A stretch of DNA of 64,000 bases, taken from a virus. The stretch lies in the IMG/VR virus record IMGVR_UViG_3300048834_000455, positions 25,906-89,905 of that record, one strand, 5' to 3'. Made by a program: the position numbers and the translations under genes. Positions 1 through 64,000 of this stretch are shown here, in pieces. Below the pieces are notes generated by a model, which was not told where the DNA came from, did not search any database, and worked only from the letters and a program-made list of their open reading frames with translations. The stretch's first letter is position 1. Each line of letters begins with the position of its first letter.

Positions 1-55
1 TGCTTATCCCAAGCGCATTCCGCGCCATCTCTAGCCTTTCGGCAAATCGATCCAT
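1..55 (-). CDS. cI-like repressor, N-terminus only (runs off left edge)
   Basis: On the - strand an ATG at 55-53 opens a frame that reads MDRFAERLEMARNALGIS to the window edge. The pattern F-x-E-R-L-x-x-A-R opens many XRE/cI-family repressors, just ahead of the helix-turn-helix. An AGGA ribosome-site core sits 8 nt upstream of the ATG. It diverges from the XRE gene at 136 and shares its operator-like region. Only 18 residues are visible, so the family call is inference from motif and context. Confidence 0.55.
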   Translation of the reverse strand, partial: MDRFAERLEMARNALGIS

Positions 56-78
56 ATCGGCGATCCTAATGCAGAAGT

Positions 79-123
79 TCTGTATTGACAACGACCGGTT
101 CATCTGTCATAAATGAATACAGA
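79..123. promoter_or_regulatory. Operator half-sites and rightward promoter of the lysogeny switch
   Basis: A perfect inverted repeat, TCTGTATT (79-86) and AATACAGA (116-123), brackets the space between the two divergent XRE genes. A third related half-site TCTGTCAT lies at 103-110. A rightward promoter fits inside: -35 TTGACA (85-90, consensus), 17-nt spacer, -10 CATAAA (108-113). Repressor binding would therefore cover the promoter, as in lambda-type switches. Motifs are seen; regulation is inferred. Confidence 0.6.
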
Positions 124-135
124 GGAACTGTAATA

Positions 136-354
136 GTGACTGTAGCCGAAAAGATAAAAGCCCTCCGTCAAGAGCGCGGACTCACCATGAAAGAGCTAGC
201 CGAGGCCCTGGGGCTCAAGCACGCTTCACAGGTATCTAACTGGGAGAACGAGGCCAACGGGCCCAGCAAAACTGCCATTGTTCGCCTGGCCGAATTCTTC
301 GGGAAAGACACCGGATTCTTTTTGGAAGGCGCAAGTACCGCAACCAAAAGTTGA
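136..354 (+). CDS. XRE-family HTH regulator (Cro-like)
   Basis: 72-residue helix-turn-helix protein. After VTVAEKIKALRQERGLTMKE come an HTH (about residues 16-36) and the XRE signature S-N-W-E-N-E, then A-I-V-R-L-A-E-F-F. It would bind the operators just upstream and act as the Cro or antirepressor partner of the divergent repressor. I chose the GTG at 136 rather than the upstream in-frame TTG at 85, because that TTG is itself the -35 box. An AGAGGA ribosome site lies 9 nt before the GTG. Confidence 0.8.
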   Translation: MTVAEKIKALRQERGLTMKELAEALGLKHASQVSNWENEANGPSKTAIVRLAEFFGKDTGFFLEGASTATKS

Positions 355-449
355 CGGCCCTTGGTGGGCCACGACACGGCGTGTTCATACGCCGATTATA
401 CGGCCGCTCTCGGTATCGCGGGACGCGCCTACAAGAAAGGAGTGAGAAA

Positions 450-683
450 ATGTATAGACCCGTGATGCAGGGAGGCCGTGGATTCGTGAGCCTCACCCCC
501 GAAATCGACAAACACCAAGAGTACTGGGAAAACGTCGTCTCCATCGGCCTGACGCAGATTCAACGCTGCGAGGATGCCCGGTGGAAGGTCCGTCAAGCCG
601 TCGAGGAGCGCAAGGTGATTCCCGTCGACTTTCAACCCCGACCCGCCCAGATAAGAACAAAGCCGCCCAAAAGAGCGGCTTAG
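450..683 (+). CDS. Hypothetical protein, 77 aa
   Basis: Starts at ATG 450 behind a strong ribosome site (AAAGGAG, 8 nt spacing). The open frame extends upstream to 351 but lacks a ribosome site there. The product has a short helical centre (EIDKHQEYWENVV, then IQRCEDARWKVRQAVEE) and a basic proline-rich tail ending PPKRAA. No domain recognised. The last codons form one arm of a hairpin that may terminate the early transcript. The 95 bases before it (355-449) hold nothing recognisable. Confidence 0.65.
   Translation: MYRPVMQGGRGFVSLTPEIDKHQEYWENVVSIGLTQIQRCEDARWKVRQAVEERKVIPVDFQPRPAQIRTKPPKRAA
660..681 (+). terminator. Possible intrinsic terminator or attenuator
   Basis: Perfect 7-bp stem AAGCCGC / GCGGCTT with an 8-nt loop, overlapping the stop codon of the preceding gene and followed by TAGCTTTCC. 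The T tract is short, so termination may be partial. Confidence 0.4.
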
Positions 684-775
684 CTTTCCCGCTCGGCGTT
701 CACAGCGCCGGGTGGGGTTCCCTCGGAGAGAGTTCTTGCCTCCGAGTATATCAACCGCTGGAGGTTTTCACAAGA

Positions 776-997
776 GTGTCTGCTCTAACCCTGACCGTAA
801 AAGACATCGCTACTGACCTTCGTGTCCACGAGGACACCATCTACCGCGCTCTCTGGGCCGGGAAGCTCCGTGGCACCAAGCACAGCTTCGGCTGGCGCAT
901 TGCCCCATCTGACTACCGCAAGTGGCTCGACCATCATAGCTCTTCGCCTGCCGACGAGAAGGAAGCTCTGAAGGAGGCCCTCTATGGCCGCCGCTAA
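776..997 (+). CDS. Excisionase/HTH_17-like DNA-binding protein
   Basis: 73 residues from GTG 776 (GGAGG 11 nt upstream). VKDIATDLRVHEDTIYRAL is a winged-helix/MerR-type HTH, followed by a short wing (GKLRGTKHSFGWRIAPSDYRKWLDHH) typical of excisionase-fold proteins. These small proteins bind and bend DNA or tune early promoters. It overlaps the next gene by 14 nt. Whether it is an Xis or a transcription regulator cannot be told, since no integrase is in view. Confidence 0.7.
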   Translation: MSALTLTVKDIATDLRVHEDTIYRALWAGKLRGTKHSFGWRIAPSDYRKWLDHHSSSPADEKEALKEALYGRR

Positions 998-1184
998 CGA
1001 CCGCTACGCCCTCGGTGTCCACACCATCTCCGAGGACGCTTACCCCGCGTTCCTGCTGGCTAAAATCCAGGCCGACCACGCGCAAGCCCCCGCAGAATCC
1101 CCCCTCCTCGGAGCCGCCGCCGTCGTTGGCGCCGTGCTGGGCGTCGTCCTCGTGTGCTACTGGCTGGGAGGTGTGTTGTCATGA
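984..1184 (+). CDS. Small single-pass membrane protein
   Basis: 66 residues, start overlapping the previous gene behind AAGGAGG. The C-terminal part, LGAAAVVGAVLGVVLVCYWL and following, is one hydrophobic transmembrane helix; the N-terminal 40 residues are soluble. It could be a superinfection or envelope-acting early protein, but nothing identifies a function. It couples to the next gene by an ATGA overlap. Confidence 0.6.
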   Translation: MAAANDRYALGVHTISEDAYPAFLLAKIQADHAQAPAESPLLGAAAVVGAVLGVVLVCYWLGGVLS

Positions 1185-1468
1185 GGGAGATTCACAGCAT
1201 CCGCTACAGTCTCACGCTGGGCAGCCGCGCCGACGAGGTGTTCGCCGACACCTTGTGGGCCGAGGGCGAGAAGTTCGCGCGCATCCTCCAGGACGGCGAC
1301 CTCGTGACCGCCGTTCTCGCGGAGGTGCCCGAGGGGCTATCGTCGCGGCCGGCGCGCACGTTCACCTGTCCCCTGGAGGCCGTCAAGTGGCTCACCCGTG
1401 GCCTGCGTAGCGACGCCCGAGCGCTGTACATCGAGGCCGAGCAGGCGCAAGGGCTGGTGGCGGCATGA
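1181..1468 (+). CDS. Hypothetical protein, 95 aa
   Basis: Starts at ATG 1181, overlapping the upstream stop (ATGA). Mixed alpha/beta composition: MREIHSIRYSLTLGSRADEV, then an acidic middle and a helix ending ALYIEAEQAQGLVAA. No Cys pairs, membrane segment or known motif. Supported as a gene by tight coupling on both sides and no gap. Confidence 0.6.
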   Translation: MREIHSIRYSLTLGSRADEVFADTLWAEGEKFARILQDGDLVTAVLAEVPEGLSSRPARTFTCPLEAVKWLTRGLRSDARALYIEAEQAQGLVAA

Positions 1469-1707
1469 GCTATCTAGTACGCCTACCCGTCTGGATCGAG
1501 GTCTACGCCGACGAGGCTCCCGCCGACCCCGAGGCCTTCGCCAAAGACGCCGCCGAGGATGGAAGTGCCAACCTGGTGGTGGTCGGACCCGCCGAGACCA
1601 CTTGCGTTGACTGCGGTCTCGGGCCTGACCACTGCGGGTGTGTCTCAGACGACGAGGACGCCCGCCAACTCGATAACCTGCAGAGAGCGAGAGATATCGC
1701 GGCATGA
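1465..1707 (+). CDS. Small Cys-containing hypothetical protein, 80 aa
   Basis: Begins with a beta-strand-like segment MSYLVRLPVWIEVYADEAP. It carries C-x2-C-x6-H-C-x-C (CVDCGLGPDHCGC), a compact zinc-knuckle-like cluster near residues 47-58. The tail is helical. Function unknown; coupled ATGA at both ends. Confidence 0.6.
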   Translation: MSYLVRLPVWIEVYADEAPADPEAFAKDAAEDGSANLVVVGPAETTCVDCGLGPDHCGCVSDDEDARQLDNLQRARDIAA

Positions 1708-2297
1708 TCGAAACTTCTCACCTCCAAATCGCCCGTGACGCCCTCCGCGAAAAAGTCGATGCCCTTGAAAAAGAGCGCGATAAGGCCGCGAAGGCGGTGC
1801 GGGAATACACGAATGTAGGCGACTGGCTTGCCCTCGGTCGGGAGCACTACGAGGCTTTTGAGGCCGCCGCCACCGAGCGATACCGCGAGGCGCTGTTTGC
1901 CCTGGACGCGCTAGGCAACCGCCTGGAGAGCCTGGAGCGCAAAGTCAAGAAGGCTCCCAGCTCGGTGACCCTCGCCTTCACCATGTCGATGCCTGGCCGC
2001 AACTCGTGGAACGGGCGCTGGTCGGGCGAGGACAAGGTCTACGCCCTGGTCCGCACCTTTCGCGGCAAAGACGTTCCCGCAGCGCAGGCCCTGGTCGCTA
2101 AAGACTACCTCTACCGCTGGGATGACGGCTGGTGCGCGGGCGTAACCGTCACCGAAGTCACGAGCGCGGAGGCTGCCAAGCTGCGCCGCAAGTCGGCCGG
2201 CTTCTGCGGCTACGACTGGATGGTTGGCTCGATCGTCAGACACGGCCGCATCACCACCGACCACGACCTTGCCAAGGAGGCTTCATGCGCAACCTAA
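1704..2297 (+). CDS. Hypothetical protein with N-terminal coiled coil, 197 aa
   Basis: The first 85 residues are a heptad-rich, charged helix (REKVDALEKERDKAAKAVRE and onward). The C-terminal half is a globular domain with many aromatics: MPGRNSWNGRWSGEDKVY, YLYRWDDGWCAGVTV, FCGYDWMVGSIVRHGRI. This reads like a folded phage-specific domain, but I do not recognise the family. Confidence 0.6.
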   Translation: MIETSHLQIARDALREKVDALEKERDKAAKAVREYTNVGDWLALGREHYEAFEAAATERYREALFALDALGNRLESLERKVKKAPSSVTLAFTMSMPGRNSWNGRWSGEDKVYALVRTFRGKDVPAAQALVAKDYLYRWDDGWCAGVTVTEVTSAEAAKLRRKSAGFCGYDWMVGSIVRHGRITTDHDLAKEASCAT

Positions 2298-2509
2298 CCA
2301 TGTACGGCTACGCCGCCGAGGGCAAGCACGATCTCGGTGCCTACGCCTTTCTTCACGAAGACCAGCGCGACGAGGAGGCCAAAGAGGCCCACCGTTTCGG
2401 TACCAACACCCGTGTGCGGAAATTCAAGTTCACGCTCGAGTTTGCCGAGGACCTGTTCCCGGCCGAGCCCGAGGTTAACGGCGGAGCGACCAAGGCGGTG
2501 CTTTCATGA
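2285..2509 (+). CDS. Hypothetical protein, 74 aa
   Basis: ATG 2285 follows AAGGAGG by 5 nt and lies 13 nt inside the previous gene. The longer upstream frame to 2132 is rejected because it would sit inside that gene. Product MRNLTMYGYAAEGKHDLGAY and onward is charged, with a FKFTLEFAEDLF strand. No known domain. Confidence 0.55.
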   Translation: MRNLTMYGYAAEGKHDLGAYAFLHEDQRDEEAKEAHRFGTNTRVRKFKFTLEFAEDLFPAEPEVNGGATKAVLS

Positions 2510-2733
2510 ACGGCTTCACCGACGAGCAATGGGTTCGCTACCAAGCGGAGCACACCGCCGCCGCTACCGAGATGCTCTATCGCAACGTGCGCGACAAAGC
2601 CACCGAGGTGCACAACGAGAAGCTGCGCGAGCTTCGCCCCATCGGCGGTGTCATCGCTAGCGCCGTCACCGGCAACCCCCAGGCCCCGGCCGAGGTTCGC
2701 GAGTTCTGGGCGCGGATTGGAGACCGCAAGTGA
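2506..2733 (+). CDS. Hypothetical helical protein, 75 aa
   Basis: ATGA-coupled. Mostly helical: FTDEQWVRYQAEHTAAATEM, VRDKATEVHNEKLREL, ending in PAEVREFWARIGDRK. No recognised motif. Confidence 0.55.
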   Translation: MNGFTDEQWVRYQAEHTAAATEMLYRNVRDKATEVHNEKLRELRPIGGVIASAVTGNPQAPAEVREFWARIGDRK

Positions 2734-2987
2734 AGATCCATCCCACGTTTCGCGCCGCCGAGTATCCCGTCGACTGGAGCCGCCTCACCGTGCTCTCGGT
2801 GGCGCTGGGCAAGCTGCCTTGCTACGGCGAGCCCGACCCCTACCTCGCACACCTCGTTGACCGCGACCCGCCTGCGCTGTCCGAGGCGCGGATGGAGGAC
2901 CTGCGGGGCCTGGCCCGTGCCGGCGTGACACCCGAGGAGATTCTGGCGAGGCTTTCGCCGGACGAGCTTGCGAGGTTGCCCTACTGA
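2730..2987 (+). CDS. Hypothetical protein, 85 aa
   Basis: GTG start overlapping the upstream stop (GTGA). Proline-rich N-terminal half and a helical C-terminus, GVTPEEILARLSPDELARLP, that resembles a short HTH-like or EF-like helical hairpin. Function unknown. Confidence 0.55.
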   Translation: MKIHPTFRAAEYPVDWSRLTVLSVALGKLPCYGEPDPYLAHLVDRDPPALSEARMEDLRGLARAGVTPEEILARLSPDELARLPY

Positions 2988-3412
2988 TGGCCACTAACGA
3001 GAAAATCGAATCCCGCCTGATGTCGCACGTCTACGCTCTCGAACTGCTGAAATCAGAGTTCATGGAGATCATCTCCGCCGAGGAGCCCGCGACCGACCGG
3101 GCCGTCAAGGCGGCCGCCCTCTTTGCCCGAGCAACGGAGGACTTCGGGTCCTTTATCGCCTGCGTGAAGGACGACATTGCCCATCTGGTGCCCGCCGCGA
3201 AAGACGAGTTCCAGGTGGGGAAAATCCGCGTTCGCCATACCATCACCGAAAACAAGAAGCTCGACCAGGAGCGCTGGGCCGAAGCCGTAGGCGCATCTGA
3301 GGAGTTGGCCCGTATCGAGCAGGCTTCCACCCAAGCCGCTGCGGCTCTCCGAAAGGCGCGCCTCCCCTATATGCTGCCGAGCTATGGCATTGAGATCAAG
3401 GAAGTGAAGTGA
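2987..3412 (+). CDS. Helical protein upstream of Sak4-like ATPase, 141 aa
   Basis: Long amphipathic helices (MSHVYALELLKSEFMEIISA; ELARIEQASTQAAAALRKAR) flank a central strand pair, FQVGKIRVRHTITENKKLD. The position directly before the RecA-like ATPase and SSB suggests a recombination accessory. Coiled-coil Gp157-type proteins occupy this place in other phages, but I cannot show homology. The next ORF starts 2 nt after its stop. Confidence 0.6.
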   Translation: MATNEKIESRLMSHVYALELLKSEFMEIISAEEPATDRAVKAAALFARATEDFGSFIACVKDDIAHLVPAAKDEFQVGKIRVRHTITENKKLDQERWAEAVGASEELARIEQASTQAAAALRKARLPYMLPSYGIEIKEVK

Positions 3413-3413
3413 T

Positions 3414-4628
3414 ATGAGCATTTTTAAGAAAGCCACCCGTGACCAACTGAAGCTCCGCATGGCGCTGGCCGGCCCGAGCGGGAGCGGCAAGACGTTCTCC
3501 GCCATGACCATCGCCAAGCGATTCGGGAAGGTCGCGGTCATTGACACCGAGCACCGCAGCGCCAGTCGCTACGCCGACCTGTTCGAGTTCGACGTGGACG
3601 AGTTCGAGCCACCGTTCCATCCCGACCGCCTGATCCGCCACATCAACGCCGCCGAAGAGGCAGGCTACGACGTTGTGGTCGTGGATAGCCTGTCCCATTT
3701 CTGGGCTGGCAAAGGCGGCATCCTAGAGATTGTCGACGAGGTGACCGCCAAGTCTCGCAGCAAGAATTCTTACAATGCCTGGAACGATGGCACGGCCATC
3801 TTCAACGACATGGTCGACAAGATCATCCGCTGCAAGATTCACATCATCTGCACTATGCGAAGCAAGTCTGAGTACCTCCAGACCGAGGACGACAAGGGCC
3901 GCAAGAAGATCGAGAAGGTCGGTACCAAGCCCATCCAGCGTGATGGCCTGGAATATGAGTTTGACCTCGTTTACGACATGGACCTTCAACACAAGGCCAT
4001 CGTCTGCAAGAGCCGCGTGTTCGGTGCTCCGGACGTGGTGCGTTTGCCCGGTGTAGAGTTGGCCGAGCTTCTCTACAACTGGACGCAGACCGGGTCTCCA
4101 CCAGCGCCGAGCCAGCCGGCGAAGACTCCCGAGGAAGATCGCCATGCCCGCACCCTGGCCCGCCTCCGTGAGTTGTTCGGCAAGGTTTATGGCAAAGACG
4201 CCAAGGCCTTCTCCGAGACCTTCGGCGTGGAGGCCAAGGACCTGCCCTCTCTGTCTCTCGAGGAGCTGGAGGCCATCGGTCGCGGTCTGGCCGCCCTGTC
4301 CGAGAAACGCCTGCAACCCGCACCACCTGCCGACCCTGAGCCCGTGACCACTCCCGCCAAGGCGGAGCCGCTGTTCAAGGATGCCAACCCCGAGAAGTAC
4401 GCCTCGATGAAGGCCAAGCTGTTCGCGGTGGCCGGCGAGGTTTGGCCCGACGACGTGAAGAGCGAGAAGACCTACGCTTTCTTCGCCGAGCACAGCCTTC
4501 TCGCTGGACACCCCACGCAGGCCCGCCGTTCCGTGAGCCTGTCGACCGAGCGCCAACTCTCCGACGCCATCAAAGCCGTCGAGAAGAAGCACACCACCAA
4601 AGCCGCCCTGACCGGCGTGAAAAACTAG
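3414..4628 (+). CDS. RecA-like AAA ATPase, Sak4-type single-strand annealing/recombination protein
   Basis: 404 residues. Walker A GPSGSGKT at 20-27; Walker B-like strand VVVVDSLSHF near 85-94; later IHIICTMRSKSEY gives the RecA-core sensor strand. The first 230 residues match the phage nucleotide-binding (AAA_24, Sak4-like) architecture, which binds ssDNA and promotes annealing with SSB. The C-terminal 170 residues are a proline-rich linker plus a helical tail (DANPEKYASMKAKLFAVAGE), probably a partner-binding extension. The ssb gene follows after 9 nt, the usual partnership. Confidence 0.85.
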   Translation: MSIFKKATRDQLKLRMALAGPSGSGKTFSAMTIAKRFGKVAVIDTEHRSASRYADLFEFDVDEFEPPFHPDRLIRHINAAEEAGYDVVVVDSLSHFWAGKGGILEIVDEVTAKSRSKNSYNAWNDGTAIFNDMVDKIIRCKIHIICTMRSKSEYLQTEDDKGRKKIEKVGTKPIQRDGLEYEFDLVYDMDLQHKAIVCKSRVFGAPDVVRLPGVELAELLYNWTQTGSPPAPSQPAKTPEEDRHARTLARLRELFGKVYGKDAKAFSETFGVEAKDLPSLSLEELEAIGRGLAALSEKRLQPAPPADPEPVTTPAKAEPLFKDANPEKYASMKAKLFAVAGEVWPDDVKSEKTYAFFAEHSLLAGHPTQARRSVSLSTERQLSDAIKAVEKKHTTKAALTGVKN

Positions 4629-4637
4629 GAGAAGACC

Positions 4638-5081
4638 ATGAATTCTGTTGCTATTACGGGCCGCTTAGGCGGAGACCCCGAATTGAGATTCACGAACAAC
4701 GGGAAAGCCGTTGCTTCGTTCTCACTGGCCATCAAGCAGACCAAAGAGATTACCCATTGGGTACAGTGTGAAGCGTGGGAGAAGACCGCCGAGTTCATCA
4801 ACCAGTATTTCGTAAAGGGCGATGGCATCGAGATTGTCGGCTCCCTCAAAGAGGAGACCTGGCAAGATAAAAACGGTGGAGGCAAGCGCTCTAAGCTCAT
4901 GGTGCGCGTTGGCCAGGCGCACTTCCCCGAAGGCAAAGCCGGTGGCAATGGCGGACAGGGAGAGGGCGACCGCCAGCCTGCCCGAAGTGGCCAGCAGTCA
5001 TCTCGTGGCGGGCGCAACGACTACGGCAACGACTCGGGGCTGAACCACGACGACCTCGGACCCGACGAGATCCCGTTTTGA
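4638..5081 (+). CDS. ssb: Single-stranded DNA-binding protein
   Basis: 147 residues: an OB fold starting MNSVAITGRLGGDPELRFTN, with HWVQCEAWEKTAEFI and IEIVGSLKEETWQDKNG, then a flexible Gly/Arg/Gln-rich linker. It ends in the acidic tip DDLGPDEIPF, the classic D-x-I-P-F tail that docks replication and repair partners. Good ribosome site (AGGAG) 7 nt before ATG. It coats ssDNA during replication and works with the Sak4-like ATPase just upstream. Confidence 0.95.
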   Translation: MNSVAITGRLGGDPELRFTNNGKAVASFSLAIKQTKEITHWVQCEAWEKTAEFINQYFVKGDGIEIVGSLKEETWQDKNGGGKRSKLMVRVGQAHFPEGKAGGNGGQGEGDRQPARSGQQSSRGGRNDYGNDSGLNHDDLGPDEIPF

Positions 5082-5308
5082 TGGCCACCTCTACCCCCAC
5101 CCAACTCTATCGCATCGAGGCGCAGGTATCTCCCCTCCACGCCGAGGCCCTCACCCTCCGCGGCTATGCCTTCGCTCCCGAGCCAAAGGGAGTCTGGCAG
5201 CGCACGGTTCCCGAGGCCGACCGCGACCGCGAGCTAGCGTGGGTCGACGCCAACGCCCCTGGCTGCCGTCGCAAGGCTGTGGCTGTTCCGCTGGAGGTGG
5301 CGAGATGA
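5081..5308 (+). CDS. Hypothetical protein, 75 aa
   Basis: Starts at ATG 5081, sharing the A of the ssb stop (TGATG). Contains YRIEAQVSPLHAEALTLRGY and WQRTVPEADRDRELAWVD, a small alpha/beta pattern. No known domain; GTGA/ATGA-type coupling to the next gene. Confidence 0.55.
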   Translation: MATSTPTQLYRIEAQVSPLHAEALTLRGYAFAPEPKGVWQRTVPEADRDRELAWVDANAPGCRRKAVAVPLEVAR

Positions 5309-5727
5309 GCGACCTTAGCCCCAAAGACCACCTTCGCGAAGCCGTGGCCGCCCTGCGCGAGAAGCTCGAGGAGATGCCCGACCAATGCTGGAGCGCCGAG
5401 GAAATCGACGCCACCCGCCAAGCCCTGGGCTATCTCCAGAGCTTGGCCAAGGTCGCCAATGCTATCACCGTGACGGCTAAGACTAGGCCCGGTCGCGGTG
5501 AGTGGGTCGACTTCGAGCACCGCAACTGCGACGGCACCGTGTCCATCCAGCGTGTCTACGACGAGACGAGCGGTCACCGAGGCCTGTTCATCCCCGACAA
5601 GGGCATCAAGCCCAATCATGCCGACACCATCAAGGCCGAGGGCTGGGACGCTATGGCGCGAGGCCTTCTCGACCACATGGCCGTCGCTGAGTGGACCCGC
5701 CGCAACCGGACAGAGGTAACACCGTGA
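5305..5727 (+). CDS. Hypothetical protein, 140 aa
   Basis: Helical N-terminus (HLREAVAALREKLEEMPDQC) followed by a compact beta-rich domain (RGEWVDFEHRNCDGTVSIQR; SGHRGLFIPDKGIK). ATG 5305 overlaps the upstream stop. No recognised family. Confidence 0.6.
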   Translation: MSDLSPKDHLREAVAALREKLEEMPDQCWSAEEIDATRQALGYLQSLAKVANAITVTAKTRPGRGEWVDFEHRNCDGTVSIQRVYDETSGHRGLFIPDKGIKPNHADTIKAEGWDAMARGLLDHMAVAEWTRRNRTEVTP

Positions 5728-6308
5728 AGCCCCTATCCACCAAACCCATCATCCGCGACGGCGTCACCATCGCCAACGCCTACCAGTGGAGCTTCGGTTG
5801 GTGCGCCGAGTGGGTCGAGTTTGAGGGCGAACAGGAGAAGGCTCGACCCTTCAGCCTCCTCAGTCACCCCTCCAGCAAGCACGATATTTGCGCCACCTTC
5901 GAGACTCTGAAGCAGAACGTGCTCCGAACGCATGCCGAGCTGACGAAGCAGGGCCTGGCGTTCAATGCCGTGCCTCCGACTGTCGAGGTGGTCTTCTACG
6001 GTGCCAGCGACGACAACATTGAGATCGAGGGTCCGATAGAAGGCGCTGACGAGTACGGCGCTTGGATGAGCCGCGACCACAGGGGCTGCGGGGTGGTCGG
6101 CATCTTCCTCCTTGAGGGCTACGGTGGAGCCTGCCATATCAACGCCATCTATGACGGCTGCTGGTCGTTTGCCGTGGGCCAGACCGAGGAGAACACGCCC
6201 CTGCCGCCCTGGCCAGTATCGTTGTCGGCCGAGGGCTACACCACCAAGCTTACCCTGACCGTGCCCGTGGGAACTAGCGTGAGCAAGGTTGGTGACGACG
6301 ATGAGTAG
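5724..6308 (+). CDS. Hypothetical protein, 194 aa
   Basis: GTG start (GTGA overlap). Contains many aromatic and strand-forming stretches (YQWSFGWCAEWVEFEGEQEK; TVEVVFYGASDDNIEIEGP; CHINAIYDGCWSFAVGQ), and ends in an acidic tail DDDE. Likely a folded cytoplasmic domain; not recognised. Confidence 0.6.
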   Translation: MKPLSTKPIIRDGVTIANAYQWSFGWCAEWVEFEGEQEKARPFSLLSHPSSKHDICATFETLKQNVLRTHAELTKQGLAFNAVPPTVEVVFYGASDDNIEIEGPIEGADEYGAWMSRDHRGCGVVGIFLLEGYGGACHINAIYDGCWSFAVGQTEENTPLPPWPVSLSAEGYTTKLTLTVPVGTSVSKVGDDDE

Positions 6309-6849
6309 CCCCTTCAACCCCTTCGTCGTTGCCGTGGAGGCGCTGCGCGAACGCATCGACGCCTACGAGGACGTTATCGCTACCCGCGAGGAGCACGACG
6401 TGCCCACCGACTCCCACGAGCAGCGATTGGCTGACACTCGAAAGGCGCTGGCTCGCTTCGAGCGCCTAGCCGCCAGAGAGGTGGAGGCGCCCGGCGAGGG
6501 CTCTCTATCGCTCGGCAACCTCACTTACGCCCCCGAGGCTGACGGCGCCCTTCGTGTCGACCTCGACGGCTACGGGGTTAGCGGGCGCATGTGGATGGAC
6601 ACGGCCGAGAAGGTCGCCCTCCATCGCTACCTTGGCGGCTTCGTGTTGCCGAAGGTGGAGCGGTTCCCTGTTGGCTCGCGCACGGATGCGGCGGGCTTCA
6701 CCGGCAGGCCGTGGGTGGACATCGCTGTCTATCGCACGACGAACCGCGTTCACGTTGGCGAGAAGGTCTTGACGCCGAAGGGGGCCCGTGCCCTTGCCGC
6801 GTGTCTGCAGGCTGCTGCTGATGAAGCGGAGGGGGTGGCCAATGCTTAA
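6301..6849 (+). CDS. Hypothetical protein with N-terminal coiled coil, 182 aa
   Basis: Starts at ATG 6301, 8 nt inside the previous gene. Residues 8-65 are a charged helix (VVAVEALRERIDAYEDVIAT); the rest is a beta-rich globular domain (LSLGNLTYAPEADGALRVDL; PWVDIAVYRTTNRVHVGEK). The layout helix plus small domain resembles the gene at 1704, but I see no clear sequence match. Confidence 0.6.
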   Translation: MSSPFNPFVVAVEALRERIDAYEDVIATREEHDVPTDSHEQRLADTRKALARFERLAAREVEAPGEGSLSLGNLTYAPEADGALRVDLDGYGVSGRMWMDTAEKVALHRYLGGFVLPKVERFPVGSRTDAAGFTGRPWVDIAVYRTTNRVHVGEKVLTPKGARALAACLQAAADEAEGVANA

Positions 6850-7483
6850 GCCCTCCTTCATCACCTTCACCGGCGTCGACGAGCGCACCGACTGGCAGCG
6901 CGTCCAAGCGCTAAGCGACCGCTATCCCGTGGAATGGGCCGCGCTGTTTTCTCGGGACCGGCAGGGCCGCGAACGGCGCTACCCGTCAGCGGCCTGCATA
7001 GGGGCGTTTCGCGCTCTGCCCGTGACCAAGGCGGCCCACGTCTGCGGATGCTACGCCAAAGCGGTCATGGCCTGGTCTCAAGTTGACCTCGACCTGACGG
7101 GCTTCGACCGTATTCAGGTCAACCACAGTAAGCCCGAGGCCGGTGCTATTCGCGCTTTCGCTCAGGAGTGGGGAGCGAAGGGCATCATGCAGACCCGCAC
7201 CCTCGAGTTTCCTTACGGCCAACGCGTTGCACAACTCTTCGACCGCTCAGGCGGGCGTGGAGAATATCCGAGCCGTTGGCCCACCCACCCCGGCAACGGT
7301 CGTCTCGTGGGCTATGCTGGCGGTATCGGCCCCGACAACGTGCTCGACACTCTCCGCGCCATCGTCGCGACCGGCCCTTACTGGATCGACATGGAGAGCG
7401 GCGTGCGCACGGACGACTGGCTGGACCTCGACAAGTGCGAGGCTGTGCTGCGGGCGGTGTATGGCAAGGCGGTGCCCCGATGA
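6842..7483 (+). CDS. TrpF/phosphoribosylanthranilate isomerase-like TIM-barrel protein
   Basis: 213 residues. It opens with the strand FITFTGVDERTDWQRVQALS, then YPVEWAALFSRDRQGRERRYP, and ends VGYAGGIGPDNVLDTLRAI and YWIDMESGVRTDDWLDLDKC. The Gly-Gly-Ile plus GVR(T) pattern at the end is the phosphate-binding region of TrpF-like barrels. Similar stand-alone proteins are often annotated as phosphoribosylanthranilate isomerase in phages, but no tryptophan pathway neighbours exist here, so the substrate is unknown. Coupled by 8-nt overlap to the gene upstream. Confidence 0.65.
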   Translation: MLKPSFITFTGVDERTDWQRVQALSDRYPVEWAALFSRDRQGRERRYPSAACIGAFRALPVTKAAHVCGCYAKAVMAWSQVDLDLTGFDRIQVNHSKPEAGAIRAFAQEWGAKGIMQTRTLEFPYGQRVAQLFDRSGGRGEYPSRWPTHPGNGRLVGYAGGIGPDNVLDTLRAIVATGPYWIDMESGVRTDDWLDLDKCEAVLRAVYGKAVPR

Positions 7484-7698
7484 ACGCCAAGGCCCGCAAA
7501 GCGCTGCTCGCCCACGAGGTATTCGGCCAACTCGCGGCGGCCATCGAGTGGCACGTGGCGACTAGCGACTGGGACGCCTTCAACTCCGACGACTTCACGG
7601 CCGAGGAAATTCAGGCCGCACTGGAAGAGCATCGCCAGAAGTTCCGCGCTAAAGCCCACGAGAACTGGAACAGGTTCAAGCGGGAGGTCCACCGATGA
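7480..7698 (+). CDS. Hypothetical helical protein, 72 aa
   Basis: MNAKARKALLAHEVFGQLAA begins an almost wholly helical product; FTAEEIQAALEEHRQKFRAK is a second helix. ATGA-coupled to the TIM-barrel gene. The frame is open much further upstream but would overlap that gene. No known family. Confidence 0.55.
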   Translation: MNAKARKALLAHEVFGQLAAAIEWHVATSDWDAFNSDDFTAEEIQAALEEHRQKFRAKAHENWNRFKREVHR

Positions 7699-7835
7699 GC
7701 GTCCCCCGTTTCGTTCTAGAGGAGCCCATCGACTGGGCTCTCCTCGTTTGGTACCTATCGCCGGAAGAGCGATGGCTGTTGGCCGTGTTCTGCCGCGCCT
7801 TGCTCCGCGTAAGGTCGCAGGAGGCTACGGCATGA
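7695..7835 (+). CDS. Small protein, 46 aa
   Basis: ATGA overlaps at both ends (7695 and 7832) bracket a 46-residue frame beginning MSVPRFVLEEPIDWALLVWY. Its codons contain a stable hairpin (GAGCCCA at 7722-7728 with TGGGCTC at 7734-7740). The tail is helical and arginine-containing. It may be a real small protein, or mainly a translated attenuator that keeps the next gene coupled. Confidence 0.5.
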   Translation: MSVPRFVLEEPIDWALLVWYLSPEERWLLAVFCRALLRVRSQEATA

Positions 7836-8152
7836 CCGACGAGGAGCTTCAGTACCTCAAGGATTGGCACCACAGCACTCAGGGCTTGATTGGTCTGGTT
7901 CACTGGAACCTAAAACAGGCGAACGGTCTGGGCGAGTTGGGTGACAAGAGCCAACGAGCCTACGAGTTGGTTTCGTCCTTCGTTCGTAACGCGCCGCGAA
8001 GCCCTGGCGAGCGTCGCCTAGCCGAGAGCCAAGCCAAGGCCGAAGCCCGTTACAAATACGGGGATGGCTGGTGCGACCAGATCAAAGACCACCGTTCCGA
8101 GTGCGAAGTCTGCATGAAGACCTACGACGACGGCGAGGTGCCACATGTCTAG
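7832..8152 (+). CDS. Hypothetical protein, 106 aa
   Basis: Helical N-terminal half (MTDEELQYLKDWHHSTQGL). The C-terminus holds H-x4-C-x2-C (HRSECEVCMKTYDDGE), a possible partial metal site. Start at ATG 7832 in the ATGA overlap. Confidence 0.55.
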   Translation: MTDEELQYLKDWHHSTQGLIGLVHWNLKQANGLGELGDKSQRAYELVSSFVRNAPRSPGERRLAESQAKAEARYKYGDGWCDQIKDHRSECEVCMKTYDDGEVPHV

Positions 8153-8471
8153 CACCCTAGCCCAACGTCTTCGCGTCGCCGCAGAAGCTGAGAACGTTCG
8201 TCGTCACGTCACGCGGAGCCACCTCGACGGCATGGTGCGCTGGAAGGGCCGTCCCTCCTCGATAGGCCCGTTCCTCCTGCGCGTCCTGCAAACCGGCCCT
8301 GAGACATGGAGCGCGCTGGAGGTCGTGAAGGTCGAGTGCGGCCGCGATGGCCACTCGGAGCACTTCTACCAGCGCACGGGCGCCATCATCGCCAACGCTG
8401 ACAGCACTGATGCCGCTATCCGCGCCGGGCTTCTGGCGTTGGCGGAGCGACTGGAGGCCTCGAATGGCTAA
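8145..8471 (+). CDS. Hypothetical protein, 108 aa
   Basis: N-terminal helix MSSTLAQRLRVAAEAENVRR, a central strand region (WSALEVVKVECGRDGHSEHF) and a C-terminal helix. It overlaps both neighbours by 8 nt. No family recognised. Confidence 0.55.
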   Translation: MSSTLAQRLRVAAEAENVRRHVTRSHLDGMVRWKGRPSSIGPFLLRVLQTGPETWSALEVVKVECGRDGHSEHFYQRTGAIIANADSTDAAIRAGLLALAERLEASNG

Positions 8472-9000
8472 GCGCACGGCAAACTTCGGCGACTCACCTC
8501 GCACCGTTCCCGCCAACCCGCCCTTGCTCTTCCTCGACATCGACGGCGTGCTCAACGGCCACGAGCAACACGCGAACAAGTTCTGCGGCATCGGCGCAAC
8601 CCAGGCCGCGTTCCTGAACCAGATTCTCGCCGACGTGCCCGACCTGCAGATCGTGGTCTCCTCCGCGTGGCGCTACATGATTCTCGGTGGGGCGATGACC
8701 CTTAAGGGCTTCGAGCACTTGCTGCAGACCCACGGTGTCTGCGCCTACAACCGCCTGCACGGGCACACCGAGGCCGACCTAACCGACGAGATTCTTGGAG
8801 GCGGGCCGCCTCCATACGGTGGGAGAGCCGAGCTTATCGAGCGCTACGTCGACCAGCACCAGCCGAGCGCCTGGGCCGTCGTCGATGACCTGTTGCTCGC
8901 GGTCGACAACTTCGTGCAGACCGACCCCAAGCGGGGGCTCACCGAGGCGAACGTGGCCGACATCGTCACGATCCTGATGTGGGACGGGGCGACGCCATGA
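8464..9000 (+). CDS. HAD-superfamily phosphatase, RNA-repair (SAK) HAD type
   Basis: 178 residues. HAD motif I FLDIDGVLN with the nucleophile Asp near residue 25 and the second Asp at 27; motif II SSAWR at 66-70; late acidic motif VVDD. The short cap and the SS-x-W-R signature resemble the HAD domains of bacterial RNA/DNA end-repair proteins and phage polynucleotide 3'-phosphatases. It would remove phosphates from nucleic acid ends or nucleotides. It lies in an operon of small unknowns. The family call is good; the substrate is inference. Confidence 0.75.
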   Translation: MAKRTANFGDSPRTVPANPPLLFLDIDGVLNGHEQHANKFCGIGATQAAFLNQILADVPDLQIVVSSAWRYMILGGAMTLKGFEHLLQTHGVCAYNRLHGHTEADLTDEILGGGPPPYGGRAELIERYVDQHQPSAWAVVDDLLLAVDNFVQTDPKRGLTEANVADIVTILMWDGATP

Positions 9001-9254
9001 CCACCTGGTTCTTCATCCTCGACTGCTCCGACGACAGGTTCAAGGTGCTGTCTCGGCATCGCGCCAAGCACGTCGCCTTTGCCCGCCTCAAGAAGGGCCA
9101 TCGCTGTCACGCCATATTCCGCCTGCAGAAGGGGCTCTACCACAAGATCTCCCGATGGGTGACGCCCTACGACCAACCCGGCTTCTTCAAGGAGGTCGAC
9201 CTAGCCAGCGACCTTCACCGAGAGCTTCTAGCCAAAATGGAGACCCACCAATGA
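8997..9254 (+). CDS. Hypothetical basic protein, 85 aa
   Basis: Strand-rich start MTTWFFILDCSDDRFKVLSR, then a basic stretch HRAKHVAFARLKKGHRC. ATGA-coupled after the HAD gene, so a joint role is possible. No motif. Confidence 0.55.
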   Translation: MTTWFFILDCSDDRFKVLSRHRAKHVAFARLKKGHRCHAIFRLQKGLYHKISRWVTPYDQPGFFKEVDLASDLHRELLAKMETHQ

Positions 9255-9526
9255 CCGCATACATTCACGGCACCTACCTGGTCCGTTCCCCCGACTACCA
9301 CGGCGACGACGAGGGCTCGCCCGTCGAGGCCAGCTTCCCCGACGACGCGGCCGAGAAGTACGCCGCCGAGAACGACTGCGAGCACGACTACCGCTTCCAG
9401 GATGGCGACGGCATTGTGCTCGAGGTCACGCACCCCGACGGCAAGGTCAGCCACTGGCGCACTTGGGGCGAGCGGGACGTCGTCTACCGCTCCCTCGAGG
9501 TGGACGAGCAGGGGGCAAAGGTATGA
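9251..9526 (+). CDS. Hypothetical acidic protein, 91 aa
   Basis: Acidic (DYHGDDEGSPVEASFPDDAA) with a strand-turn-strand end (GIVLEVTHPDGKVSHWRTW). The ATG 9251 start overlaps the upstream stop. Not recognised. Confidence 0.55.
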   Translation: MTAYIHGTYLVRSPDYHGDDEGSPVEASFPDDAAEKYAAENDCEHDYRFQDGDGIVLEVTHPDGKVSHWRTWGERDVVYRSLEVDEQGAKV

Positions 9527-9885
9527 CTGCCACCAAGTGGAACCCCCGATACGCCGCATACGCCCTCGCGAACAACCGCACGCCCGAGGAGCAGAAGGCT
9601 GCCGAGCCCGGCAACTGCGGCTACATCCTGTGGGTGACGAAGGCGCTGCGTGAGTACCGCGAGGAGAACGACCTCGAGGAGTGGGCGCCGCTGAGCAATG
9701 ACGACGTGGACACCTGGCTGTGGATGCACGCCGAGGGCGAGCGCATCCTGGCGATGAGTGACGAGGAGATTCTCGCTGACTGCCGGGCACGAGGCGAGGA
9801 CCCCGAGGTGGTCGCTGCCGAGACCAAGGCTATGCTGCTGGCCGCGCTTGATGCCGCCTGCGGGCCGACGGAGGCGACGGTATGA
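9523..9885 (+). CDS. Hypothetical protein, 120 aa
   Basis: N-terminal MTATKWNPRYAAYALANNRT is followed by acidic helices with aspartates and glutamates (LREYREENDLEEWAPLSNDD). Entirely soluble. Coupled ATGA both sides. No family seen. Confidence 0.55.
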   Translation: MTATKWNPRYAAYALANNRTPEEQKAAEPGNCGYILWVTKALREYREENDLEEWAPLSNDDVDTWLWMHAEGERILAMSDEEILADCRARGEDPEVVAAETKAMLLAALDAACGPTEATV

Positions 9886-10451
9886 CCGCCGAGACCTTCG
9901 CGCAAAACTTGCGAGCCGAGATGGGGCGGCTCTTCAAATCGCATTGCGATCTATATACCGCTCTCCCCACCGGTCTTAAGCGATCATCGGGTGACTTCAT
10001 AAACGGACGACGGCTCCCCACCCCCGCCGCAATCATCGCCCTCGCCACCGCCCTCGGCTGCCCCGTTGAGCGGCTAACCGTCTCGCGGGAGGAGTTGGAA
10101 CGGCGCTGGTTGCGCGCGTCTCAGTCGCTCTATCGCGTGCGAGAGTACGCCGACGCGGCCCGAGGAGAGGGCGACACCGAGACCGCCGAGTACCTCCACA
10201 TGCTCCTCGACGAAGAGAGGGTTCCAGACCTGTGGTGGTGGCAACACGCCGAGGACGAGGAGAAGCTCGACCGCCTTCAGGAGGAGTGCGACCACCACGC
10301 CGCCCGAGCTTCGAAGCTGGACTGCGAGCGAACCGACCTCGAGTATCGCGTAGCCGAGCTTGAGCGTCGCCTAGCCAGCGCCGAAGCCGCTTGCGCCGAT
10401 GTCTCGTGGGAGTGCCCTGGGTGCGCCGCTGCGAGAGAGGCCAAGCCATGA
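9882..10451 (+). CDS. Divergent HTH protein with C-terminal coiled coil
   Basis: Residues 1-70 read as a degenerate XRE-like domain (TFAQNLRAEMGRLFKSHCDL, then SGDFINGRRLPTPAAIIALA and LGCPVERL). The C-terminal half is a long charged coiled coil (KLDRLQEECDHHAARASKLD) with a final CPGC pair. It could be a dimerising DNA-binding regulator. HTH assignment is tentative. Confidence 0.55.
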   Translation: MTAETFAQNLRAEMGRLFKSHCDLYTALPTGLKRSSGDFINGRRLPTPAAIIALATALGCPVERLTVSREELERRWLRASQSLYRVREYADAARGEGDTETAEYLHMLLDEERVPDLWWWQHAEDEEKLDRLQEECDHHAARASKLDCERTDLEYRVAELERRLASAEAACADVSWECPGCAAAREAKP

Positions 10452-11230
10452 GCATGGACTCCTTCGGTCAACCATACTACGACGCCGTCAAACGCCGCTT
10501 CCTCAAGGACGTTGAAGGGCACACCATCACACTGGCGATGGCCGACCCGTTGCCTTCCCGTTACATCGTGGTCCGCAACCCGAAGGAGAGCGGCTACTGG
10601 TGGAAGATCGTCACCTACCCAGGCGGCCTGCTCATAACTGGGGACATGGGCACCTACTGCTTCGAGCGCGAGAACGACATGTTCGGCTGGTGGCCGGCGG
10701 ACTACCGAGGTCACCCATCTTATTCCTACATCGCAGAGAAGTGCGTCGCCGCCGACAAGGGCGGGACTGGAGTCAAGCGCTTCAACGAGGCCAAAGCCAA
10801 GCACCTGATCGATGAGCTCGAGCGCGAGCATCGCGAGGAGTACGGGCCACAGGCGGCCGAGGACGAGGACGACGAGCCGATAGAGGATCGAACCAACCCC
10901 GATTTCCTGCAAATGATCGTCTCCATTCGCGAGTGGTTCGACAGCGACGAATTCCATGAGAGCGACACCTTGTTCTATCAGGCCATCGAGAGAGCGAATC
11001 AGCGCCTCTGGAATGAGCGCACCGGCGAGAGCACCCGCGACTATGATCGATTCCACATCGACCTTTGCGAATTCGGCTCACCCAACGACTACAGCTTCCA
11101 TTTCCTCTGGTGTGTTCACGCCGTGCGCTGGACCATCGACCGCTTAGCCGCGCAGCAAACCGAGAGCGAGGCGCGCGAACAGAGCCTGCTTCAACTCCTA
11201 AACCAAACCGAAAGCGAGACACCATCATGA
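10448..11230 (+). CDS. Hypothetical protein, 260 aa
   Basis: N-terminal beta domain with the strings RYIVVRNPKESGYWWKIVTY and LLITGDMGTYCFERENDMFG, then a helical acidic C-terminus. The strand pattern around G-D-M-G-x-Y-x-F is shared with widespread phage proteins of unknown function as I recall them. Conserved-looking aromatics suggest a real fold. Confidence 0.6.
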   Translation: MSMDSFGQPYYDAVKRRFLKDVEGHTITLAMADPLPSRYIVVRNPKESGYWWKIVTYPGGLLITGDMGTYCFERENDMFGWWPADYRGHPSYSYIAEKCVAADKGGTGVKRFNEAKAKHLIDELEREHREEYGPQAAEDEDDEPIEDRTNPDFLQMIVSIREWFDSDEFHESDTLFYQAIERANQRLWNERTGESTRDYDRFHIDLCEFGSPNDYSFHFLWCVHAVRWTIDRLAAQQTESEAREQSLLQLLNQTESETPS

Positions 11231-11520
11231 CCACAAATGACCGCACCATCGCCCGCGCCATCCACGGCGACACCAAGCCCGAGCTGCGCGACGTTACCGC
11301 CGACTACGACGAGATGCGTGCCGCGTACAACAGCGCCAAGCTTGGCGAGGAGGCCTGCGAGAAGCTGCTCGACACGATGGCCGCGGTGGTCAAGGAGGAT
11401 CACCCTCCCGCCGAGATGCTCTTGCGGCTCAAGGCTTGCCTGACGCACCATGACCGCGAAGTGCGCCCTTTGCTTCGTCGCGACATGGCCGCCACTGCCG
11501 CCCCAGAGGTGCCAGCATGA
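11227..11520 (+). CDS. Hypothetical helical protein, 97 aa
   Basis: MTTNDRTIARAIHGDTKPEL, then helices (KLGEEACEKLLDTMAAVVKE; EMLLRLKACLTHHDREVRPL). Start at ATG 11227 in an ATGA overlap; the longer frame upstream is inside the previous gene. Confidence 0.55.
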   Translation: MTTNDRTIARAIHGDTKPELRDVTADYDEMRAAYNSAKLGEEACEKLLDTMAAVVKEDHPPAEMLLRLKACLTHHDREVRPLLRRDMAATAAPEVPA

Positions 11521-11744
11521 ACCTCACCACCTCGCACACCATCGTTCCCCTCGCAGACCACCCGAGCCGCAACGACGACACCGCGCAGATCGTGTGGACC
11601 GAGTTCGCTCGCCGCCTCCCGACCGTCTACGCCGTACGCGGTGGCTTCCTTCTCACGTGGGGCGGGAGCGCTGTGCTGGAGCTGTTCGCGACCGAGGGCG
11701 AGGCCGTCAGCGCGTGGCGTGGTATTGCCAAGGAGGCCTTATGA
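11517..11744 (+). CDS. Hypothetical protein, 75 aa
   Basis: Alpha/beta pattern: WTEFARRLPTVYAVRGGFLL then VLELFATEGEAVSAWRGIAK. Coupled ATGA both ends. No family recognised. Confidence 0.55.
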   Translation: MNLTTSHTIVPLADHPSRNDDTAQIVWTEFARRLPTVYAVRGGFLLTWGGSAVLELFATEGEAVSAWRGIAKEAL

Positions 11745-12190
11745 CCGCTGAGCGCCTAGCCGAAATCCGCGAGGCCGCCGCTACCAAGGCGCCCGCTCAC
11801 GCCGCTGACCACCGCCGCGAGCTGCTCGACCACGTGCGAGAGATGGAGTGCGCCCGCGACCTGGCCGTGCGCCGTTGCGAGGACTGGTTCGCGATCGCGC
11901 AGACCCTCCGCGCCGAGGTCGACACCCTTCTCGTGCGCGTGCAGGCTGCCGAGGGGCGCCATCAGCAGAACGTGCAGATTCGCAAGATGTGGCTTGAGGA
12001 GCGGCGGAGGAAGGCTTCGCCCGAACTGCAGGATCGAGTGGAGGAGTTGGCCCGAGAGGTGCGCGACCTTCAGTGCGACTTGCGCAACGCGGAAGAGGAC
12101 GCGCAGGAGGACCGCGACGAGGTCGACCGCCTTCGCAAGTTAGTCCCGTATGAGTGCCAATGGGCGACGCCTGGCGAGGTGCGGAGATGA
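11741..12190 (+). CDS. Coiled-coil protein, 149 aa
   Basis: Almost the whole product is charged heptad helix (ERLAEIREAAATKAPAHAAD; LQDRVEELAREVRDLQCDLR; AQEDRDEVDRLRKLVPYECQ). No membrane segment. It probably oligomerises or acts as a scaffold for a partner; function unknown. Confidence 0.6.
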   Translation: MTAERLAEIREAAATKAPAHAADHRRELLDHVREMECARDLAVRRCEDWFAIAQTLRAEVDTLLVRVQAAEGRHQQNVQIRKMWLEERRRKASPELQDRVEELAREVRDLQCDLRNAEEDAQEDRDEVDRLRKLVPYECQWATPGEVRR

Positions 12191-12690
12191 GAGGCGATCA
12201 CACCGTTCTTCGTGGCGCCATCAAGGACCACCGTGTCGCCTCTCTCGCCGACCTCAATGCTCGACCTTTGCGCAGGCTTGCCAAGCGCCGATGCCGTGGC
12301 GTCAAGCTTGGCAAGACCTGTCAGCGAGTGCTCGAGTTCATCGCCTCCTGCGCTTACAGCCCTTCGCTACGGGAGATTGGCGAGGCCGTTGGGCTCTCAA
12401 GCTCAAGCTCGGTGCAGGCCCACGTGAAGAATCTGGAGGCCTTGGGCTATCTAGAGCCGTCGGTACCCGGCAAGCCTCGATCCATCGTGCTGGCCAACCG
12501 CCCCGACTACCTCGGCCGAGCCCTAGCCCTCGCGCAAAGCCTCGCTTCGGAGACCGGCCGCGAAGATGCCACAACGCTGCTCGACATCCTCGAAAAGATG
12601 GCAGGGCTGGACCCACGTGATGGGACCGCCGAGAGCATCGCCGAAGCTTCCATGCCCCACAATTCACCGCAGAAAGAGAACCAGTCATGA
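12187..12690 (+). CDS. LexA-type winged-helix DNA-binding protein (no peptidase domain)
   Basis: 167 residues. Basic N-terminus, then a LexA-like winged helix at about 40-100: TCQRVLEFIASCAYSPSLRE, IGEAVGLSSSSSVQAHVKNL, EALGYLEP and a wing PGKPRSIVL. LexA normally continues into a Ser/Lys autoprotease; here the tail is only helical, so it is a LexA DNA-binding domain alone. It probably regulates phage or host SOS-type operators. The 3' end carries a degenerate copy of the repeated GTGATGGGACC element. Confidence 0.7.
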   Translation: MRGDHTVLRGAIKDHRVASLADLNARPLRRLAKRRCRGVKLGKTCQRVLEFIASCAYSPSLREIGEAVGLSSSSSVQAHVKNLEALGYLEPSVPGKPRSIVLANRPDYLGRALALAQSLASETGREDATTLLDILEKMAGLDPRDGTAESIAEASMPHNSPQKENQS

Positions 12691-12824
12691 CGATACACTA
12701 CCGCTGCAACCCTGACGGCACCTCGACCCCCACTGAGCCCTGCGACCTCACGCCCATTTGCTTCGGCGTCGCTAAGCTTGTCGCGGGTCTCGAGAGCGCG
12801 CTGCTGGAGGTGCGAGATGCGTAA
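12687..12824 (+). CDS. Small protein, 45 aa
   Basis: ATG 12687 overlaps the stop of the LexA-like gene (ATGA), and its own end overlaps the next gene by 8 nt. Sequence starts MTIHYRCNPDGTSTPTEPCD and ends with a helix. Short, but it fills the gap exactly, the same pattern as its neighbours. Confidence 0.5.
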   Translation: MTIHYRCNPDGTSTPTEPCDLTPICFGVAKLVAGLESALLEVRDA

Positions 12825-13314
12825 CCTCCGCCTCTTCATCGCCGGAGCCAGTAGTCAGCGCCTGGCTGTGCGCGAGGTCATCGACGCCTGCACCGCCCTC
12901 GGCCACACCGTGACATACGACTGGACCCGGGCGCCAGAGTGGGAGCAAGACTTCCCGCTGACCCGCCTTCAGTCCATCGCCGCAGCCGAGGCCAACATGG
13001 CTGGAGTGCGAGAGTGCTGGGCGCTCATCTGGGTCGTGGACCGCGACCACCCGAGCCACGGAGCACCGTTCGAGGCTGGCGTCGCTTGGGCGTCTGGCAA
13101 GCCTGTCGTCGCGCTTTGGTCGGGAGACCTCGCCGCTATGGACTACTGGATCTACGCGGCTGGAGCGATGGGCCATGCGGTTCACAACGTGCGCAGCGCC
13201 ATCTATGTTCTCTCTGACCTCGTGCTGGGGTTCAGGCCTCCCGAATCTGACTTCGAGACCTTAGCCGAAGCCGACGTTCCCGGGCAGATTCTGCTCGCGG
13301 AGGTGGCGTTGTGA
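12817..13314 (+). CDS. Nucleoside 2-deoxyribosyltransferase-like protein
   Basis: 165 residues. [20 protein letters not shown] begins a Rossmann-like strand-helix. [20 protein letters not shown] then [17 protein letters not shown] match the (G/A)-x-x-x-E-x-G-x-A-x-A-x-G-K-P-V pattern of nucleoside deoxyribosyltransferase/DUF4406-type folds, with Glu as likely nucleophile. It could remodel nucleotides or sense NAD-like ligands. Two catalytic-fold motifs are visible, so moderate confidence. Confidence 0.65.
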
Positions 13315-14027
13315 GCACGGGTATCGAGTGGACCGACGAGACTTACAACCCGCTCAGCGGCTGCGACAAGATTAGCCCTGGCTGTGCTCATTGCTACGCC
13401 GAAGTGATGGCCAAGCGCCTGCAGAGGATGGGCCAGCCTAACTACCGCGACGGCTTCAAGCTCACCTTCCACCCGCACATGCTCGACAGACCGCGCCGGT
13501 GGAAACGGCCGCGCATGATCTTCGTCAACAGCATGAGCGACCTGTTCCATGTCGGGGTCCCGTTGGAGTACATCCAGAGGGTCTTCACGGTCATGCGCGA
13601 GACGCCCCAGCACACCTACCAGGTGTTGACAAAGCGCGCTGATCGCCTCGCCTCTCTGGCGCCAGAGATCGACTGGCCGGCCAATGTTTGGCAAGGGGTC
13701 TCAGTCGAGAACCGCCGCTTCACTGACCGCATTGACCACCTTCGAACCGTGCCGGCCACCGTGCGCTTTCTATCGCTAGAGCCTCTACTGGGCCCGCTTC
13801 CGAACCTGAACCTCGAGGGCATCCACTGGGTGATCGTCGGTGGCGAGAGCGGCAACGGTGCGCGGCCGATGGAAGAGGCTTGGGTCCGCGACATCAAGGC
13901 GCAGTGTGACCGCGCGGGCGTGGCGTTCTTCTTCAAGCAGTGGGGAGGCACGAACAAGAAGGCCACCGGGCGCCTGCTCGACGGCCGCACGTGGGACGCG
14001 ATGCCACCAAGAGGGGTGCTCGCATGA
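13311..14027 (+). CDS. Phage Gp37/Gp68 family protein (DUF5131)
   Basis: 238 residues from GTG (GTGA overlap). It begins [20 protein letters not shown], then [10 protein letters not shown] with a Cys cluster, [61 protein letters not shown] and [10 protein letters not shown]. These are the consecutive hallmarks of the Gp37/Gp68 family, a radical-SAM-like TIM-barrel of uncertain reaction that is common in phages and near modification genes. It sits just upstream of three methyltransferases. Confidence 0.92.
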
Positions 14028-14788
14028 TCATCGATACCCCACCACCAACGGGCCTAATCCCCATCTCGTTTGACCAGCCCCGCGTTGAGCTCCAAGCGCC
14101 GCTGTCGAAGGCCAAGGGCAAAGCAGAGATGCTCGCGAGATGGCAGGCCGCTATCGACGCCGCAAGCCGTCACCCTGGCACGTTCACCGAGTTGGCCGAC
14201 TACGCGCAGCACCAGCAGGCTATGCGCCTCTGCCGTGACTACCTCGCCGAGGCTATCACCCACGCCCGCAGCAAGTCCGCGAGTGTCGGCGGTGGCCCCC
14301 AAGCGGTCTCGACACCGCGACCGTTCTTCGAGTTCGTGCAGGCTCACCTCGGCGTATACTTCGGCATCGACCTCGCCGCGGTGGCCGAGAACGCCCTCTG
14401 CGCCGAGTACTTCGGGCCGTGCGCAGGGTCGCTTGCATGCGACGCCCTCACGCAGGACTGGGCCGCTGTCACCGGGCCGAGTCGCTGGGGCTGGCTAAAC
14501 CCGCCCTTCTCGCACGTTCTGCCCTGGGTCCGCAAGGCCCGGCTCGAGTGCGCCAGAGGTGCGCGCCTGGTCATGTTGCTCAAGCTCGCGCCCGGCACCA
14601 AGTGGCACATCGAGGAGATTGACGGCCAGAACTGCAGCGTCTTCAAGATGAGAGGGCGCCTGAAGTTCCCTGGCTTCGACCACGGAGCCGCGTTCGACAC
14701 GCAAGTGGTCATGTTTGACGGACTGCCCTTCCGTGAACGCACATGGGACTGGAGGCCTGCGATGAAGGCTGCGGGGTTCGAGGTATGA
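14024..14788 (+). CDS. Phage DNA N6-adenine methyltransferase (Dam type)
   Basis: 254 residues. The catalytic N-P-P-F (159-162) lies in [14 protein letters not shown] after [12 protein letters not shown], the layout of the phage Dam family (PF05869-like); [19 protein letters not shown] gives the cofactor region. The N-terminal 90 residues are helical and may bind partners. It transfers methyl from SAM to adenine N6 and could shield phage DNA from host nucleases. ATGA-coupled to the next methyltransferase. Confidence 0.85.
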
Positions 14789-15459
14789 TCATCCTGCCTT
14801 ACGCCAACGCCAGCTTCGCCACCGCTGAGCTAGACCCACCATGGGACGGCAAGGAGAAAGGCTGCCGTGGCTATGCCGGTGTCAAAGGCTACGACGTGGA
14901 TGCCGCCTCTCAGTACGAGAACGTGATGTCTCTCGCCGAGATCGAGGCCCTCGGCTTCGAGGCCATCCGCTGCTGCAAGCCGAGCTTCCACCTCTGGCTC
15001 TGGGTCACGGAGTTGTTCCTCGAAGAGGGGCTGCTGCTGCTCAAGCGGTGGGGCCTGCAGCGCAAGCGAACGCACGTGTGGGTCAAGACCACGAGGGGCA
15101 TTTCGCGCACGCTGAAGGGGCTCGAAGGCTTCTCTCGCCAGCGCATAGCCGAAGCTTCGGAGGTCCTGGAGGCAGCCGGCTACTCTGGCAAGCCGTACTC
15201 GCGCACCGGTCACTGGGGCAAGATGGGTCACGAGTACCTCATCATGGCCACCAACGACGCTAGCATGCGCACCCTCAACGCGACCCGCGAGCCGAGCGTG
15301 TTCTTCGCGCCTGTACCCGATGGCAAGCACTCGGCCAAGCCGCCCGAGGCTTACGACCTTATCGCGCGCAACAGCCCTGGCCCTCGCTTGAGCTTGTTCC
15401 AGCGCACACACCGACCCGGCTTCGAGTGCTGGGGGAATCAACTGGAGGCGGTTTCGTGA
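14785..15459 (+). CDS. MT-A70 family adenine methyltransferase
   Basis: 224 residues. Catalytic D-P-P-W at 17-20, followed by YENVMSLAEIEALGFEAIRC, HLWLWVTELFLEEGLLLLKR, THVWVKTTRGISRTL, HEYLIMATND, and the end KPPEAYDLIARNSPGPRLSL and then ELFQR-like FQRTHRPGFECWGNQ. This is the usual order in MT-A70 enzymes. Immediately follows a Dam-type enzyme, so the phage carries two adenine methylases of different families. Confidence 0.9.
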   Translation: MIILPYANASFATAELDPPWDGKEKGCRGYAGVKGYDVDAASQYENVMSLAEIEALGFEAIRCCKPSFHLWLWVTELFLEEGLLLLKRWGLQRKRTHVWVKTTRGISRTLKGLEGFSRQRIAEASEVLEAAGYSGKPYSRTGHWGKMGHEYLIMATNDASMRTLNATREPSVFFAPVPDGKHSAKPPEAYDLIARNSPGPRLSLFQRTHRPGFECWGNQLEAVS

Positions 15460-16079
15460 GTTCACGTTATCAACAGGGTTGTCCACTGGCGTTATCTACG
15501 GGCCCCTGCCGAACCCTGACCCTCACCCGAGAGCAGCGCGACCGCGAGAGTGCCGAGATGCTGGTTCGCGGCAACGTGCTCAGTCTCGTCGGCCGCACCG
15601 TGCCGAGAAGCGCTGGACACATGGTGGACTGCAAGTGTTGCGGCAAGACGTTCCGTGTAATCCACCACAAACAAGTCGTTTGCAGTGAGGCGTGTCGCAA
15701 ACGATGGGACCGGGTGCGCAGCGGCAACCGACCAGGGCGAAGCACTCTCGGCCGGCCGTTCAAGGCGCTTGACCTCCGCGAAGTCCTCGCGTCTACAAGC
15801 TACACCGTTCCCGAGGCTACGCAGTTCATCGCCACCGTTGACGCTCTTCGTGCTGCGTGCCTCGCACAGTACGGCGGAATCTATCCGTGCGAGAAGGCCC
15901 TCGGGTTACGCCGTGGCGCCATCGCTGCCCTGTGCCAGCCCGACCCCGGGCTGCAGCGCGTCAAGCAGCGGCGCCTCGAATCCCTCGCTGCTCGGATCGG
16001 AGTTACCCACAGTATCCCCATGGCCTATTACGATAGGGACAATAGACTAAAAGATAATCAAGCGGAGGCGGCTTCATGA
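15456..16079 (+). CDS. Zinc-finger-containing hypothetical protein, 207 aa
   Basis: GTG start overlapping the MT-A70 stop. Near residues 58-80, C-x-C-C-G-K-T-F and C-S-E-A-C-R-K-R-W form a treble-clef-like zinc site. The helical C-terminus (FIATVDALRAACLAQYGGIY) precedes an HTH-like EKALGLRRGAIAALCQ. The first 50 bases contain three DnaA-box-like 9-mers, and another lies near its end. A DNA-binding role near methylation genes is likely; precise function unknown. Confidence 0.6.
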   Translation: MSSRYQQGCPLALSTGPCRTLTLTREQRDRESAEMLVRGNVLSLVGRTVPRSAGHMVDCKCCGKTFRVIHHKQVVCSEACRKRWDRVRSGNRPGRSTLGRPFKALDLREVLASTSYTVPEATQFIATVDALRAACLAQYGGIYPCEKALGLRRGAIAALCQPDPGLQRVKQRRLESLAARIGVTHSIPMAYYDRDNRLKDNQAEAAS

Positions 16080-16150
16080 CTTCCGATTTGTTCACAAGGA
16101 TCCAGCTACTTACCCAGGGTAAAGACATACTGGTTGACGATCTTTTATGA
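16076..16150 (+). CDS. Mini-gene, 24 aa
   Basis: A complete frame MTSDLFTRIQLLTQGKDILV and four more residues, with ATGA overlaps to the genes on both sides. It is preceded by GGAGG 7 nt upstream. Either a true micropeptide or a coupling leader for the next gene. Confidence 0.4.
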   Translation: MTSDLFTRIQLLTQGKDILVDDLL

Positions 16151-16935
16151 GCATCACTGACCGCATATGTCGGACGCTCGACGAGGAGTCCGCTCGGGCC
16201 CTCCTCCTTCACGAGGAGATTCCAGACTGGATAGACATCGAGCGCCGACCAGAAAAACCACGACCAGCACCGCGACCCGAAAAGAAAGCAGCAACAATGG
16301 GAATCCCGCAACACGCACCGCAAAAAGAATCCCTCGATCTAGTCGGTCAAGCCATGGCCAAGATCGGACGAGGCGCCATTACCGAGGCGTCAGTTGCTAC
16401 TGGCCTTGGGCGAAACACGGGCGGACTCCATCGTTGGCTGAAGACCGGTACCGGACTGTCGGCTCCGCGCGTGGCAAAGCTAATGGAGTGGGCCCAGGAG
16501 GTGTTGGACGCCGAGGACCCTGGCGCCGCTGTCCGCGAGAGGTGGGATGAGGCGCGGAAGAAGATGTCCACCGCAAAGAAACTCTCCCGCGCCGCCACCC
16601 CGCAAAGCTTCGCCGATGACCGCGCAGGCACCGAGAAGGCGAAGGCCGAGATCGAGGCGCCACCCGAAGCGGTCGACCACTTCGGTGGCAAGAGAGTGCT
16701 CTGCCCTGGCTGCCGAGGTTGGTTCGAGCCGGGTGACCGCTGCGCGTGCTTGGGTCCCGCCTCAACAGCCCTGGGTCAGCGGGCGATGATCGCCGCTACA
16801 CCCTCACCCGCGCCCCCCGGTGACGCCGTCCTCGTCGAGCACCTGGAGCGCATGCTGGCCGACGAGATCGCGCGGCTGGCTCCGAACGCGGCGCCGAGGA
16901 TTCGCGCGAGAGTGCTGCTGGAGGCGAGGGTATAA
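16147..16935 (+). CDS. Hypothetical HTH-like protein with zinc ribbon, 262 aa
   Basis: After a proline/arginine-rich linker (about 30-60), residues 65-125 form a helical region, ITEASVATGLGRNTGGLHRW, that resembles an HTH. A zinc ribbon C-P-G-C-x10-C-x-C lies near 190-205 (RVLCPGCRGWFEPGDRCACL). The C-terminal helix ends ARVLLEARV. Probably DNA-associated; unrecognised. Confidence 0.55.
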   Translation: MSITDRICRTLDEESARALLLHEEIPDWIDIERRPEKPRPAPRPEKKAATMGIPQHAPQKESLDLVGQAMAKIGRGAITEASVATGLGRNTGGLHRWLKTGTGLSAPRVAKLMEWAQEVLDAEDPGAAVRERWDEARKKMSTAKKLSRAATPQSFADDRAGTEKAKAEIEAPPEAVDHFGGKRVLCPGCRGWFEPGDRCACLGPASTALGQRAMIAATPSPAPPGDAVLVEHLERMLADEIARLAPNAAPRIRARVLLEARV

Positions 16936-18854
16936 TGGGCGCCACACTCAAGGCAAAACGTGACACCGAGGGCCAGGGCTGGCTATCCGAGGAGAGCACC
17001 GAATTCGCCGCTTGCGAAGCGCTAGTTGACAAGCTCAAGGCGCTAGAGTCCACCGAGGAGATGATCGTCGACCTCTTCGCCGGTGGAGGCGGAGCGTCAC
17101 ACGGCATCTTCATGGCCACCGGCAAGCACCCACACGCCGCTGTCAACCACGACCGAGAAGCCATCCTGATGCATAGCATCAATCACCCCGACACCGTCCA
17201 CTATGTCTCCGATATCCGCGGCATCATCCCGTGGGAAGTGACGAAAGGCCGCCCCGTGGGCTTGCTCTGGGCCTCGCCCGATTGCAAACATTTTAGTAAG
17301 GCGAAAGGTGGGACGCCCGTCGAGAAGGAGATTCGCGACCTCGCTTGGGTCGTGCCAACGTGGGCCCAGACCGTTCGTCCCCGCGTCATCTGTTTGGAAA
17401 ACGTCGAGGAGTTCATCACCTGGTGCCCGCTCGTCGAGAAGGTGGACAAGATCACCGGCCTGGTGGTCATCAATCCGCGAACCGGCAAGCCGATGATGGA
17501 GCCCGACGCCTCCAAAAAGGGCGAGACGTTCACCGCATGGGTGGATGCCCTCAAGCGCTGCGGCTATGCCGTGGAGTGGAAGGAGCTTGTCGCGGCCAAC
17601 TACGGCGTGCCCACCACGCGGAAGCGCCTCTTCGTTATCGCGAGGTGCGATGGCCTGCCTATCGTTTGGCCTGAGCCAACCCACAGCAAGGGAGGAGCAG
17701 GGGGCCTTTTGCCCTGGCGCAGCGCCGCCGAGTGCATCGACTGGAAGCTGCCTACGCGAAGCATATTCGGCCGGCCGCGTCCTCTTGCCCACGCCACTAT
17801 GGCCCGCATCGCCAAAGGCATCGAGCGCTTCGTTCTCAACAACCCGAGGCCGTTTCTCGTACCGTTGACCCACCAGGGAGCACCCCGGGTTTACGACATA
17901 GACGACCCCTTCCGCACGGTCACGGCCGCCCATCGCGGAGAAGTCGCTATCGTGGAGCCGGTCATGGCGCCGACCACGAACGGTGTCGGCGGACGCGCTG
18001 GGCAAAGTAGACCGCGATCGGTCGAGGAGCCTGCCGCCACCATCACTTCGAAGGCCGATACGGTCCTAACGGTGACGCACATGGCGCCCTACGGTGTTCC
18101 CCGCTACGGTGAACGCGAGGGGCAGGAGCCGCGAACCAACGACATCCAGGAGCCGATGCCGACCGTCGTGACAACAGGCAACGGGTTCCAACTCTGCTCG
18201 GCTTTCATGGCGCAGCACAACGGCGGATTCAACACGACCCCCGGTCACCCGCTGGAAGCCCCCGTCTCAACCATTTGCCAGAGCGGGGCGAATCAGCAGC
18301 TCGTGACCTCGCATCTGATGATCCAGCGCAGAAACGCCTTTGGCCGGAGTATGGAGGAGCCATCGCCGACCAGTACGGCGCACACGAACCATCTTCACGC
18401 CGTGACCGGCCATCTGGAGGTGATGCGCAACAACGCGAACGGCCAGGACGTGCAGGAACCTGCACCTACCGTCTGCGCCCAGGGAACTCACCTGAGCGTC
18501 GTGCTGAGCTTCCTCACTAGCTTCTATGGCACGGGGCTCGGCCAGGACTGCCGCGCACCGCTGCGCACCGTGACCACCTGCGACCGCTTCGGGGTCGTGA
18601 CCGCTCACGCCGCCGTCGAGATTGACGGCCAGACCTACGCTCTCTCGGATATCCACATGCGGATGCTGGCGCCGAGAGAACTCTACCTCGCTCAAGGGTT
18701 TCCGCCCGAGTACGTGATCGACCCGATACTCGACGGAAAACCCCTCACGAAGACCGCGCAGGTTCGAATGTGTGGCAACAGCGTTTGTCCCGGCCTGGCA
18801 GCCGCCATCGTCAGCGCCAACTACCAGCCGCTAGAGATGCAGGTAGCAGCATGA
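16935..18854 (+). CDS. C5 cytosine DNA methyltransferase with repeat-rich target region
   Basis: 639 residues, much longer than the usual 330-450. Motif I DLFAGGGGASHG (46-57); catalytic S-P-D-C-x-H-F-S (Cys 117); motif VI ICLENVEEF; motif VIII TTRKRLFVIARCD; motifs IX-X ELYLAQGFPPEYVI and QVRMCGNSVCPGLA. Between VIII and IX are about seven tandem repeats of the form E-P-x-P-T-(V/I) or D-P-F-R-T-V-T, each 40-50 residues. It methylates cytosine in DNA, probably for protection. Stop/start TAATG coupling with the upstream gene. Confidence 0.93.
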   Translation: MGATLKAKRDTEGQGWLSEESTEFAACEALVDKLKALESTEEMIVDLFAGGGGASHGIFMATGKHPHAAVNHDREAILMHSINHPDTVHYVSDIRGIIPWEVTKGRPVGLLWASPDCKHFSKAKGGTPVEKEIRDLAWVVPTWAQTVRPRVICLENVEEFITWCPLVEKVDKITGLVVINPRTGKPMMEPDASKKGETFTAWVDALKRCGYAVEWKELVAANYGVPTTRKRLFVIARCDGLPIVWPEPTHSKGGAGGLLPWRSAAECIDWKLPTRSIFGRPRPLAHATMARIAKGIERFVLNNPRPFLVPLTHQGAPRVYDIDDPFRTVTAAHRGEVAIVEPVMAPTTNGVGGRAGQSRPRSVEEPAATITSKADTVLTVTHMAPYGVPRYGEREGQEPRTNDIQEPMPTVVTTGNGFQLCSAFMAQHNGGFNTTPGHPLEAPVSTICQSGANQQLVTSHLMIQRRNAFGRSMEEPSPTSTAHTNHLHAVTGHLEVMRNNANGQDVQEPAPTVCAQGTHLSVVLSFLTSFYGTGLGQDCRAPLRTVTTCDRFGVVTAHAAVEIDGQTYALSDIHMRMLAPRELYLAQGFPPEYVIDPILDGKPLTKTAQVRMCGNSVCPGLAAAIVSANYQPLEMQVAA

Positions 18855-19054
18855 GCCTAGACCCCGCCTTCCTCCGAGGCGTCCAGCGATACTGCGGCGC
18901 CTACAAGAATCCGAAGCGGCGCTACCCAACCAAGGCCGACGCACAGCGCTCCCTCGGCAAGCTCTACGCCACCGCCAAAAGGCAGCGCTCGCAGATGCCG
19001 GAGCCATTCCACTGCGCTACATGCGGAGCGTGGCACAACGGGAGGCGACGGTGA
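18851..19054 (+). CDS. Small zinc-ribbon-like protein, 67 aa
   Basis: Basic helical N-terminus (YPTKADAQRSLGKLYATAKR) followed by F-H-C-x2-C-G-x-W-H-N-G (residues 53-63). This Y/F-x-C-x2-C-G-x-x-H-x-G signature recurs in the genes at 31155 and 43289. Possible RNA/DNA-binding knuckle. ATGA-coupled to the C5 methyltransferase. Confidence 0.6.
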   Translation: MSLDPAFLRGVQRYCGAYKNPKRRYPTKADAQRSLGKLYATAKRQRSQMPEPFHCATCGAWHNGRRR

Positions 19055-19103
19055 GGGTGGGAGGAGCGAAAGTTAACATGAGATTCCCACCGTTTTCGAC
19101 ATG

Positions 19104-19148
19104 AGGTCCTCAAGACAAATGGCGGCTACTGTAATACAATTAGGACCT
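19104..19148 (+). promoter_or_regulatory. Promoter flanked by operator inverted repeat
   Basis: AGGTCCT (19104-19110) and its exact inverse AGGACCT (19142-19148) bracket a promoter: -35-like AAGACA (19112-19117), 17 nt, -10 TACAAT (19135-19140). It lies in the only gap before the replication module and just ahead of an XRE gene, so autoregulation of that operon is likely. A weaker pair GTGGGA/TCCCAC lies at 19058-19090. Confidence 0.5.
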
Positions 19149-19163
19149 AGGCAGGATAAGGAT

Positions 19164-19373
19164 TTGAGCACGATACACACCATGCGCGTAATACGCAAAA
19201 ACAAGGGCCTGAAGATGGTCCAACTGGCCGAGCTAACCGGCATCCATATCGCCGATCTTTCGAAGGTCGAGACTGGCGAGCGCCGGCCTTTCCCCGGGTG
19301 GCGCCGTCGCATCGCCGAGGCTCTTGAGACGCCCGAGGCGGAGCTGTTCCCAAGCGAGGCGGAGCAGCCATGA
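19164..19373 (+). CDS. XRE-family HTH regulator of the replication operon
   Basis: 69 residues from TTG 19164 with AGGA 7 nt upstream. An ATG at 19101 has no ribosome site and lies upstream of the promoter; ATG 19182 is an alternative. HTH: VIRKNKGLKMVQLAELTGIH, then IADLSKVETGERRPFPGWRR, and AEALETPEAELFP. Likely a repressor for the downstream primase and initiator genes, acting at the flanking AGGTCCT repeats. Confidence 0.75.
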   Translation: MSTIHTMRVIRKNKGLKMVQLAELTGIHIADLSKVETGERRPFPGWRRRIAEALETPEAELFPSEAEQP

Positions 19374-21589
19374 GTGCACTGTTTCGCGAATACGCGCTAA
19401 CCCATCTACAGTCTCGGCCTCGCGCCGCGGACAATGGGCTCTGGCATGACTTTCGATGCCAGCAACCAGGCCATGACGACCGTTCGGCGAGTTGCTCCAT
19501 CAATACCGAGGACGGCCGCGTGCGATGCCAAGCTCCCTCCTGCAACTTTGATGGGTGGATCGATGAATACGCCTCGGAATGTGGCATGCCCGCGCCCCCC
19601 GATAAGCCAGGGTGGAAGGATGGGAAGCCGATTCGAGACGAGGATCTCGACAAGCTCAAGACCAGTACACCGCTCTCGACCAGGGTCCGCCCATCCGCAA
19701 ACTATCCTTATGACGACGCGGACCACAAGCCATACATGCGGGTTCAGCGCCTCGACTTTGGGGACGGCCGCAAGAGCTACCCGCAAAGCGCCTTCGTCAA
19801 CGGTGAATGGACCAGCGGCCTACCTAAAGATTTCGAGCGTATTCTCTATCGTCTTCCCGACCTGCTAAAGAGCCGCGACGCTCTCGTGCTGGTGTGCGAG
19901 GGCGAGAAGAGCGCCGACCTCGCGAGACGCCTCGGCTTCACCGCGACAACGGCTTCGGGGGGCGCCGGCAACGCGCACAAGACCCGCGACTGGACACCGC
20001 TTGCCGACAAAGATGTCGTGATCATCCGGGACAACGACGAGGCCGGTATGGCCCATGCGCGACAGGTCGCAGGCCTTCTCATCGGCATTGCGCGGAGCAT
20101 TCGCATCATCACCATGCCCGACGTGGCCGAGAAGGGCGACCTGGTGGATTGGGTGGAGGCTGGTGGTGACGCCGACGGGCTGCGGGAGCTTATCGAGGCT
20201 ACGCCGGCTTTCGGGCTGCCCGTTCCGCCACCACCACCACCAACCTTGTCCCGGGTTTTCGCCGAGAGGGCCTTTGTCTGCAATGCCTGGGACCACTTAC
20301 CAACCGCGAATGTTCTCGCCAGCTTTCGGTCCAAGCAATTCAAGGACCCTGCCGCCCGAGCTGGCGCCCAAGCCATCAAGCGCATCCTCAAGAACAACTC
20401 CGAGCTCGAACCTCTGGCCGTCGGAGCCGAGATGGGGCGAACCGGACACTTTGAACTCTGGCTGCAACTCGAGAAATTCAGCAACGAACGCCTCCAGCAT
20501 CTGGGCATGGCGCGAGCCAGCACCTATAAGGCGTTCCGGGAGCATTGTTCTTGGGATAGCGGCCTGGCCTTTGTTCGAGACGCCGAGGAGTCGCACGGGA
20601 GAGGATCGTTCCAGGACTGGATCGCTACCAGGCAAGAAGGTGTTGCTGAACTGCTGGCCCACGCGAGCACGACGGAACTCAAGACTCTAAAGACGCACGT
20701 CGAGGAATGGCTTGATGAGCTAATCGCCGGCCGAAAGAGCGAAGGCCTCTTTAACCTGGCGTTGCTGGCGCCCATCATCGGAGAGTCTGGCGGTGGGGAT
20801 GTCATTGTTGGAATTGCTCCACCCAAAACCGGGAAGACCACGTTCGTCGGCAAGCTCATGACCGACCTGGCCAACGAGAACGTGAAGAGCCTTTACGGGC
20901 AACTTGAGATGAGAATGGATCAGGTCGTCAAGCGCGAGGTAGCAAAGCTCCTCCAGAAACCCGTGAAAGACGTGACCGAGGCCGACGCTAGAGAACTCCG
21001 GAAGAGCGGCAAGCTTAGCCACTTGGCAAACATCTACATGACCAAGAGGTGCACGACCCTGAGTTCCTATCGCGCCGAAGTCTCGTCCATTCTCGCGAAG
21101 AACCCTGACATCAAGTTCTGGGTAACCGACTATGCGGAATGCCTTCAGCGCTTTGGCGATGGCGCCAACCGCGTCGACGAGTCCGAGGCCATTGCCAAGA
21201 TGATCAAGGAGACCGCCATCGCGTTCAACGTGTGCGCCTTCCTCCTGGTCCAGCCCACCAAGGAATACTCCAAGGAGGGTGCCGCTGGACCCAAGCCTTA
21301 CCACGCCAAAAACTCCGGCAAATGGGAACAGGATGCTCAAGCGATGATCTTCCTGCAATCGCCGGCCCGCTTCTTCGCGGATATGCCCAAGGAGTACCTA
21401 GAGGTTCATGTTATGGCCTCTCGCGACTCCGATACCGGTGTTATCCCTCTCCGTTGGAACCCAGCGACATTTGATTATGAGCTATGGAAGGGCCCGGTAC
21501 CCGCTGGTGGTGGGCGACCCCTGAAACAGCAGACTGAGACCCAGCGCTATGCGCTTGACCAGGTAGAAATGGAAGACATCCCCCTATGA
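19370..21589 (+). CDS. Primase-helicase: zinc-TOPRIM plus RecA-like helicase domain
   Basis: 739 residues. An N-terminal zinc-binding pattern (C30, H35, C53, C58) as in DnaG/T7-type primases, then TOPRIM motifs CEGEK (176-180) and DNDEAG (221-226). A proline spacer (285-291) leads to a RecA-type ATPase with Walker A GIAPPKTGKT (481-490) and later TDYAECLQRFGDG as Walker B region. The product would prime and unwind at the fork. ATGA-coupled to the XRE gene before and the O-like initiator after, a compact replication operon. Confidence 0.88.
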   Translation: MSALFREYALTHLQSRPRAADNGLWHDFRCQQPGHDDRSASCSINTEDGRVRCQAPSCNFDGWIDEYASECGMPAPPDKPGWKDGKPIRDEDLDKLKTSTPLSTRVRPSANYPYDDADHKPYMRVQRLDFGDGRKSYPQSAFVNGEWTSGLPKDFERILYRLPDLLKSRDALVLVCEGEKSADLARRLGFTATTASGGAGNAHKTRDWTPLADKDVVIIRDNDEAGMAHARQVAGLLIGIARSIRIITMPDVAEKGDLVDWVEAGGDADGLRELIEATPAFGLPVPPPPPPTLSRVFAERAFVCNAWDHLPTANVLASFRSKQFKDPAARAGAQAIKRILKNNSELEPLAVGAEMGRTGHFELWLQLEKFSNERLQHLGMARASTYKAFREHCSWDSGLAFVRDAEESHGRGSFQDWIATRQEGVAELLAHASTTELKTLKTHVEEWLDELIAGRKSEGLFNLALLAPIIGESGGGDVIVGIAPPKTGKTTFVGKLMTDLANENVKSLYGQLEMRMDQVVKREVAKLLQKPVKDVTEADARELRKSGKLSHLANIYMTKRCTTLSSYRAEVSSILAKNPDIKFWVTDYAECLQRFGDGANRVDESEAIAKMIKETAIAFNVCAFLLVQPTKEYSKEGAAGPKPYHAKNSGKWEQDAQAMIFLQSPARFFADMPKEYLEVHVMASRDSDTGVIPLRWNPATFDYELWKGPVPAGGGRPLKQQTETQRYALDQVEMEDIPL

Positions 21590-22674
21590 ATCGACCAGCA
21601 TACGAAGACAAACGGGACGCAAGTGTGCGCCGATATCTGCTGAGAGCCTTGAGGAAGTGCAAGCTCTCTGGCCTGCAGTGGGACATCCTTGCCTACATCA
21701 TCGAGGAGACCTACGGATGGGAAGACCCAGACCGGAAGGCTCGTGGGCAAAAGTGCCTTCCTCGCAAGGATCGGAACGACTTCTGGTATCAGGAGATAGC
21801 CGAGGAGGTCGAGGCCACTTGGGACGCAGTTTCAAGAGCTATGCGTAAGCTCATCACCATGCAAATCCTAACCGAGTATTCGGTCGCCTCCAAGATTGCC
21901 CCAGGGTGCTACGGGATCAATTCCGACCCGTCAACATGGATCATCCCACCACGTGATAGGTCGGCTAAATTGCCGACCCAAAAGGCCCCTATTCGTCGGC
22001 CAAATTGCCGACCGAACACAGTTTTCGGTCGGCTCAAAAGTGTCGATTTTTCGGACAAATTGCCGACCAATGTTGCCGAAAAAGCCGATAACCAAGCCGT
22101 TTGCGAGGCCCCTAATCTAGACAATCTAGATAAAGATCCCCCTGTAGTCCCCCAGGGGACTGACCATGACGGTACGGATTCGGAAGTACTTTCGGGGGAT
22201 CCGGGCTACACGCTGATCGAGACAGCCGCGAAAGCTCTGGAACGACAGGATATGAGCATTGACGAAGTTATGTGGCAGGCCGAGAAGCATTACTCCAGGC
22301 GGTTCGTTCGAGACCTGGACGCCAGCAAGGGCGAACCGAGAAAACTCCGGTCTTACTTCGAGTCGAGCCGTTTTCGGGGGTCGCTGTTGAGCTTTTGGAT
22401 CGGTGCGATGACGCCGGTTTTCGACGCTCGCCAACTCGCCAAGCGACAGCCGCAAGAGCAGCGATATGTTCCCCGTTCACCGTTCAGGGACTGCCTCGAC
22501 CGGGTCCAGGACGTGGTGGCTGAGCGCAAGCGAGAAGCGGAGATTCGAAGCGAGCAAGCTAGAGGGGCGGGACCGCTGGACCCTAGCCAGCGGGGAGAGG
22601 CCCGGGGACAGCCGACCCCGAGACCTCCCCTGGCATTCCGTGACCACCGAGACCAACGCAAGGAGACCGCATGA
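21586..22674 (+). CDS. Phage replication initiator, lambda O-like winged-helix protein
   Basis: 362 residues. An N-terminal winged helix (LLRALRKCKLSGLQWDILAY, IIEETYGW, FWYQEIAEEVEATWDAVSRA, MRKLITMQILTEYS) matches the phage replication O/DnaD-like N-terminal fold. The middle, rich in K-L-P-T and R-P-N-C-R-P, is encoded by iterons, so its unusual sequence reflects DNA function. The C-terminal part is helical, with WQAEKHYSRRFVRDLDASKG. Like lambda O it likely binds iterons within its own gene and recruits the primase-helicase. Confidence 0.7.
   Translation: MNRPAYEDKRDASVRRYLLRALRKCKLSGLQWDILAYIIEETYGWEDPDRKARGQKCLPRKDRNDFWYQEIAEEVEATWDAVSRAMRKLITMQILTEYSVASKIAPGCYGINSDPSTWIIPPRDRSAKLPTQKAPIRRPNCRPNTVFGRLKSVDFSDKLPTNVAEKADNQAVCEAPNLDNLDKDPPVVPQGTDHDGTDSEVLSGDPGYTLIETAAKALERQDMSIDEVMWQAEKHYSRRFVRDLDASKGEPRKLRSYFESSRFRGSLLSFWIGAMTPVFDARQLAKRQPQEQRYVPRSPFRDCLDRVQDVVAERKREAEIRSEQARGAGPLDPSQRGEARGQPTPRPPLAFRDHRDQRKETA
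21961..22068 (+). repeat. Iterons: candidate replication origin inside the initiator gene
   Basis: Three 18-bp near-identical repeats: TCGGCTAAATTGCCGACC (21961-21978), TCGGCCAAATTGCCGACC (21996-22013) and TCGGACAAATTGCCGACC (22051-22068), plus a degenerate copy from 22029. Each has dyad symmetry (TCGGC-N6-GCCGA). They sit mid-gene as lambda iterons do, and are followed by a more AT-rich patch with two AATCTAGA copies near 22115-22130. Confidence 0.75.
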
Positions 22675-23237
22675 GCGCCCAAAAAACCACCGTCACTATT
22701 CGTTTCGAGGTCACCGATGAGCGTGCGCTTTGGAGCGACGAGGATTTCGACCAGCACGAATGGCTGCGGACTGGCTTGAAGCAGTTTCTTAAGGACTCTA
22801 AACTCCCGATTGAACTTTGCGGATGGGGGCTCGACGAGGGAGACGGAATGACCACGCTCGTCATCGGCAAGGTCGTTTCTTGCACAGTCAAGGCCGACAA
22901 GACTCCAGGATTCATCTACTTCGCCCGCACTGATGGCGCGTTCAAGATTGGTCGCAGCAAGACGCCGGTGAAGCGATTGGCTTCAATCGCCACTGGTTGC
23001 CCATACCCGGTGGAGATCTACCGGCAGATCGAGGTCGACGACATGGCCACTGCCGAGAAGTGGTTTCACGATGCGTTCCAGCACGTTCGTATTCGTCCGA
23101 GAGGCGAGTGGTTCAAGGCTGACCCGGTGGAGCTAGACACGGCTATCCGGACCTTCGCCTTCCCGCCCGCTAGTCGTGGACGTGCGAAGCGATACTCCCA
23201 AGCTGAACTAGCTCGACTGGAAGCCGAGCTAGGCTAA
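22671..23237 (+). CDS. T5orf172/MUG113 GIY-YIG-type protein
   Basis: 188 residues. N-terminal 80 residues are a beta-rich unknown domain; the C-terminal part from about 82, GFIYFARTDGAFKIGRSKTP, then VKRLASIATGCPYPVEIYRQ and TAEKWFHDAFQHVRIRPRGE, then WF, is the T5orf172 pattern (GIY-YIG superfamily). Such domains are predicted nucleases or DNA-binding modules in phages. It closes the replication operon; its stop is followed by a 147-base non-coding C-rich stretch. Confidence 0.8.
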   Translation: MSAQKTTVTIRFEVTDERALWSDEDFDQHEWLRTGLKQFLKDSKLPIELCGWGLDEGDGMTTLVIGKVVSCTVKADKTPGFIYFARTDGAFKIGRSKTPVKRLASIATGCPYPVEIYRQIEVDDMATAEKWFHDAFQHVRIRPRGEWFKADPVELDTAIRTFAFPPASRGRAKRYSQAELARLEAELG

Positions 23238-23384
23238 ACCCCCCCTCGCCCTCCCCACCAAACCCCCGAACACCGTCGGCCACGCCCGGCCACACGCCAC
23301 CAAACAACACGTTAGCGCCACAAACCCCCAGATTCCGCCGAGTCCACCCCTCACCCCTCCCCCCTCACCGCGAAAGGAGCGCAC
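23238..23384. other. Pyrimidine-biased intergenic stretch
   Basis: About 150 bases with strongly C-rich + strand (runs such as CCCCCCC and CCTCCCCCCTC). There is no convincing gene, no clear hairpin terminator and no promoter consensus. It separates the replication module from the accessory array. C-rich, G-poor RNA like this can be a Rho utilisation region, but that is only a suggestion. Confidence 0.35.
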
Positions 23385-23438
23385 ATGCCACACCAACCCG
23401 AGTCTGACTGCGAACCCCGAGAGGCCCCGCGGTGGTAG
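23385..23438 (+). CDS. Short leader ORF, 17 aa
   Basis: ATG 23385 follows a good ribosome site (AAAGGAG, 5-8 nt). It encodes MPHQPESDCEPREAPRW, and its stop overlaps a GTG start of the next frame. The strong ribosome site belongs to this ORF rather than the next gene, so it may be a leader peptide or coupling device. Confidence 0.4.
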   Translation: MPHQPESDCEPREAPRW

Positions 23439-23770
23439 TCGTGGTGCCCCTGCTGGGTTCGCGAATCCTGGGCTCGACAACGGCCTGGATGCTGAGCGAG
23501 ACGCCTCTGGTGCTGGTGGCGCCGAAGCCTCGAGCAGTCGAGTCGAAGCCCATGTGGGACCCTCGTTTGCAACCGGTCCTCGCTCGGACCTGCGCTGCGC
23601 CGGGTTGCACAAACGCCACCGTGACCCTCACGAAGCCCCGAGGTGGTGGCACCGGTGACCGCCGCTACTGCTGCTTCGAGTGCCAGCAGCGGGCGTACCG
23701 GGTTCGGGCGAAAAGGCGCAAGATAATTCTCCGCGTGATGGGACCCAGCGAGACCGAGGGGCGAAGCTAG
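23432..23770 (+). CDS. Zinc-binding small protein, 112 aa
   Basis: The convincing part is the C-terminal half: CAAPGCTNATVTL and RRYCCFECQQRAYRVRAKRR form a C-x4-C...C-x2-C treble-clef knuckle with a basic tail, as in many phage and bacterial small DNA-binding proteins. The first 45 residues look low-complexity. The start (GTG 23432) is uncertain. Its last codons overlap a copy of the GCGTGATGGGACC element. Confidence 0.55.
   Translation: MVVVVPLLGSRILGSTTAWMLSETPLVLVAPKPRAVESKPMWDPRLQPVLARTCAAPGCTNATVTLTKPRGGGTGDRRYCCFECQQRAYRVRAKRRKIILRVMGPSETEGRS
23733..23766 (+). repeat. Repeated element copy 1 (GCGTGATGGGACC-N14-GGCGAAG)
   Basis: GCGTGATGGGACC at 23733-23745, then exactly 14 nt, then GGCGAAG at 23760-23766, 9 bp before the ATG of the next gene. 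AAGA lies 13 nt before the block, as in the copy at 39122. Function unknown; promoter or structured RNA. Confidence 0.6.
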
Positions 23771-23774
23771 CGTG

Positions 23775-24224
23775 ATGAGCAGAACTGACAGCAAGAAACC
23801 AACCCCCACTACCGTGGCCACTGTAGGCCTCTCAGAGCCCGACTTGACCTCGAAGGGTACCTTGAGCAAGGCCGAGGTCCAGGAACGCCTCCCAGAGCAA
23901 CGACACACGTGTGAATCCCGAGAGAAAAAAGACTCCGAGTTGGCGTTCGGGTCGCCAGAGTGGCATGCGGTCCACGGCGGGGGTCGCTCGACACCTCTCC
24001 GCGACATGCCGGAGGGTGTGCTGGGTGCCGCGAAGCAGGTGCGCAAATTCTGTCTGGAGTGCGTTGGCGGGTCGCCGACCCTCGTGCGGCACTGCGCCGG
24101 GTTCTCGTGCCCGCTGTGGGCCTGGAGGTTCGGCAAGGACCCTCGCTTCGTCAAGGACGGCGACCTACTCGATCCCGAGAAGGTCCGGGCCCTAGCGTTC
24201 GCCACCGAGGCGGTCCCGTGCTAG
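23775..24224 (+). CDS. Cys-rich conserved small phage protein, 149 aa
   Basis: Starts at ATG 23775 (GTG 23772 possible). The N-terminal 60 residues are disordered and charged. The C-terminus VRKFCLECVGGSPTLVRHCA then GFSCPLWAWRFGKDPR is a recurrent four-Cys signature (C-x2-C, C-x4-C-P-L-x-x-x-R-x-G) of small phage proteins of unknown role. Likely zinc binding. Confidence 0.7.
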   Translation: MSRTDSKKPTPTTVATVGLSEPDLTSKGTLSKAEVQERLPEQRHTCESREKKDSELAFGSPEWHAVHGGGRSTPLRDMPEGVLGAAKQVRKFCLECVGGSPTLVRHCAGFSCPLWAWRFGKDPRFVKDGDLLDPEKVRALAFATEAVPC

Positions 24225-24415
24225 TCGGCCTCATCATCGGCCTAGCCCTTGCCCTCCTCGTCGCTGCCGCCTACCGCTACCAGGCCGAGGCGATGGACGA
24301 CGACCTCGAGATCCACCTGACCCGCGCCGAGGTGCCTGGCGTGCTGACCGACCTGCAGGAGCGGGGCTATGCCGTCGGCACCGTGACCCTCGTGATCGTG
24401 GAGGCGCCGCTATGA
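24221..24415 (+). CDS. Single-pass membrane protein, 64 aa
   Basis: GTG start. VLVGLIIGLALALLVAAAYR is an N-terminal membrane anchor, followed by a small soluble domain (IHLTRAEVPGVLTDLQERGY). The gene is coupled on both sides. Function unknown. Confidence 0.6.
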   Translation, partial: LVGLIIGLALALLVAAAYRYQAEAMDDDLEIHLTRAEVPGVLTDLQERGYAVGTVTLVIVEAPL

Positions 24416-24663
24416 GCGCCGACCCGTCGACACCAAACGCCCCTCACGCTGCACAGGATGGCCCAGGAGGCACACTTGGGTCCTGGGCGGCACTTGGCGA
24501 AGGCGAGACTGCAAGTTGGCCTCAGGAGGCGTCTGAGAGCGTTTCTGGCGTGCGGCTGTTTGACGCGGACTTGAAGACGCTGCGGGTGTACTCGGCCGAG
24601 CAGGTGGATCGGCTCGTGGCGGGTTTGTCGGAGAGAATACGTTTACTGGAGGTAGAGAGATGA
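24412..24663 (+). CDS. Hypothetical protein, 83 aa
   Basis: Low-complexity N-terminal half, then RLFDADLKTLRVYSAEQVDR and a terminal coiled-coil helix LVAGLSERIRLLEVER. No family. Confidence 0.5.
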   Translation: MSADPSTPNAPHAAQDGPGGTLGSWAALGEGETASWPQEASESVSGVRLFDADLKTLRVYSAEQVDRLVAGLSERIRLLEVER

Positions 24664-25115
24664 GCGAAGTTTTGGACCTGGGGAAACCGCGAGACGAGTA
24701 CCTCTCCGGGAGGAAGGCGAAGCGTCTTTGTGACCTTCTCGTCGCCACTGGCTATGACCCCTCGATAGTTCGCGACACGGCGTGGATTCACCGCATCAGC
24801 AAGCGAGTTGTTCTCGGCTATTCCGTAGAGATCGAAGGGTTTCGCGAGCGCGATCTGGACCTCGCGGTGGCCTTCCCGGAAGATGCCGAGCTTCCCGTGA
24901 CCGTGAAGGCTGACCGTTTCCCACTCGCCTCCTTCCAAGCTGTTCTCGCCATGATATCCAAGGCTGAAACCGAGGCTGACTCTCGACTAGAAGAGGCGGT
25001 CAGGGTCGGAGTGGTGCGTCCTGATGGCTCAAGGCGCAAGGTTGGTGAGCCATGGGAGAAGCCAGACCCCTTCCGTGGCGTGGGCATCAAGACTCTTGGG
25101 GGCATGCAGTCATGA
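24660..25115 (+). CDS. Hypothetical protein, 151 aa
   Basis: Alpha/beta composition: YLSGRKAKRLCDLLVATGYD, RVVLGYSVEIEGFRERDLDL, FPLASFQAVLAMISKAETEA. ATGA coupled with GGAGG upstream. No motif recognised. Confidence 0.55.
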   Translation: MSEVLDLGKPRDEYLSGRKAKRLCDLLVATGYDPSIVRDTAWIHRISKRVVLGYSVEIEGFRERDLDLAVAFPEDAELPVTVKADRFPLASFQAVLAMISKAETEADSRLEEAVRVGVVRPDGSRRKVGEPWEKPDPFRGVGIKTLGGMQS

Positions 25116-25417
25116 CCGGCGCGGAGATCCTGGCCCTCCCAATAGGGGTCAACGACTGCGACGCCAAGACCATCGGCGAGTATCTCGGCAAGCTGCTGTC
25201 CACACTGTGGGAAGAGGCCGAGGGGTTTAGCGGAAAGCGGCCTTTCGGCAACAGCGGGTGGCAGGGGCCTGTTGAGGTGGCGCTCGTTCGTGGCGGTGTT
25301 GTGCGTGGCAATATCATCGAGGAGACCTACGGATGCTGGCTCGATGATTACGACGAGCCTGGCGCAGAAGCGGCTGTGCAGTTGGCGATACGGGCGATGT
25401 GGGAGGGCGTGAGATGA
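25112..25417 (+). CDS. Hypothetical protein, 101 aa
   Basis: MTGAEILALPIGVNDCDAKT then IGEYLGKLLSTLWEEAEGFS and NSGWQGPVEVALVRGGVVRG. The pattern (helix, then W-x-x-x-V-E-x-A-L-V-x-G) looks like a compact fold known from phage unknowns; not named. Confidence 0.55.
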   Translation: MTGAEILALPIGVNDCDAKTIGEYLGKLLSTLWEEAEGFSGKRPFGNSGWQGPVEVALVRGGVVRGNIIEETYGCWLDDYDEPGAEAAVQLAIRAMWEGVR

Positions 25418-25854
25418 GTGACCGACTAGCTCCCCTGGTGGAGGAACGCCGCATCGTGCTGGTAGTGGACCCGGACCGGCTCGACCGGACACTCTTGGTG
25501 AACATGGCCCAGGTTTGCGCGGACGTGTGGATTGACGGGGCAGGCATGGTTCATGCGTTGAGCGGCACCGTGGTCGCGATGGAGGAGGGGCCTGGCCCTG
25601 ACGCTACCGGCAACTGGTCTCTCGATGTCGCGGGCGAGGATAGTTGCCCGGCCTGCAGTCACAACTTCGAAGCGGCGGCTATCAACCTTGCCAAGGCCCT
25701 GCGACTCCAAAAAGGCCTGGAGGCTATCCTCGACCACGTGGGGCGAACGGCTCCGAGAGGTGGCGGGGCTTCGTGTGACACCTCGCAGGCGCTAGCGACC
25801 GAGGCCACGGTTCGGCGGTTAGCCAAGAAGGCGCTGAAGGCGGAGCCGAGATGA
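25414..25854 (+). CDS. Hypothetical protein, 146 aa
   Basis: N-terminal strands RRIVLVVDPDRLDRTLLVNM; one C-x2-C (SCPACSHNF); helical C-terminus. ATGA overlap at both ends. Function unknown. Confidence 0.55.
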   Translation: MSDRLAPLVEERRIVLVVDPDRLDRTLLVNMAQVCADVWIDGAGMVHALSGTVVAMEEGPGPDATGNWSLDVAGEDSCPACSHNFEAAAINLAKALRLQKGLEAILDHVGRTAPRGGGASCDTSQALATEATVRRLAKKALKAEPR

Positions 25855-26027
25855 CCGACACCGAGGCCCTGAATCTGGTGCTGACCATGGCCACCCTTTG
25901 GCAAGATGGCAAGGTGGATCGCGCGCGGATGTTCGCCCCGGGATTCGCCGACGACGGACTTGACGAGACTGCCGAGGCGTTGCGGATTGCTCGGCACGTG
26001 GTGGCCGGGATGGAGGCAGGACGATGA
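25851..26027 (+). CDS. Small helical protein, 58 aa
   Basis: Exactly fills the space between its neighbours with ATGA overlaps. MTDTEALNLVLTMATLWQDG and TAEALRIARHVVAGMEAGR suggest two helices. Unknown function. Confidence 0.5.
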   Translation: MTDTEALNLVLTMATLWQDGKVDRARMFAPGFADDGLDETAEALRIARHVVAGMEAGR

Positions 26028-26869
26028 GCCTGGACCTTGACGCCATCGAAGCGCGTTTCTCGGTGGCAACGAGAGCGCCGTGGAGCGTCGTCGGTGCTGA
26101 GCTTCTGCGGTTCGCACAGGCCGACGTTCCGCTACTGACCACCGAGGTTCGCCGCCTTCGCGAGGAGGTCAGCCTGCAGTGCTGCTATGCCATCCCGCCA
26201 CACCTCGAGGGGATGACCGCTGAGCAACTGGCCCACCGCCTGGAGATGATGCGAGCGAGGGTGGAGACACTGGCCGTCACCTTCCCGGGGGTCGAGGAGA
26301 TGCCGAGGATGCTGGAGCACCTGGCCGAGCCTGCGTTCGGAATTATCGACACGGCTGTGCGTCTCGAGTGGGCCCAGGAGTGGCTCGAGAACGCAAGGGC
26401 GCGAGGGAGCGCTGAGCGTGGCGCCAGGGTTGATGCTGAGGAGGCAAGGGCGGAAGCAGAGGCCGCGCTGGTCAGTCCCCCGACTAGACGCTGCCTAGAT
26501 ACCCTCACCCTCACTGACCGCAAAGGCGAGGGGTTGGCGGTCATGTTCCAGACGTGCTGCAACGGCGAGATGGGGTCGACGGCAGAGATGCAGCTCGAAG
26601 GCCGCAATCTCGAGGACCTGTTCCTCTTCGTTGCTCCGATGGTGTTGCCGTGGCCGTCGGGCTTCAGCAACGACCGCCCGAGGATTCGCGGGTGGGTAGG
26701 TCGCGGAGAGGACTGTGGCCATCTCGTCTACACGAGGTTCAGCAAGCCGCGCACCATTCGCTGGGGCCCCGACTTTGAGTCGCACGAGATGAGCGTGCAG
26801 GAGGCGAAAGAGCTGGCTGGATGCCTGCTCGCGGCCATCTTTGAGGCGGAGAGGGGGACGTGGCCATGA
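26024..26869 (+). CDS. Hypothetical protein with coiled coil, 281 aa
   Basis: Starts LDLDAIEARFSVATRAPWSV, which resembles the common phage opening of ead/Ea22-like proteins. Then comes a long helix (residues 85-160, ending ARVDAEEARAEAEAALV) and a beta-rich C-terminal domain (TLTDRKGEGLAVMFQTCCNG; LFLFVAPMVLPWPSG). Ea22 resemblance is weak and limited to the N-terminus. Confidence 0.55.
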   Translation: MSLDLDAIEARFSVATRAPWSVVGAELLRFAQADVPLLTTEVRRLREEVSLQCCYAIPPHLEGMTAEQLAHRLEMMRARVETLAVTFPGVEEMPRMLEHLAEPAFGIIDTAVRLEWAQEWLENARARGSAERGARVDAEEARAEAEAALVSPPTRRCLDTLTLTDRKGEGLAVMFQTCCNGEMGSTAEMQLEGRNLEDLFLFVAPMVLPWPSGFSNDRPRIRGWVGRGEDCGHLVYTRFSKPRTIRWGPDFESHEMSVQEAKELAGCLLAAIFEAERGTWP

Positions 26870-27312
26870 GCATAGAGCAAGAGCCGCCGTTGAAGCGACA
26901 TCTCGAGATTGCCCTGGACTGCATCAACGCCTGCCTCGACGAGGGTGGGTTTCGGTACGATTCGCTGAGCCAGGAGACCCGCGACGCCCTCGCCTTCTTT
27001 GAGTCTCTGACATCCGTCCAGCTAAGGCAGGTCTCCCGCGATGGACGCCCTTACTGGATTGCTCGCGATGTGCAGCCGGTACACGTCTCGGACTCGCTGC
27101 ACGTGGGGTTCTTCGTGCCAGAGAGTCAGGAGTCTCCGTTCTGGCGTCCGGGCGGGGCAACCGCTATCGGTCTGGCGCTCATCGCTGCTGACGCTGACGC
27201 TCTCGCGAAGAAGGCCCGCGAGGATGCCGAGTATGAGCGCACCGGTCCGATGGCCTGGGAAGACGATGCGCGCGCCATCGACTGGCGGAAGCGGAACGGG
27301 GTGCAGTCTTGA
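26866..27312 (+). CDS. Hypothetical protein, 148 aa
   Basis: Helical start (LKRHLEIALDCINACLDEGG), central strands (QLRQVSRDGRPYWIARDVQP), acidic C-terminus. Overlaps the nuclease gene by 4 nt. No family recognised. Confidence 0.55.
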   Translation: MSIEQEPPLKRHLEIALDCINACLDEGGFRYDSLSQETRDALAFFESLTSVQLRQVSRDGRPYWIARDVQPVHVSDSLHVGFFVPESQESPFWRPGGATAIGLALIAADADALAKKAREDAEYERTGPMAWEDDARAIDWRKRNGVQS

Positions 27313-27662
27313 GCCAGGCCGTCATCGCTGCGCTTTCCGCCGTGCGCTTCCGCTGGACGGGCGAGAAAGACCTCCAGGACGGTATCGAGAGTGTGTTGGT
27401 GGGCGCGGGACTGGAGTTTCGGCGCGAGCACCGGTTGAGCGGCGCCGACGTGATCGACTTCCTCGTGGGGTCTACCGGCGTGGAGGTGAAGATCAAGGGC
27501 CAGGCGGCTGCCGTGCTGGCCCAACTCACCCGGTACGCCGAGCATGAGAGCGTCACTGAGCTGGTGCTGGTCACCGGTCGGCTGCAACTGACGAGGATGC
27601 CGGGGATGCTGAACGGGAAGCCGCTGCGGGTCATTCCGCTGACGGGAAGTTTGCTCGGGTGA
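27309..27662 (+). CDS. PD-(D/E)XK-fold nuclease-like protein
   Basis: 117 residues from TTG. Helix EKDLQDGIESVLVGAGLEF, then G-A-D-V-I-D-F-L-V and V-E-V-K-I-K-G: Asp followed after about 11 residues by E-x-K is the catalytic core of restriction-endonuclease-like (VRR-NUC/Holliday-junction type) folds. A later L-T-R-Y helix follows. It overlaps the SNF2 helicase gene by 4 nt, suggesting that the two act on the same DNA substrate. Confidence 0.7.
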   Translation: MSQAVIAALSAVRFRWTGEKDLQDGIESVLVGAGLEFRREHRLSGADVIDFLVGSTGVEVKIKGQAAAVLAQLTRYAEHESVTELVLVTGRLQLTRMPGMLNGKPLRVIPLTGSLLG

Positions 27663-29536
27663 AGAACGGGACGGTGACATGGCTTGCGTCAGGACCGACC
27701 TCGCCCCGCCCTCATTGGCTTGTGCAGTGTAAGCCGCACGTGATGATCCGTCTCAAGCGTAACTTCGAGCGTGTGGACAAGAGCCAGCACGGCGCGGTGC
27801 TTATCGTCGACACGCCCGAGAGTAGCCGAGACCTGCTCTGGTTCATGCAGCGATTCCCGATGGAGATCGGAAACTCCGACCGCGCTGCGTTGACGGCGAG
27901 AGCTGAAGTTCACTTGAAGCGCGAAGAGATGACCGAGAGCATCCTTTCGGGAGAGTATGTTCCGCCGAGCGACACCAAGATGGCGCTGCCCGCGAGGCCA
28001 TACCAGCAGGTGGCCGCTGACCTCGTTTGTGCAACGGGTCAACTCTTGCTCGCTGACGATCTTGGGCTTGGAAAGACGATCACGGCAATCACGGCCATCG
28101 CGAAGGTTGGCAAGTTCCCGGCCCTGGTGGTCACGATGACGCATCTACCCACGCAATGGCAGCGTGAGCTGAACCGCTTCTGTCCTGGGCTGAAGACGCA
28201 CGTGCTCGAGAAAGGCACGCCTTACGACCTGGCCAACGAACGGCGTGGTCGGCGCAAGAAGTCCGATGTGCAGGCAGTCGGGATGCCTGACGTGATTATC
28301 ACGAACTACCACAAGCTGTCGGGCTGGGCGGAAACGCTCGTAGAGCTCGGAGTGCAGACGGTGGTCTTTGACGAGGTGCAAGAGCTTCGCCGCGGTGAGA
28401 CGCAAGCCGGTACCAAGACGCTTAAGTACGCCGCTGCCGAGTACGTTTCGCACCGGGCCGCCGTCAGGATGGGTTTATCCCATACTCCAATTTACAACTA
28501 TGGCGGCGAGATGTACCACGTGATGTCCGCGCTGGCGCCTGATTCGCTGGGCACGCAGGGTGAGTTTCATCGAGAGTGGTGTGTCTCGGATAACGGGAAG
28601 TGGCGCCTGGAAGATCCCGTGGCTTTCGGGGAGTACATGCGAGACTCGGGATTGATGCTGAGGCGAACCCGCGCTGATGTGGGACGAGAGGTGCCGGCGC
28701 TATCCATCTTCCCTCACCAGGTGGAGACCGACAAGAAGAAGTTCACGGGTGCCGACCTGGCCGCGCTGGCGAGAACCATCATGTCAAGCGAGCAACTTGA
28801 GAAGGGCGCCAAGTTTCGTGCGGCAAGTGAGCTAGATTATAAGCTGCGCCGCGAGACTGGGATGGCGAAAGCCGAGTATGTCTCCACGTTTGTGCGCGGT
28901 CTCGTGGAGAACGGGGAGGCCGTGGTTCTGTTCGGGTGGCACCGTGACTGCTACACCGTATGGCGCCAGGCTCTTTCGGACCTTGACCCCGCCTTCTACA
29001 CCGGCAAGGAGACTGCGGCCCAGAAGGAGGCGGAAATCAACCGCTTCAAGGAGGGCAAGACCAAGGTGGCCATCATCTCGCTTCGTGCTGGAGCTGGACT
29101 CGACGGCCTTCAACACGTTTGTCGCACCGTGGTGTTTGGCGAGATCGACTGGAGCCCGGGAATCCATGAGCAATGCGTGGGCAGGGTGCACCGTGACGGC
29201 CAGACCGACCCCGTTTGTGCATACTTTCTCCTCGCGGACTGGGGCAGCGACCCGATCATAGCTGACGCCCTCGGCGTGAAGCGCGGACAGATAGCAGGCC
29301 TGCGCGACCCCAACGCACCCTTAGTGGAGGCTGGTGTCGACCCGCACCACATGCGCAAGCTGGCAGAGAGCTTCCTGCGCCAACGGGGCGAGCTACCGCC
29401 AGAGGCCGAGTCGTCTACCGAGTCGGAACCCTCAACCCCACTTGCCGAAGCTCCGCCGGTTGTCACCGTCGAGGACTCCCGCGAAGGCGCTTTCCAGCTT
29501 GGCCTATTCGAAGAGCAGGAGTCAAGCGCTGCATGA
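27659..29536 (+). CDS. SNF2-family DNA helicase/translocase
   Basis: 625 residues. Motif I DLGLGKT (134-140) in LLLADDLGLGKTITAI, motif II DEVQ (238-241), motif III region GLSHTPIYN (272-280, with His where SAT is usual), and motif VI QCVGRVHRDGQT. A SNF2-like ATPase coupled to the upstream nuclease. The C-terminal 50 residues are disordered and end in FQLGLFEE, which matches a sliding-clamp-binding peptide (QLxLF, residues 613-617). Probably a translocase in repair or restriction of foreign DNA. Confidence 0.88.
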   Translation: MKNGTVTWLASGPTSPRPHWLVQCKPHVMIRLKRNFERVDKSQHGAVLIVDTPESSRDLLWFMQRFPMEIGNSDRAALTARAEVHLKREEMTESILSGEYVPPSDTKMALPARPYQQVAADLVCATGQLLLADDLGLGKTITAITAIAKVGKFPALVVTMTHLPTQWQRELNRFCPGLKTHVLEKGTPYDLANERRGRRKKSDVQAVGMPDVIITNYHKLSGWAETLVELGVQTVVFDEVQELRRGETQAGTKTLKYAAAEYVSHRAAVRMGLSHTPIYNYGGEMYHVMSALAPDSLGTQGEFHREWCVSDNGKWRLEDPVAFGEYMRDSGLMLRRTRADVGREVPALSIFPHQVETDKKKFTGADLAALARTIMSSEQLEKGAKFRAASELDYKLRRETGMAKAEYVSTFVRGLVENGEAVVLFGWHRDCYTVWRQALSDLDPAFYTGKETAAQKEAEINRFKEGKTKVAIISLRAGAGLDGLQHVCRTVVFGEIDWSPGIHEQCVGRVHRDGQTDPVCAYFLLADWGSDPIIADALGVKRGQIAGLRDPNAPLVEAGVDPHHMRKLAESFLRQRGELPPEAESSTESEPSTPLAEAPPVVTVEDSREGAFQLGLFEEQESSAA

Positions 29537-29740
29537 ACTTCGTCCTCATCATCAACACCATCTGGGAGCGTGGCCGGCAGACCATCTGGACCGACGGTGG
29601 CGAGGACCTGCGACGACGTCCACCAGAGGTGGCCTACAACGAGCGCGACTGACGCCGCAAGGATGCTCGAAGTCGCCGCTTTCATCGAAGCCCAGCAGAA
29701 GCTTCCGCTACCGACCCACGACATCAAGGAGCCGACATGA
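29533..29740 (+). CDS. Small protein split over two frames (candidate +1 frameshift)
   Basis: ATG 29533 opens MNFVLIINTIWERGRQTIWT ... PPEVAYNERD and meets TGA at 29650-29652 followed by C. Reading +1 there continues coherently as DAARMLEVAAFIEAQQKLPL and THDIKEPT to the stop at 29740, which overlaps the next start as ATGA. A separate ATG at 29663 lies in that second frame. So this is a programmed +1 frameshift at GAC-TGA-C, a frameshift mutation or sequencing error, or two tiny genes. Confidence 0.5.
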
Positions 29741-29991
29741 CCGAAGAAAAGCAGATCGCGGAGTGGAACCGCAAGAACGCCGAGGATAGCCCTGACCGCC
29801 TGACCCACAAGAGGAAGCTGGCGGAGTTGGGCGAGCATTGCAACGCCATCGTGGCGCTCGTCGACGACTACTTTCAGCCGCCGAACCTGATGGCCTGGCG
29901 TGGCGATGGGGACTGGGAGGTCTTCATCCGGCGCAAGGGCAGCAGTGTCGAGTTTGGGCCGAGCGAGTGGGAAGCGGAGGAGACGTTATGA
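29737..29991 (+). CDS. Hypothetical protein, 84 aa
   Basis: Charged helix MTEEKQIAEWNRKNAEDSPD onward, then WRGDGDWEVFIRRKGSSVEF. ATGA coupled. No family. Confidence 0.55.
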   Translation: MTEEKQIAEWNRKNAEDSPDRLTHKRKLAELGEHCNAIVALVDDYFQPPNLMAWRGDGDWEVFIRRKGSSVEFGPSEWEAEETL

Positions 29992-30773
29992 GCATCTGTG
30001 GGATTTGCGCGTGCGAGAGGTGCATCTGTGCTGAAGCGGGCATAGGCTTACCTTCAGCACAGTTTGTCGCAGACATGGCCACTCGCTCGGCCCAGTTTGC
30101 CGAATCGGTCGCGCGGCACTGCGCGAAGGAGCCCGCTCCTCCCGTAGAGGTCGCCGTCGATGGAAAGATGGCTGTCAACCTCCGCTTCAGGGTAAACGGC
30201 TGCGACGTGCCTGCCGAGCAGTTCGCCGAGGCTGTTGCGAGGACGAAGGGCGAGGGCAGCTTCCGCCACGAGATCCTCGTCGCTGACGACCTGCACGAGC
30301 CGACGACTCCCGAGGATGAGGCGAAGGCGCGGGAGTGGTACCAGACGATAATCCCTCGCGCTGGTGGTGGAACCGCGCACCATGAATACGACGTGGCCGC
30401 GTACATCGTGGGGGACATGGTCGCGGAGGAGCGAGAGGCGTCGCCCGCCCATCTCGGATCGGGAGAGTGGATCTGCGGCATCTTTGAGGATGGACCCGAG
30501 GGCAATAACCCGTGGGCGCGCTATGCAATGCAACTCCTGCAGGCGCTCAGGAACGCCAAGGCCGCAGACGCCAGCTTCTACAAGTGCCCGGGTGAGCGGG
30601 AGAGCACGGTGTGGGGGCACATCGAGAGAGCGCTGGCCCTGCCGATGCCGGGGGCCGACGATGCCGCCATGGTGCTCGACATCGGCTGCGAGTGCAACAA
30701 GGCTGGCCGGCCGCACAAGACGGGATGCCCGATGCCAGTCGACGAGATTGAGGAGACGAAGGGCCGTGGTTAG
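29988..30773 (+). CDS. Cys-rich-terminus hypothetical protein, 261 aa
   Basis: N-terminus C-G-I-C-A-C-E-R-C-I-C is a dense five-Cys cluster, and the C-terminus has DIGCECNKAGRPHKTGCPMP, so it probably binds metal at both ends. The middle is alpha/beta (MAVNLRFRVNGCDVPAEQFA). Not recognised. Confidence 0.55.
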   Translation: MSICGICACERCICAEAGIGLPSAQFVADMATRSAQFAESVARHCAKEPAPPVEVAVDGKMAVNLRFRVNGCDVPAEQFAEAVARTKGEGSFRHEILVADDLHEPTTPEDEAKAREWYQTIIPRAGGGTAHHEYDVAAYIVGDMVAEEREASPAHLGSGEWICGIFEDGPEGNNPWARYAMQLLQALRNAKAADASFYKCPGERESTVWGHIERALALPMPGADDAAMVLDIGCECNKAGRPHKTGCPMPVDEIEETKGRG

Positions 30774-31158
30774 CGTGATGACCGAGAGCCAGTTCCAGGC
30801 ACGTGCTGGCGTGGCGGTGATGGCGAAGCACCGAGGACGCTATGACCTCCTGTGGGCCAACGAGAAGGTGTTCTACAAGGGGAATGATAGCTACACCTAC
30901 CAGTACCACGGTGAGCTTGTGCCCGACCAGGTCCCGCCGAGCTTCAACGACCGCGCTCTGGCCTTCTCGCTGTGGGTGCGGCACCGCGTGTGCCCGTGGA
31001 TTGACCGCGTGCTCTGGGCCATCGCTTTCCTGGGGTTCCTTGTGGGGTTCATGGCGGGCTTTGCGGAGGCTGGGTTCTCGTTGCCGGCGACACCGGGAGC
31101 GGCGGCCATCGGGTTCCTCACAGGGTGGGGCATCGCGTTTCGCACGAGGTTGCCGTGA
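30766..31158 (+). CDS. Membrane protein, 130 aa
   Basis: Starts at GTG 30766 overlapping the upstream stop; ATG 30778 is an alternative. The N-terminal 75 residues are soluble (YDLLWANEKVFYKGNDSYTY). Then two hydrophobic segments follow: WIDRVLWAIAFLGFLVGFMA and PGAAAIGFLTGWGIAF. Function unknown. Confidence 0.55.
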   Translation: MVSVMTESQFQARAGVAVMAKHRGRYDLLWANEKVFYKGNDSYTYQYHGELVPDQVPPSFNDRALAFSLWVRHRVCPWIDRVLWAIAFLGFLVGFMAGFAEAGFSLPATPGAAAIGFLTGWGIAFRTRLP

Positions 31159-31655
31159 TCGCCACCTGCGACCGCTTCCGTCGCCCGAAGCGCTGCTATA
31201 CCACGGAGATAGAGGCCAAGATTGCCATCGACGTGATGCGATCGCGCGGGACCGGCAAGGTCGGCGTTCCCTTCGCACGTGAGCGCCTGCAAAGCCTGGC
31301 CCCTTTCCAGTGCGAGGTCTGCGGCAGTTGGCACGTGGGCAGTCAGCGAGGCCTAGCGCCAAAGCTCCTTGCGTCTTCCCAGAAGCAGGCGGCGCTGGAT
31401 GCCCTCGCCTCGGCGCCCGAGGAGATGCACACCTCTGCAGCGGCCGCGTTCTGCTTCGTCGGCGTGCGGCGGGTGCTCAACGCCGTCGGGCAGCATCTCT
31501 GGCCGAAGCTCGTGGACAACGGCGGGCCCGACTACCTCTTCTCGCGGGACCAGCTTCGCGCGTGGGTTGTTGCGGGATGGCCACGGTCGTCACCGAGGGT
31601 GAGAATGCGGGTGGTGCTCGACCGGCACTTTCCTCCGAAAGAGAAGCTCGCGTGA
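31155..31655 (+). CDS. Zinc-ribbon-like protein, 166 aa
   Basis: GTG start. Residues 8-65 follow the same plan as the 67-residue protein at 18851: basic Y-T-T-E segment, helix, then F-Q-C-x2-C-G-S-W-H-V-G-S. A helical C-terminal extension follows, with an RVRMRVVLDRHFP end. Its TGA stop lies within a copy of the GCGTGATGGGACC element. Confidence 0.55.
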   Translation: MIATCDRFRRPKRCYTTEIEAKIAIDVMRSRGTGKVGVPFARERLQSLAPFQCEVCGSWHVGSQRGLAPKLLASSQKQAALDALASAPEEMHTSAAAAFCFVGVRRVLNAVGQHLWPKLVDNGGPDYLFSRDQLRAWVVAGWPRSSPRVRMRVVLDRHFPPKEKLA

Positions 31656-31683
31656 TGGGACCTATCGGCGGGGCTTGGCGAAG
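31650..31683 (+). repeat. Repeated element copy 2 (GCGTGATGGGACC-N14-GGCGAAG)
   Basis: Block 31650-31662, 14-nt spacer, GGCGAAG 31677-31683. It begins inside the stop codon of the upstream gene and ends 29 nt before ATG 31713. A 23-codon frame runs through it (ATG 31655 to 31726), but its sequence simply translates the element, so I do not call it a gene. Confidence 0.6.
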
Positions 31684-31712
31684 AATGTGTGAGGATTTCG
31701 AGAGGAGACACC

Positions 31713-32276
31713 ATGATTCCAGATGAGATGCCGGCCGGGTTGGCCAGAGTGGTGCGCGGCTATGGCGCCGATTGGATGACATGGAGGCCGGGTGTAACCG
31801 ACCCCACCTGGACCGCCAGGACGCATGGTTACACCTTCTGGCTGCAGGAGACGAGAGCCCTGACTACATGGCGCGAGCCTGACGTGCTGGTCGCGATGCT
31901 AGATCACGGCTCGCGCCTTGTAGAGCGACTATTTCTCAACGTGGAGAGCTACAGCGAGACGCTCATCAAGTGGTTCAAGAAGGCCAGGATAGCCGAGCAA
32001 CAAGCCAACCGCGTCGACGAAGACGCTCTGGAGATTCTCTCGGCCGGTTGGTCCGGCAACGACCCAGAGAACAGGAGCAAGGTTTCCTTTCAGCACTGCC
32101 AAGCTGGAGAGTTGGCAATGATGGGCGTTTTCATTATGCGGCGGCAATGGCCCGGCGAACCCTGGCGCGAGGTTGACGACGGATGGCTAGACGCTGCGGG
32201 CATGGAGCGTCTAGAAACGTACTTGGCCGAGTGCAGGGCGAGGCGCGAGAAGGCAGCCGCCGAGGCCACCTCGTGA
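31713..32276 (+). CDS. Hypothetical protein, 187 aa
   Basis: First gene after element copy 2; ATG 31713 behind AGAGGAGA. Aromatic alpha/beta protein (YGADWMTWRPGVTDPTWTAR) with a helical C-terminus (GMERLETYLAECRARREKAA). No family. Confidence 0.6.
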   Translation: MIPDEMPAGLARVVRGYGADWMTWRPGVTDPTWTARTHGYTFWLQETRALTTWREPDVLVAMLDHGSRLVERLFLNVESYSETLIKWFKKARIAEQQANRVDEDALEILSAGWSGNDPENRSKVSFQHCQAGELAMMGVFIMRRQWPGEPWREVDDGWLDAAGMERLETYLAECRARREKAAAEATS

Positions 32277-32893
32277 CCGACACCGAGAAGCTCGTCGAGC
32301 GATGCCCCGGCATGCCCGTGCATGCCGCTCACGCTATCGTGATGCACGGTGGCCAGGACCTCGCGTGGCAATGGTTCGATGCTGGTAACGTCTGCCACGC
32401 CAAAGGCGAGCGGGACCTCCTCGTGCGCGTCGAGCTTGCAGGGCGGCCGGGGCAGGAGCATGGCTATCTGTTCCAGTTTGGCAGAGGTGACGACTGGAGC
32501 GCATATCGCCAGCACTGGTTCCAGTACGAGGCGGTTGGGCACGGCGATGTCAGGCCTGCGGTGGTCGAGCTGTTCGAGCAGATGCGCACGATGGACCCTC
32601 GCTTCCTCACGGGGCTGCCCGAGGATCTGCGGAAGATAGCCGAGCAGGCTCTCACGATGCACCGAGCCTGGGACACGGCATGGGCGGCCGGTGGAGTGAA
32701 CAGCCTCTTTCTCGTCTGGGGCGATAGCGACGACATACCACGGGCGCGAATCCACTGGACCAAGCGCCACTTCGTGCAGATGTCCTACAACGGACCAGAT
32801 GACGAGGTCTTTAGCCTGCAGACGAAGGACCTTCGCTACTCTGACGACTTCGCCAAGTTCGTGCAGTGCTTCCGGGTGGAGGCCACGGTATGA
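32273..32893 (+). CDS. Hypothetical protein, 206 aa
   Basis: GTG start in a GTGA overlap. Contains AHAIVMHGGQDLAWQWFDAG, DLLVRVELAGRPGQEHGYLF, and a helical centre. Soluble, well-folded composition; unrecognised. Confidence 0.55.
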   Translation: MTDTEKLVERCPGMPVHAAHAIVMHGGQDLAWQWFDAGNVCHAKGERDLLVRVELAGRPGQEHGYLFQFGRGDDWSAYRQHWFQYEAVGHGDVRPAVVELFEQMRTMDPRFLTGLPEDLRKIAEQALTMHRAWDTAWAAGGVNSLFLVWGDSDDIPRARIHWTKRHFVQMSYNGPDDEVFSLQTKDLRYSDDFAKFVQCFRVEATV

Positions 32894-33201
32894 GCGACAC
32901 GATCTTGGGCGACAAGCCCGCACCCAACAGCCTCTGCGACTATGGCAACGGGCCGAACGTGACGGAGAAATACATGCTCCGCCTAATCGCTGACGATGCC
33001 GACCTCGACAAGACGCTGGTTAGAGTTCGGTGGGAGCTTTTCTACGGCTGCCATGGCAGCACGACGACGGTGTTCAAGGGGTCCTACCCTAGCCCGGCCG
33101 AGGCGGCGCAAGCTGGAGCCGATGCTATCAAGCACCACCGAGAGGGCTTCGCCCACGCGAATGAGCTAGCGGTGTTGATGGCGAGGTACAACCGGATATG
33201 A
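32890..33201 (+). CDS. Hypothetical protein, 103 aa
   Basis: MSDTILGDKPAPNSLCDYGN then strands TLVRVRWELFYGCHGSTTTV and a final helix. ATGA coupled. No motif. Confidence 0.55.
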   Translation: MSDTILGDKPAPNSLCDYGNGPNVTEKYMLRLIADDADLDKTLVRVRWELFYGCHGSTTTVFKGSYPSPAEAAQAGADAIKHHREGFAHANELAVLMARYNRI

Positions 33202-33983
33202 CCGCGCTCCTAACCGTCATCACGCTTCTGGCACCTCTGGCCGTGGTGGCGTTCGCGATGTGCCCTTTCTTCGCTGCGGTTTCAGAGCGTGCCCGCGAGC
33301 AGATTGACCTCGAATGGGTGCTGGTCTGTACGCTGATTGTGGTCGCGCTTCTCGGAACGTTCACCTCGGGCTGGTTCATCTCTGCCCTCTGGTATCGACC
33401 CAATGCTCTACCGCCGCTGGTTGCCCTCGTCTGGGCCTCGCTTCTGGGCGGCTGGCTGGTGTCGATGGGGCAGCACTTCAAGCGGCACAGCCAGATGGAG
33501 AAGGAATGGTTCGAGATGCGCCGCGCCAAGGAGGGCGCCGAGAACGCCTTGACCTGCGCGGACATGCTCGAGTGGCACCACGCTTGGTTCATCTCAGACC
33601 TTGACCTCGTTCTCCTGACGATGCTCGATGGAAAGCCCGAGGTTCTCGCCAACCTCTGGGAAGGGTGGGGCTACGATAAGCGCAACGAGGTCAGATTTTC
33701 GCTGTGGAAATTGCAGAGGGCTGGCCTGACGGAGCTTGGCCCCAAGATCTCCTGTAGGGTTCCTGACGAGTGGACGGGTCACCTAGAAGACTCCTCCGAG
33801 CGAACGGAGACGCGAGACCGCAGCACCATCCAGACGAGCGTCAAAGGTCGCGAGACCGTGGCAAGGTGCTTCGGCAAAGGCAGGTTCTCGCCGTCGCACG
33901 CCCGCGAGTCGATAGAGGCTCAGGTCGCGGAGCGGTGGGCCAATGCGGCGTCTTGGCGCAAGTATGCGGGTGCCACCAAGTGA
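33198..33983 (+). CDS. Multi-pass membrane protein, 261 aa
   Basis: Three hydrophobic segments: about residues 3-24, 43-63 (VLVCTLIVVALLGTFTSGWF) and 73-90 (PLVALVWASLLGGWLVS). A cytoplasmic C-terminal domain follows with a winged-helix-like run: LDLVLLTMLDGKPEVLANLW, VRFSLWKLQRAGLTEL. Membrane-anchored, possibly with DNA- or partner-binding tail. Function unknown. Confidence 0.6.
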   Translation: MTALLTVITLLAPLAVVAFAMCPFFAAVSERAREQIDLEWVLVCTLIVVALLGTFTSGWFISALWYRPNALPPLVALVWASLLGGWLVSMGQHFKRHSQMEKEWFEMRRAKEGAENALTCADMLEWHHAWFISDLDLVLLTMLDGKPEVLANLWEGWGYDKRNEVRFSLWKLQRAGLTELGPKISCRVPDEWTGHLEDSSERTETRDRSTIQTSVKGRETVARCFGKGRFSPSHARESIEAQVAERWANAASWRKYAGATK

Positions 33984-34306
33984 CCGCACTACTCCTCGCT
34001 TCCGGCCTCGCCCTCTTCCTCGGCTACCGCTGGGGCCGGTGGTCACGGTTGCGGCAGTTGGTCCAGTGCTTCGGCTCCGAGCAGCTTTGCAAGCAGGAGC
34101 TGGTGACGATGGCCGAGCGGCAACGGCATCGCAACCTGCTGCGAACGGGCGACAAGGACGTGGTTGCGCTAGTTGACGCGCTGGATGAGCTTTGGACGGA
34201 CTACGTGGAGTGCGAGTGGCAGACGACTCCCGAGGGCCTGGAGCTTCGGCAGGCGCTGAAGACGGTTGCGGATGCTGTTGGCCGGCCGTTGGGAGCGTGC
34301 GCGTGA
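33980..34306 (+). CDS. Membrane-anchored small protein, 108 aa
   Basis: GTG start. Short N-terminal hydrophobic anchor TALLLASGLALFLGYRWGRW, then a helical cytoplasmic domain. It follows another membrane protein gene and might share its place in the cell. Confidence 0.55.
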   Translation: MTALLLASGLALFLGYRWGRWSRLRQLVQCFGSEQLCKQELVTMAERQRHRNLLRTGDKDVVALVDALDELWTDYVECEWQTTPEGLELRQALKTVADAVGRPLGACA

Positions 34307-34587
34307 TGTATCTAGCCCTCAAGGAGATAGCGTTTATGGTCGAGCATCGGCAAGAGCTTATCAACGAGATTCTCGACCAGGCGCAGACGAGCGCGGAGTC
34401 CTACGGGCACTTCCCGCAGTCAGACGTGAGCAATGTGCGGATGTGCGCTTGCATCCTCTGGGACCTCGCGCAGGCCATGGAGACGAAGCCTGCCAAGGGC
34501 GAGAAGAGGGCGTCTAGCTTCACGATATCGCCCGAAATGAAGGCGTTCCTGGAGCGGGCCTATGCGGCGGGAGAGTTGACGAGATGA
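34306..34587 (+). CDS. Hypothetical helical protein, 93 aa
   Basis: ATG 34306 (or GTG 34303) overlaps the upstream stop. MYLALKEIAFMVEHRQELIN, then VRMCACILWDLAQAME and a final helix. No family. Confidence 0.5.
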   Translation: MYLALKEIAFMVEHRQELINEILDQAQTSAESYGHFPQSDVSNVRMCACILWDLAQAMETKPAKGEKRASSFTISPEMKAFLERAYAAGELTR

Positions 34588-34739
34588 GCGCTTCCGTCGG
34601 CGACATGATTCTCGTGGCTGTCTTTGCGGCTGGGTGGGCCTTCGGCCTCGGCTGGTCTCGCGGCTACCTCGCGGGCTACAAGTATTGCTACTGGATATAT
34701 AAGGGTCGGAAGTGGCCTGAGCCAGGGGACGAGGAGTGA
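34584..34739 (+). CDS. Small membrane protein, 51 aa
   Basis: ATG 34584 (ATGA) to TGA 34739. MILVAVFAAGWAFGLGWSRG is a membrane helix, followed by a basic/aromatic tail (YKYCYWIYKGRKW). Bounded by overlaps on both sides. Confidence 0.5.
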   Translation: MSASVGDMILVAVFAAGWAFGLGWSRGYLAGYKYCYWIYKGRKWPEPGDEE

Positions 34740-35179
34740 TGCACGTTGTAGAGGATGCTCACGCCGAGCCTGAATTCGAGATGAAGGTTCGCCTCCAACG
34801 CCTTTCCGATGGGAGCTACACGGTTCTCGGGCTGCGTCTCGACGAGGAGGACGAGAAGCACGCGCCACACGGCAAGCCGATGCTGACGGCCGTCTTTCGC
34901 TGGATGCGGCAGTTTGTGCTGCCCGGCATCAACCTCGTCGCGAAGATGAACTGGGGCTTCGGCCAGGCCATCCTGATGGACGACGCTACAGCCCTGGCGA
35001 CTCAGGCGCAGTTCGATGCGCTGTCAGAGTACTCGGCGAGCTTCCCTAGCGACACCTACGTGGGCAAGGTCTGGAAGCGGCGTCACGGTGACGGCTGGCT
35101 CCTGGGCGAGTACGTCGACACGCCCGACCCGAACCTCGTGGGCGTGAAGTGGCGTGAGCTTCTGGTGGTGGAGGCATGA
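34739..35179 (+). CDS. Hypothetical protein, 146 aa
   Basis: Starts at ATG 34739 (GTG 34736 possible). MKVRLQRLSDGSYTVLGLRL is a strand pair; VFRWMRQFVLPGINLVAKMN follows. Unrecognised. Confidence 0.55.
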   Translation: MHVVEDAHAEPEFEMKVRLQRLSDGSYTVLGLRLDEEDEKHAPHGKPMLTAVFRWMRQFVLPGINLVAKMNWGFGQAILMDDATALATQAQFDALSEYSASFPSDTYVGKVWKRRHGDGWLLGEYVDTPDPNLVGVKWRELLVVEA

Positions 35180-35511
35180 TGACCGTGACCAAGCCCACGC
35201 CGCAGACCCTCAAGCGCATCGAGGCCGAGGTGGTGCACTGGCCCGAGAAGGGTGTGTCGAACCTCGTTCAGCTTCGCCGTATCCGCGACGGCGACCAGAC
35301 GCACTACGAGGTGTATTGGCGCCGAGAGTGGCTTCACCTCGGCTGTGTTCGCAAGTATCGCGACGAGGACCACGGGTGGGTATGGGAGCAGCGTTGGCCC
35401 TGGGAGAGCGAATTCTGGGCCGCATACAAGGGCAACCGGGGCGAGGCGATCCGCGACCTCGTGCAGGTTTACGTCTACAACAACGGCACCGGCGAGGATG
35501 ACGAGTCGTGA
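35176..35511 (+). CDS. Hypothetical protein, 111 aa
   Basis: Strongly aromatic (YEVYWRREWLHLGCVRKYRD; GWVWEQRWPWESEFWAAYKG) with an acidic end. ATG at 35176 or 35179. No family. Confidence 0.5.
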   Translation: MMTVTKPTPQTLKRIEAEVVHWPEKGVSNLVQLRRIRDGDQTHYEVYWRREWLHLGCVRKYRDEDHGWVWEQRWPWESEFWAAYKGNRGEAIRDLVQVYVYNNGTGEDDES

Positions 35512-35813
35512 AGATTGGCGAGGCCACGAGGATAGACGACAGGTGCTTCCATCCCGCCAACCCCGACCACCGGGTCGAGCCCACGAAGGACGGCGGCTAC
35601 TGCGTCTTCGACCCTGGCGGCGTGCAGATTGGCGCCGTCGCCCGAGAGAACAGCGGCACGTGGTGCTTCGCGGGTGCCATCGCTGGAGCAGGATCGTTCG
35701 CCTCGCCTCTCGCTGCTCTCGTGGCGCTGTTCGATGAGCTTTGGAAGCGCGTCGACAAGATCGCCGTCAACCGGAACCCTCGCCCCAAGGTCGCAAACGG
35801 GAGACGCAAGTGA
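35508..35813 (+). CDS. Hypothetical protein, 101 aa (related to the gene at 39167)
   Basis: Beta-rich first half (GGYCVFDPGGVQIGAVAREN; GTWCFAGAIAGAG) and a helix ending LVALFDELWKRVDK. The L-F-D-E-L-W-(K/R)-R ending and the preceding strand-Trp pattern recur in the protein at 39167, so the two look like distant paralogs. Function unknown. Confidence 0.55.
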   Translation: MKIGEATRIDDRCFHPANPDHRVEPTKDGGYCVFDPGGVQIGAVARENSGTWCFAGAIAGAGSFASPLAALVALFDELWKRVDKIAVNRNPRPKVANGRRK

Positions 35814-36211
35814 TGACCACAGAGACCGACGAAGCACCCGGCCTGGTCGCCCTCATCTTCTCGTGCATCTGCTGCGGCACGACGGAGGGCGGGCGCGTGC
35901 TCGCCTCGCTAGGGCCGTTCTGCCACCGATGCCACCAGAAGGGCGAGGACGAGCCGAAGCTTGGCCGCTACACCGAGGCCGAGCAAGCGGCGCTCATCGA
36001 CATCGCGGTGGCCAGCGGGTGGGAGCATCCGTGGCAGGTGAACCTCTGGCAGCGCGAGGTCTGGCGTGCGGCGCGAGGGCGAACGCTCAAAGGTGCGACG
36101 ACGGCGCTGAAGAGGCTACTGGAGCGCAAGAGCCTGGAGCCTTGGCGGTGGGCAGACCCCGAGGGTGCGGAGTTGCTGGACTATGGGCGGCTGGCGGAGG
36201 TGAGGGCGTGA
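35813..36211 (+). CDS. Zinc-ribbon helical protein, 132 aa
   Basis: C-I-C-C-G-T and C-H-R-C-H at about residues 18-44 form a C-x2-C/C-x2-C ribbon. The C-terminus is helical with SGWEHPWQVNLWQREVWRAA and a basic run. Possibly nucleic-acid binding. Confidence 0.55.
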   Translation: MTTETDEAPGLVALIFSCICCGTTEGGRVLASLGPFCHRCHQKGEDEPKLGRYTEAEQAALIDIAVASGWEHPWQVNLWQREVWRAARGRTLKGATTALKRLLERKSLEPWRWADPEGAELLDYGRLAEVRA

Positions 36212-36678
36212 GTGAAGAGTATGACCCAGCAGATGAACGATGCTTCTGTCACGGCTACGATGTCGACTGCTGCCCGTGCGTCAACGGCGATGAGCCTTGG
36301 CCTGACGTGAGGCCCGCACTGGCCAAAGACACCGTCGAGTACGCATCCCACTTCAAGGCGTTCATGGCCCACTGTGCGGAAGGCGCCGCCGATACCAGTA
36401 GGGCGCACCGGAAGACCTTCTGGCGCAGCGTCATGTGCCCGTGCCCGGTGGAGGGATTCCCGAGGGTCGTGCAAGTCGAGGGTCCTGCCGCTGCCCACCT
36501 CTGCGGTATGGTCGCGGTTGTGGTCGCTCTCGAGGGGCATCCGCAGTGGGGCCGAGCTTGGGTGGAGATAAAGGGCCATGAGCTTGACCGCTACGGGTTG
36601 GAGAACCTGCAGTTGGCGTTGGCTTCGGCGCACGAGGACATGGCGCACATCGAGTATGCGCCCGAGGGGGACGAGTGA
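36208..36678 (+). CDS. Cys-rich hypothetical protein, 156 aa
   Basis: GTG start. CFCHGYDVDCCPCVNGDEPW is a metal-site-like cluster near the N-terminus, and a second CPCP occurs mid-protein. C-terminal helix LENLQLALASAHEDMAHIEY. Unknown. Confidence 0.55.
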   Translation: MSEEYDPADERCFCHGYDVDCCPCVNGDEPWPDVRPALAKDTVEYASHFKAFMAHCAEGAADTSRAHRKTFWRSVMCPCPVEGFPRVVQVEGPAAAHLCGMVAVVVALEGHPQWGRAWVEIKGHELDRYGLENLQLALASAHEDMAHIEYAPEGDE

Positions 36679-37175
36679 AGCACCTCCGCTATCTCTCCTA
36701 CCTCCTTCGCCACAAGTGGTGGGTCGTGTTCGCCGCTGTGAAGATGCGCCTCTGGCCCTGGGGCCACCCTTGGCTTTGGCTGCGCCTACTCGTGCACGAC
36801 TGGAGCAAATGCTTGCCATCAGAGTGGATTCCGTATGCCGAGAGCTTCTACGGGCCGCACGAGTGGAAGGCGAGGCCGACTGAGATGAAGGCCGCCTTCA
36901 ACAGAGCCTGGCTACTGCATATCCACCGGCAAGACCACCATTGGCAGCATCATTGCCTCTTGGAGGACAGTGGCGGGATGAAGGTGCTCGAGATGGGCAC
37001 GGCCGCCACCTTGGAGATGGTTTGCGATTGGGCTGGAGCAGGGCGAGCTATCCAGGGTCGATGGGACCTTGGCGCGTGGTACACAGCTAACCGAGACCGC
37101 ATGCACCTTGGGCCGGAGACACGGCGGAAGGTCGAAGGACTCATAGCCCGACACTGGACGGCATCGCCACCGTGA
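36675..37175 (+). CDS. DUF5662-like His-rich protein
   Basis: 166 residues. HKWWVVFAAVKMRLWPWG, then H-D-W-S-K-x-L-P-S-E-W-I-P-Y, AWLLHIHRQDHHWQHHCL, and MVCDWAGAGRA. The order HD..SK..P.E..PYA followed by H-x-x-x-x-H-H-W matches the DUF5662 family of phage and bacterial proteins, whose conserved His/Asp suggest a metal-dependent, HD-like site. Reaction unknown. Confidence 0.7.
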   Translation: MKHLRYLSYLLRHKWWVVFAAVKMRLWPWGHPWLWLRLLVHDWSKCLPSEWIPYAESFYGPHEWKARPTEMKAAFNRAWLLHIHRQDHHWQHHCLLEDSGGMKVLEMGTAATLEMVCDWAGAGRAIQGRWDLGAWYTANRDRMHLGPETRRKVEGLIARHWTASPP

Positions 37176-37594
37176 GCACCACCAACTTCGAGATCACCAC
37201 CGTCATCGTGCGCCACCACGATACTGGGCAGCTCGCCCTTGCGCCCTCTCACGCCGAACTGCCTGACGGCAAGATTGCAGACGCCAGCCTGCCGCTCTTT
37301 CGCCGCCTGTTCCGCAGCATGTGGCGGATGATGCTGCCGCTCGTGTACCAGCAGCAGACCGGCGACCTGATGGTGGAGCTAGACGGCGAGGGTCCACGCG
37401 GGCCAAGGGTGTTCCTCTCGCGCATCGACGCCGCCAACGGGCACCACTGGGCGGCTATGTCGCCAGAGGTGCAGTACCTCAACGCCTACGAGATGCGCCT
37501 TCACGCGGCGGCTCTGCTTGAGGGTGCCGACATGATGGACGCCAAGAATGCGACCGAGAATATGCTGCGGGAGACGCTGGAGGGGAAGCGTTGA
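37172..37594 (+). CDS. Hypothetical protein, 140 aa
   Basis: GTG start. FEITTVIVRHHDTGQLALAP, then LFRRLFRSMWRMMLPLVYQQ and a C-terminal helix. No known family. Confidence 0.55.
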   Translation: MSTTNFEITTVIVRHHDTGQLALAPSHAELPDGKIADASLPLFRRLFRSMWRMMLPLVYQQQTGDLMVELDGEGPRGPRVFLSRIDAANGHHWAAMSPEVQYLNAYEMRLHAAALLEGADMMDAKNATENMLRETLEGKR

Positions 37595-37616
37595 GAGGTG
37601 CGCGAACCCTTTGCTG

Positions 37617-37916
37617 ATGACCAGTTGGCGCCCCATCCACGAGCTTTACCTGGAAGCTGCCGAGAACTTCGACGAGATGGCCAAGCTTCGGCCGGCGACA
37701 TCTGCTCTCGGGAGGAGCGGGTTCATGCTCGAGTTTCGCGGTGATGTGCTGGCTATCGTCGCTCAGCATGCGGACGGCCATTGGTGCGCGACGATGCCCC
37801 GCAAGATGGGAGAGGCTGAGGGCAAGACGCCGCGCGAGGCGTCTATGGCACTGCTGCGGATGCTCTATCAGCGAGGCGTCGAGAGGCAAGCGCGGAGAGC
37901 GGAAAAAGCCGAGTAA
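37617..37916 (+). CDS. Hypothetical protein, 99 aa
   Basis: ATG 37617 chosen; in-frame TTG 37611 is closer to the GAGAGG ribosome site at 37593-37598. YLEAAENFDEMAKLRPATSA, then FMLEFRGDVLAIVAQHADGH and a basic helix. It ends just before element copy 3. Confidence 0.55.
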   Translation: MTSWRPIHELYLEAAENFDEMAKLRPATSALGRSGFMLEFRGDVLAIVAQHADGHWCATMPRKMGEAEGKTPREASMALLRMLYQRGVERQARRAEKAE

Positions 37917-37926
37917 GTTTCTCGGC

Positions 37927-37960
37927 GCGTGATGGGACCGATCCAAGGTGGCCGCCGAAA
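37927..37960 (+). repeat. Repeated element copy 3 (GCGTGATGGGACC-N14-GCCGAAA)
   Basis: Exact 13-nt block 37927-37939, 14-nt spacer, GCCGAAA 37954-37960, in the 79-base gap between genes. It is followed by AAGGAG and ATG 37996. Upstream TTTCTCGGC can pair with GCCGAAA. Confidence 0.6.
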
Positions 37961-37995
37961 CTCTGGAGACTAAGATTCAATAAGGAGACCAGAGA

Positions 37996-38736
37996 ATGCC
38001 TAAGACCCTGCGCCTGTCGCAAGTGATTGCCATCGAGAAGCAAGTAAAATCTCGCACCAACGGAGAGGGCGCTGAGTTGCACAAAGCCAACCAGAAAGCC
38101 GACCTCTTCACAGGCCTGAGCCGCGCATACGAGAAGAAGGATGAGGAAGGCGAAGACCTGCCCGGAGAGCAGAAGATCGTGCAGATGCGCGCGGGAGACA
38201 ATCTCGCGGCGTTCTCGACTCTGTGGGTCGAGTTGGTGGACGTGGTGGCGACTAAGGACTGGGGCAACTGCAGTGCCAAGGCCGACCTCGTGGTCAACGG
38301 GCAGACGCTGGTACAGGCGATGCCCGTGACGCATCTCATTTGGCTGGAGAAGCAGTTGGACGACCTGCGCACATTCATCGAGAAGCTGCCTGTTCTGGAC
38401 CCGTCGCGCACCTGGCGCCACGACCCTAGCTCGAACCTGTACGTCACCGACCCCGTGAAGACGGCGCGGTCGAAGGATGTGCCCCGGGTGCTGGTCAAGG
38501 CCGAGGCAACCGACAAGCACCCAGCACAAACCGAGGTGGTCAAGGAGAACGTGATTGTGGGCTACTGGTCGAGTGTATCGCAGTCGGGAGCTCTGCCGGA
38601 GTCGCGGCGTAGGTATCTCCTGGACCGCATCAACGACCTGCGGAAGGCGGTCAAGCAGGCCCGAGAAGAGGCCAACTCCATCAAGGTGGAGGAGGTCAGT
38701 GTCGGCGCCAAGATCGCCGCGTGGCTATCGAAGTAA
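37996..38736 (+). CDS. Hypothetical phage protein, 246 aa
   Basis: MPKTLRLSQVIAIEKQVKSR, TNGEGAELHKANQKADLFTG, WVELVDVVATKDWGNCSAKA, THLIWLEKQLDDLRTFIEKL, and a C-terminal LPESRRRYLLDRINDLRKAV. This architecture recurs in phage genomes as an uncharacterised family. Its own transcription start may be the element at 37927. The tRNA-like unit begins directly after its stop. Confidence 0.7.
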   Translation: MPKTLRLSQVIAIEKQVKSRTNGEGAELHKANQKADLFTGLSRAYEKKDEEGEDLPGEQKIVQMRAGDNLAAFSTLWVELVDVVATKDWGNCSAKADLVVNGQTLVQAMPVTHLIWLEKQLDDLRTFIEKLPVLDPSRTWRHDPSSNLYVTDPVKTARSKDVPRVLVKAEATDKHPAQTEVVKENVIVGYWSSVSQSGALPESRRRYLLDRINDLRKAVKQAREEANSIKVEEVSVGAKIAAWLSK

Positions 38737-38778
38737 AAGTTGAGCAAGCTGAGACTGAGACTCAGAATTGATGGTCAG

Positions 38779-38866
38779 CCCTGAAAAGTGTTGGTTCGAA
38801 TCCAACTCCCCGCGCCACTTGCGGGGATGGCGCAACTGGTAGACGCAAGGGTCCACAGATTCAGGT
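38779..38866 (+). tRNA. tRNA-like gene 1, circularly permuted (3' half before 5' half)
   Basis: T-arm GTTGG-TTCGAAT-CCAAC (38790-38806), acceptor 3' strand TCCCCGC (38807-38813), G, CCA (38815-38817), 3-nt linker CTT, then acceptor 5' strand GCGGGGA (38821-38827) and a class II D-arm (GCG 38830-38832 / CGC 38844-38846 with GGTAGA). Seven of seven acceptor pairs form. The anticodon is unsettled: TTCAGGT at 38860-38866 looks like a Leu CAG loop, but its stem is poor; AGGG (38848-38851) can instead pair with CCCT (38779-38782) across the permutation. No normal-order partner exists upstream. Confidence 0.6.
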
Positions 38867-38914
38867 TCCACTCAAGAAGCTAAACACAACAGCAGTCCCT
38901 CGAATCGAACTCGG

Positions 38915-39004
38915 AACGCCCATATCTCGAAGATGCTGGTTCGACTCCAGCCCCGGCCGCCACCTGGCCGGGTGTTCTAATGGCAAGATGTCGTTATTCA
39001 TGAC
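38915..39004 (+). tRNA. tRNA-like gene 2, circularly permuted
   Basis: Variable-arm-like hairpin ATCT-CGA-AGAT (38924-38934), T-arm GCTGG-TTCGACT-CCAGC (38935-38951), acceptor 3' strand CCCGGCC (38952-38958), G, CCA (38960-38962), linker CCT, acceptor 5' strand GGCCGGG (38966-38972), then a D-arm TTCT-AATGGCA-AGA (38975-38988). Seven of seven acceptor pairs form. AACG (38915-38918) can pair with CGTT (38992-38995) as an anticodon stem split by the permutation. Anticodon not assigned. Confidence 0.55.
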
Positions 39005-39054
39005 TGAGCGTTGCGATTAAAAGCCGTCGAGGGGTAAGCCCTGCGAACAAACTC

Positions 39055-39091
39055 GAGCCCTCAGTCGGCATAGCTGGGGGCTCTCTTATTT
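39055..39091 (+). terminator. Intrinsic terminator of the tRNA-like unit
   Basis: Ten-bp stem GAGCCCTCAG (39055-39064) / CTGGGGGCTC (39074-39083) with one G-T wobble, 9-nt loop, and tail TCTTATTT. It ends transcription before the repeated element and the next gene. Confidence 0.8.
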
Positions 39092-39121
39092 GGCGTGGAA
39101 ATTGCTGCAAGAATCTTTGCC

Positions 39122-39155
39122 GCGTGATGGGACCGGCGCGGATTCGGTGGCGAAG
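39122..39155 (+). repeat. Repeated element copy 4 (GCGTGATGGGACC-N14-GGCGAAG)
   Basis: Block 39122-39134, 14 nt, GGCGAAG 39149-39155, 11 nt before ATG 39167. It lies right after a terminator, where a new promoter is expected. CTTTGCC just upstream can pair with GGCGAAG. Confidence 0.65.
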
Positions 39156-39166
39156 TCTATAGGCGC

Positions 39167-39469
39167 ATGACCATCAACCTTTCAGAATTGCACGTGGAGC
39201 GCATCGGAACTGGTGACCAGCAGCGTGCCGAAGTTCGCTGCCCTGACGGAGAGTCGGTAGGGCGACTCTTGCTCGAGGCTGGTTCGTGGAAGGTGGGCAT
39301 CCCTGGCGACCAGGATGTTCTCGGCGAGGTCCCTGAGTTTGCAGACGCGCTGACGATGCTGTTCGACGAGCTTTGGCGACGGGCGGAGGAAGCGGAGTAC
39401 ACGCGCCAACCCTGGCCCCGCTTTGAGCCAGAGACCAAGCCACGCCGGGTGAAGGCGGTCACGGCGTGA
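39167..39469 (+). CDS. Hypothetical protein, 100 aa (related to the gene at 35508)
   Basis: First gene after the terminator and element copy 4. MTINLSELHVERIGTGDQQR, RAEVRCPDGESVGRLLLEAG, SWKVGIPGDQDVL, ending in DALTMLFDELWRRAEEAEYT. It shares the L-F-D-E-L-W helix and overall plan with the protein at 35508. Function unknown. Confidence 0.6.
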   Translation: MTINLSELHVERIGTGDQQRAEVRCPDGESVGRLLLEAGSWKVGIPGDQDVLGEVPEFADALTMLFDELWRRAEEAEYTRQPWPRFEPETKPRRVKAVTA

Positions 39470-40593
39470 GCGACGAGGGGTGGACCGACCTCCAACTGCC
39501 AGCCGAGTTCGAGCCCAGCCCGCGCGACGATTTCCGCGAGTTCGTGCGCCAAGCTTGGGGTTTGACGGGTGTCGCCAATCTGTCGCACATCAAGAGGGTC
39601 GTCGAGTACATCGAACGCAAGGCCTATGTCGCCGTCGAGGAAGAGTTCTGGCGCGAGGCGCTCTACGGACCGATGGCCGTGCGTCGGGCCCTCACCGTGC
39701 AGGGCGAGTTCCCGGTGGACCACGAGTCCAAGGCCGAGCGCGAGCGAGTGGAGAGCTATCGGCAGAGCCTCATGCGGCAGGTGTTCGGCGAGAGGCCACG
39801 GGGCAAGGAGGCTCGCGCGAGGGAGGCGGCTTCGCTGTTCAAGAGCGGGCAGGCGTTCTTCCCGAAGCCAGACTCGCCCCAGGTCACCAGCCTTATCGAC
39901 GAGATGGCGTCGGGGTACGGCGACGGCCAGGTCAGCGCTTTCGCGTGGGCACTCCAGCAGAGAATAGGCCCCGAGATCCGCACGAGCGTCCAGGTTCACC
40001 GTCACCCTGCTTCTGACTTCGACTGGGTCCACCAGAAGCGCGAAGGCTGGGAGAGCAGCGGCACCCAGAGCTGGTGGGAGCGACTGAAGGGCACCATTCG
40101 CACGGTGGAGGGACTGGAGCCCGGCGAGGCCTACGTGATAAGCGTGGACCCGGCTGCAGGCCCTGACCGCGCCGTCATCCACAACCTGCGAGGCGAGACC
40201 TTCACGGTGGTCGCCGAGAAGCGCACGGCTGAGGGTGTCGCGATCACGGTGCGCAACGATAGCACCGGGGAGGCTGTCACCATGTTCGAGCCCTACGACC
40301 ACCTGTACCACGAGAGGGTTGACCGAGGCGAGAGCCACGAGACGCGGGTGGTGCGCCACGATAGACCTGCTGGCTGGATCGCGGACGTGGAGGTCACGAA
40401 CATCGAGGAGCGGCCAGAGGGCGTCTGGGTCGAGGGAAAGGTTCCCGAGGCCCCGCTGAAGCCCGAGGATCGCACGGTCTCGTTCCATATCCCCTACGGC
40501 AAGCCTGACGCGCATGGCGACGTGTTCGCGCCTGGGTGCTTCCGCGAGGCCGTCGATGCGAAGCGAAAGGAGTTGATCCTCGATGAAAGCTAG
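39466..40593 (+). CDS. Hypothetical protein with protease-like C-terminal motif, 375 aa
   Basis: GTG start (GTGA). Helical N-terminal half, beta-rich middle (AYVISVDPAAGPDRAVIHNL), and the C-terminal string VSFHIPYGKPDAHGDVFAPG followed by CFREAVDAKRKEL. That string resembles the conserved opening of HK97-type prohead proteases (D-x-H-G-D-V-x-x-P-G-A-F), although the true protease is at 49295. Whether it is a relic domain or coincidence is open. Confidence 0.55.
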   Translation: MSDEGWTDLQLPAEFEPSPRDDFREFVRQAWGLTGVANLSHIKRVVEYIERKAYVAVEEEFWREALYGPMAVRRALTVQGEFPVDHESKAERERVESYRQSLMRQVFGERPRGKEARAREAASLFKSGQAFFPKPDSPQVTSLIDEMASGYGDGQVSAFAWALQQRIGPEIRTSVQVHRHPASDFDWVHQKREGWESSGTQSWWERLKGTIRTVEGLEPGEAYVISVDPAAGPDRAVIHNLRGETFTVVAEKRTAEGVAITVRNDSTGEAVTMFEPYDHLYHERVDRGESHETRVVRHDRPAGWIADVEVTNIEERPEGVWVEGKVPEAPLKPEDRTVSFHIPYGKPDAHGDVFAPGCFREAVDAKRKELILDES

Positions 40594-40798
40594 CAAGATC
40601 CGCAACCGCCTTCGAAACGAGCGTAAGCGCCGCGAGAAGCGGAGCCGTCAGCAGGAGCGCAGGATTCGCCCCGGCCGCAACCTGGTTGCTGTCAGCACGA
40701 AGTGGCAGCCCGTGGCGATCATGCACCCTGGCGACTGGGATCAACCCGAGCCGCTAGGGCGCTACGTGTGGGCCAAGGAGCGCGAGAGTGATGGGTGA
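40583..40798 (+). CDS. Small basic protein, 71 aa
   Basis: MKASKIRNRLRNERKRREKR then SRQQERRIRPGRN is extremely basic, so it likely binds nucleic acid; the second half is WQPVAIMHPGDWDQPEPLGR. ATG 40583 behind a good upstream AAAGGAG. Overlaps the upstream gene by 11 nt. Confidence 0.55.
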   Translation: MKASKIRNRLRNERKRREKRSRQQERRIRPGRNLVAVSTKWQPVAIMHPGDWDQPEPLGRYVWAKERESDG

Positions 40799-41045
40799 AC
40801 CCGACCCGTCATTCTTCGTCTCCCCTGAGACCTCGGCCATGCTTCGAGGCCTCGGCCGGCGCAAGGCGTTTGGCCTCGGGTGGCAGCGTGACGCCATCCT
40901 TCCCGATGACGGAATGGTCACGTTCGAGAAGAGAGCTGTAGCCGCTGAAGATATCCACGTGCTCGACCCGCCCTCGCCGATGATGAAGGGCGTTCCCGAG
41001 ACTGTGCGCGAGTGGCCGAAGCCGGTCGAGGAGACAGGGCGATGA
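40788..41045 (+). CDS. Hypothetical protein, 85 aa
   Basis: GTG 40788 with AAGGAG 7 nt upstream, or ATG 40791. Contains FFVSPETSAMLRGLGRRKAF and a strand-rich end DDGMVTFEKRAVAAEDIHV. No family. Confidence 0.5.
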   Translation: MMGEPDPSFFVSPETSAMLRGLGRRKAFGLGWQRDAILPDDGMVTFEKRAVAAEDIHVLDPPSPMMKGVPETVREWPKPVEETGR

Positions 41046-41674
41046 GTGACCAGCAGAGATACAGCGAGGCGAGCATCACCATGAGCCTGATGGAGGGTCC
41101 TCGGTTCACTATCATGCCCTTGTTCGGCGAAGAGCGCGAGTGCAGTGAGAGCGAGCTGCGCGCGGCCATGCTGGAGATGGGCCTGGCCCGCATAGCTGAC
41201 GAAGTGCTCGGGCCTGCGAGGGCCACCTCTCTCACCCTCGCCGACGTTCTCGCCGAGCACAGAGCCGACCCTCTGACCGCCGCCGAAGTCGCGGAGATGG
41301 TGCGCAAGACCAAGGCCTCTCGACTTGAGGCGGTGTCTGATGCGGACTGGAAGACGGACCACGCTGGAGCCAACGCCGTGCAGTGGTTTCACGACCTGGC
41401 CGCTTCGCACGAGGCGCTGAGGGCCCACCTCGCCTACTGGATGGATACACCTGCCGCCAAGTGTGCCGAATGTGGAGAGCTGGTCACGGACGAATTCTGC
41501 ACCCAGAACGATGAGGGCCGGACCATGTGCTTGAAGCACTGGGTGGACCCGGGCGACGAGGAGAGCGAAGAGAGCCTGCACCCCATCTTGCGTGAGGATA
41601 TGCTGCGGATGGACGAGCAGGCGACGTGGGGCGCTGGCTTCGACCCTAGCACCTTCAGGGGTATCGGCGAGTGA
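41042..41674 (+). CDS. Hypothetical protein, 210 aa
   Basis: SDQQRYSEASITMSLMEGPR; helical centre with LTLADVLAEHRADPLTAAEV; C-x2-C...C-x5...C (AKCAECGELVTDEFC) zinc-ribbon-like near residue 140; acidic C-terminus. Unrecognised. Confidence 0.55.
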   Translation: MSDQQRYSEASITMSLMEGPRFTIMPLFGEERECSESELRAAMLEMGLARIADEVLGPARATSLTLADVLAEHRADPLTAAEVAEMVRKTKASRLEAVSDADWKTDHAGANAVQWFHDLAASHEALRAHLAYWMDTPAAKCAECGELVTDEFCTQNDEGRTMCLKHWVDPGDEESEESLHPILREDMLRMDEQATWGAGFDPSTFRGIGE

Positions 41675-42114
41675 CCGACCGCGACCTCTCCTGGTACCTC
41701 TCAGTGTGGGCTGCCGCCTGGGCGCTCGCTACGTTCTGGGTGGTCTCGGCTGCTCTGATGGTGGCCGTGGGCATCTGGTGGGGCCCGCTGCTGTCAACGT
41801 GGGTGGCGGTGTTCATCGTGGCCGTGCTGTCGTTCTGGTGGCTCATCATCGCGCGGAGCGTCGGGCGAGATAGGCGGGCGGAGCGTCGGGAGTGGGGTGC
41901 GTGCCTGCAACCGGCACCGGGCACTCCAAGCCCGAGTGACTACCTGCGGCCTAGTCTCGAAGTGCGCTTCGATGGCTACCCTGAGTCGTCGCCGCCGCCA
42001 ACCTTCGACGAGATGTTTCCGGGCCACAACGATGTGCCAGAAAGAGTGTCGCGGCTTCTGCTAGCCGCCCACCCGTGCAAGGCCTGCGGTGGAAGCGGGG
42101 TGGACCGTGGCTAG
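41671..42114 (+). CDS. Membrane protein with two helices, 147 aa
   Basis: GTG start. Two hydrophobic stretches: LSVWAAAWALATFWVVSAAL and PLLSTWVAVFIVAVLSFWWL. A soluble tail ends in CKACGGSGVDRG, a DnaJ-like zinc motif half. Function unknown. Confidence 0.6.
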   Translation: MTDRDLSWYLSVWAAAWALATFWVVSAALMVAVGIWWGPLLSTWVAVFIVAVLSFWWLIIARSVGRDRRAERREWGACLQPAPGTPSPSDYLRPSLEVRFDGYPESSPPPTFDEMFPGHNDVPERVSRLLLAAHPCKACGGSGVDRG

Positions 42115-42415
42115 CAGCGCCCACTTCACAGACCTTTGCGCCTCGTGGGACGAGTTCTTCGTCAGCATCGAGGACGGCGACCAGTTCCAGCGCGGCGAGT
42201 GGCTCGTCTCTTGCGATACCCCGCTGACCGTCGAGCAGCGTGACGACATCTGCGCCCAACTAATGGAGGGCAAGCCGGGGCAGCCTCTGGTGCTTCCTCA
42301 TGGTGCTCGTGTCGCGCCCGTTGCGAAGAACTGGACCTGGACCTGCGAGTATTGCGGGCGCCATGACGAGGGCACGGTCTACTCGTGCAGGGGATGCGGG
42401 GCCAAGCGACCATGA
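42107..42415 (+). CDS. Zinc-ribbon protein, 102 aa
   Basis: GTG start. Ends in C-E-Y-C-G-R-H-D-E-G-T-V-Y-S-C-R-G-C-G, a complete C-x2-C/C-x2-C ribbon (about residues 80-98). The N-terminal part is WDEFFVSIEDGDQFQRGEWL. Likely small regulatory or nucleic-acid-binding protein. Confidence 0.6.
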   Translation: MASSAHFTDLCASWDEFFVSIEDGDQFQRGEWLVSCDTPLTVEQRDDICAQLMEGKPGQPLVLPHGARVAPVAKNWTWTCEYCGRHDEGTVYSCRGCGAKRP

Positions 42416-42900
42416 GCGAGCATTCGGGCTTGCAAATAGACGCGGCTGCCGTTTATGCGGGGTTTGCTGGCATAGCGCCAACGGTGGCGGTAGCGTGTGA
42501 GGCGTTCGCGAATCTTGGCCTTCAGCCCGGCGAGCAGGCCCCCGCCGATTCGCAGCAAGACACGCCTGCGCAGACCGCCGAGTTCCTGGCCGACCTGCGC
42601 CACCTATGGTGGGAAATCCGCAACTTCACCAACTACGAGGACCCCTCTGGGCTTCCGTGCAGGCCTCACAGGCCGGTCGCCGAGGTCGAGACAGCGCGAC
42701 TGCAGAGGCTTGTGTTCCCCTTCAAGGCCCTGCGCGAGAAGTTCTTCGACCACCTCCGCGACGATGGCAGTGTGCGCGCGCTGTATGACCCGCTACCGTT
42801 GCGGGACTGGTACCCACTAGAGGATGTGATCTCGGCGCTCGACGCCGTGTGCTGGCTCGAGTTCGAGTTGGTGGATGGGATGTGGAGGCCGAAGCTATGA
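42412..42900 (+). CDS. Helical hypothetical protein, 162 aa
   Basis: Helices around FLADLRHLWWEIRNFTNYED, KALREKFFDHLRDDGSVRAL and an end WYPLEDVISALDAVCWLEFE. The Y-P-L-x-x-V-I-x-A-L-x-A-V ending recurs in the next gene, suggesting an old duplication. Confidence 0.55.
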   Translation: MSEHSGLQIDAAAVYAGFAGIAPTVAVACEAFANLGLQPGEQAPADSQQDTPAQTAEFLADLRHLWWEIRNFTNYEDPSGLPCRPHRPVAEVETARLQRLVFPFKALREKFFDHLRDDGSVRALYDPLPLRDWYPLEDVISALDAVCWLEFELVDGMWRPKL

Positions 42901-43292
42901 GCGATTGGCCCGATTGGCCCCCAGAGGTCAGGGAGCACCTTCGGAAGCAGCAAGAGGCAGAGCTAGCCTACGCGCTGTCGCCCGAGGGCATCGCCGAAAC
43001 CAAGGCCCGCCTGGAACGCCAGGAGGCTGCCCGACAGAAGCGCCTAGACTTCAGTCGCACTCTGATCACGCGCCTTCGCTGGGAGTGGGAGCATCGCGAC
43101 GCAGAGGGTCGTAGCGTCCACAGGGTAGCCCGTGGGCTGCTCAAGGGGCTCGAGTGGGAGGCCGGCAACGAGCGCAGGTTCTGGGACGCCCTCGGGGCCT
43201 ATCACCGCGACCGTGTTGACGAGGTGCGCGACGTGTACCCGTTGGCGGCGGTCATACGGGCGCTGAACGCGGTCGAGGCGGTGTCGAGGTGA
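42897..43292 (+). CDS. Helical hypothetical protein, 131 aa
   Basis: WPDWPPEVREHLRKQQEAEL onward is a charged helix; ends DVYPLAAVIRALNAVEAVSR, like the end of the preceding gene. ATGA coupled. Function unknown. Confidence 0.55.
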   Translation: MSDWPDWPPEVREHLRKQQEAELAYALSPEGIAETKARLERQEAARQKRLDFSRTLITRLRWEWEHRDAEGRSVHRVARGLLKGLEWEAGNERRFWDALGAYHRDRVDEVRDVYPLAAVIRALNAVEAVSR

Positions 43293-43516
43293 GCCGCACG
43301 CGCAAGAGCATTCGCCACCGCAAGATGGAAACAGAGGACTGCCACTGGACCGGCAAGGTCGGATACCGCAAGTGGGACCACGCCGCTACGGTGCGACAGG
43401 GCATGGAGCTCGACGACCCTGACCGTGAGTTCGAGCTAAGCATCTACCGCTGCAGTGACTGCGGGCTGCTGCACATTGGCAACGACCACCTGAAGCCGAG
43501 GAGGCGCGTGAAGTAG
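43289..43516 (+). CDS. Small zinc-ribbon-like protein, 75 aa
   Basis: Basic start MSRTRKSIRHRKMETEDCHW; end Y-R-C-x2-C-G-L-L-H-I-G-N-D-H. Third member of the (Y/F)-x-C-x2-C-G-x-x-H-x-G group with the genes at 18851 and 31155. Last gene before the terminator that ends the accessory array. Confidence 0.6.
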   Translation: MSRTRKSIRHRKMETEDCHWTGKVGYRKWDHAATVRQGMELDDPDREFELSIYRCSDCGLLHIGNDHLKPRRRVK

Positions 43517-43528
43517 ACCCCCAAAGCG

Positions 43529-43560
43529 AAACGCCGCCCAGTCCCAACCCGGCGGCGTTT
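43529..43560. terminator. Strong intrinsic hairpin ending the accessory array
   Basis: Perfect 10-bp stem AAACGCCGCC (43529-43538) / GGCGGCGTTT (43551-43560) with a 12-nt loop, between the last accessory gene and the packaging side. The T run is short on the + strand, but A/T runs on both sides could allow termination. Confidence 0.7.
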
Positions 43561-43611
43561 CAAAACGAACAAGCACAAAGCTCCCACGGATTTTACCACC
43601 CAGGAGCAGAT

Positions 43612-44517
43612 ATGTCACACAAGATCATAGAGCGTTTTGGCCGACTCGTCATAGCGCGACCAAAGCCACCAGCAGATAGCATTCTGCCGCATCAGCGGCC
43701 AGAGCACGAGTTCGACAACCCCAAGAGCGAATATTACATCCCCAACGACGGCCTCAACCGCGAGAGTGCGAATCCTCACACGGCCACCACCGATGGCCCG
43801 GCCTACACCGTCAACGCCGAGAGCCTCTGCCTCGCCGACCCTCTCGGCAAGCGGCCGCCGCTCGATCCGTTCTGGGGCCTGATTGGGCTTGTCGACAAGA
43901 TCAACGACCCTAGCTTTCATCTCGAGCCCATCTGTCGCGCGTGCGAGACGTGGAAGCCAGCGCAGGTCACGAGGCCCACGCGCAAGGCGGCGCAGGATAC
44001 GACCACGGGATGTCTCGGGTGTCACTTCTCGCATCTTGACGGCAAGAGCGGAGGCGAGGGCGCGTTCGTCAACCACGACAAGAACGCCGCCTTCTCTGCG
44101 TGGGCCAAAGCCAAGGCCGATGTGCGCGAATTGGAGCTCAAAAAGTCGGTGGCCACGGGCCAGGCCAAAGCGCGCCTCGAGTCGCGGCTGAGCAAGGCTT
44201 GGAAGCGCGTCGAGAGTTGCGCCAAGCGTTGCCAGCGCCTCGGGTTCAAGCCGACCATGCCACGGATGGGGCAGGACCAGTGGGAGCGCCCGCTGATGTC
44301 GCCGACCCACGACCAGATGCGCAAGGACCGCGAGCAGCAGTCACTTCAGAAGATTCGCGAGCCCCGCACGAAGACTTCGCCGAGCTGCCGCAACTGCCGC
44401 AACTGGACCGAGAACAAGGGCCTCTCCGGGGGTAAGGGCACGTATGGCGACTGCTGGGTTTTTGACTATGCCACCCGCGCAAATCACTGGTGTGCTGACC
44501 ACAATCTAAAGGACTAG
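43612..44517 (+). CDS. Cys-rich hypothetical protein, 301 aa
   Basis: ATG 43612 behind AGGAG. Unstructured N-terminus, then CRACETWKP and CLGCHFSHLDGKSGG, a helical region (ELKKSVATGQAKARLESRLS), and C-R-N-C-R-N-W, C-W and C-A-D-H at the end. Several likely zinc sites. First gene of the late region; no known family. Confidence 0.6.
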   Translation: MSHKIIERFGRLVIARPKPPADSILPHQRPEHEFDNPKSEYYIPNDGLNRESANPHTATTDGPAYTVNAESLCLADPLGKRPPLDPFWGLIGLVDKINDPSFHLEPICRACETWKPAQVTRPTRKAAQDTTTGCLGCHFSHLDGKSGGEGAFVNHDKNAAFSAWAKAKADVRELELKKSVATGQAKARLESRLSKAWKRVESCAKRCQRLGFKPTMPRMGQDQWERPLMSPTHDQMRKDREQQSLQKIREPRTKTSPSCRNCRNWTENKGLSGGKGTYGDCWVFDYATRANHWCADHNLKD

Positions 44518-44587
44518 GCAAAACGCTAAAACGGCGTGGTTGCAACGCGCGCACGCCAACTCCGTAGGTTATGAGGAGACACGCCTA
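44518..44587. other. Gap with palindromes ahead of the terminase genes
   Basis: Seventy bases holding GGCGTG (44533-44538) paired with CACGCC (44552-44557) and an internal GTTGCAAC palindrome, then AGGAG before ATG 44588. Could be a terminator/processing hairpin or part of a packaging (cos/pac) site; nothing decides. Confidence 0.3.
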
Positions 44588-44875
44588 ATGCCTCGTAGAC
44601 CTGCACCTGTAAAACCGAAGAATAAGCCCTCGCACAAGCTCTCCAAGACCCAGGCTGGGGCCTATGGCGAGATTGTCCAGAAGCACCTCAACGGTGACGG
44701 AACCTGGACCTACGCGACCACCAAGGCTATCTCTGCTGAGGCAAACCGCCTTCTAGGGATTCGCCAGGGTAAGACCGACTCCGAGTTTAGAGCGAGAACC
44801 CCCAAGCGTGAAGCCCGGATGAGCACCGCCGTCATGGACCGACGCTTTGATTCCAGCGGGCGAAGGGCCAGTTGA
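44588..44875 (+). CDS. Small basic protein before terminase, 95 aa
   Basis: MPRRPAPVKPKNKPSHKLSK then TQAGAYGEIVQKHLNGDGTW and SAEANRLLGIRQGKTDSEFR. Basic N-terminus and a possible HTH-like centre. Its place next to terS suggests a packaging or HNH-side role, but no motif proves it. Confidence 0.55.
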   Translation: MPRRPAPVKPKNKPSHKLSKTQAGAYGEIVQKHLNGDGTWTYATTKAISAEANRLLGIRQGKTDSEFRARTPKREARMSTAVMDRRFDSSGRRAS

Positions 44876-45453
44876 GCAAAGACCCTGCGGCCAAGCCCAA
44901 GGCCAAGTTGAAGCCGAAGAAGGTGAAGGCCAAGACGACAGCCCACCGCAAGGGGCTTAACGACAAGCAGCGCGCCTTCATCAAGCTTTGGCCTAAGAGC
45001 TTCAACTATGACGAGCTTGTCCCGGTGCTGGGCGTCTCCAAAGACACTCTGAAGCACTGGAATTCCCGCGCGATCAACCCCGAGATCAAGGAGTTGATCG
45101 ACGCTGAGATCGTCAAGCACTTCGATAAGGTCAAGGGCCGCTTGGAGATTCTCTTCGCCGAGAATAAAGAGCGCATCTTCGGCGAGCTTTGGGACATCTA
45201 CGAGAAAGCCAAGGGCGAGCAGGACTGGAAAAACTGCCTCCGTGCGCTGGAGAAGCTGACCAAGATTGTCGGCATGGACGTTGTTCGCACCGAGATTACG
45301 GGAGCAAAGGGCGAGCCACTCGCTATTCGGGTTGACGATTCCGAGGTTAGCTTCGAAGGCTGGGAGCCCGAGCGCATAAGCGCGTACATCTCCATGCGAC
45401 GCGAAGCGAACGCCCTGGCCAAGGCTCAAGCCGATGGCAAAAGGACTCCGTAG
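44872..45453 (+). CDS. Terminase small subunit
   Basis: 193 residues from TTG. Lysine/proline-rich N-terminus, then HTH-like LNDKQRAFIKLWPKSFNYDE, LVPVLGVSKDTLKHWNSRAI (about 25-65), a long oligomerisation helix region (ELIDAEIVKHFDKVKGRLEI; FGELWDIYEKAKGEQDWKNC), and a C-terminal tail that would contact TerL. Size, domain order and position right before terL (20-nt overlap) support the call. It recognises the packaging site. Confidence 0.75.
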   Translation: MSKDPAAKPKAKLKPKKVKAKTTAHRKGLNDKQRAFIKLWPKSFNYDELVPVLGVSKDTLKHWNSRAINPEIKELIDAEIVKHFDKVKGRLEILFAENKERIFGELWDIYEKAKGEQDWKNCLRALEKLTKIVGMDVVRTEITGAKGEPLAIRVDDSEVSFEGWEPERISAYISMRREANALAKAQADGKRTP

Positions 45454-47089
45454 CGCACCACCGGCCGCATTCCCCGAGGTAGGCGGCACGCCGCTGCCCC
45501 AGTGGAAGCGAGACGAGTTTGTTTGCCCGGATGTTCCCCTCGAGGAACTGAAGGCCGACGCCGACCTCCGTCAAGCCGTCCGCGAGCTGTGTCGCAGTTC
45601 GTTCTATCGGTTCATCAAGATTTCATGGCGCGCGCTCTTTCCTCGGCGCAAGTTTATCGACGGCCATCACATTCAGTTCGTCTGCGACATACTGCAGGCA
45701 CTGACCGAGGGGAAGTTTCACCGGGCCATCATCAACATACCGCCCCGCCACATGAAGAGCACCATCGTGTGCATTCTCTGGGTGGCTTGGCGGTTCGGCC
45801 CGCGCGATGAGCGAATCGAGTTTCTGTTCGCGACCCTCGGCCAGAAGCTCTCTCAGCGTGACAGCCGCAAGTGCCGCGATCTGCTCAAGAGCGAGTGGTT
45901 TCACCTGCTCTGGCCCGATGTCAAGTTCCGACCCGACCAGGACCAGAAGATTGACTGGGAGCTAGAGGACGGCGGCAAGCGCGACACCACCTCGAAGGGC
46001 TCACAGGTCACCGGTAGCGGTGGCGATGTCATCGGCGTTGACGACCTTCACGACCTAAAGGACAGCATTCACGCGCTGGCCGAAGCCGTCGACTGGTACA
46101 CCGGCACTCTTTCTTCCCGCGAGAACTTCGGCGAGATGCCTCCGCAAGAGGTCATGATTATGCAGCGGGTTGGGGTTGGCGACGTTGCCGGCCACGTACT
46201 CGCTACCGAGACCATCTGGCAGCCCGGGTGCGACGACCCTTACGCCTGGGTCCACGTCTCGCTGCCGTGCGAGTACGACCCTGCTCATCACTGCATCACG
46301 CCGATTGGCGGGGACTGGCGCAAAGATAACGGCGAGTTTCTCTGGCCCGAGGTTTACGGCGCTACCGGGGTTCGCGGGCCGACGTGGATACCCACGAAGA
46401 AGCGACGGCTCGGGCCGAAGCGGTGGGCCGCGCAGTACCAGCAGCAGCCTGTTCCCGAGGGCGGCAAAGAGTTCGAAGCCGAGTGGCTGAGCAACCGGTT
46501 CCCGAGGCTTCCCGTTCAGCTCATCGAGCGCTGGATTCTCTCGGTTGACTGCGCGTTCAAGGATGGGCCTGCGGTTGACAACGTGAGCATTCAGCTCCTT
46601 GGCAAGGTCGGGGCTTGGTACTACGTGGTCGACGAGATCTCGGAAACCATGTCCTGGATGAAGACCAAGGAGACGTTCGCGGAACGCTTCTACTACTGGA
46701 CGGGTCTCGGGATTCCGATCATGACCTGCCTCATTGAAGAGGCGGCCAACGGTCACGCGCTGATCGACGAGTTCAAGAAGATCCTGCCCGGCGTCATTCC
46801 ATTCAAGACGAAGGGCGACAGCAAGGTTACGAGGGCGCGCGGTACCACGGGCATTTGGCACGCCGGCCAGGTGTGGCTCCCGGCCCCCGACGCCGTTTTG
46901 GTCACCGCGGATAACCGGGTGATAGCGCTGAGCACCAGTTGGGTCAGCGCCTATGTGCGGCAGTTCCTCAAGTTTCCAGACCCGCGCGAGCACGACGACT
47001 CGGTGGACGCGACCACGCAGGCGATTTTGTTCCTCGAGCATCGCATCGAGGAGGAAGAGGAGCTGCTGCCTCCTCCGATGGTGGGATAA
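45434..47089 (+). CDS. Terminase large subunit
   Basis: 551 residues. Walker A-type PPRHMKST (103-110), FLFATLGQKLSQRDSRKCRD, SQVTGSGGDVIGVDDLHDLK (Walker B region), then the RNase H-like nuclease with SVDCAFKDGP, CLIEEAANGHALIDEFKK and HDDSVDATTQAILF. ATPase plus nuclease: cuts concatemers and pumps DNA into the prohead through the portal encoded next. Confidence 0.95.
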   Translation: MAKGLRSAPPAAFPEVGGTPLPQWKRDEFVCPDVPLEELKADADLRQAVRELCRSSFYRFIKISWRALFPRRKFIDGHHIQFVCDILQALTEGKFHRAIINIPPRHMKSTIVCILWVAWRFGPRDERIEFLFATLGQKLSQRDSRKCRDLLKSEWFHLLWPDVKFRPDQDQKIDWELEDGGKRDTTSKGSQVTGSGGDVIGVDDLHDLKDSIHALAEAVDWYTGTLSSRENFGEMPPQEVMIMQRVGVGDVAGHVLATETIWQPGCDDPYAWVHVSLPCEYDPAHHCITPIGGDWRKDNGEFLWPEVYGATGVRGPTWIPTKKRRLGPKRWAAQYQQQPVPEGGKEFEAEWLSNRFPRLPVQLIERWILSVDCAFKDGPAVDNVSIQLLGKVGAWYYVVDEISETMSWMKTKETFAERFYYWTGLGIPIMTCLIEEAANGHALIDEFKKILPGVIPFKTKGDSKVTRARGTTGIWHAGQVWLPAPDAVLVTADNRVIALSTSWVSAYVRQFLKFPDPREHDDSVDATTQAILFLEHRIEEEEELLPPPMVG

Positions 47090-47120
47090 AAATAGTTTGA
47101 TTAGGTTAGGTGGGTGAGGA

Positions 47121-49292
47121 TTGGCCTTTCTAGGCAAAGCACGTACATCACTGGCGAGAATTATTGCGCCCACGTCCGTGACCGAGACGGAAACCAAAAG
47201 GCCACTAACTAGAGCCGACCAGCTCCCCATCTACGTGGATGGGGTTCCTTACTCACACTCCACCGAGATGTCTCTCTCCGAGACCATCGCGAAGGTCAAG
47301 CGCTCACCGGTCACTCTCGGCTGCATCAACGCCTACGTTCGGCGCATCCAGCAACTCACGTTTCGCATCCAGCGCTGGAACCCGGAGAGCCGGCGCTACG
47401 AGTTCATCAACGAGGATCACCCCGTCGAAGAGCGCTGGGACCAGCCCGCCAAGTGGTGCTCTCAGAAGCAGATGCTCAGCGCTACGTGCTTCAGCATGAT
47501 GGGCACGGGCAACTGGCTCGCGACGTTCATCAACAGTGACCGCAAAGACAAGGGTCTGCTTCGCGCGCTGGAGCTGAGCCCGCTTGACCCCGACTTCGTG
47601 GACCCGATCCCAGACGTGCTCGACGTAATCAGCGGCTACTCCCTGCGTCAGGGCGACCCGCGCTCGTCGACGGTTCATCTTCTGTGCAGCCTTGACGGTG
47701 GTCGCTTTCTCTCGGCGACTCCGGGTAGAGGCAAGTTCATCCCGCTAGACCGGATGATCCACGCCAAGTTTTCGACCAACAAGAACCCGTGGTGGGGCCT
47801 GTCGCCGATCGAGGCCGCCGCTCTTGCTATCGACACCGGGACCGTGGCGCAAGCCTGGAACCGCTCCATGGTCGGCAACCGGCTCGAAGAGGGTGGCGTT
47901 CTCGAGACCGAACAAGCGCTGACCCGCGACGAGATTGACGAGGCCAAGCGCAGAATTGCCGCTCAGATAGGCGGCTCAAACGCCGGCTCGCCTATCATCC
48001 TGACCCGTGGCCTGACGTGGAAGAGCACCAACCGTGCTCCCCGCGAGATGGACTACGTGGGCACCGATAAGCGCACCGACTGGAAGATTTGCGCGGCTCT
48101 CGGAGTTCCGCCCGTGATCCTCGGGCAGATGGACGACGCCACGCTCAATAACGCCGAGTTTCAGAAGCGCGACTTCTGGGTGGACAGCGTGCTGCCGTTC
48201 ATGGAGCTGATCCTTGAGTCCGTCAACCACTCGTGGGTGTGGCCGGGATGGGGTCGCGAGGTTCGCCTCTGGTACGATACCAGCAACGTTCTCGCTCTGC
48301 AGGAGAAGCGCCAGGAGAAGGTCGAGGCCTTTGGTCTCCTCCACGACCGCGGCTATCCCGCCAACGCTCTGAATGCGTGGCTCGAGCTTGGGCTTCCCGA
48401 CCTTCCGCCCGAGATTGGCGACAAAAGCTTCATCAAGAGCGGCCTGACCGAATTCGTTGACCAGACCCGGGTCGAGTACGCCGAGGGCGAGATTGTCGAT
48501 GACGAGCCGCCGATGCTGGAAGAGGGTGATGACCCGGAGAAGACCGCCAAGGCCTTCCTGTCCGCGTCTGAGGAGAGAGACGCCTACTGGTTCGCCTTCG
48601 AGGGCCAGCGCGAACGGTGGTACGGCAAGGTCGAGAAGCGCGTGGCCAAGCTCATCGGCGACGACCTCGAAGCAGCCGCCGCTGTTGCCGATAGAGGTCT
48701 GTCCGCGATGGAGAATGCCATCGAGCAACGTGCTGGACTGTGGCGCAAAGAGCTTGAGGGAACGTGGGACCAGATAGCCCAAGAGTTCGGCAAGCGCACT
48801 CACGACGGCCTTGTCAAAGCTGCTCACGGTGGTCAGGAGTTCAAAGCCTGGGACTGGGGCAGAAGCGCTCGCGAGTACATCCGGGAGCGAGTGCGCGACA
48901 GAGTCTCTGCCATTGTCGAGACCACAAAGGGATGGGTTGGCCGGCGCGTTCGCGAGGCCAACATGCCAGACGACGGCGGAGACGCAGGGCAGAACATCCG
49001 CGATCAGGCTCCCGAGTACTCCAAGACCCGTGGCGCCACTATCGGCCAGACCGAGGTCCTCGGTGCCTCTGGATACGGTAGCAATCTGGGCGCCAACAGG
49101 TCTGGTGCCGTCAAGAACAAGATTTGGCTGACCTCGCGCGACGACCGAGTGCGTGACAGCCACCGGACCCTAGAGGGTCAGAAAAGACCGCTCGATCAGC
49201 CGTACAGCAATGGGCTTATGTTTCCTGGAGATCCTACGGGTCCCCCATCCGAGACAATAAAGTGCCGCTGCGTCGAGCTCTATGAGGTGTGA
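47121..49292 (+). CDS. Portal protein fused to MuF-like head morphogenesis domain
   Basis: 723 residues from TTG (GAGG upstream). The first 440 residues are an HK97-type portal: LSETIAKVKRSPVTLGCINA, ALELSPLDPDFVDPI, NPWWGLSPIEAAALAIDTGT, ALGVPPVILGQMDDATLNNA. The C-terminal 250 residues are helical and end with SRDDRVRDSHRTLEGQKRPL, MFPGDPTGPPSETIKCRCVE, the Mu gpF/SPP1 gp7 signature. The fusion delivers the MuF domain with the portal vertex. Confidence 0.93.
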   Translation: MAFLGKARTSLARIIAPTSVTETETKRPLTRADQLPIYVDGVPYSHSTEMSLSETIAKVKRSPVTLGCINAYVRRIQQLTFRIQRWNPESRRYEFINEDHPVEERWDQPAKWCSQKQMLSATCFSMMGTGNWLATFINSDRKDKGLLRALELSPLDPDFVDPIPDVLDVISGYSLRQGDPRSSTVHLLCSLDGGRFLSATPGRGKFIPLDRMIHAKFSTNKNPWWGLSPIEAAALAIDTGTVAQAWNRSMVGNRLEEGGVLETEQALTRDEIDEAKRRIAAQIGGSNAGSPIILTRGLTWKSTNRAPREMDYVGTDKRTDWKICAALGVPPVILGQMDDATLNNAEFQKRDFWVDSVLPFMELILESVNHSWVWPGWGREVRLWYDTSNVLALQEKRQEKVEAFGLLHDRGYPANALNAWLELGLPDLPPEIGDKSFIKSGLTEFVDQTRVEYAEGEIVDDEPPMLEEGDDPEKTAKAFLSASEERDAYWFAFEGQRERWYGKVEKRVAKLIGDDLEAAAAVADRGLSAMENAIEQRAGLWRKELEGTWDQIAQEFGKRTHDGLVKAAHGGQEFKAWDWGRSAREYIRERVRDRVSAIVETTKGWVGRRVREANMPDDGGDAGQNIRDQAPEYSKTRGATIGQTEVLGASGYGSNLGANRSGAVKNKIWLTSRDDRVRDSHRTLEGQKRPLDQPYSNGLMFPGDPTGPPSETIKCRCVELYEV

Positions 49293-49294
49293 TG

Positions 49295-50089
49295 ATGGGT
49301 AGTCCCTTTCTCCGCGAACGTAAGTCGCTATTCAAAGATCTGGGACTCCAACGTCCCAACCGAGAGGCCCGCACCGTCGCCGGCTACGCGGCCATGTGGA
49401 CGGTCGACCAGATTGGCGACCGAATCATAAGGGGCGCTTTCGAAAAGACCATCCGCGAACGGGGACCAGCGAGTCCCCGTTGTCGTATCAGGTTCGGACT
49501 GAATCACCCTGGAATGACTCACAACGGAGTCGTTATCGGTGTTCTCTCCAAGCTCTACGAGGACGAGATTGGCCTCTTCTACGAGGGCATTCTGGACCGC
49601 ACCACCCAGGGCGAAGATGCTCTGATTCGGCTTGAGAGCGGAAGTCTCGACGGCTCAAGCTTCGCCTACGACATCATGGATTGGGCCAAGGGCGAGGGCG
49701 GCGCCGACGGCGACCGCCACCTCAAGGAACTCAAGTGCTATGAGCTTGGGCCTGTCGACTTCGCTTGCAACGAAGACACGTTCTTCACTGCCCTGAAGTC
49801 ACACGCATTTTTCAAAGAGTTTGACCCGTCTTTACTCGCTTCGTTTAGCGAAGAGATGAAGGCCGGTCGTATGTTCAGCGCTGCAAATCTACGCAAAATC
49901 AAAGCAGCGCATGAATGCCTCGCGGACCTACTGAAGATGGCCGGAGAGATCGAGGCGGATACTGCGCCGCCCGAGCCTCAACCACCAGACGATGTGAAGG
50001 CTCTAGCAGGCACCAGTGAAGGGACCGCCCTCCTCGAAGAGATGCGGTCCCTTTCGCTTTTGCTGAAAGGGAACATCAATGAGTGCTAA
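49295..50089 (+). CDS. Prohead (capsid maturation) protease
   Basis: 264 residues; ATG 49295 best fits the GAGG spacing, with ATG 49292 and GTG 49289 alternatives. REARTVAGYAAMWTVDQIGD, RIIRGAFEKTIRERGPASPR, IRFGLNHPGMTHNGVVIGVL, SGSLDGSSFAYDIMDW and LKCYELGPVDFACN match the HK97-family S78 prohead protease with H (in NHPG) and S (in LDGSSF) as likely catalytic residues. It trims scaffold and capsid protein. The 3' end contains a hairpin before the capsid gene. Confidence 0.9.
   Translation: MGSPFLRERKSLFKDLGLQRPNREARTVAGYAAMWTVDQIGDRIIRGAFEKTIRERGPASPRCRIRFGLNHPGMTHNGVVIGVLSKLYEDEIGLFYEGILDRTTQGEDALIRLESGSLDGSSFAYDIMDWAKGEGGADGDRHLKELKCYELGPVDFACNEDTFFTALKSHAFFKEFDPSLLASFSEEMKAGRMFSAANLRKIKAAHECLADLLKMAGEIEADTAPPEPQPPDDVKALAGTSEGTALLEEMRSLSLLLKGNINEC
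50019..50053 (+). terminator. Hairpin between protease and capsid genes
   Basis: Perfect 10-bp stem AAGGGACCGC (50019-50028) / GCGGTCCCTT (50044-50053), followed by TCGCTTTTGC. It lies within the end of the protease gene, 26 nt before the capsid ATG. Could be a partial terminator, an RNA processing site, or stabilise capsid mRNA. Confidence 0.55.
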
Positions 50090-51407
50090 CGCCATCATGA
50101 CCGCCGAAGAGGCGAAGCAGATGAAGGAAGTCATCTCCGGGGTCTCGGATCAGGTCAAGGCCTTCCAGGACACCAACCAAAAGCTCCACGGCTTGCTCGA
50201 GAAGCAGCGCGAGGAGATCAAGGCCACTCGCGAGACCAGCGAGGAAACCAAAGACGCCATCGCCCAGGCTACCAAGACCTACGATGCGCAACTCGCCGAC
50301 CTTCGTGGTAACAGCGATGAGTTCATCAAGAAGTTCGAAGCGTCTTACGACGAGCTGAAGAAGCAGATCGACGAGTTCGAACTTAAGCTCAAAAAGGGCG
50401 GGGTCGGCCTGAGCCTGGTTAATGGCCAGGGCCGCGACTTCAAGTCCATCGCCCAGGACGATGAGAGGTTCTGGGGCTGGAAAGCCAACGGTTCGGCGGC
50501 CAGTCCTCAACTGAGGGTCGGCTCCTTCTGGGGCGGTAAGGCGACCAACGTTCTCGGTCACGCTGACGTAGAGAACGTCATCTCAACCGCTCGCCCACAG
50601 AGCATCTTCTCTCTGCCGGTGCTCCGCTCCGAGCATCTGCGCGACCACATGACCGTCATCAAGACCGATGCGATGGCGATCAACTACATCATGGAGAAGG
50701 AACTGACCCTCGGAGCTGCTACCGTGGCCGCCGAAGGCACCAAGCCGCGCACCACCATCGAGTTCGAGGATGTCACCGAGAACATGAAGGTCATCGCGCA
50801 CGGTATGGTGGTGACCCGCCAGCAGATTCTGCAGCTCGGCGCGCTCATGGACTTCTGTGAGAACCGCCTCCGCACCGGTATCCGCCACGTCGAAGACGTG
50901 CAGATCGTCAAAGGTGACGGCACCGGTTCCAACTACCGTGGCCTGATGAACCGCGTCGGCGTGAAGACGTACAACCGCCATCACACGGGAGACAGCAAGC
51001 TCGACACCCTGCGTCGCGCACAGACCCAGCTTCGCCTCGACGAGTTGCAGCCGGACCTGTACCTGCTGAACCCCGAGGACTGGGAAGACATCGAGCTTCA
51101 GAAGGGGACCGATGACCACTATGTGTGGGCAGCCGTCACCACTGTTCAGGGGCCGATGCTCTGGAAGCTCCCCGTATTCGAGACCACGGCTATCGACGCC
51201 GGAGACTTCCTCACGGGAGCCTTCGCCTACGGTGCGATGATCTACGACCGCGAGGAAGCAACAGTCCAGGTCTTCGAGCAGCACGCCTCGCTGGCCGAGA
51301 CCAACCAGGCTTACGTTCGCGCCGAGCAGTTCTCCATGCTCGTCGTGCCGCTGCCTGGTGCGTTCCTGAAGGGTGAATTCCCGCAGGTCGAAGGCTCCGG
51401 CTCGTAA
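50079..51407 (+). CDS. Major capsid protein, HK97 fold
   Basis: 442 residues. An N-terminal 105-residue coiled coil (KEVISGVSDQVKAFQDTNQK onward) is the scaffold-like delta domain, expected to be cleaved by the protease. Then IFSLPVLRSEHLRDHMTVIK, AATVAAEGTKPRTTIEFEDV, IAHGMVVTRQQILQLGALMD, VQIVKGDGTGSNYRGLMNRV, PVFETTAIDAGDFLTGAFAY and VRAEQFSMLVVPLPGAFLKG are standard HK97 MCP landmarks. Forms the capsid shell. Flanked by hairpins on both sides. Confidence 0.95.
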   Translation: MSANAIMTAEEAKQMKEVISGVSDQVKAFQDTNQKLHGLLEKQREEIKATRETSEETKDAIAQATKTYDAQLADLRGNSDEFIKKFEASYDELKKQIDEFELKLKKGGVGLSLVNGQGRDFKSIAQDDERFWGWKANGSAASPQLRVGSFWGGKATNVLGHADVENVISTARPQSIFSLPVLRSEHLRDHMTVIKTDAMAINYIMEKELTLGAATVAAEGTKPRTTIEFEDVTENMKVIAHGMVVTRQQILQLGALMDFCENRLRTGIRHVEDVQIVKGDGTGSNYRGLMNRVGVKTYNRHHTGDSKLDTLRRAQTQLRLDELQPDLYLLNPEDWEDIELQKGTDDHYVWAAVTTVQGPMLWKLPVFETTAIDAGDFLTGAFAYGAMIYDREEATVQVFEQHASLAETNQAYVRAEQFSMLVVPLPGAFLKGEFPQVEGSGS

Positions 51408-51408
51408 T

Positions 51409-52422
51409 ATGCTGGGGGAGACTCTCTCTGGGGGTCTCCCCCGCATCGGAGCCTACGCTACCGAGTACTACTACATCGACCACCTGGTCTCTATCTGGCT
51501 CGCACTGCCAGAGGAGGCCAGGGGGTCCTGGTGGGTGACCGAGAAAGCCGCCTTCCGTCTCAACGACTACGGGGTGCCGACCGAGTTCGCGCAGGTCTTC
51601 GCTGACCGCGACCGCCTGAAAGGTGCCCTTGCTCGCGACAAAGGCAAAGACCCCATCCTGACCGCCTCGTTCGCGAACTGGCGCGACGTGACCAACGCAG
51701 GGCGCCCCAACCCGTACCTGCCCCACGGTCAAGGCGGGCCAGGAAACGGCAACGACAACTGGCTACGCAACGCACGCAAGCTCGACCTCATGCTGTGCCC
51801 TACGCCCTACGCTACCACGGGCTTTGAAACTCTCTCGACAGCAGTCATCCACGGCCAACCGAAGACCGACCGATGGGTGGGCCACAAGCCGAAGAACGAG
51901 AACCCTGTCGTTGCCATCTCCTTTCGCTGGAGAGAGACAGCGAGCGCCCTTGAGCACTACCGCCCGCATCTGCTCCAATTCGTGGAAGAGGCGCAGGCCT
52001 ATGGGTGGGAGGTGCTTGGCCACGGCCACCCTCTCGCGTTCGAGAAGCGATTCCGTCAGGTTTGGAAGAAGCTCGGAGTTCGTCGAACGGCCGACTTCGA
52101 GAAGGTGCTCAACGAGGCCGACGTCTACGTCGCCGACTGCAGTAGCAGCTCCTTCGAGTTCGCGGCTACTGACCGCCCCGTCGTATTCCTCGACGCCCCT
52201 TGCTACAAGGGATGCAACTTCGCCCCGCGCTTCACTCACGACCGCGCAGGCCTCACCTGTCGCGACCCTCGACAGCTTGCGAGCACCGTCGCTCTAGCCC
52301 TCGCCGACCCCGATCACGTTGCCGCCGCCCGAGAGGATGTTTGCGCCGAGCTTTTCGGCCCTCGGGACGGCCAATCTTCGCAAAGAGCAGCGAGTGCTCT
52401 CCTGGAGTTTTATGGAGCTTGA
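51409..52422 (+). CDS. TagB/TagF-like (CDP-glycerol glycerophosphotransferase fold) protein 1
   Basis: 337 residues from ATG 51409, directly after the capsid gene. The N-terminal part is YATEYYYIDHLVSIWLALPE. The GT-B-type end VWKKLGVRRTADFEKVLNEA, DVYVADCSSSSFEFAATDRP, VVFLDAPCYK matches the nucleotide-binding end of teichoic-acid glycerol-phosphate transferases. It might decorate capsid protein or a host polymer. A perfect 9-bp hairpin covers its first codons (51414-51442), limiting translation relative to capsid protein. Confidence 0.7.
   Translation: MLGETLSGGLPRIGAYATEYYYIDHLVSIWLALPEEARGSWWVTEKAAFRLNDYGVPTEFAQVFADRDRLKGALARDKGKDPILTASFANWRDVTNAGRPNPYLPHGQGGPGNGNDNWLRNARKLDLMLCPTPYATTGFETLSTAVIHGQPKTDRWVGHKPKNENPVVAISFRWRETASALEHYRPHLLQFVEEAQAYGWEVLGHGHPLAFEKRFRQVWKKLGVRRTADFEKVLNEADVYVADCSSSSFEFAATDRPVVFLDAPCYKGCNFAPRFTHDRAGLTCRDPRQLASTVALALADPDHVAAAREDVCAELFGPRDGQSSQRAASALLEFYGA
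51414..51442 (+). terminator. Hairpin after the capsid gene, over the next start
   Basis: Stem GGGGGAGAC (51414-51422) / GTCTCCCCC (51434-51442), 11-nt loop, 6 nt after the capsid stop. There is no T run, so sequestering of the downstream gene or 3' protection of capsid mRNA is likelier than termination. Confidence 0.5.
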
Positions 52423-53935
52423 GCTAGACATTCTGGCCACGGAACCGCACTTCCGCGACCATCTCCGCCCTGTTCACGAAGCGCTACTAGCAGCGGGCGT
52501 TAAGGCTTCGTGGCATGAGAGCACGGACACGCTCACGCAGCGTAAAGCCACAGGGCTTGCCGCCGCTTATGGGGACCTCGAGAAACTTCGCAAGACCGGC
52601 CGGCAGGTCATCTTCGCCGAGCACGGTGCCGGACAGAGCTACGCGGGGTCGAACCTTTCCCACCACACGAGCTACAGCGGCGGAGGCCACCGACACGGCG
52701 TCATCGCCTTCCTGACCCCGGGCCAGTATTCGACCAAGCGCAACCGCGAGATCCACGCCTGGACGCCCTGCTACGAGGTAGGTTGCCCCAAGCTGGACGC
52801 CTGGGCTGGATTCACCCTGGAGAAGTACCAGAAGCCCCTGGTGGTCATCTCCTGGCACTGGGACTGCATGGTGACCCACGAGACCCGCAGCGCCTTCTAC
52901 GAGTACCGCCAGGCCGTTGTCGAGGTGTCCAAGGGCGCAGAGTTTGACCTCGCCGTCCACTCCCACCCGAGAATCGCTAAGCAGGTCAAGGCGTGGGCTG
53001 AGAGCGTCGGTATCGAGTGGATCGAGACCTTTGACGAGGTGCTGAAGCGCGCGAACGTTTATGCCGTCGATAACAGCTCGACGCTCTTCGAGTTCGCGGC
53101 CACTGGAAGGCCTGTCGCGGTGCTCAACTCCCGCCACTACCGCCGCCACGTGGACCACGGCTTGCGCTTCTGGCGAGAGGCTGGCATCGGTGTCAACTGC
53201 GACAAGCCGGCCGACCTCCACAGGTGCCTGCTGACCGCCTTGTCCGACCCCTTGGAGTATCGCACCGCCCGTGAGGCCAGTGTCCGTAGAGTTTACGGCG
53301 CGCCACTCGGTCAGGCCACGAGCCTGGCAGTCGCCGCCATCATCGAGATCATCAGCGAGGAGAGAGTGATTGTGAGCCAACATAGAGTTAGAGCCAGATC
53401 GAGCGCCATCGGCTATGCCGGGGCCGTCAGCAAGGGGTGGGTCATCGACCTCTACCCCAGTCACGTTGTCGTCACCGACAATCAGGGGCGAGAGTTTACC
53501 CGAGACTACGCACCAAAGGGCAACTGCGACCCCGAGTACCGCGCTAGAGAAATGGTCGGCACTGGTGTCTATGACCCCATCGCGGTGCCCAGGACCGCCC
53601 CTCTCGGCACCGTCTCGACCCCGCCCAGGCCCTCCGAGAACAAGATTGCGCCGCCTCCGCAGGAACACAAGCAGACGCCTCCTCATGCGGTCGGTGCTGA
53701 TGCGAAGCCGCCCCACCTCGCCGACGAAGCCGAAGACGCTCTAGATGAAGAGGCGCTAGATGAGGCCATCCTTGAGTGCGTGCGCCAGGGCCAAGGCAAG
53801 ACCGCGACCAAGAAAGAGCTTGGCGCGACAGAGGCTTTCACGCAGAATCAAGTCGTCGAGGCCTGGAATCGACTTCAGGAGAACGGTGACATCGTCGAGG
53901 GAGACAAGCCCGGCACCTACAAGGTCGCGGAGTAA
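52412..53935 (+). CDS. TagB/TagF-like protein 2 fused to C-terminal winged helix
   Basis: 507 residues from ATG 52412 (11-nt overlap). Residues 1-300 parallel the previous gene: QVIFAEHGAGQSYAG, KPLVVISWHWDCMV, IETFDEVLKRANVYAVDNSS, TLFEFAATGRPVAVLNSRHY. Then a small beta domain (GWVIDLYPSHVVVTDNQGRE), a proline-rich linker and a C-terminal winged helix (LDEAILECVRQGQGKTATKK, ATEAFTQNQVVEAWNRLQEN, GDIVEGDKPGTYKV). The order transferase plus beta domain plus DNA-binding-type winged helix is unusual. Function inferred only. Confidence 0.65.
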   Translation: MELELDILATEPHFRDHLRPVHEALLAAGVKASWHESTDTLTQRKATGLAAAYGDLEKLRKTGRQVIFAEHGAGQSYAGSNLSHHTSYSGGGHRHGVIAFLTPGQYSTKRNREIHAWTPCYEVGCPKLDAWAGFTLEKYQKPLVVISWHWDCMVTHETRSAFYEYRQAVVEVSKGAEFDLAVHSHPRIAKQVKAWAESVGIEWIETFDEVLKRANVYAVDNSSTLFEFAATGRPVAVLNSRHYRRHVDHGLRFWREAGIGVNCDKPADLHRCLLTALSDPLEYRTAREASVRRVYGAPLGQATSLAVAAIIEIISEERVIVSQHRVRARSSAIGYAGAVSKGWVIDLYPSHVVVTDNQGREFTRDYAPKGNCDPEYRAREMVGTGVYDPIAVPRTAPLGTVSTPPRPSENKIAPPPQEHKQTPPHAVGADAKPPHLADEAEDALDEEALDEAILECVRQGQGKTATKKELGATEAFTQNQVVEAWNRLQENGDIVEGDKPGTYKVAE

Positions 53936-53938
53936 TCC

Positions 53939-54268
53939 TTGGGCGCCATCTCCGACCGCTCAGGCGTTGACCTTGACGCGATCAAGCGCTTCCTCAACAT
54001 CAACGGCACCGCCGAGGATACGGACTTAGAGGAGATGCTGGCCGAGGCCAAGGATCTGGCCGACCAGCACTGCGACAACGAGTTCCTCGACGCCGACGAC
54101 GAGGAGGGTCCGATTCCCCCTCGCGTTGAGCGCTGGATCAAGGCCACAGTGGCGCGATTCTACGAGATTCGCGAGAACGGCAAGAAGTCGGAGTCGGTGA
54201 ACGGCGTTGGTGGCGTTGACTACGGCGACGTGGACTACAGCGGCCTGACATGGATACCGTACCTGTGA
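53939..54268 (+). CDS. Head-tail connector (HK97 gp6-like)
   Basis: 109 residues from TTG. DLDAIKRFLNINGTAEDTDL, EEMLAEAKDLADQHCDNEFL, PPRVERWIKATVARFYEIRE: the all-helical gp6/gp15-type adaptor that forms the ring below the portal. Length and position fit. Overlaps the next connector gene by 19 nt. Confidence 0.8.
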   Translation: MGAISDRSGVDLDAIKRFLNINGTAEDTDLEEMLAEAKDLADQHCDNEFLDADDEEGPIPPRVERWIKATVARFYEIRENGKKSESVNGVGGVDYGDVDYSGLTWIPYL

Positions 54269-54621
54269 TCGGCGCCTCTGCTTTCCGCGACACCGTGAAG
54301 ATCTTCGAGCGGATGGATTCGCGGGTACCAACCGGGACCCAGCCAACCTTCGCCCTTGTCGACACCTGGAAAGCCTGCGTCATCGAGCTTAACGCTAGGG
54401 CGCGCAAGGCTTACGGCAGCCTGGAGTCCGAGGTCACGCACGAGATCAAGATGCGGGGCACCCCCGAATTCAGGATGGGTCGAACCGAGTTCGAGGTGGG
54501 CGCGCTACGTTTGAAGCCGCTGGCTCCTCCTCGAGTTCCGGGGCATCACCGCAGACCCATCACGCTCATCCCGTGCAAGGACGTGACCCAGAATCGACCA
54601 CCGGAAGGGAGCGGCTCATGA
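54250..54621 (+). CDS. Head closure/head-tail joining protein
   Basis: 123 residues, beta-rich: DTVKIFERMDSRVPTGTQPT, FALVDTWKACVIELNARARK, GTPEFRMGRTEFEVGALRLK. The pattern (strand, W-x-A-x-V start of a beta-barrel, terminal strands) and position after the connector match SPP1 gp16/HK97-type stoppers. Acts to close the portal before tail joining. Confidence 0.7.
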   Translation: MDTVPVIGASAFRDTVKIFERMDSRVPTGTQPTFALVDTWKACVIELNARARKAYGSLESEVTHEIKMRGTPEFRMGRTEFEVGALRLKPLAPPRVPGHHRRPITLIPCKDVTQNRPPEGSGS

Positions 54622-55028
54622 AGGCAGTCTTTCAAAGCTTTAAAGCCAAGGCTATCGGCTTGATTCAGGGCGTCTCCGAGGAGCGAACCTTCGCGGTCGC
54701 CAACTCGCTGCGCACGCACATCCTGATTTCCCTCTCCAACGACCCGCCGCGCACAGGCCGCACCTACAGGGTGCCGGGCACGAATGTCTTCTATACCGCG
54801 TCGTCGCCCGGTGAATACCCGGCACTGGCCACGGGCGAGCTGCGAAAGTCGGTTGCCAAGGCTGGGGTCAGTGTGACCAAGGGCTTCGGCGGCGTCAGGG
54901 CCAGCTTCAACCCTGGCGTGGCGCCTCACGGTATCGAGTTAGAGAAAGGCCTGCGCCCCTGGTTCAGCAAGGCCGCTGCGGAGAAGCAGGCTGACATGGA
55001 AGCGCAGCTCAAGCGGAAGTGGTTCTAG
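54618..55028 (+). CDS. HK97 gp10-like neck/tail-joining protein
   Basis: 136 residues. FQSFKAKAIGLIQGVSEERT, a disordered central loop (YRVPGTNVFYTASSPGEYPA), LATGELRKSVAKAGVSV, VAPHGIELEKGLRPWF. The conserved Y-P-A-x-x-T-G-x-L-R-x-S is the gp10/HK97_gp10 signature. Sits at the head-tail interface. Confidence 0.75.
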   Translation: MKAVFQSFKAKAIGLIQGVSEERTFAVANSLRTHILISLSNDPPRTGRTYRVPGTNVFYTASSPGEYPALATGELRKSVAKAGVSVTKGFGGVRASFNPGVAPHGIELEKGLRPWFSKAAAEKQADMEAQLKRKWF

Positions 55029-55029
55029 C

Positions 55030-55443
55030 GTGACCAGCCACGAGAGCTTCCTGACCACGGTTTACAACCGGGTGACGCAAGACGCCGTTCTCCAAGAGCT
55101 TAGCGGCGGGGAGGTTCGCCTCTTCCACAAGATGGCCACCCCTGACCCGCCGTTCCCCTACCACGTCTACAAGCTCAGGTTCGAGCTTGTAGACGAGATC
55201 ATTGCCGATGGGCAGTTGCTCTGGGACGTGTGGGATTACCACCCCGACTCCGCCCGTGCCCTGCAGATGGGCGCGAGAGTCAAACAGCTTCTCCACAACC
55301 ACGTCGACATCGCCCTGTATGGCGCGAGTCTGGCGTTCGCACGGATGGACACCGTGGAGACTGACAACGAAGAAGTTCAGCGCGTGGCGCTCAGGTTCTC
55401 GACCTTCTGGCCGGACCTGGACCTCGTGCAAACACCCGGCTGA
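55030..55443 (+). CDS. Tail terminator/completion protein-like
   Basis: 137 residues from GTG. FLTTVYNRVTQDAVLQELSG, YHVYKLRFELVDEIIADGQL, LWDVWDYHPDSARALQMGAR, and later LRFSTFWPDLDLVQ; an alpha/beta DUF3168/gpU-like arrangement. Position before the tail tube gene is typical for the tail terminator. Moderate confidence. Confidence 0.6.
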   Translation: MTSHESFLTTVYNRVTQDAVLQELSGGEVRLFHKMATPDPPFPYHVYKLRFELVDEIIADGQLLWDVWDYHPDSARALQMGARVKQLLHNHVDIALYGASLAFARMDTVETDNEEVQRVALRFSTFWPDLDLVQTPG

Positions 55444-55465
55444 CCCCCGGATCATAACAAACGCC

Positions 55466-55490
55466 AAGGGCTCCATACGGGGCCCTTTTT
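55466..55490 (+). terminator. Intrinsic terminator between head and tail genes
   Basis: Nine-bp stem AAGGGCTCC / GGGGCCCTT (one G-T wobble), loop ATAC, and TTTTT ending the stem and tail. Clean terminator shape, 23 nt after the neck genes. The tail-tube gene after it may need its own promoter or read-through. Confidence 0.8.
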
Positions 55491-55505
55491 CATTGAGGAG
55501 GCCCG

Positions 55506-56171
55506 ATGTCTTTAGCGATTCAGTTGACGGCGCTCACGGAGGATACTCCCGAGCGCCTGGTAGTGCATTCCGGGGTGATGTACCGAAACATCAACATTGC
55601 CGAGCTTGAAGCGGCGGACGGCACTTTCGCCGACGCCATCAACCCGGAGAACACCTGGACCCAGAGCGGCAGAACGTTCACGCCTGAGCCCTTCGGCGCC
55701 ACCAAACAGGGCTTCACTATCGAGACCGGCATGCCCGTCGAGCCCATCCCTGACGTAGATGGCGCCCTCGGACCGACCGTAGGCCTCATGGAGGTGACCA
55801 GCTTCGCGCCGACTTTCGCCGGCAACCTCCTCGAGATGGCCGACTACCGCAAGATGAAAGAGGGCCTGGCTGCTGCCGACGCCTCCTTGACGGCGAGCGG
55901 GCTGTGGAAGATCGAGCCTCGCGCTTACGTCACCAAGAACGACCACCTCGGCAACCTCGCGGTGTTCTGTCAGACCTCGAACCCGAACACCAATCATCTC
56001 TGGCTAGCGGTGCTGTTCAATCCGATTGGCGGCGCCTCTTCGATTCAGCTCACCCGGGGCGCCAACGTGCTGCCGGTGACCTACCGCGGATGTGCAAGCC
56101 TGAGCGCCTCCACTCAGCCACCCATTCGCTTCTACGTTCCTCGCAACGCTGCAGACGGAAGCGGTAGCTAA
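55506..56171 (+). CDS. Major tail (tube) protein
   Basis: 221 residues; ATG 55506 behind GAGGAGG. Beta-rich throughout: RNINIAELEAADGTFADAIN, GFTIETGMPVEPIPDVDGAL, LGNLAVFCQTSNPNTNHLWL, SSIQLTRGANVLPVTYRGCA. Size, composition and location before the frameshifted chaperones and tape measure identify it as tail tube. The last codons, DGSGS, echo a Gly-Ser ending also seen at the end of the capsid and several tail proteins. Confidence 0.75.
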   Translation: MSLAIQLTALTEDTPERLVVHSGVMYRNINIAELEAADGTFADAINPENTWTQSGRTFTPEPFGATKQGFTIETGMPVEPIPDVDGALGPTVGLMEVTSFAPTFAGNLLEMADYRKMKEGLAAADASLTASGLWKIEPRAYVTKNDHLGNLAVFCQTSNPNTNHLWLAVLFNPIGGASSIQLTRGANVLPVTYRGCASLSASTQPPIRFYVPRNAADGSGS

Positions 56172-56596
56172 TGCGCGGTCACCTCGTTACGCTAGAGGTT
56201 GCTGGCGAAGTCGAGATCAGGCGGCTCTCTCCTGGAGACGCCGACCAGATCCTCGACATCCTCTCGTCCGTCATCCAGGGCGCCGCGAACCGGCAACTGT
56301 TGACCGGCGTACCCTTCGACCTCTCGAACCCTGCCTCGGTGTTCGCCACCTTTCTCTCTGGCCTCCATGTGGCGCGCAAGCAGGCTCGCGAGTTCGTGAT
56401 TTCGCTGCTGGCGGAGGATGTTCGTCCTCAAGTCACATTCGGAGACCTCGGCACGCTGCTTACGGCAATGACCACCCACCCGGATGTCGTTGGTTTTTTC
56501 GCCAACGCGCGGCCGGCCCTGGAAAGCCCGCTGGCCGCGCATCTACGAGAGCAGTTCAAGACGACGACGCCAGAAGAGACCGCGCCCGAGTCTTAG
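56171..56596 (+). CDS. Tail assembly chaperone (gpG-like)
   Basis: 141 residues, helical: LSPGDADQILDILSSVIQGA, SVFATFLSGLHVARKQAREF, VTFGDLGTLLTAMTTHPDVV. Overlaps the tube gene stop by one base. Near its end GGT-TTT-TTC creates the slippery heptamer T-TTT-TTC (56494-56500). A fraction of ribosomes slips -1 and makes the long form. Coats the tape measure during tail assembly. Confidence 0.8.
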   Translation: MRGHLVTLEVAGEVEIRRLSPGDADQILDILSSVIQGAANRQLLTGVPFDLSNPASVFATFLSGLHVARKQAREFVISLLAEDVRPQVTFGDLGTLLTAMTTHPDVVGFFANARPALESPLAAHLREQFKTTTPEETAPES

Positions 56597-56943
56597 ACCT
56601 CGTCTGCGCCCGCTATGGGTGGACCGAGGATTATATCTTCCACGACTACCGCACGCACGTCGGCCCCTATCTCTCTTACGAGCGATGGATCGAGGTGATC
56701 GAGGCGGTGGTGGACGCGAAAGTCCGCGAGCGTCGGGACGCCTGGCAGCAGTCGGCGTTCGTGGCGTGGAGCCAGTACTTCTTCCAGCCTCGCCACTCCG
56801 AGTCATCGGAGCGGGCGAGCTATGGGGAGTGGCTGGAGATGTTCGGCCTAGCCGACCCCGACAGCGCAGAGCCCGAGCAGACTCCTGAAGAGGTCTTGGC
56901 CGGCGCACGCGAGCTTATGGCTCAGTTTGGAGTAGACCTTTAA
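56171..56943 (+). CDS. Frameshifted tail assembly chaperone (gpGT-like), -1 at 56494-56500
   Basis: Reading -1 from T-TTT-TTC, the frame continues open from 56500 to 56943. It adds 147 residues: a basic linker, then RVLDLVCARYGWTEDYIFHD, YRTHVGPYLSYERWIEVIEA, QSAFVAWSQYFFQPRHSESS and PEEVLAGARELMAQFGVDL. The upstream half of that second domain has no start codon of its own (first in-frame start GTG 56695), so frameshifting is needed. Fits the conserved two-product chaperone arrangement of long-tailed phages. Confidence 0.8.
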
Positions 56944-59900
56944 TGGCACTTGGTGAAGTTTTCAGCTTAAAAGCCGTGATCGAAGTCATCACGGGTGGTG
57001 CCGAGCAGAAGATCGACTCCGTCGAGAAATCAGGCCGTCGCCTTGGGCAGACCTTCGGGTCCTCGTTCAAGGGGGCGGCCACTTCTATGCTCGCCTTCGT
57101 TGGGGCGGCGTCCGCGATTCAGGCGGTGGGCAACGCGGTAAACGGCGCGGTCAATGCCACCATCACCTTTGAGAAGGGCGCCCGCCAACTCAACACCATC
57201 CTGAAGCTCAACGAGAAGCAGCTAGCAGACTACACCGAGAGCATCCGCACCCTTGGTACCGAGCTAGACATCAACGTCTCTGCGACCGAGGCCATGGCAG
57301 CCGCTTACGACGTGGCGCAGGCAGGCTTCACGAAGGCTGCCGACAACGCCCTGGTGATGGAGACAGCGCTGAAGACTTCGGCTGCTGCTGGCGTCTCTGC
57401 TTCTCTCGCTGCCAACCAGATTTCTGGAACGCTCAAGGCTTACGGGCTGGCCGCTACGGATGCGCAACGGGTCTCTGACGTGTACTTCAAGACCATCGAG
57501 ACCGGTATCATAACGTTCGAGCAATTCGAGCACGGATTGGGCGCCGCCAACGCCGTTGCCGCTTCTGCTGGAGTGTCATTCGAAGAGGTGATGGCGGCCG
57601 TTGCAACCGCGACCGGCCAGGGCATCAAGGCCAGCACGGCCTTCGACGGCATCAAGACCTCTATTGCCAACCTAAGTGCGCCTTTGGACTCCCAGAAGAA
57701 GGCAATGGCCGAGTACGGGATCGTCATCGACCAGAACACGCTTCGCCAAAATGGCTACCAGCAGACGATAATCGATATCGTCAAGGCGACCGGTGGAAAC
57801 AGCTCCGCGTTACGCAATATTCTTGGAGACGTTACCGCCTATCAGCTCGCTCTCTCTCTGATCTCCAACGAGGGGAAGATCGCGGCCGACAACCTCCGCG
57901 ACATGAACAACGCGCTTGGAGCTCAAGAAGCGGCCCTGGTCGAGATGCGCAAGAGCACCTCCTTCCAGCTCGACCAGATGAAGGCAGCGGCCGAGGGCCT
58001 GGGCATCGCGCTGGTCAGCAATTTCGGTGGGCCTGCAACCCAGGCGATTCAGACCGTCACCGCCGCCCTCGTCGAGATGGACAAGTTTGTGAAGAGCCTG
58101 TCCAAGGGCGAGGGCGGTCTTCTCGGGGCCTTGACTCGCGGTTTCCAGAACACGTTCCCGGCCACGGCGCAAATGCTATCAGAGTTGGGCGACACATTGT
58201 TGGAACTGGTTGGAATGGTCCAGAACTGGTTCGCAGCCTTTGGCGGGCCCGAGGCCACCGCCGCGACCACGGCTGTTGACTTCCTGTTGTCCTCCATCCT
58301 CAAACTAGCCGACATCTTGGCCAACGCCATCGGCCTGGCCGGCAAGCTCTTAGAGGGAGTCGTCGTTTGGGCGCGAGACCTCTCAACCGTCTTGGGCGCA
58401 ACGTTCGCAGTCATGGGCCAGGCTTGGGCCCAGGTGGTGGACGGCATGTCCGGGATCTTTGAAAACTTCGCCTATGTTGTCGAGAGCGTCTGGAAGGGTG
58501 TTATCGACGGCATCTTGGGCACCATTAAGGCTCTCCCGGACCAGTTCCGGGGCGTCTTTGCTGGCATTGAGAAGGACCTGGAGAAGGCCAGCGACTCCTT
58601 CAAGGCCAAGGCTCCCAAGGCGGGTTTTGTCGATAGCGTCTCCAAGATTGTAGGCGCCCCCGAATTCGTTCGAGAAAACCTCCCCCAGACCATCGCCGAC
58701 GCTAGGGCCACCAACGCCCGGCCGGCACCAGTCAAGGCCGCAACGCCCGAGCAGGCCAAAAAGGCGCAGGCGGCCATTAGTGGCCTCTTTGGTGGCGTCA
58801 AGGACTTCCTGACCACCGGCAAGCTTCCGGTTGCAGAGAAGGCCGTTGCTGCCCCCGGTGCGCCAGCCGCCATTCCCGCCCTGCCTCCTCCCGATCCAGC
58901 AGCCGCCACCAAGGATATCGAGGCGAGAGCGGACGCTATCAAGAACGAGCTTTCGCTGGAGAAGATTTCCCTGGCCGAGGGCGCCAAGCGATATCAGGCC
59001 CTGTTCAAGGAAGCCCAGAAGGCCAAGCTCAGCGGCGAGGACCTCCACAAGGTGGAGCAAGCCCTCTTCGACGTTCGCCAGAAGATGTTCGACCAGTCCG
59101 AGAAGGCCATGAAAGCCACCGAGGAGCTTCGCGTTGAGCGGACTAAGCTTGTCCAGGGAGAGACCGCAGGCCTACTGGCCGCTCTTGACATCGAGAAGCG
59201 TGAACGTGCGAAGGCCGGCGCCGAATCCGTGGAGCTCGAAGCGTGGTATGGTGCGCAGCGTATCGCCATCTTTAAGGCCGACGCCGAGAAGAAGGCCGAG
59301 ACCGCAAAGAAGCTTGTTGACGCTCAGAACGCCCTCGCTGACTCCGCCGCCAAGGCGAACCAAGACGCACTAGTGGCCAGCGACAAGCCCGAGGAAGCCG
59401 CCCTGGCTGGTCTCGAGCAGCAGAAGGCCGAGATGATGCGCGGTTTGCTGGAGCAGAAAGATGCCATCATCAAGGCGGGTGGCGACAAGCTCAAGGCCGA
59501 GCAGGACTACCAAGCCGCGGTGCTCGCCAACGAGCGCTCTTATCAAGCGCAGCGCCTCAAGATTACCAAGGATGCCGCAAAGGAGCGCAATCAAGCCGAG
59601 ACTAGCGCCAAGGTGACCATCCTGAAGAACGAGGCCGCCTCTTCGGACAACCCCGAGGAGGCGCGCAAGAAGAACCTCGAGGCTGAGAACATCGAGCGCC
59701 TGCAGCAGATCAAGGGACAGGTGGAAGCCTACCGCACGGCCGGCGTGGATCAGTTGGTCATTGACCGCTACATTGCTAGCGAGCAGAAGAAGATCAAGGC
59801 CGAAGCCGAGGGCGGCAAGGCGGATGAGAAGGGCAAGGGCAACCAGAGCCCGGTGCAGTCGATCCAAGAAGCCTTCGCCGGGATGAACAAGCTCGGCTTC

Positions 59901-60155
59901 AGCATCGAGACCGGCACAGGCAGGGTCAAGCGGCGCGGAGATGCGGCGGTTACGGCAGCGGCCAACAAGCTCTCTGCCGACGTTGGTGCCCTGCGTGGGG
60001 TGGGCGCTGGCGACAAGCAGGAGCCGCTCAACGACGTGCTCACCATTAACCTTGTCGACGCAAGCGGCACCGTGTTCTCGGACAGCGTTTCGCGTGGATC
60101 TAGCGGCAGCGTGGACATGTCGACCACCTACGAGCTTGGACGGCTTGGCGCATGA
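56943..60155 (+). CDS. Tail tape measure protein
   Basis: 1070 residues, start overlapping the chaperone stop (TAATG). N-terminal TP901-core region (residues about 80-330): LNTILKLNEKQLADYTESIR, ATEAMAAAYDVAQAGFTKAA, LKAYGLAATDAQRVSDVYFK, FDGIKTSIANLSAPLDSQKK. A hydrophobic middle (FLLSSILKLADILANAIGLA) follows, then long charged coiled coils with repeats of EERAKA/KAGAE-type helices. It sets tail length; by the usual about 0.15 nm per residue, around 150-160 nm. May also help DNA entry. Confidence 0.95.
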   Translation: MALGEVFSLKAVIEVITGGAEQKIDSVEKSGRRLGQTFGSSFKGAATSMLAFVGAASAIQAVGNAVNGAVNATITFEKGARQLNTILKLNEKQLADYTESIRTLGTELDINVSATEAMAAAYDVAQAGFTKAADNALVMETALKTSAAAGVSASLAANQISGTLKAYGLAATDAQRVSDVYFKTIETGIITFEQFEHGLGAANAVAASAGVSFEEVMAAVATATGQGIKASTAFDGIKTSIANLSAPLDSQKKAMAEYGIVIDQNTLRQNGYQQTIIDIVKATGGNSSALRNILGDVTAYQLALSLISNEGKIAADNLRDMNNALGAQEAALVEMRKSTSFQLDQMKAAAEGLGIALVSNFGGPATQAIQTVTAALVEMDKFVKSLSKGEGGLLGALTRGFQNTFPATAQMLSELGDTLLELVGMVQNWFAAFGGPEATAATTAVDFLLSSILKLADILANAIGLAGKLLEGVVVWARDLSTVLGATFAVMGQAWAQVVDGMSGIFENFAYVVESVWKGVIDGILGTIKALPDQFRGVFAGIEKDLEKASDSFKAKAPKAGFVDSVSKIVGAPEFVRENLPQTIADARATNARPAPVKAATPEQAKKAQAAISGLFGGVKDFLTTGKLPVAEKAVAAPGAPAAIPALPPPDPAAATKDIEARADAIKNELSLEKISLAEGAKRYQALFKEAQKAKLSGEDLHKVEQALFDVRQKMFDQSEKAMKATEELRVERTKLVQGETAGLLAALDIEKRERAKAGAESVELEAWYGAQRIAIFKADAEKKAETAKKLVDAQNALADSAAKANQDALVASDKPEEAALAGLEQQKAEMMRGLLEQKDAIIKAGGDKLKAEQDYQAAVLANERSYQAQRLKITKDAAKERNQAETSAKVTILKNEAASSDNPEEARKKNLEAENIERLQQIKGQVEAYRTAGVDQLVIDRYIASEQKKIKAEAEGGKADEKGKGNQSPVQSIQEAFAGMNKLGFSIETGTGRVKRRGDAAVTAAANKLSADVGALRGVGAGDKQEPLNDVLTINLVDASGTVFSDSVSRGSSGSVDMSTTYELGRLGA

Positions 60156-60586
60156 GTGCAGAGTGGAACGCGACCACCATCTCGTTCTGCGGGATAGAGG
60201 TGGGACCGCCGCACATCCCCCGCGAGCTACCGACGCCAGACTATGGCCTTCGCGTGAAGAAGACCTACATGAGCGAAGGCGCGGAATTGCCAGGGCTCTG
60301 CGTCAAGGAACCGCTGGGCGGTCACGACTCCTACGGGACCATCGCCTTCAGGCTGAGCGCTATGAGCAAGGCCAACGTCGACACCTTCCTGACTGCCGCC
60401 TTCGACCTATGGACTCCGCGCACACTGGCGATTTCCGCGCCTGGTGGCATCGTCTCGTGGACGGTGTGCTTCGGCGAGAACGGGTTCACCCATCGTCTGA
60501 TTCCCGGCAGGGGCTACTTCGACACCGAGGCCTGGATATGTGGATTCAAGCTTGAGGTGCTGACCATCGGTCCCGAGGGCTCCTAG
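60152..60586 (+). CDS. Minor tail protein (distal-tail-like), 144 aa
   Basis: Beta-rich: WNATTISFCGIEVGPPHIPR, GTIAFRLSAMSKANVDTFLT, ISAPGGIVSWTVCFGENGFT, GYFDTEAWICGFKLEVLTIG. ATGA after the tape measure is the expected place for a tail-tip baseplate protein. No exact family seen. Confidence 0.6.
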   Translation: MSAEWNATTISFCGIEVGPPHIPRELPTPDYGLRVKKTYMSEGAELPGLCVKEPLGGHDSYGTIAFRLSAMSKANVDTFLTAAFDLWTPRTLAISAPGGIVSWTVCFGENGFTHRLIPGRGYFDTEAWICGFKLEVLTIGPEGS

Positions 60587-61983
60587 TGTTCATTCCTGAT
60601 AGCACCTACACGGCTGATGATGTCCTGCTGCCGAGAACCACCGTCGAACTCATCATCGACGGCGACGACTTCTCGGACTACTACCTCGGCTACGATCTTG
60701 GCGTCTCCTCGCGCGGTCAGCAGGCGACTGGCACAATCCGCCTCAAAGACCGCGACGGAGCGCTCGCAAACAAGGTCTCGCAGTTCGACCAGAGCTTCGA
60801 CAAATGGCTCTCGCACAACATGACCGACGAGCGCACCATCTCGCTGACGGTGACGCAGGGCGAGAAGGTGACGGACTACCCGGTGCTGCTCCCCGGCGTG
60901 CCGAGCTGGGACAACGACGGGACCCTGAGTTGGGCCGTCACAGACCTCACGCCGCTCTTGAACAAGGACAACCAGAGCGCCACGGATGTCGTCTGGGACG
61001 AGCAGGGTGTTGACGACAACAAGAGCGTGTCCGACATCGTGGCCACGTTAGCGACGATGGCCGGCGTCTCCATCAGCCACACCGCGACCAACTGGGATGT
61101 GCGCACGTGGCGAATGACCGCCGAGAACCTTCTCTCCAAGCTCGACGACCTCTGCCGGCCGACGCAAAGCTATCGCCGATGGGACGGCGATGCCCTCATC
61201 CTGGAAGCCCTGAACGAGGCGCTCTCGCCGGCCTTCCACGCCATCGACCGGTTCCACATCGCGAGCCTCACCGCGACCACCGATGACAGCGGACTCCGCA
61301 CATTCTTCAAGGCTTTCCGTTTGCGGTCACAGGCGAGCGCATTGGCCGAGCCCAGAGAGGGCCGCACGGTAGGGCGCGTGGTCGAGATTACGTTCCCGCC
61401 CTCGGACTTCGTGCGCATCCGCACCAAGCAGGCGTTTGGCGTCATCGGTGAGGGCGTGTTCTACAGCGGCGAAGACGAGGTGAACTCGACCGAGGACCCG
61501 CAAACCGAATTCTACAGCCCCGACGCTGGAGTGACCAAGGCTGACCGCTGGCTCGGCACGTTCACTCCCGACATTGGCCCTGCCGAGTATCAATGGTGGT
61601 GGTGGGTGAGCGCCGAGGGCGGAGTCTACAACGCGGCCGACGTCATGATCGAGGGCTTCGATTTCGAGCAAGCCGTCTCGGTAGCGGAGGCCAAGTTCGG
61701 CCGGCGCCCCGAGTACAGCAACCTCGCCACCGAGCTTATCCGTGAGCCCGAGACCTTCGCGGCAATGATGGCCGCGATCGTCCTGGAGGTGCTCTGGTCC
61801 GTGCGCCGCTTCTCGCTGTCCACCCCGTGGCTACTCCCGCAACGTGAGGGCACGTTTATGAACGTCACCCACGCAAAGCATCGTCTCGCCTCCGTGAAGA
61901 TGCTCGTGAACGGCTGGAGGCACAGCCACTCGTGGGAGAGCGGCTGGAACAACAGTTACGACCTACGGGCGAAGCTCTCGTGA
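60586..61983 (+). CDS. Tail hub-like minor tail protein, 465 aa
   Basis: GTG start. ELIIDGDDFSDYYLGYDLGV and QATGTIRLKDRDGALANKVS suggest a first OB/tube-like domain; VPSWDNDGTLSWAVTDLTPL, a second; helical part WRMTAENLLSKLDDLCRPTQ. The layout recalls hub proteins of the gpD/gp27 type (DUF-level). Near the end is RRFSLSTPWLLPQREGTFMN. Position after the distal tail protein supports a tip hub. Confidence 0.6.
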   Translation: MFIPDSTYTADDVLLPRTTVELIIDGDDFSDYYLGYDLGVSSRGQQATGTIRLKDRDGALANKVSQFDQSFDKWLSHNMTDERTISLTVTQGEKVTDYPVLLPGVPSWDNDGTLSWAVTDLTPLLNKDNQSATDVVWDEQGVDDNKSVSDIVATLATMAGVSISHTATNWDVRTWRMTAENLLSKLDDLCRPTQSYRRWDGDALILEALNEALSPAFHAIDRFHIASLTATTDDSGLRTFFKAFRLRSQASALAEPREGRTVGRVVEITFPPSDFVRIRTKQAFGVIGEGVFYSGEDEVNSTEDPQTEFYSPDAGVTKADRWLGTFTPDIGPAEYQWWWWVSAEGGVYNAADVMIEGFDFEQAVSVAEAKFGRRPEYSNLATELIREPETFAAMMAAIVLEVLWSVRRFSLSTPWLLPQREGTFMNVTHAKHRLASVKMLVNGWRHSHSWESGWNNSYDLRAKLS

Positions 61984-62243
61984 ACCTCGGCCAGGCTATC
62001 GGCAAGACCGCGTGGCAGTACCGAGGCAGTGACCGCGCAAAGGTCGTGGGGCCGGCGGGCCGAGGCTATGACATCGAGCTCATGGGCGGCGACGTGGCGC
62101 GCGCTTGCATCTCGCACCTGCCCGACCTCGAGAACGAGCAGTGGGTCACGGTGGTGCAGGTCGGCGAAGGCGCGTGGGAGATCGTGGGCACGGCCAGCAA
62201 GGCGCCCCGCGGCGACTTCGCACCGGAACCCGAGGGTTCGTAG
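61980..62243 (+). CDS. Small tail-tip protein, 87 aa
   Basis: GTG start (GTGA). KVVGPAGRGYDIELMGGDVA, RACISHLPDLENEQWVTVVQ, GEGAWEIVGTAS: a small all-beta, OB-like protein as seen in baseplate or hub-associated genes. Probably structural. Confidence 0.55.
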   Translation: MNLGQAIGKTAWQYRGSDRAKVVGPAGRGYDIELMGGDVARACISHLPDLENEQWVTVVQVGEGAWEIVGTASKAPRGDFAPEPEGS

Positions 62244-64000
62244 TGAACTACAACTTAGAACTCCAAATCAGAGCCTCCGCCGATAAGGCACAGGCGCAGC
62301 GCGGAGGACCCCTCAACTTCGAGCCCATGCGGCAGTGGTCGCACAACCACCCGCAGTTCGAGACGTGGTTCATCAAGGCCGTGGTGCGCCCGGCCGTCTA
62401 CGACCTTCGCAACCAGGACGGCTCGCAGGAGATGCGGGCGGTGGAAGCCATCCGCAGCAAGTTCGGCAGCGGCTCTGGCGGCCAGGTGGATGACGCGGTC
62501 ACCGTGGGCTTTTACGGCTCGCGGCGGGACGACCCGTGGATATGGGCACTAATGGGCGTGGAAAGCTTACAGGAGGAGGTTCTCGAGCCGCCCATCCCTT
62601 TGGCTGGTTGGCCCTATTTTCTCCAGTCGCCAACGCGCGGGTCCTGGGCCGCCGAACTGACTCATGACACAGCCAGCTTCTCTGCAGACCTTGCCTTGTT
62701 CCCCTACCTAACCAGCGGGGTTACCTTGCGGCTAGCGGGCGGACATATTTGGATGCATGGCGATGGCGTCCACTACCGGGGCGTGCTCGGGGCATTCAAC
62801 GATTTTGACGGGAACATGGCCTTCGGCAGCAACGCGAGGGATCTCGTTTTCAAGGATGGGCCCTGCGAGATGTATGCCATGGAGCAGTCGCCAACAGCCG
62901 GCTGGTCCTCCGGGGCGACTAGCAACCTTGTAATCAGAGCTTTTGACCCTGCGGCTCTCAGTGGGTTGTGGGCCTCAACGGCGCGAACGGACATGCTAAC
63001 GAAAACGGCTTCGCTGTGGTTCGACGACACCAACATTTATGCAGCCGGAGAGTACGCCTCTTCCGACTTTCGCGGGCCTTGCCGATGCGCATGGCTCAAG
63101 GCCGACGGGACATTCATTGACAAAGTTAATCTCACGCTTGACGACGTAGCCCTGCCCCCCGGCGTCGGCAAATGGGAACCGGGGGATGAACCCGATTACC
63201 AAACGACCGGAAACATTCAACGGCCGTTAACCCTGCTCGAAGATAACTATATTTTCGATAAACTAGTCTACCCGTGGACGACGCAATCCCTTAATAACAG
63301 CACCGGTTTTCAAGCCGTACCCCCGGGGACGGTTGGGAACTTCGAATCATCCTACGACCACGTTTTCGCCTGGCCGGATCTCGATCTGTTCGTGCCAGCC
63401 CTGCGCAACGCTGTCCAGCTAGGGGTTTATACTGCCTCCACGGGCGTTCGCACCCAGGTTATCAAGGGCGACGGCAATGCTCCCGACGTGTGGGAATTCT
63501 ACACGCCTATCGTCGCAACTAGCACCGGTCGTCTGCTGGTTCGTATTCGCCGGGTGACCTACCAGCAACTGTCCTGGAATGACGCAAAGTTAACCGTTCA
63601 CGAGGTTTCGGGACCCCCTGGTGCACGCGTAATAAACTATGATCTCGACAACGTTGCAGCCCAGGGCCGCGTATGCGTCAAGACCGAAACCCTGTTCGCG
63701 GAATACGCCATCGCGACAGGCACGCTAGGCATCCCCTGGCCGGCGACTGACATCAAGATAACGTCCCCCGCGTACGTGCCAACCGGATCCCCTGTCGACA
63801 TGGGCTGGGCCGAATGGTGGGGGGTATCGAGATATGATCCAGTTGACGATGTCACCACGTTGGACTGGTGGGTTCCAGAAGGTTGGGACGGCGACCCAGG
63901 CAACCTCCAGAGACCAAGAGACCATGCCGTTAGAGGGCCGCAGGTCGCCTTTGGAAATGACGGTTTGCGCCTAAATGGGTCCTACAATCCTTTTGACGCT
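62243..64000 (+). CDS. Large tail-tip/receptor-binding-region protein, partial (runs off right edge)
   Basis: GTG 62243 overlaps the upstream stop; the frame stays open to the window end (586 codons). The first 105 residues (LELQIRASADKAQAQRGGPL; QFETWFIKAVVRPAVYDLRN) have the GC-rich codon style of the phage. From about 62560 the codons become more A/T-ending and the sequence changes to W/G/N/T-rich beta repeats (LRLAGGHIWMHGDGVHYRGV; GPCEMYAMEQSPTAGWSSGA). A conserved attachment base plus an exchangeable host-facing part is likely. Confidence 0.7.
   Translation, partial: MNYNLELQIRASADKAQAQRGGPLNFEPMRQWSHNHPQFETWFIKAVVRPAVYDLRNQDGSQEMRAVEAIRSKFGSGSGGQVDDAVTVGFYGSRRDDPWIWALMGVESLQEEVLEPPIPLAGWPYFLQSPTRGSWAAELTHDTASFSADLALFPYLTSGVTLRLAGGHIWMHGDGVHYRGVLGAFNDFDGNMAFGSNARDLVFKDGPCEMYAMEQSPTAGWSSGATSNLVIRAFDPAALSGLWASTARTDMLTKTASLWFDDTNIYAAGEYASSDFRGPCRCAWLKADGTFIDKVNLTLDDVALPPGVGKWEPGDEPDYQTTGNIQRPLTLLEDNYIFDKLVYPWTTQSLNNSTGFQAVPPGTVGNFESSYDHVFAWPDLDLFVPALRNAVQLGVYTASTGVRTQVIKGDGNAPDVWEFYTPIVATSTGRLLVRIRRVTYQQLSWNDAKLTVHEVSGPPGARVINYDLDNVAAQGRVCVKTETLFAEYAIATGTLGIPWPATDIKITSPAYVPTGSPVDMGWAEWWGVSRYDPVDDVTTLDWWVPEGWDGDPGNLQRPRDHAVRGPQVAFGNDGLRLNGSYNPFDA

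What the first reader, a model, noticed from the sequence alone, without database searches (positions are those of the whole stretch)
38779..39004. Two tandem circularly permuted tRNA genes in a phage
Both units show T-arm, acceptor 3' strand, G and CCA, a 3-nt linker (CTT; CCT), then acceptor 5' strand and D-arm. TCCCCGC pairs only with the GCGGGGA that follows it, and CCCGGCC only with GGCCGGG; cross-pairing fails. Both T-loops are canonical (TTCGAAT, TTCGACT). Permuted tRNA genes are known to me from some algae and archaea; I know of no established phage case. Processing would need cutting of the CCA-linker and joining of the far ends. Alternatively they are tRNA mimics that never become full tRNAs. 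A shared terminator follows at 39055.
Basis: partly seen in the sequence, partly recalled or inferred. Interest (0 to 1): 0.95.

Follow-up and report, generated by a model that had tools for sequence, protein, structure and literature searches.

The report
Twin tRNA-mimic RNA beside DUF7873 gene
A phage, many related phages and many bacterial chromosomes carry an undescribed structured RNA with two inside-out copies of the tRNA body, always in genomes that also encode one uncharacterised protein (DUF7873); it looks like a new RNA-protein machine rather than a source of ordinary tRNAs.

Summary
Window 38790-38846 and 38935-38989 hold two units in the order T-arm, acceptor 3' strand, short linker, acceptor 5' strand, D-arm. 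They are not tRNA genes. They are two modules of a roughly 300-nt structured RNA that runs from about 38740 to a terminator at 39083, directly downstream of a DUF7873 (PF25283) gene. The same RNA follows DUF7873 in Gordonia, Rhodococcus, Arthrobacter, Rhizobium, Klebsiella, Vibrio and cyanobacterial phages, in most IMG/VR loci with DUF7873, and on chromosomes of Streptomyces, Nocardia, Chloroflexota, Acidobacteria and others. Across 76 non-redundant copies, acceptor and T stems covary almost perfectly, the tRNA tertiary 15-48 pair is kept in 148 of 152 units, and two long-range helices join spacer to trailer. CCA is encoded in only 30-40% of units, no anticodon loop forms, and linkers can be 4 nt. 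In 182 sampled genomes the RNA occurs in 41 of 42 with DUF7873 and 0 of 140 without, even in Chloroflexota where the loci are far apart, so it acts in trans. No Rfam family, PDB fold or paper was found. Best reading: a new DUF7873-RNA particle with twin tRNA mimics, like YrlA/Ro60 in idea but not a member. Its function is inferred.

The parts
37996..38736 (+). DUF7873 gene (246 aa), the presumed protein partner
   Evidence: PF25283, E 7e-93; homologues precede the RNA in phages and chromosomes
38740..38777 (+). conserved leader of the RNA with 6-nt periodic YUNAR motif (GAGCAAGCTGAGACTGAGACTCAG)
   Evidence: aligned in 76 copies; role unknown
38778..38782 (+). 5' strand of the stem in place of the anticodon stem of unit A (GCCCT, pairs with 38848-38852)
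   Evidence: sequence; family test of own versus swapped partners
38790..38806 (+). unit A T-arm (TTCGAAT loop)
38807..38813 (+). unit A acceptor 3' strand TCCCCGC
   Evidence: 7/7 pairs with 38821-38827; covarying in 76 copies
38814..38820 (+). unit A linker GCCACTT capping the acceptor stem
   Evidence: family linkers 4-56 nt, C74 conserved, CCA not
38821..38827 (+). unit A acceptor 5' strand GCGGGGA
38830..38846 (+). unit A D-arm; A15 pairs with T48 at 38789 (Levitt pair)
38848..38852 (+). 3' strand of the anticodon-like stem of unit A (AGGGT)
   Evidence: sequence
38853..38896 (+). spacer core between the units (diverged here from the family consensus CTCAGATTCTCGCTCCAGACTCAGCATT)
38897..38902 (+). 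long-range helix H2, 5' strand CCCTCG
   Evidence: covarying spacer-trailer helix; in the minimum-energy fold
38903..38908 (+). conserved internal-loop strand AATCGA
38911..38919 (+). long-range helix H1, 5' strand
   Evidence: 9 pairs, all with compensatory changes in 50 copies; 8/9 paired in the window
38935..38951 (+). unit B T-arm (TTCGACT loop); T48 at 38934
38952..38958 (+). unit B acceptor 3' strand CCCGGCC
   Evidence: 99.4% of cells paired in 50 copies
38959..38965 (+). unit B linker GCCACCT
38966..38972 (+). unit B acceptor 5' strand GGCCGGG
38975..38989 (+). unit B D-arm
39008..39016 (+). long-range helix H1, 3' strand
39017..39024 (+). conserved strand of the internal loop (TTAAAAGC here; CTTAAACG in most copies)
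39028..39033 (+). long-range helix H2, 3' strand CGAGGG
39055..39083 (+). intrinsic terminator, 3' end of the RNA

Best explanation
The locus encodes a trans-acting structured RNA of about 300 nt (up to about 450 nt elsewhere) that forms a ribonucleoprotein with the DUF7873 protein. Two tRNA-like domains, each with a closed acceptor stem, T-arm, D-arm and tRNA tertiary contacts, are grafted by their anticodon-stem ends onto a core made by the leader, the spacer and the trailer (helices H1 and H2 around a conserved AUCGA/CUUAAACG loop). The domains stay in the RNA and act as mimics of the tRNA elbow: DUF7873 holds the core, and the two mimics engage tRNA-binding factors of the cell (modification enzymes, a ribonuclease or the ribosome), much as the single mimic of YrlA does. 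Phages carry a copy to use or blunt the same tRNA-level machinery. Shown: structure, covariation, tertiary pair, strict co-occurrence with DUF7873, unlinked copies. Inferred: that DUF7873 binds the RNA, that the linkers stay uncut, and what the particle does.
For: Unbiased covariation over all column pairs of 76 copies puts both acceptor stems, the T stems, D stem B, H1 and H2 on top. Named structure: 87% of cells paired against 58% after shuffling and 36-45% when slid, covariation score 0.72 against 0.21. Levitt 15-48 pair: A-U or G-C in 73/76 (A) and 75/76 (B). Anticodon-like stems beat all partner swaps on average. Within 900 nt downstream of DUF7873: units in 68 of 76 viral and 72 of 80 chromosomal loci. 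The same 32 of 61 Streptomyces genomes carry DUF7873 and a strong full-length RNA match, none of the other 29. Chloroflexota: RNA in 9 of 10 with DUF7873, 0 of 111 without, unlinked in 7, e.g. 1.8 Mb apart in Herpetosiphon aurantiacus. Linker, CCA and position-73 data argue against maturation to tRNA. The YrlA model scores the units 21-38 bits, same topology, below its cut-off of 69.
Against: No expression, binding or activity data were available. C74 is conserved (83%/96%) and CCA is enriched over chance, which could mean that the 3' end is sometimes matured. DUF7873 is not basic (median pI 6.5) and matches no known RNA-binding fold. The anticodon-like stem of unit B is poorly formed in the window itself. 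The window RNA is only modestly more stable than shuffles (z -1.6).
Confidence: 0.68

Rival explanations
1. Split, charged tRNA-like RNA. RNase P cuts each linker before acceptor base 1, the 3' ends are trimmed or extended to CCA, and the nicked domains are aminoacylated, as in two-piece permuted tmRNA.
For: N73 (unit A) and C74 are conserved at the linker start, CCA is encoded in 40% (A) and 31% (B) of units, more than chance would give after C74, and C at -3 and purine at -2 are conserved before the acceptor. T-arm and acceptor are all that RNase P needs (established knowledge).
Against: Linkers of 4 nt (ACGG) in 9 copies; CCA differs between the two units of one RNA; position 73 and base pair 1-72 vary in unit B, so no single synthetase identity.
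Confidence: 0.15
2. DUF7873 and the RNA are a toxin-antitoxin or autoregulatory pair, the RNA acting as decoy or inhibitor of a tRNA-targeting protein.
For: Two-component module, single copy, patchy in half of Streptomyces, carried by phages, strict co-occurrence.
Against: RNA follows rather than precedes the gene; no tandem repeats as in type III antitoxins; protein matches no PADLOC, NCBIfam or toxin model; core conservation exceeds what a decoy needs; Herpetosiphon separates the two by megabases.
Confidence: 0.12
3. Divergent YrlA-type Y RNAs that bind a Ro60/TROVE protein.
For: Same order T-arm, acceptor, D-arm; sub-threshold YrlA scores at the units.
Against: All scores below the gathering cut-off; two modules not one; no TROVE gene in this phage record (record possibly partial); partner is DUF7873.
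Confidence: 0.04
4. True circularly permuted tRNA genes: precursors are circularised and cut to give two functional tRNAs.
For: Gene order and intact acceptor, T and D arms.
Against: No anticodon loop at the would-be junction, stems of 4-9 bp run straight into conserved core sequence, no CCA rule, conserved long-range helices. Known cases depend on a BHB motif and a splicing endonuclease (PMC3978253).
Confidence: 0.03

Closest known systems
YrlA (bacterial Y RNA, RF02553) with Rsr/Ro60
   Same: A tRNA-like domain made of T, acceptor and D arms in permuted order, grafted on another stem in place of the anticodon arm; partner protein; known as TruB/DusA substrate and PNPase adaptor (PMC8394870).
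   Different: One domain in 90-150 nt against two domains and a conserved core; TROVE protein against DUF7873; model score 21-38 bits against cut-off 69.
Permuted (two-piece) tmRNA
   Same: Acceptor stem split by an intervening linker with the T-arm side first; tRNA-like domain on a larger RNA core (own knowledge).
   Different: No tmRNA model hit over cut-off at the locus, no conserved tag frame (in-frame stops), a full D-arm with G18G19, two domains.
Circularly permuted tRNA genes of algae and Thermofilum
   Same: 3' half precedes 5' half, short intervening sequence, R15:Y48 and G18G19 kept.
   Different: Those make functional tRNAs through BHB splicing (PMC3978253); here there is no anticodon loop, and the hosts are bacteria and phages.
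Plant-virus 3' tRNA-like structures
   Same: tRNA mimicry used by a virus.
   Different: Those are 3' termini of RNA genomes (own knowledge); this is an internal part of a DNA-phage or chromosomal transcript.

Membership tests
YrlA Y RNA (RF02553) | covariance-model score over gathering cut-off (69 bits) | tested here: not met
   21.2 bits in window, 24-38 bits in relatives
YrlA Y RNA (RF02553) | TROVE/Ro60 protein encoded with it | tested here: not met
   no PF05731 match in the 89.9-kb record, which may be partial; partner gene is DUF7873
YrlA Y RNA (RF02553) | T-arm, acceptor, D-arm in permuted order | tested here: met
Circularly permuted tRNA gene | 3' half before 5' half with paired acceptor stem | tested here: met
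Circularly permuted tRNA gene | anticodon stem-loop restored when far ends are joined | tested here: not met
   stems of variable length run into conserved core, no 7-nt loop seen
Circularly permuted tRNA gene | circular intermediate and mature tRNA | not testable with these tools
   needs RNA data
tmRNA | model over cut-off and tag reading frame | tested here: not met
   no tmRNA match in the window at gathering threshold; only a 17-bit beta_tmRNA fragment at unit B of one relative, L084; in-frame stops in several copies (read)
tRNA (RF00005) | model over cut-off | tested here: not met
   best partial matches at the units 14 and 13 bits against 29; ARAGORN 0 genes
Type III toxin-antitoxin | repeat RNA upstream of an endoribonuclease gene | tested here: not met
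   RNA lies downstream; no toxin-family match for DUF7873

The most novel reading that the evidence does not exclude
DUF7873 and its RNA form a translation-level machine that presents two linked tRNA mimics at once to neighbouring tRNA sites, for example on the ribosome, as a rescue, hibernation or take-over particle shared by bacteria and phages.
Probability: 0.12. Interest if true: 0.97.

Novelty: categorically new. Interest (0 to 1): 0.88.

Why it matters
It would be a new class of large bacterial noncoding RNA with a dedicated protein partner, present in about half of sampled Streptomyces genomes and in phages of several bacterial phyla, yet absent from Rfam 15 and missed or misread as tRNA by annotation tools. 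Because both partners are known here and lie next to each other in tractable hosts (Streptomyces, Gordonia phages), its function can be tested directly. It also shows that a closed, permuted tRNA body is a reusable RNA module well beyond Y RNAs.

Tried and rejected
(1) Coding reading of the 6-nt periodic YUNAR repeats in leader and spacer (they read as alternating Lys/Leu codons): rejected, frames differ between copies and in-frame stops are common. (2) Leader-spacer pairing of those repeats: own pairing hardly better than swapped partners, left unexplained. (3) Pairing of a unit A half with a unit B half to make one split tRNA: acceptors do not match. (4) A sigma-70-like promoter for the RNA: good-looking in Herpetosiphon and a few copies, but only weakly above shuffles over the family and absent in the window. 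(5) Fold search of the DUF7873 model (pLDDT 92.7) against PDB and BFVD: no significant match. (6) CCA as a conserved feature: not conserved, and it differs between units of one RNA; a comparison with the CCA status of host tRNA genes was started but not completed. (7) Literature: no paper on phage permuted tRNAs, on DUF7873, or on a twin tRNA-like RNA in the held library; most subscription papers and all preprints are not held.

Full report
What is in the window. Unit A spans 38790-38846 and unit B 38935-38989. A scanner that asks for a 5-bp T-arm with a TTCNANN loop, seven acceptor pairs and a D-arm finds just these two in the window and none in 100 Markov resamples of it. The window is part of an unnamed 89.9-kb virus record. 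ARAGORN finds no tRNA, and Rfam at gathering threshold finds nothing. Unit B gives a weak YrlA match of 21 bits.

The neighbour. Just upstream (37996-38736) is a 246-aa protein of the Pfam family DUF7873. Its homologues led to the rest. In Gordonia phages GodonK, Phendrix and Keelan, Rhodococcus phage NiceHouse, Arthrobacter phage Racecar, Pseudanabaena phages Pam2 and PA-SR01, Rhizobium, Klebsiella and Vibrio phages, a largely unannotated stretch of a few hundred nt follows the gene and holds one or, usually, two permuted units. Of 80 IMG/VR loci fetched with the protein, 68 of the 76 with enough downstream sequence have a unit within 900 nt; of 80 chromosomal loci (Streptomyces, Nocardia, Kitasatospora, Catenulispora, Actinomadura, Ktedonobacter, Acidobacteria, Armatimonadetes and others) 72 do, with tandem pairs in 42 and 54. 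On the same DNA, strong scanner hits lie beside DUF7873 (197) and hardly anywhere else (7 listed, of which 3 are in fact beside the gene in short loci; 2.6 Mb counted on both strands).

Structure. I aligned 76 non-redundant copies piecewise, with linkers trimmed, and computed covariation over all column pairs without assuming a structure. The copies were found by a scanner that asks for acceptor and T-arm pairing, so the percentage paired in those stems is partly built in; the many pair types, and the long-range helices and tertiary pair, which the scanner did not ask for, are not. The top signals are the two acceptor stems (94-100% paired, up to six pair types), the T stems, D stem B, and two long-range helices between spacer and trailer, H1 and H2, that flank a conserved internal loop (GATCGA / CTTAAACG). 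A pair in unit B that the method also found corresponds to the tRNA tertiary pair 15-48. Counted directly it is A-U or G-C in 73/76 (unit A) and 75/76 (unit B). This pair joins bases on opposite sides of the permutation, so each unit folds as a tRNA elbow. A stem in place of the anticodon stem exists in both units (the mean over own partners beats every set of swaps), but it is 4-9 bp, ends in no 7-nt loop, and runs into the core. For H1 plus unit B on 50 copies, 87% of cells pair (shuffled 58%, slid 36-45%), 451 cells have changes on both sides (shuffled 148), and the covariation score is 0.72 (shuffled 0.21).

Not tRNA genes. Position 73 is mostly A in unit A but G or T in unit B; C74 is conserved (83%, 96%); CCA is encoded in 40% and 31% only; linkers run from 4 to 56 nt, long ones often carrying hairpins. 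Base pair 1-72 varies in unit B. A fixed amino-acid identity, a required CCA and an anticodon are all missing. A cut and trimmed two-piece form remains possible, since linker ends are conserved, and is my main rival.

Presence and absence. A covariance model of H1 plus unit B (R1) finds the window at 92.8 bits (the window was in the training set). In 61 Streptomyces genomes, 32 have DUF7873, and the 32 full-length R1 matches of 60-112 bits are in the same 32 genomes next to the gene; the other 29 have only partial matches of at most 54 bits, likely ordinary tandem tRNA genes. As the two are linked there, Chloroflexota is the better test: of 121 genomes, 10 have DUF7873 and 9 of these have R1 matches, none of the other 111. 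In 7 of the 9 the RNA and the gene are apart: 1.8 Mb in the Herpetosiphon aurantiacus genome, 123 kb in another, other contigs elsewhere. One of the 9 (G177) has only weak matches, and several are close relatives, so the number of independent events is small. The unlinked Herpetosiphon RNA has both units, the core and a terminator. So the RNA is a gene of its own and acts in trans, and the two genes are kept or lost together.

What it most likely does. Shown are a conserved two-elbow RNA and its tie to one protein. Inferred is a ribonucleoprotein in which DUF7873 binds the core and the elbows face tRNA-binding factors. The nearest worked example is YrlA, whose single tRNA-like domain is modified by DusA and TruB and tethers PNPase while Ro60 binds its stem (PMC8394870). 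Several of the reference phages keep this locus inside tRNA gene arrays, which fits a tRNA-level role, though the window shows no tRNA genes. DUF7873 is predicted with high confidence (pLDDT 92.7) as helices and long strands, but matches no solved or viral structure significantly and no PADLOC or NCBIfam family.

Compared with what is known. YrlA shares the permuted domain but fails the score test (21-38 against 69 bits), and no TROVE gene was found in this record. Permuted tRNA genes are reported from six algal species and one archaeon and rely on BHB splicing (PMC3978253). Permuted tmRNA shares the split acceptor but not the two full elbows. No paper on this RNA was found, with the caveat that only open-licence papers could be searched. 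I call it categorically new as an RNA class; the permuted tRNA-like module taken alone is a variant of what YrlA has.

Noticed in passing
L145 (Streptomyces sp. 130), about 4800-4850: Unit A is missing between short similar sequences while the rest of the RNA and DUF7873 remain: a natural single-unit mutant.
   Followed up: partly
L015:3932-4015 (Klebsiella phage Centimanus); L016:4091-4163 (Vibrio phage K479): The record annotates a 'tRNA-Stop(tta)' in L015 that is spacer plus the T-arm of unit B, so ARAGORN misreads this RNA as a suppressor tRNA. The tRNA annotated beside the unit in K479 was not checked and may be ordinary.
   Followed up: partly
leader 38740-38777 and spacer; most family members: A 6-nt periodic YUNAR (CTGAAACTGA-like) motif recurs in leader, spacer and trailer; self-complementary in pattern, but no covariation supports pairing and it is not coding.
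   Followed up: partly
L183/L182 (Herpetosiphon), L186 (Chloroflexi MAG): RNA gene unlinked from DUF7873; in Herpetosiphon preceded by TTGCCC-17-TACAAT and followed by a terminator-like hairpin.
   Followed up: yes
L027, L034, L026 at the DUF7873 stop codon: The stop codon TAG/TAA seems to double as the start of a -10 element (TAGGAT, TAGACT, TAAGAT) for the RNA.
   Followed up: partly
L017:3739-4010 (Microcoleus phage My-WqHQDG): A permuted unit whose linker is about 90 nt with hairpins, beyond the scanner's limit.
   Followed up: no
BFVD A0A7M1RW91 (uncultured phage cr118_1): Foldseek probability 0.99 but E 0.03 to the DUF7873 model: a possible remote relative.
   Followed up: no
L003:1-83 (Gordonia phage GodonK): 3' end of a tmRNA gene (57 bits) inside the phage's tRNA array.
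   Followed up: no
window 36675-37175: DUF5662 protein upstream in the same phage; the other neighbours scanned have no Pfam match.
   Followed up: no
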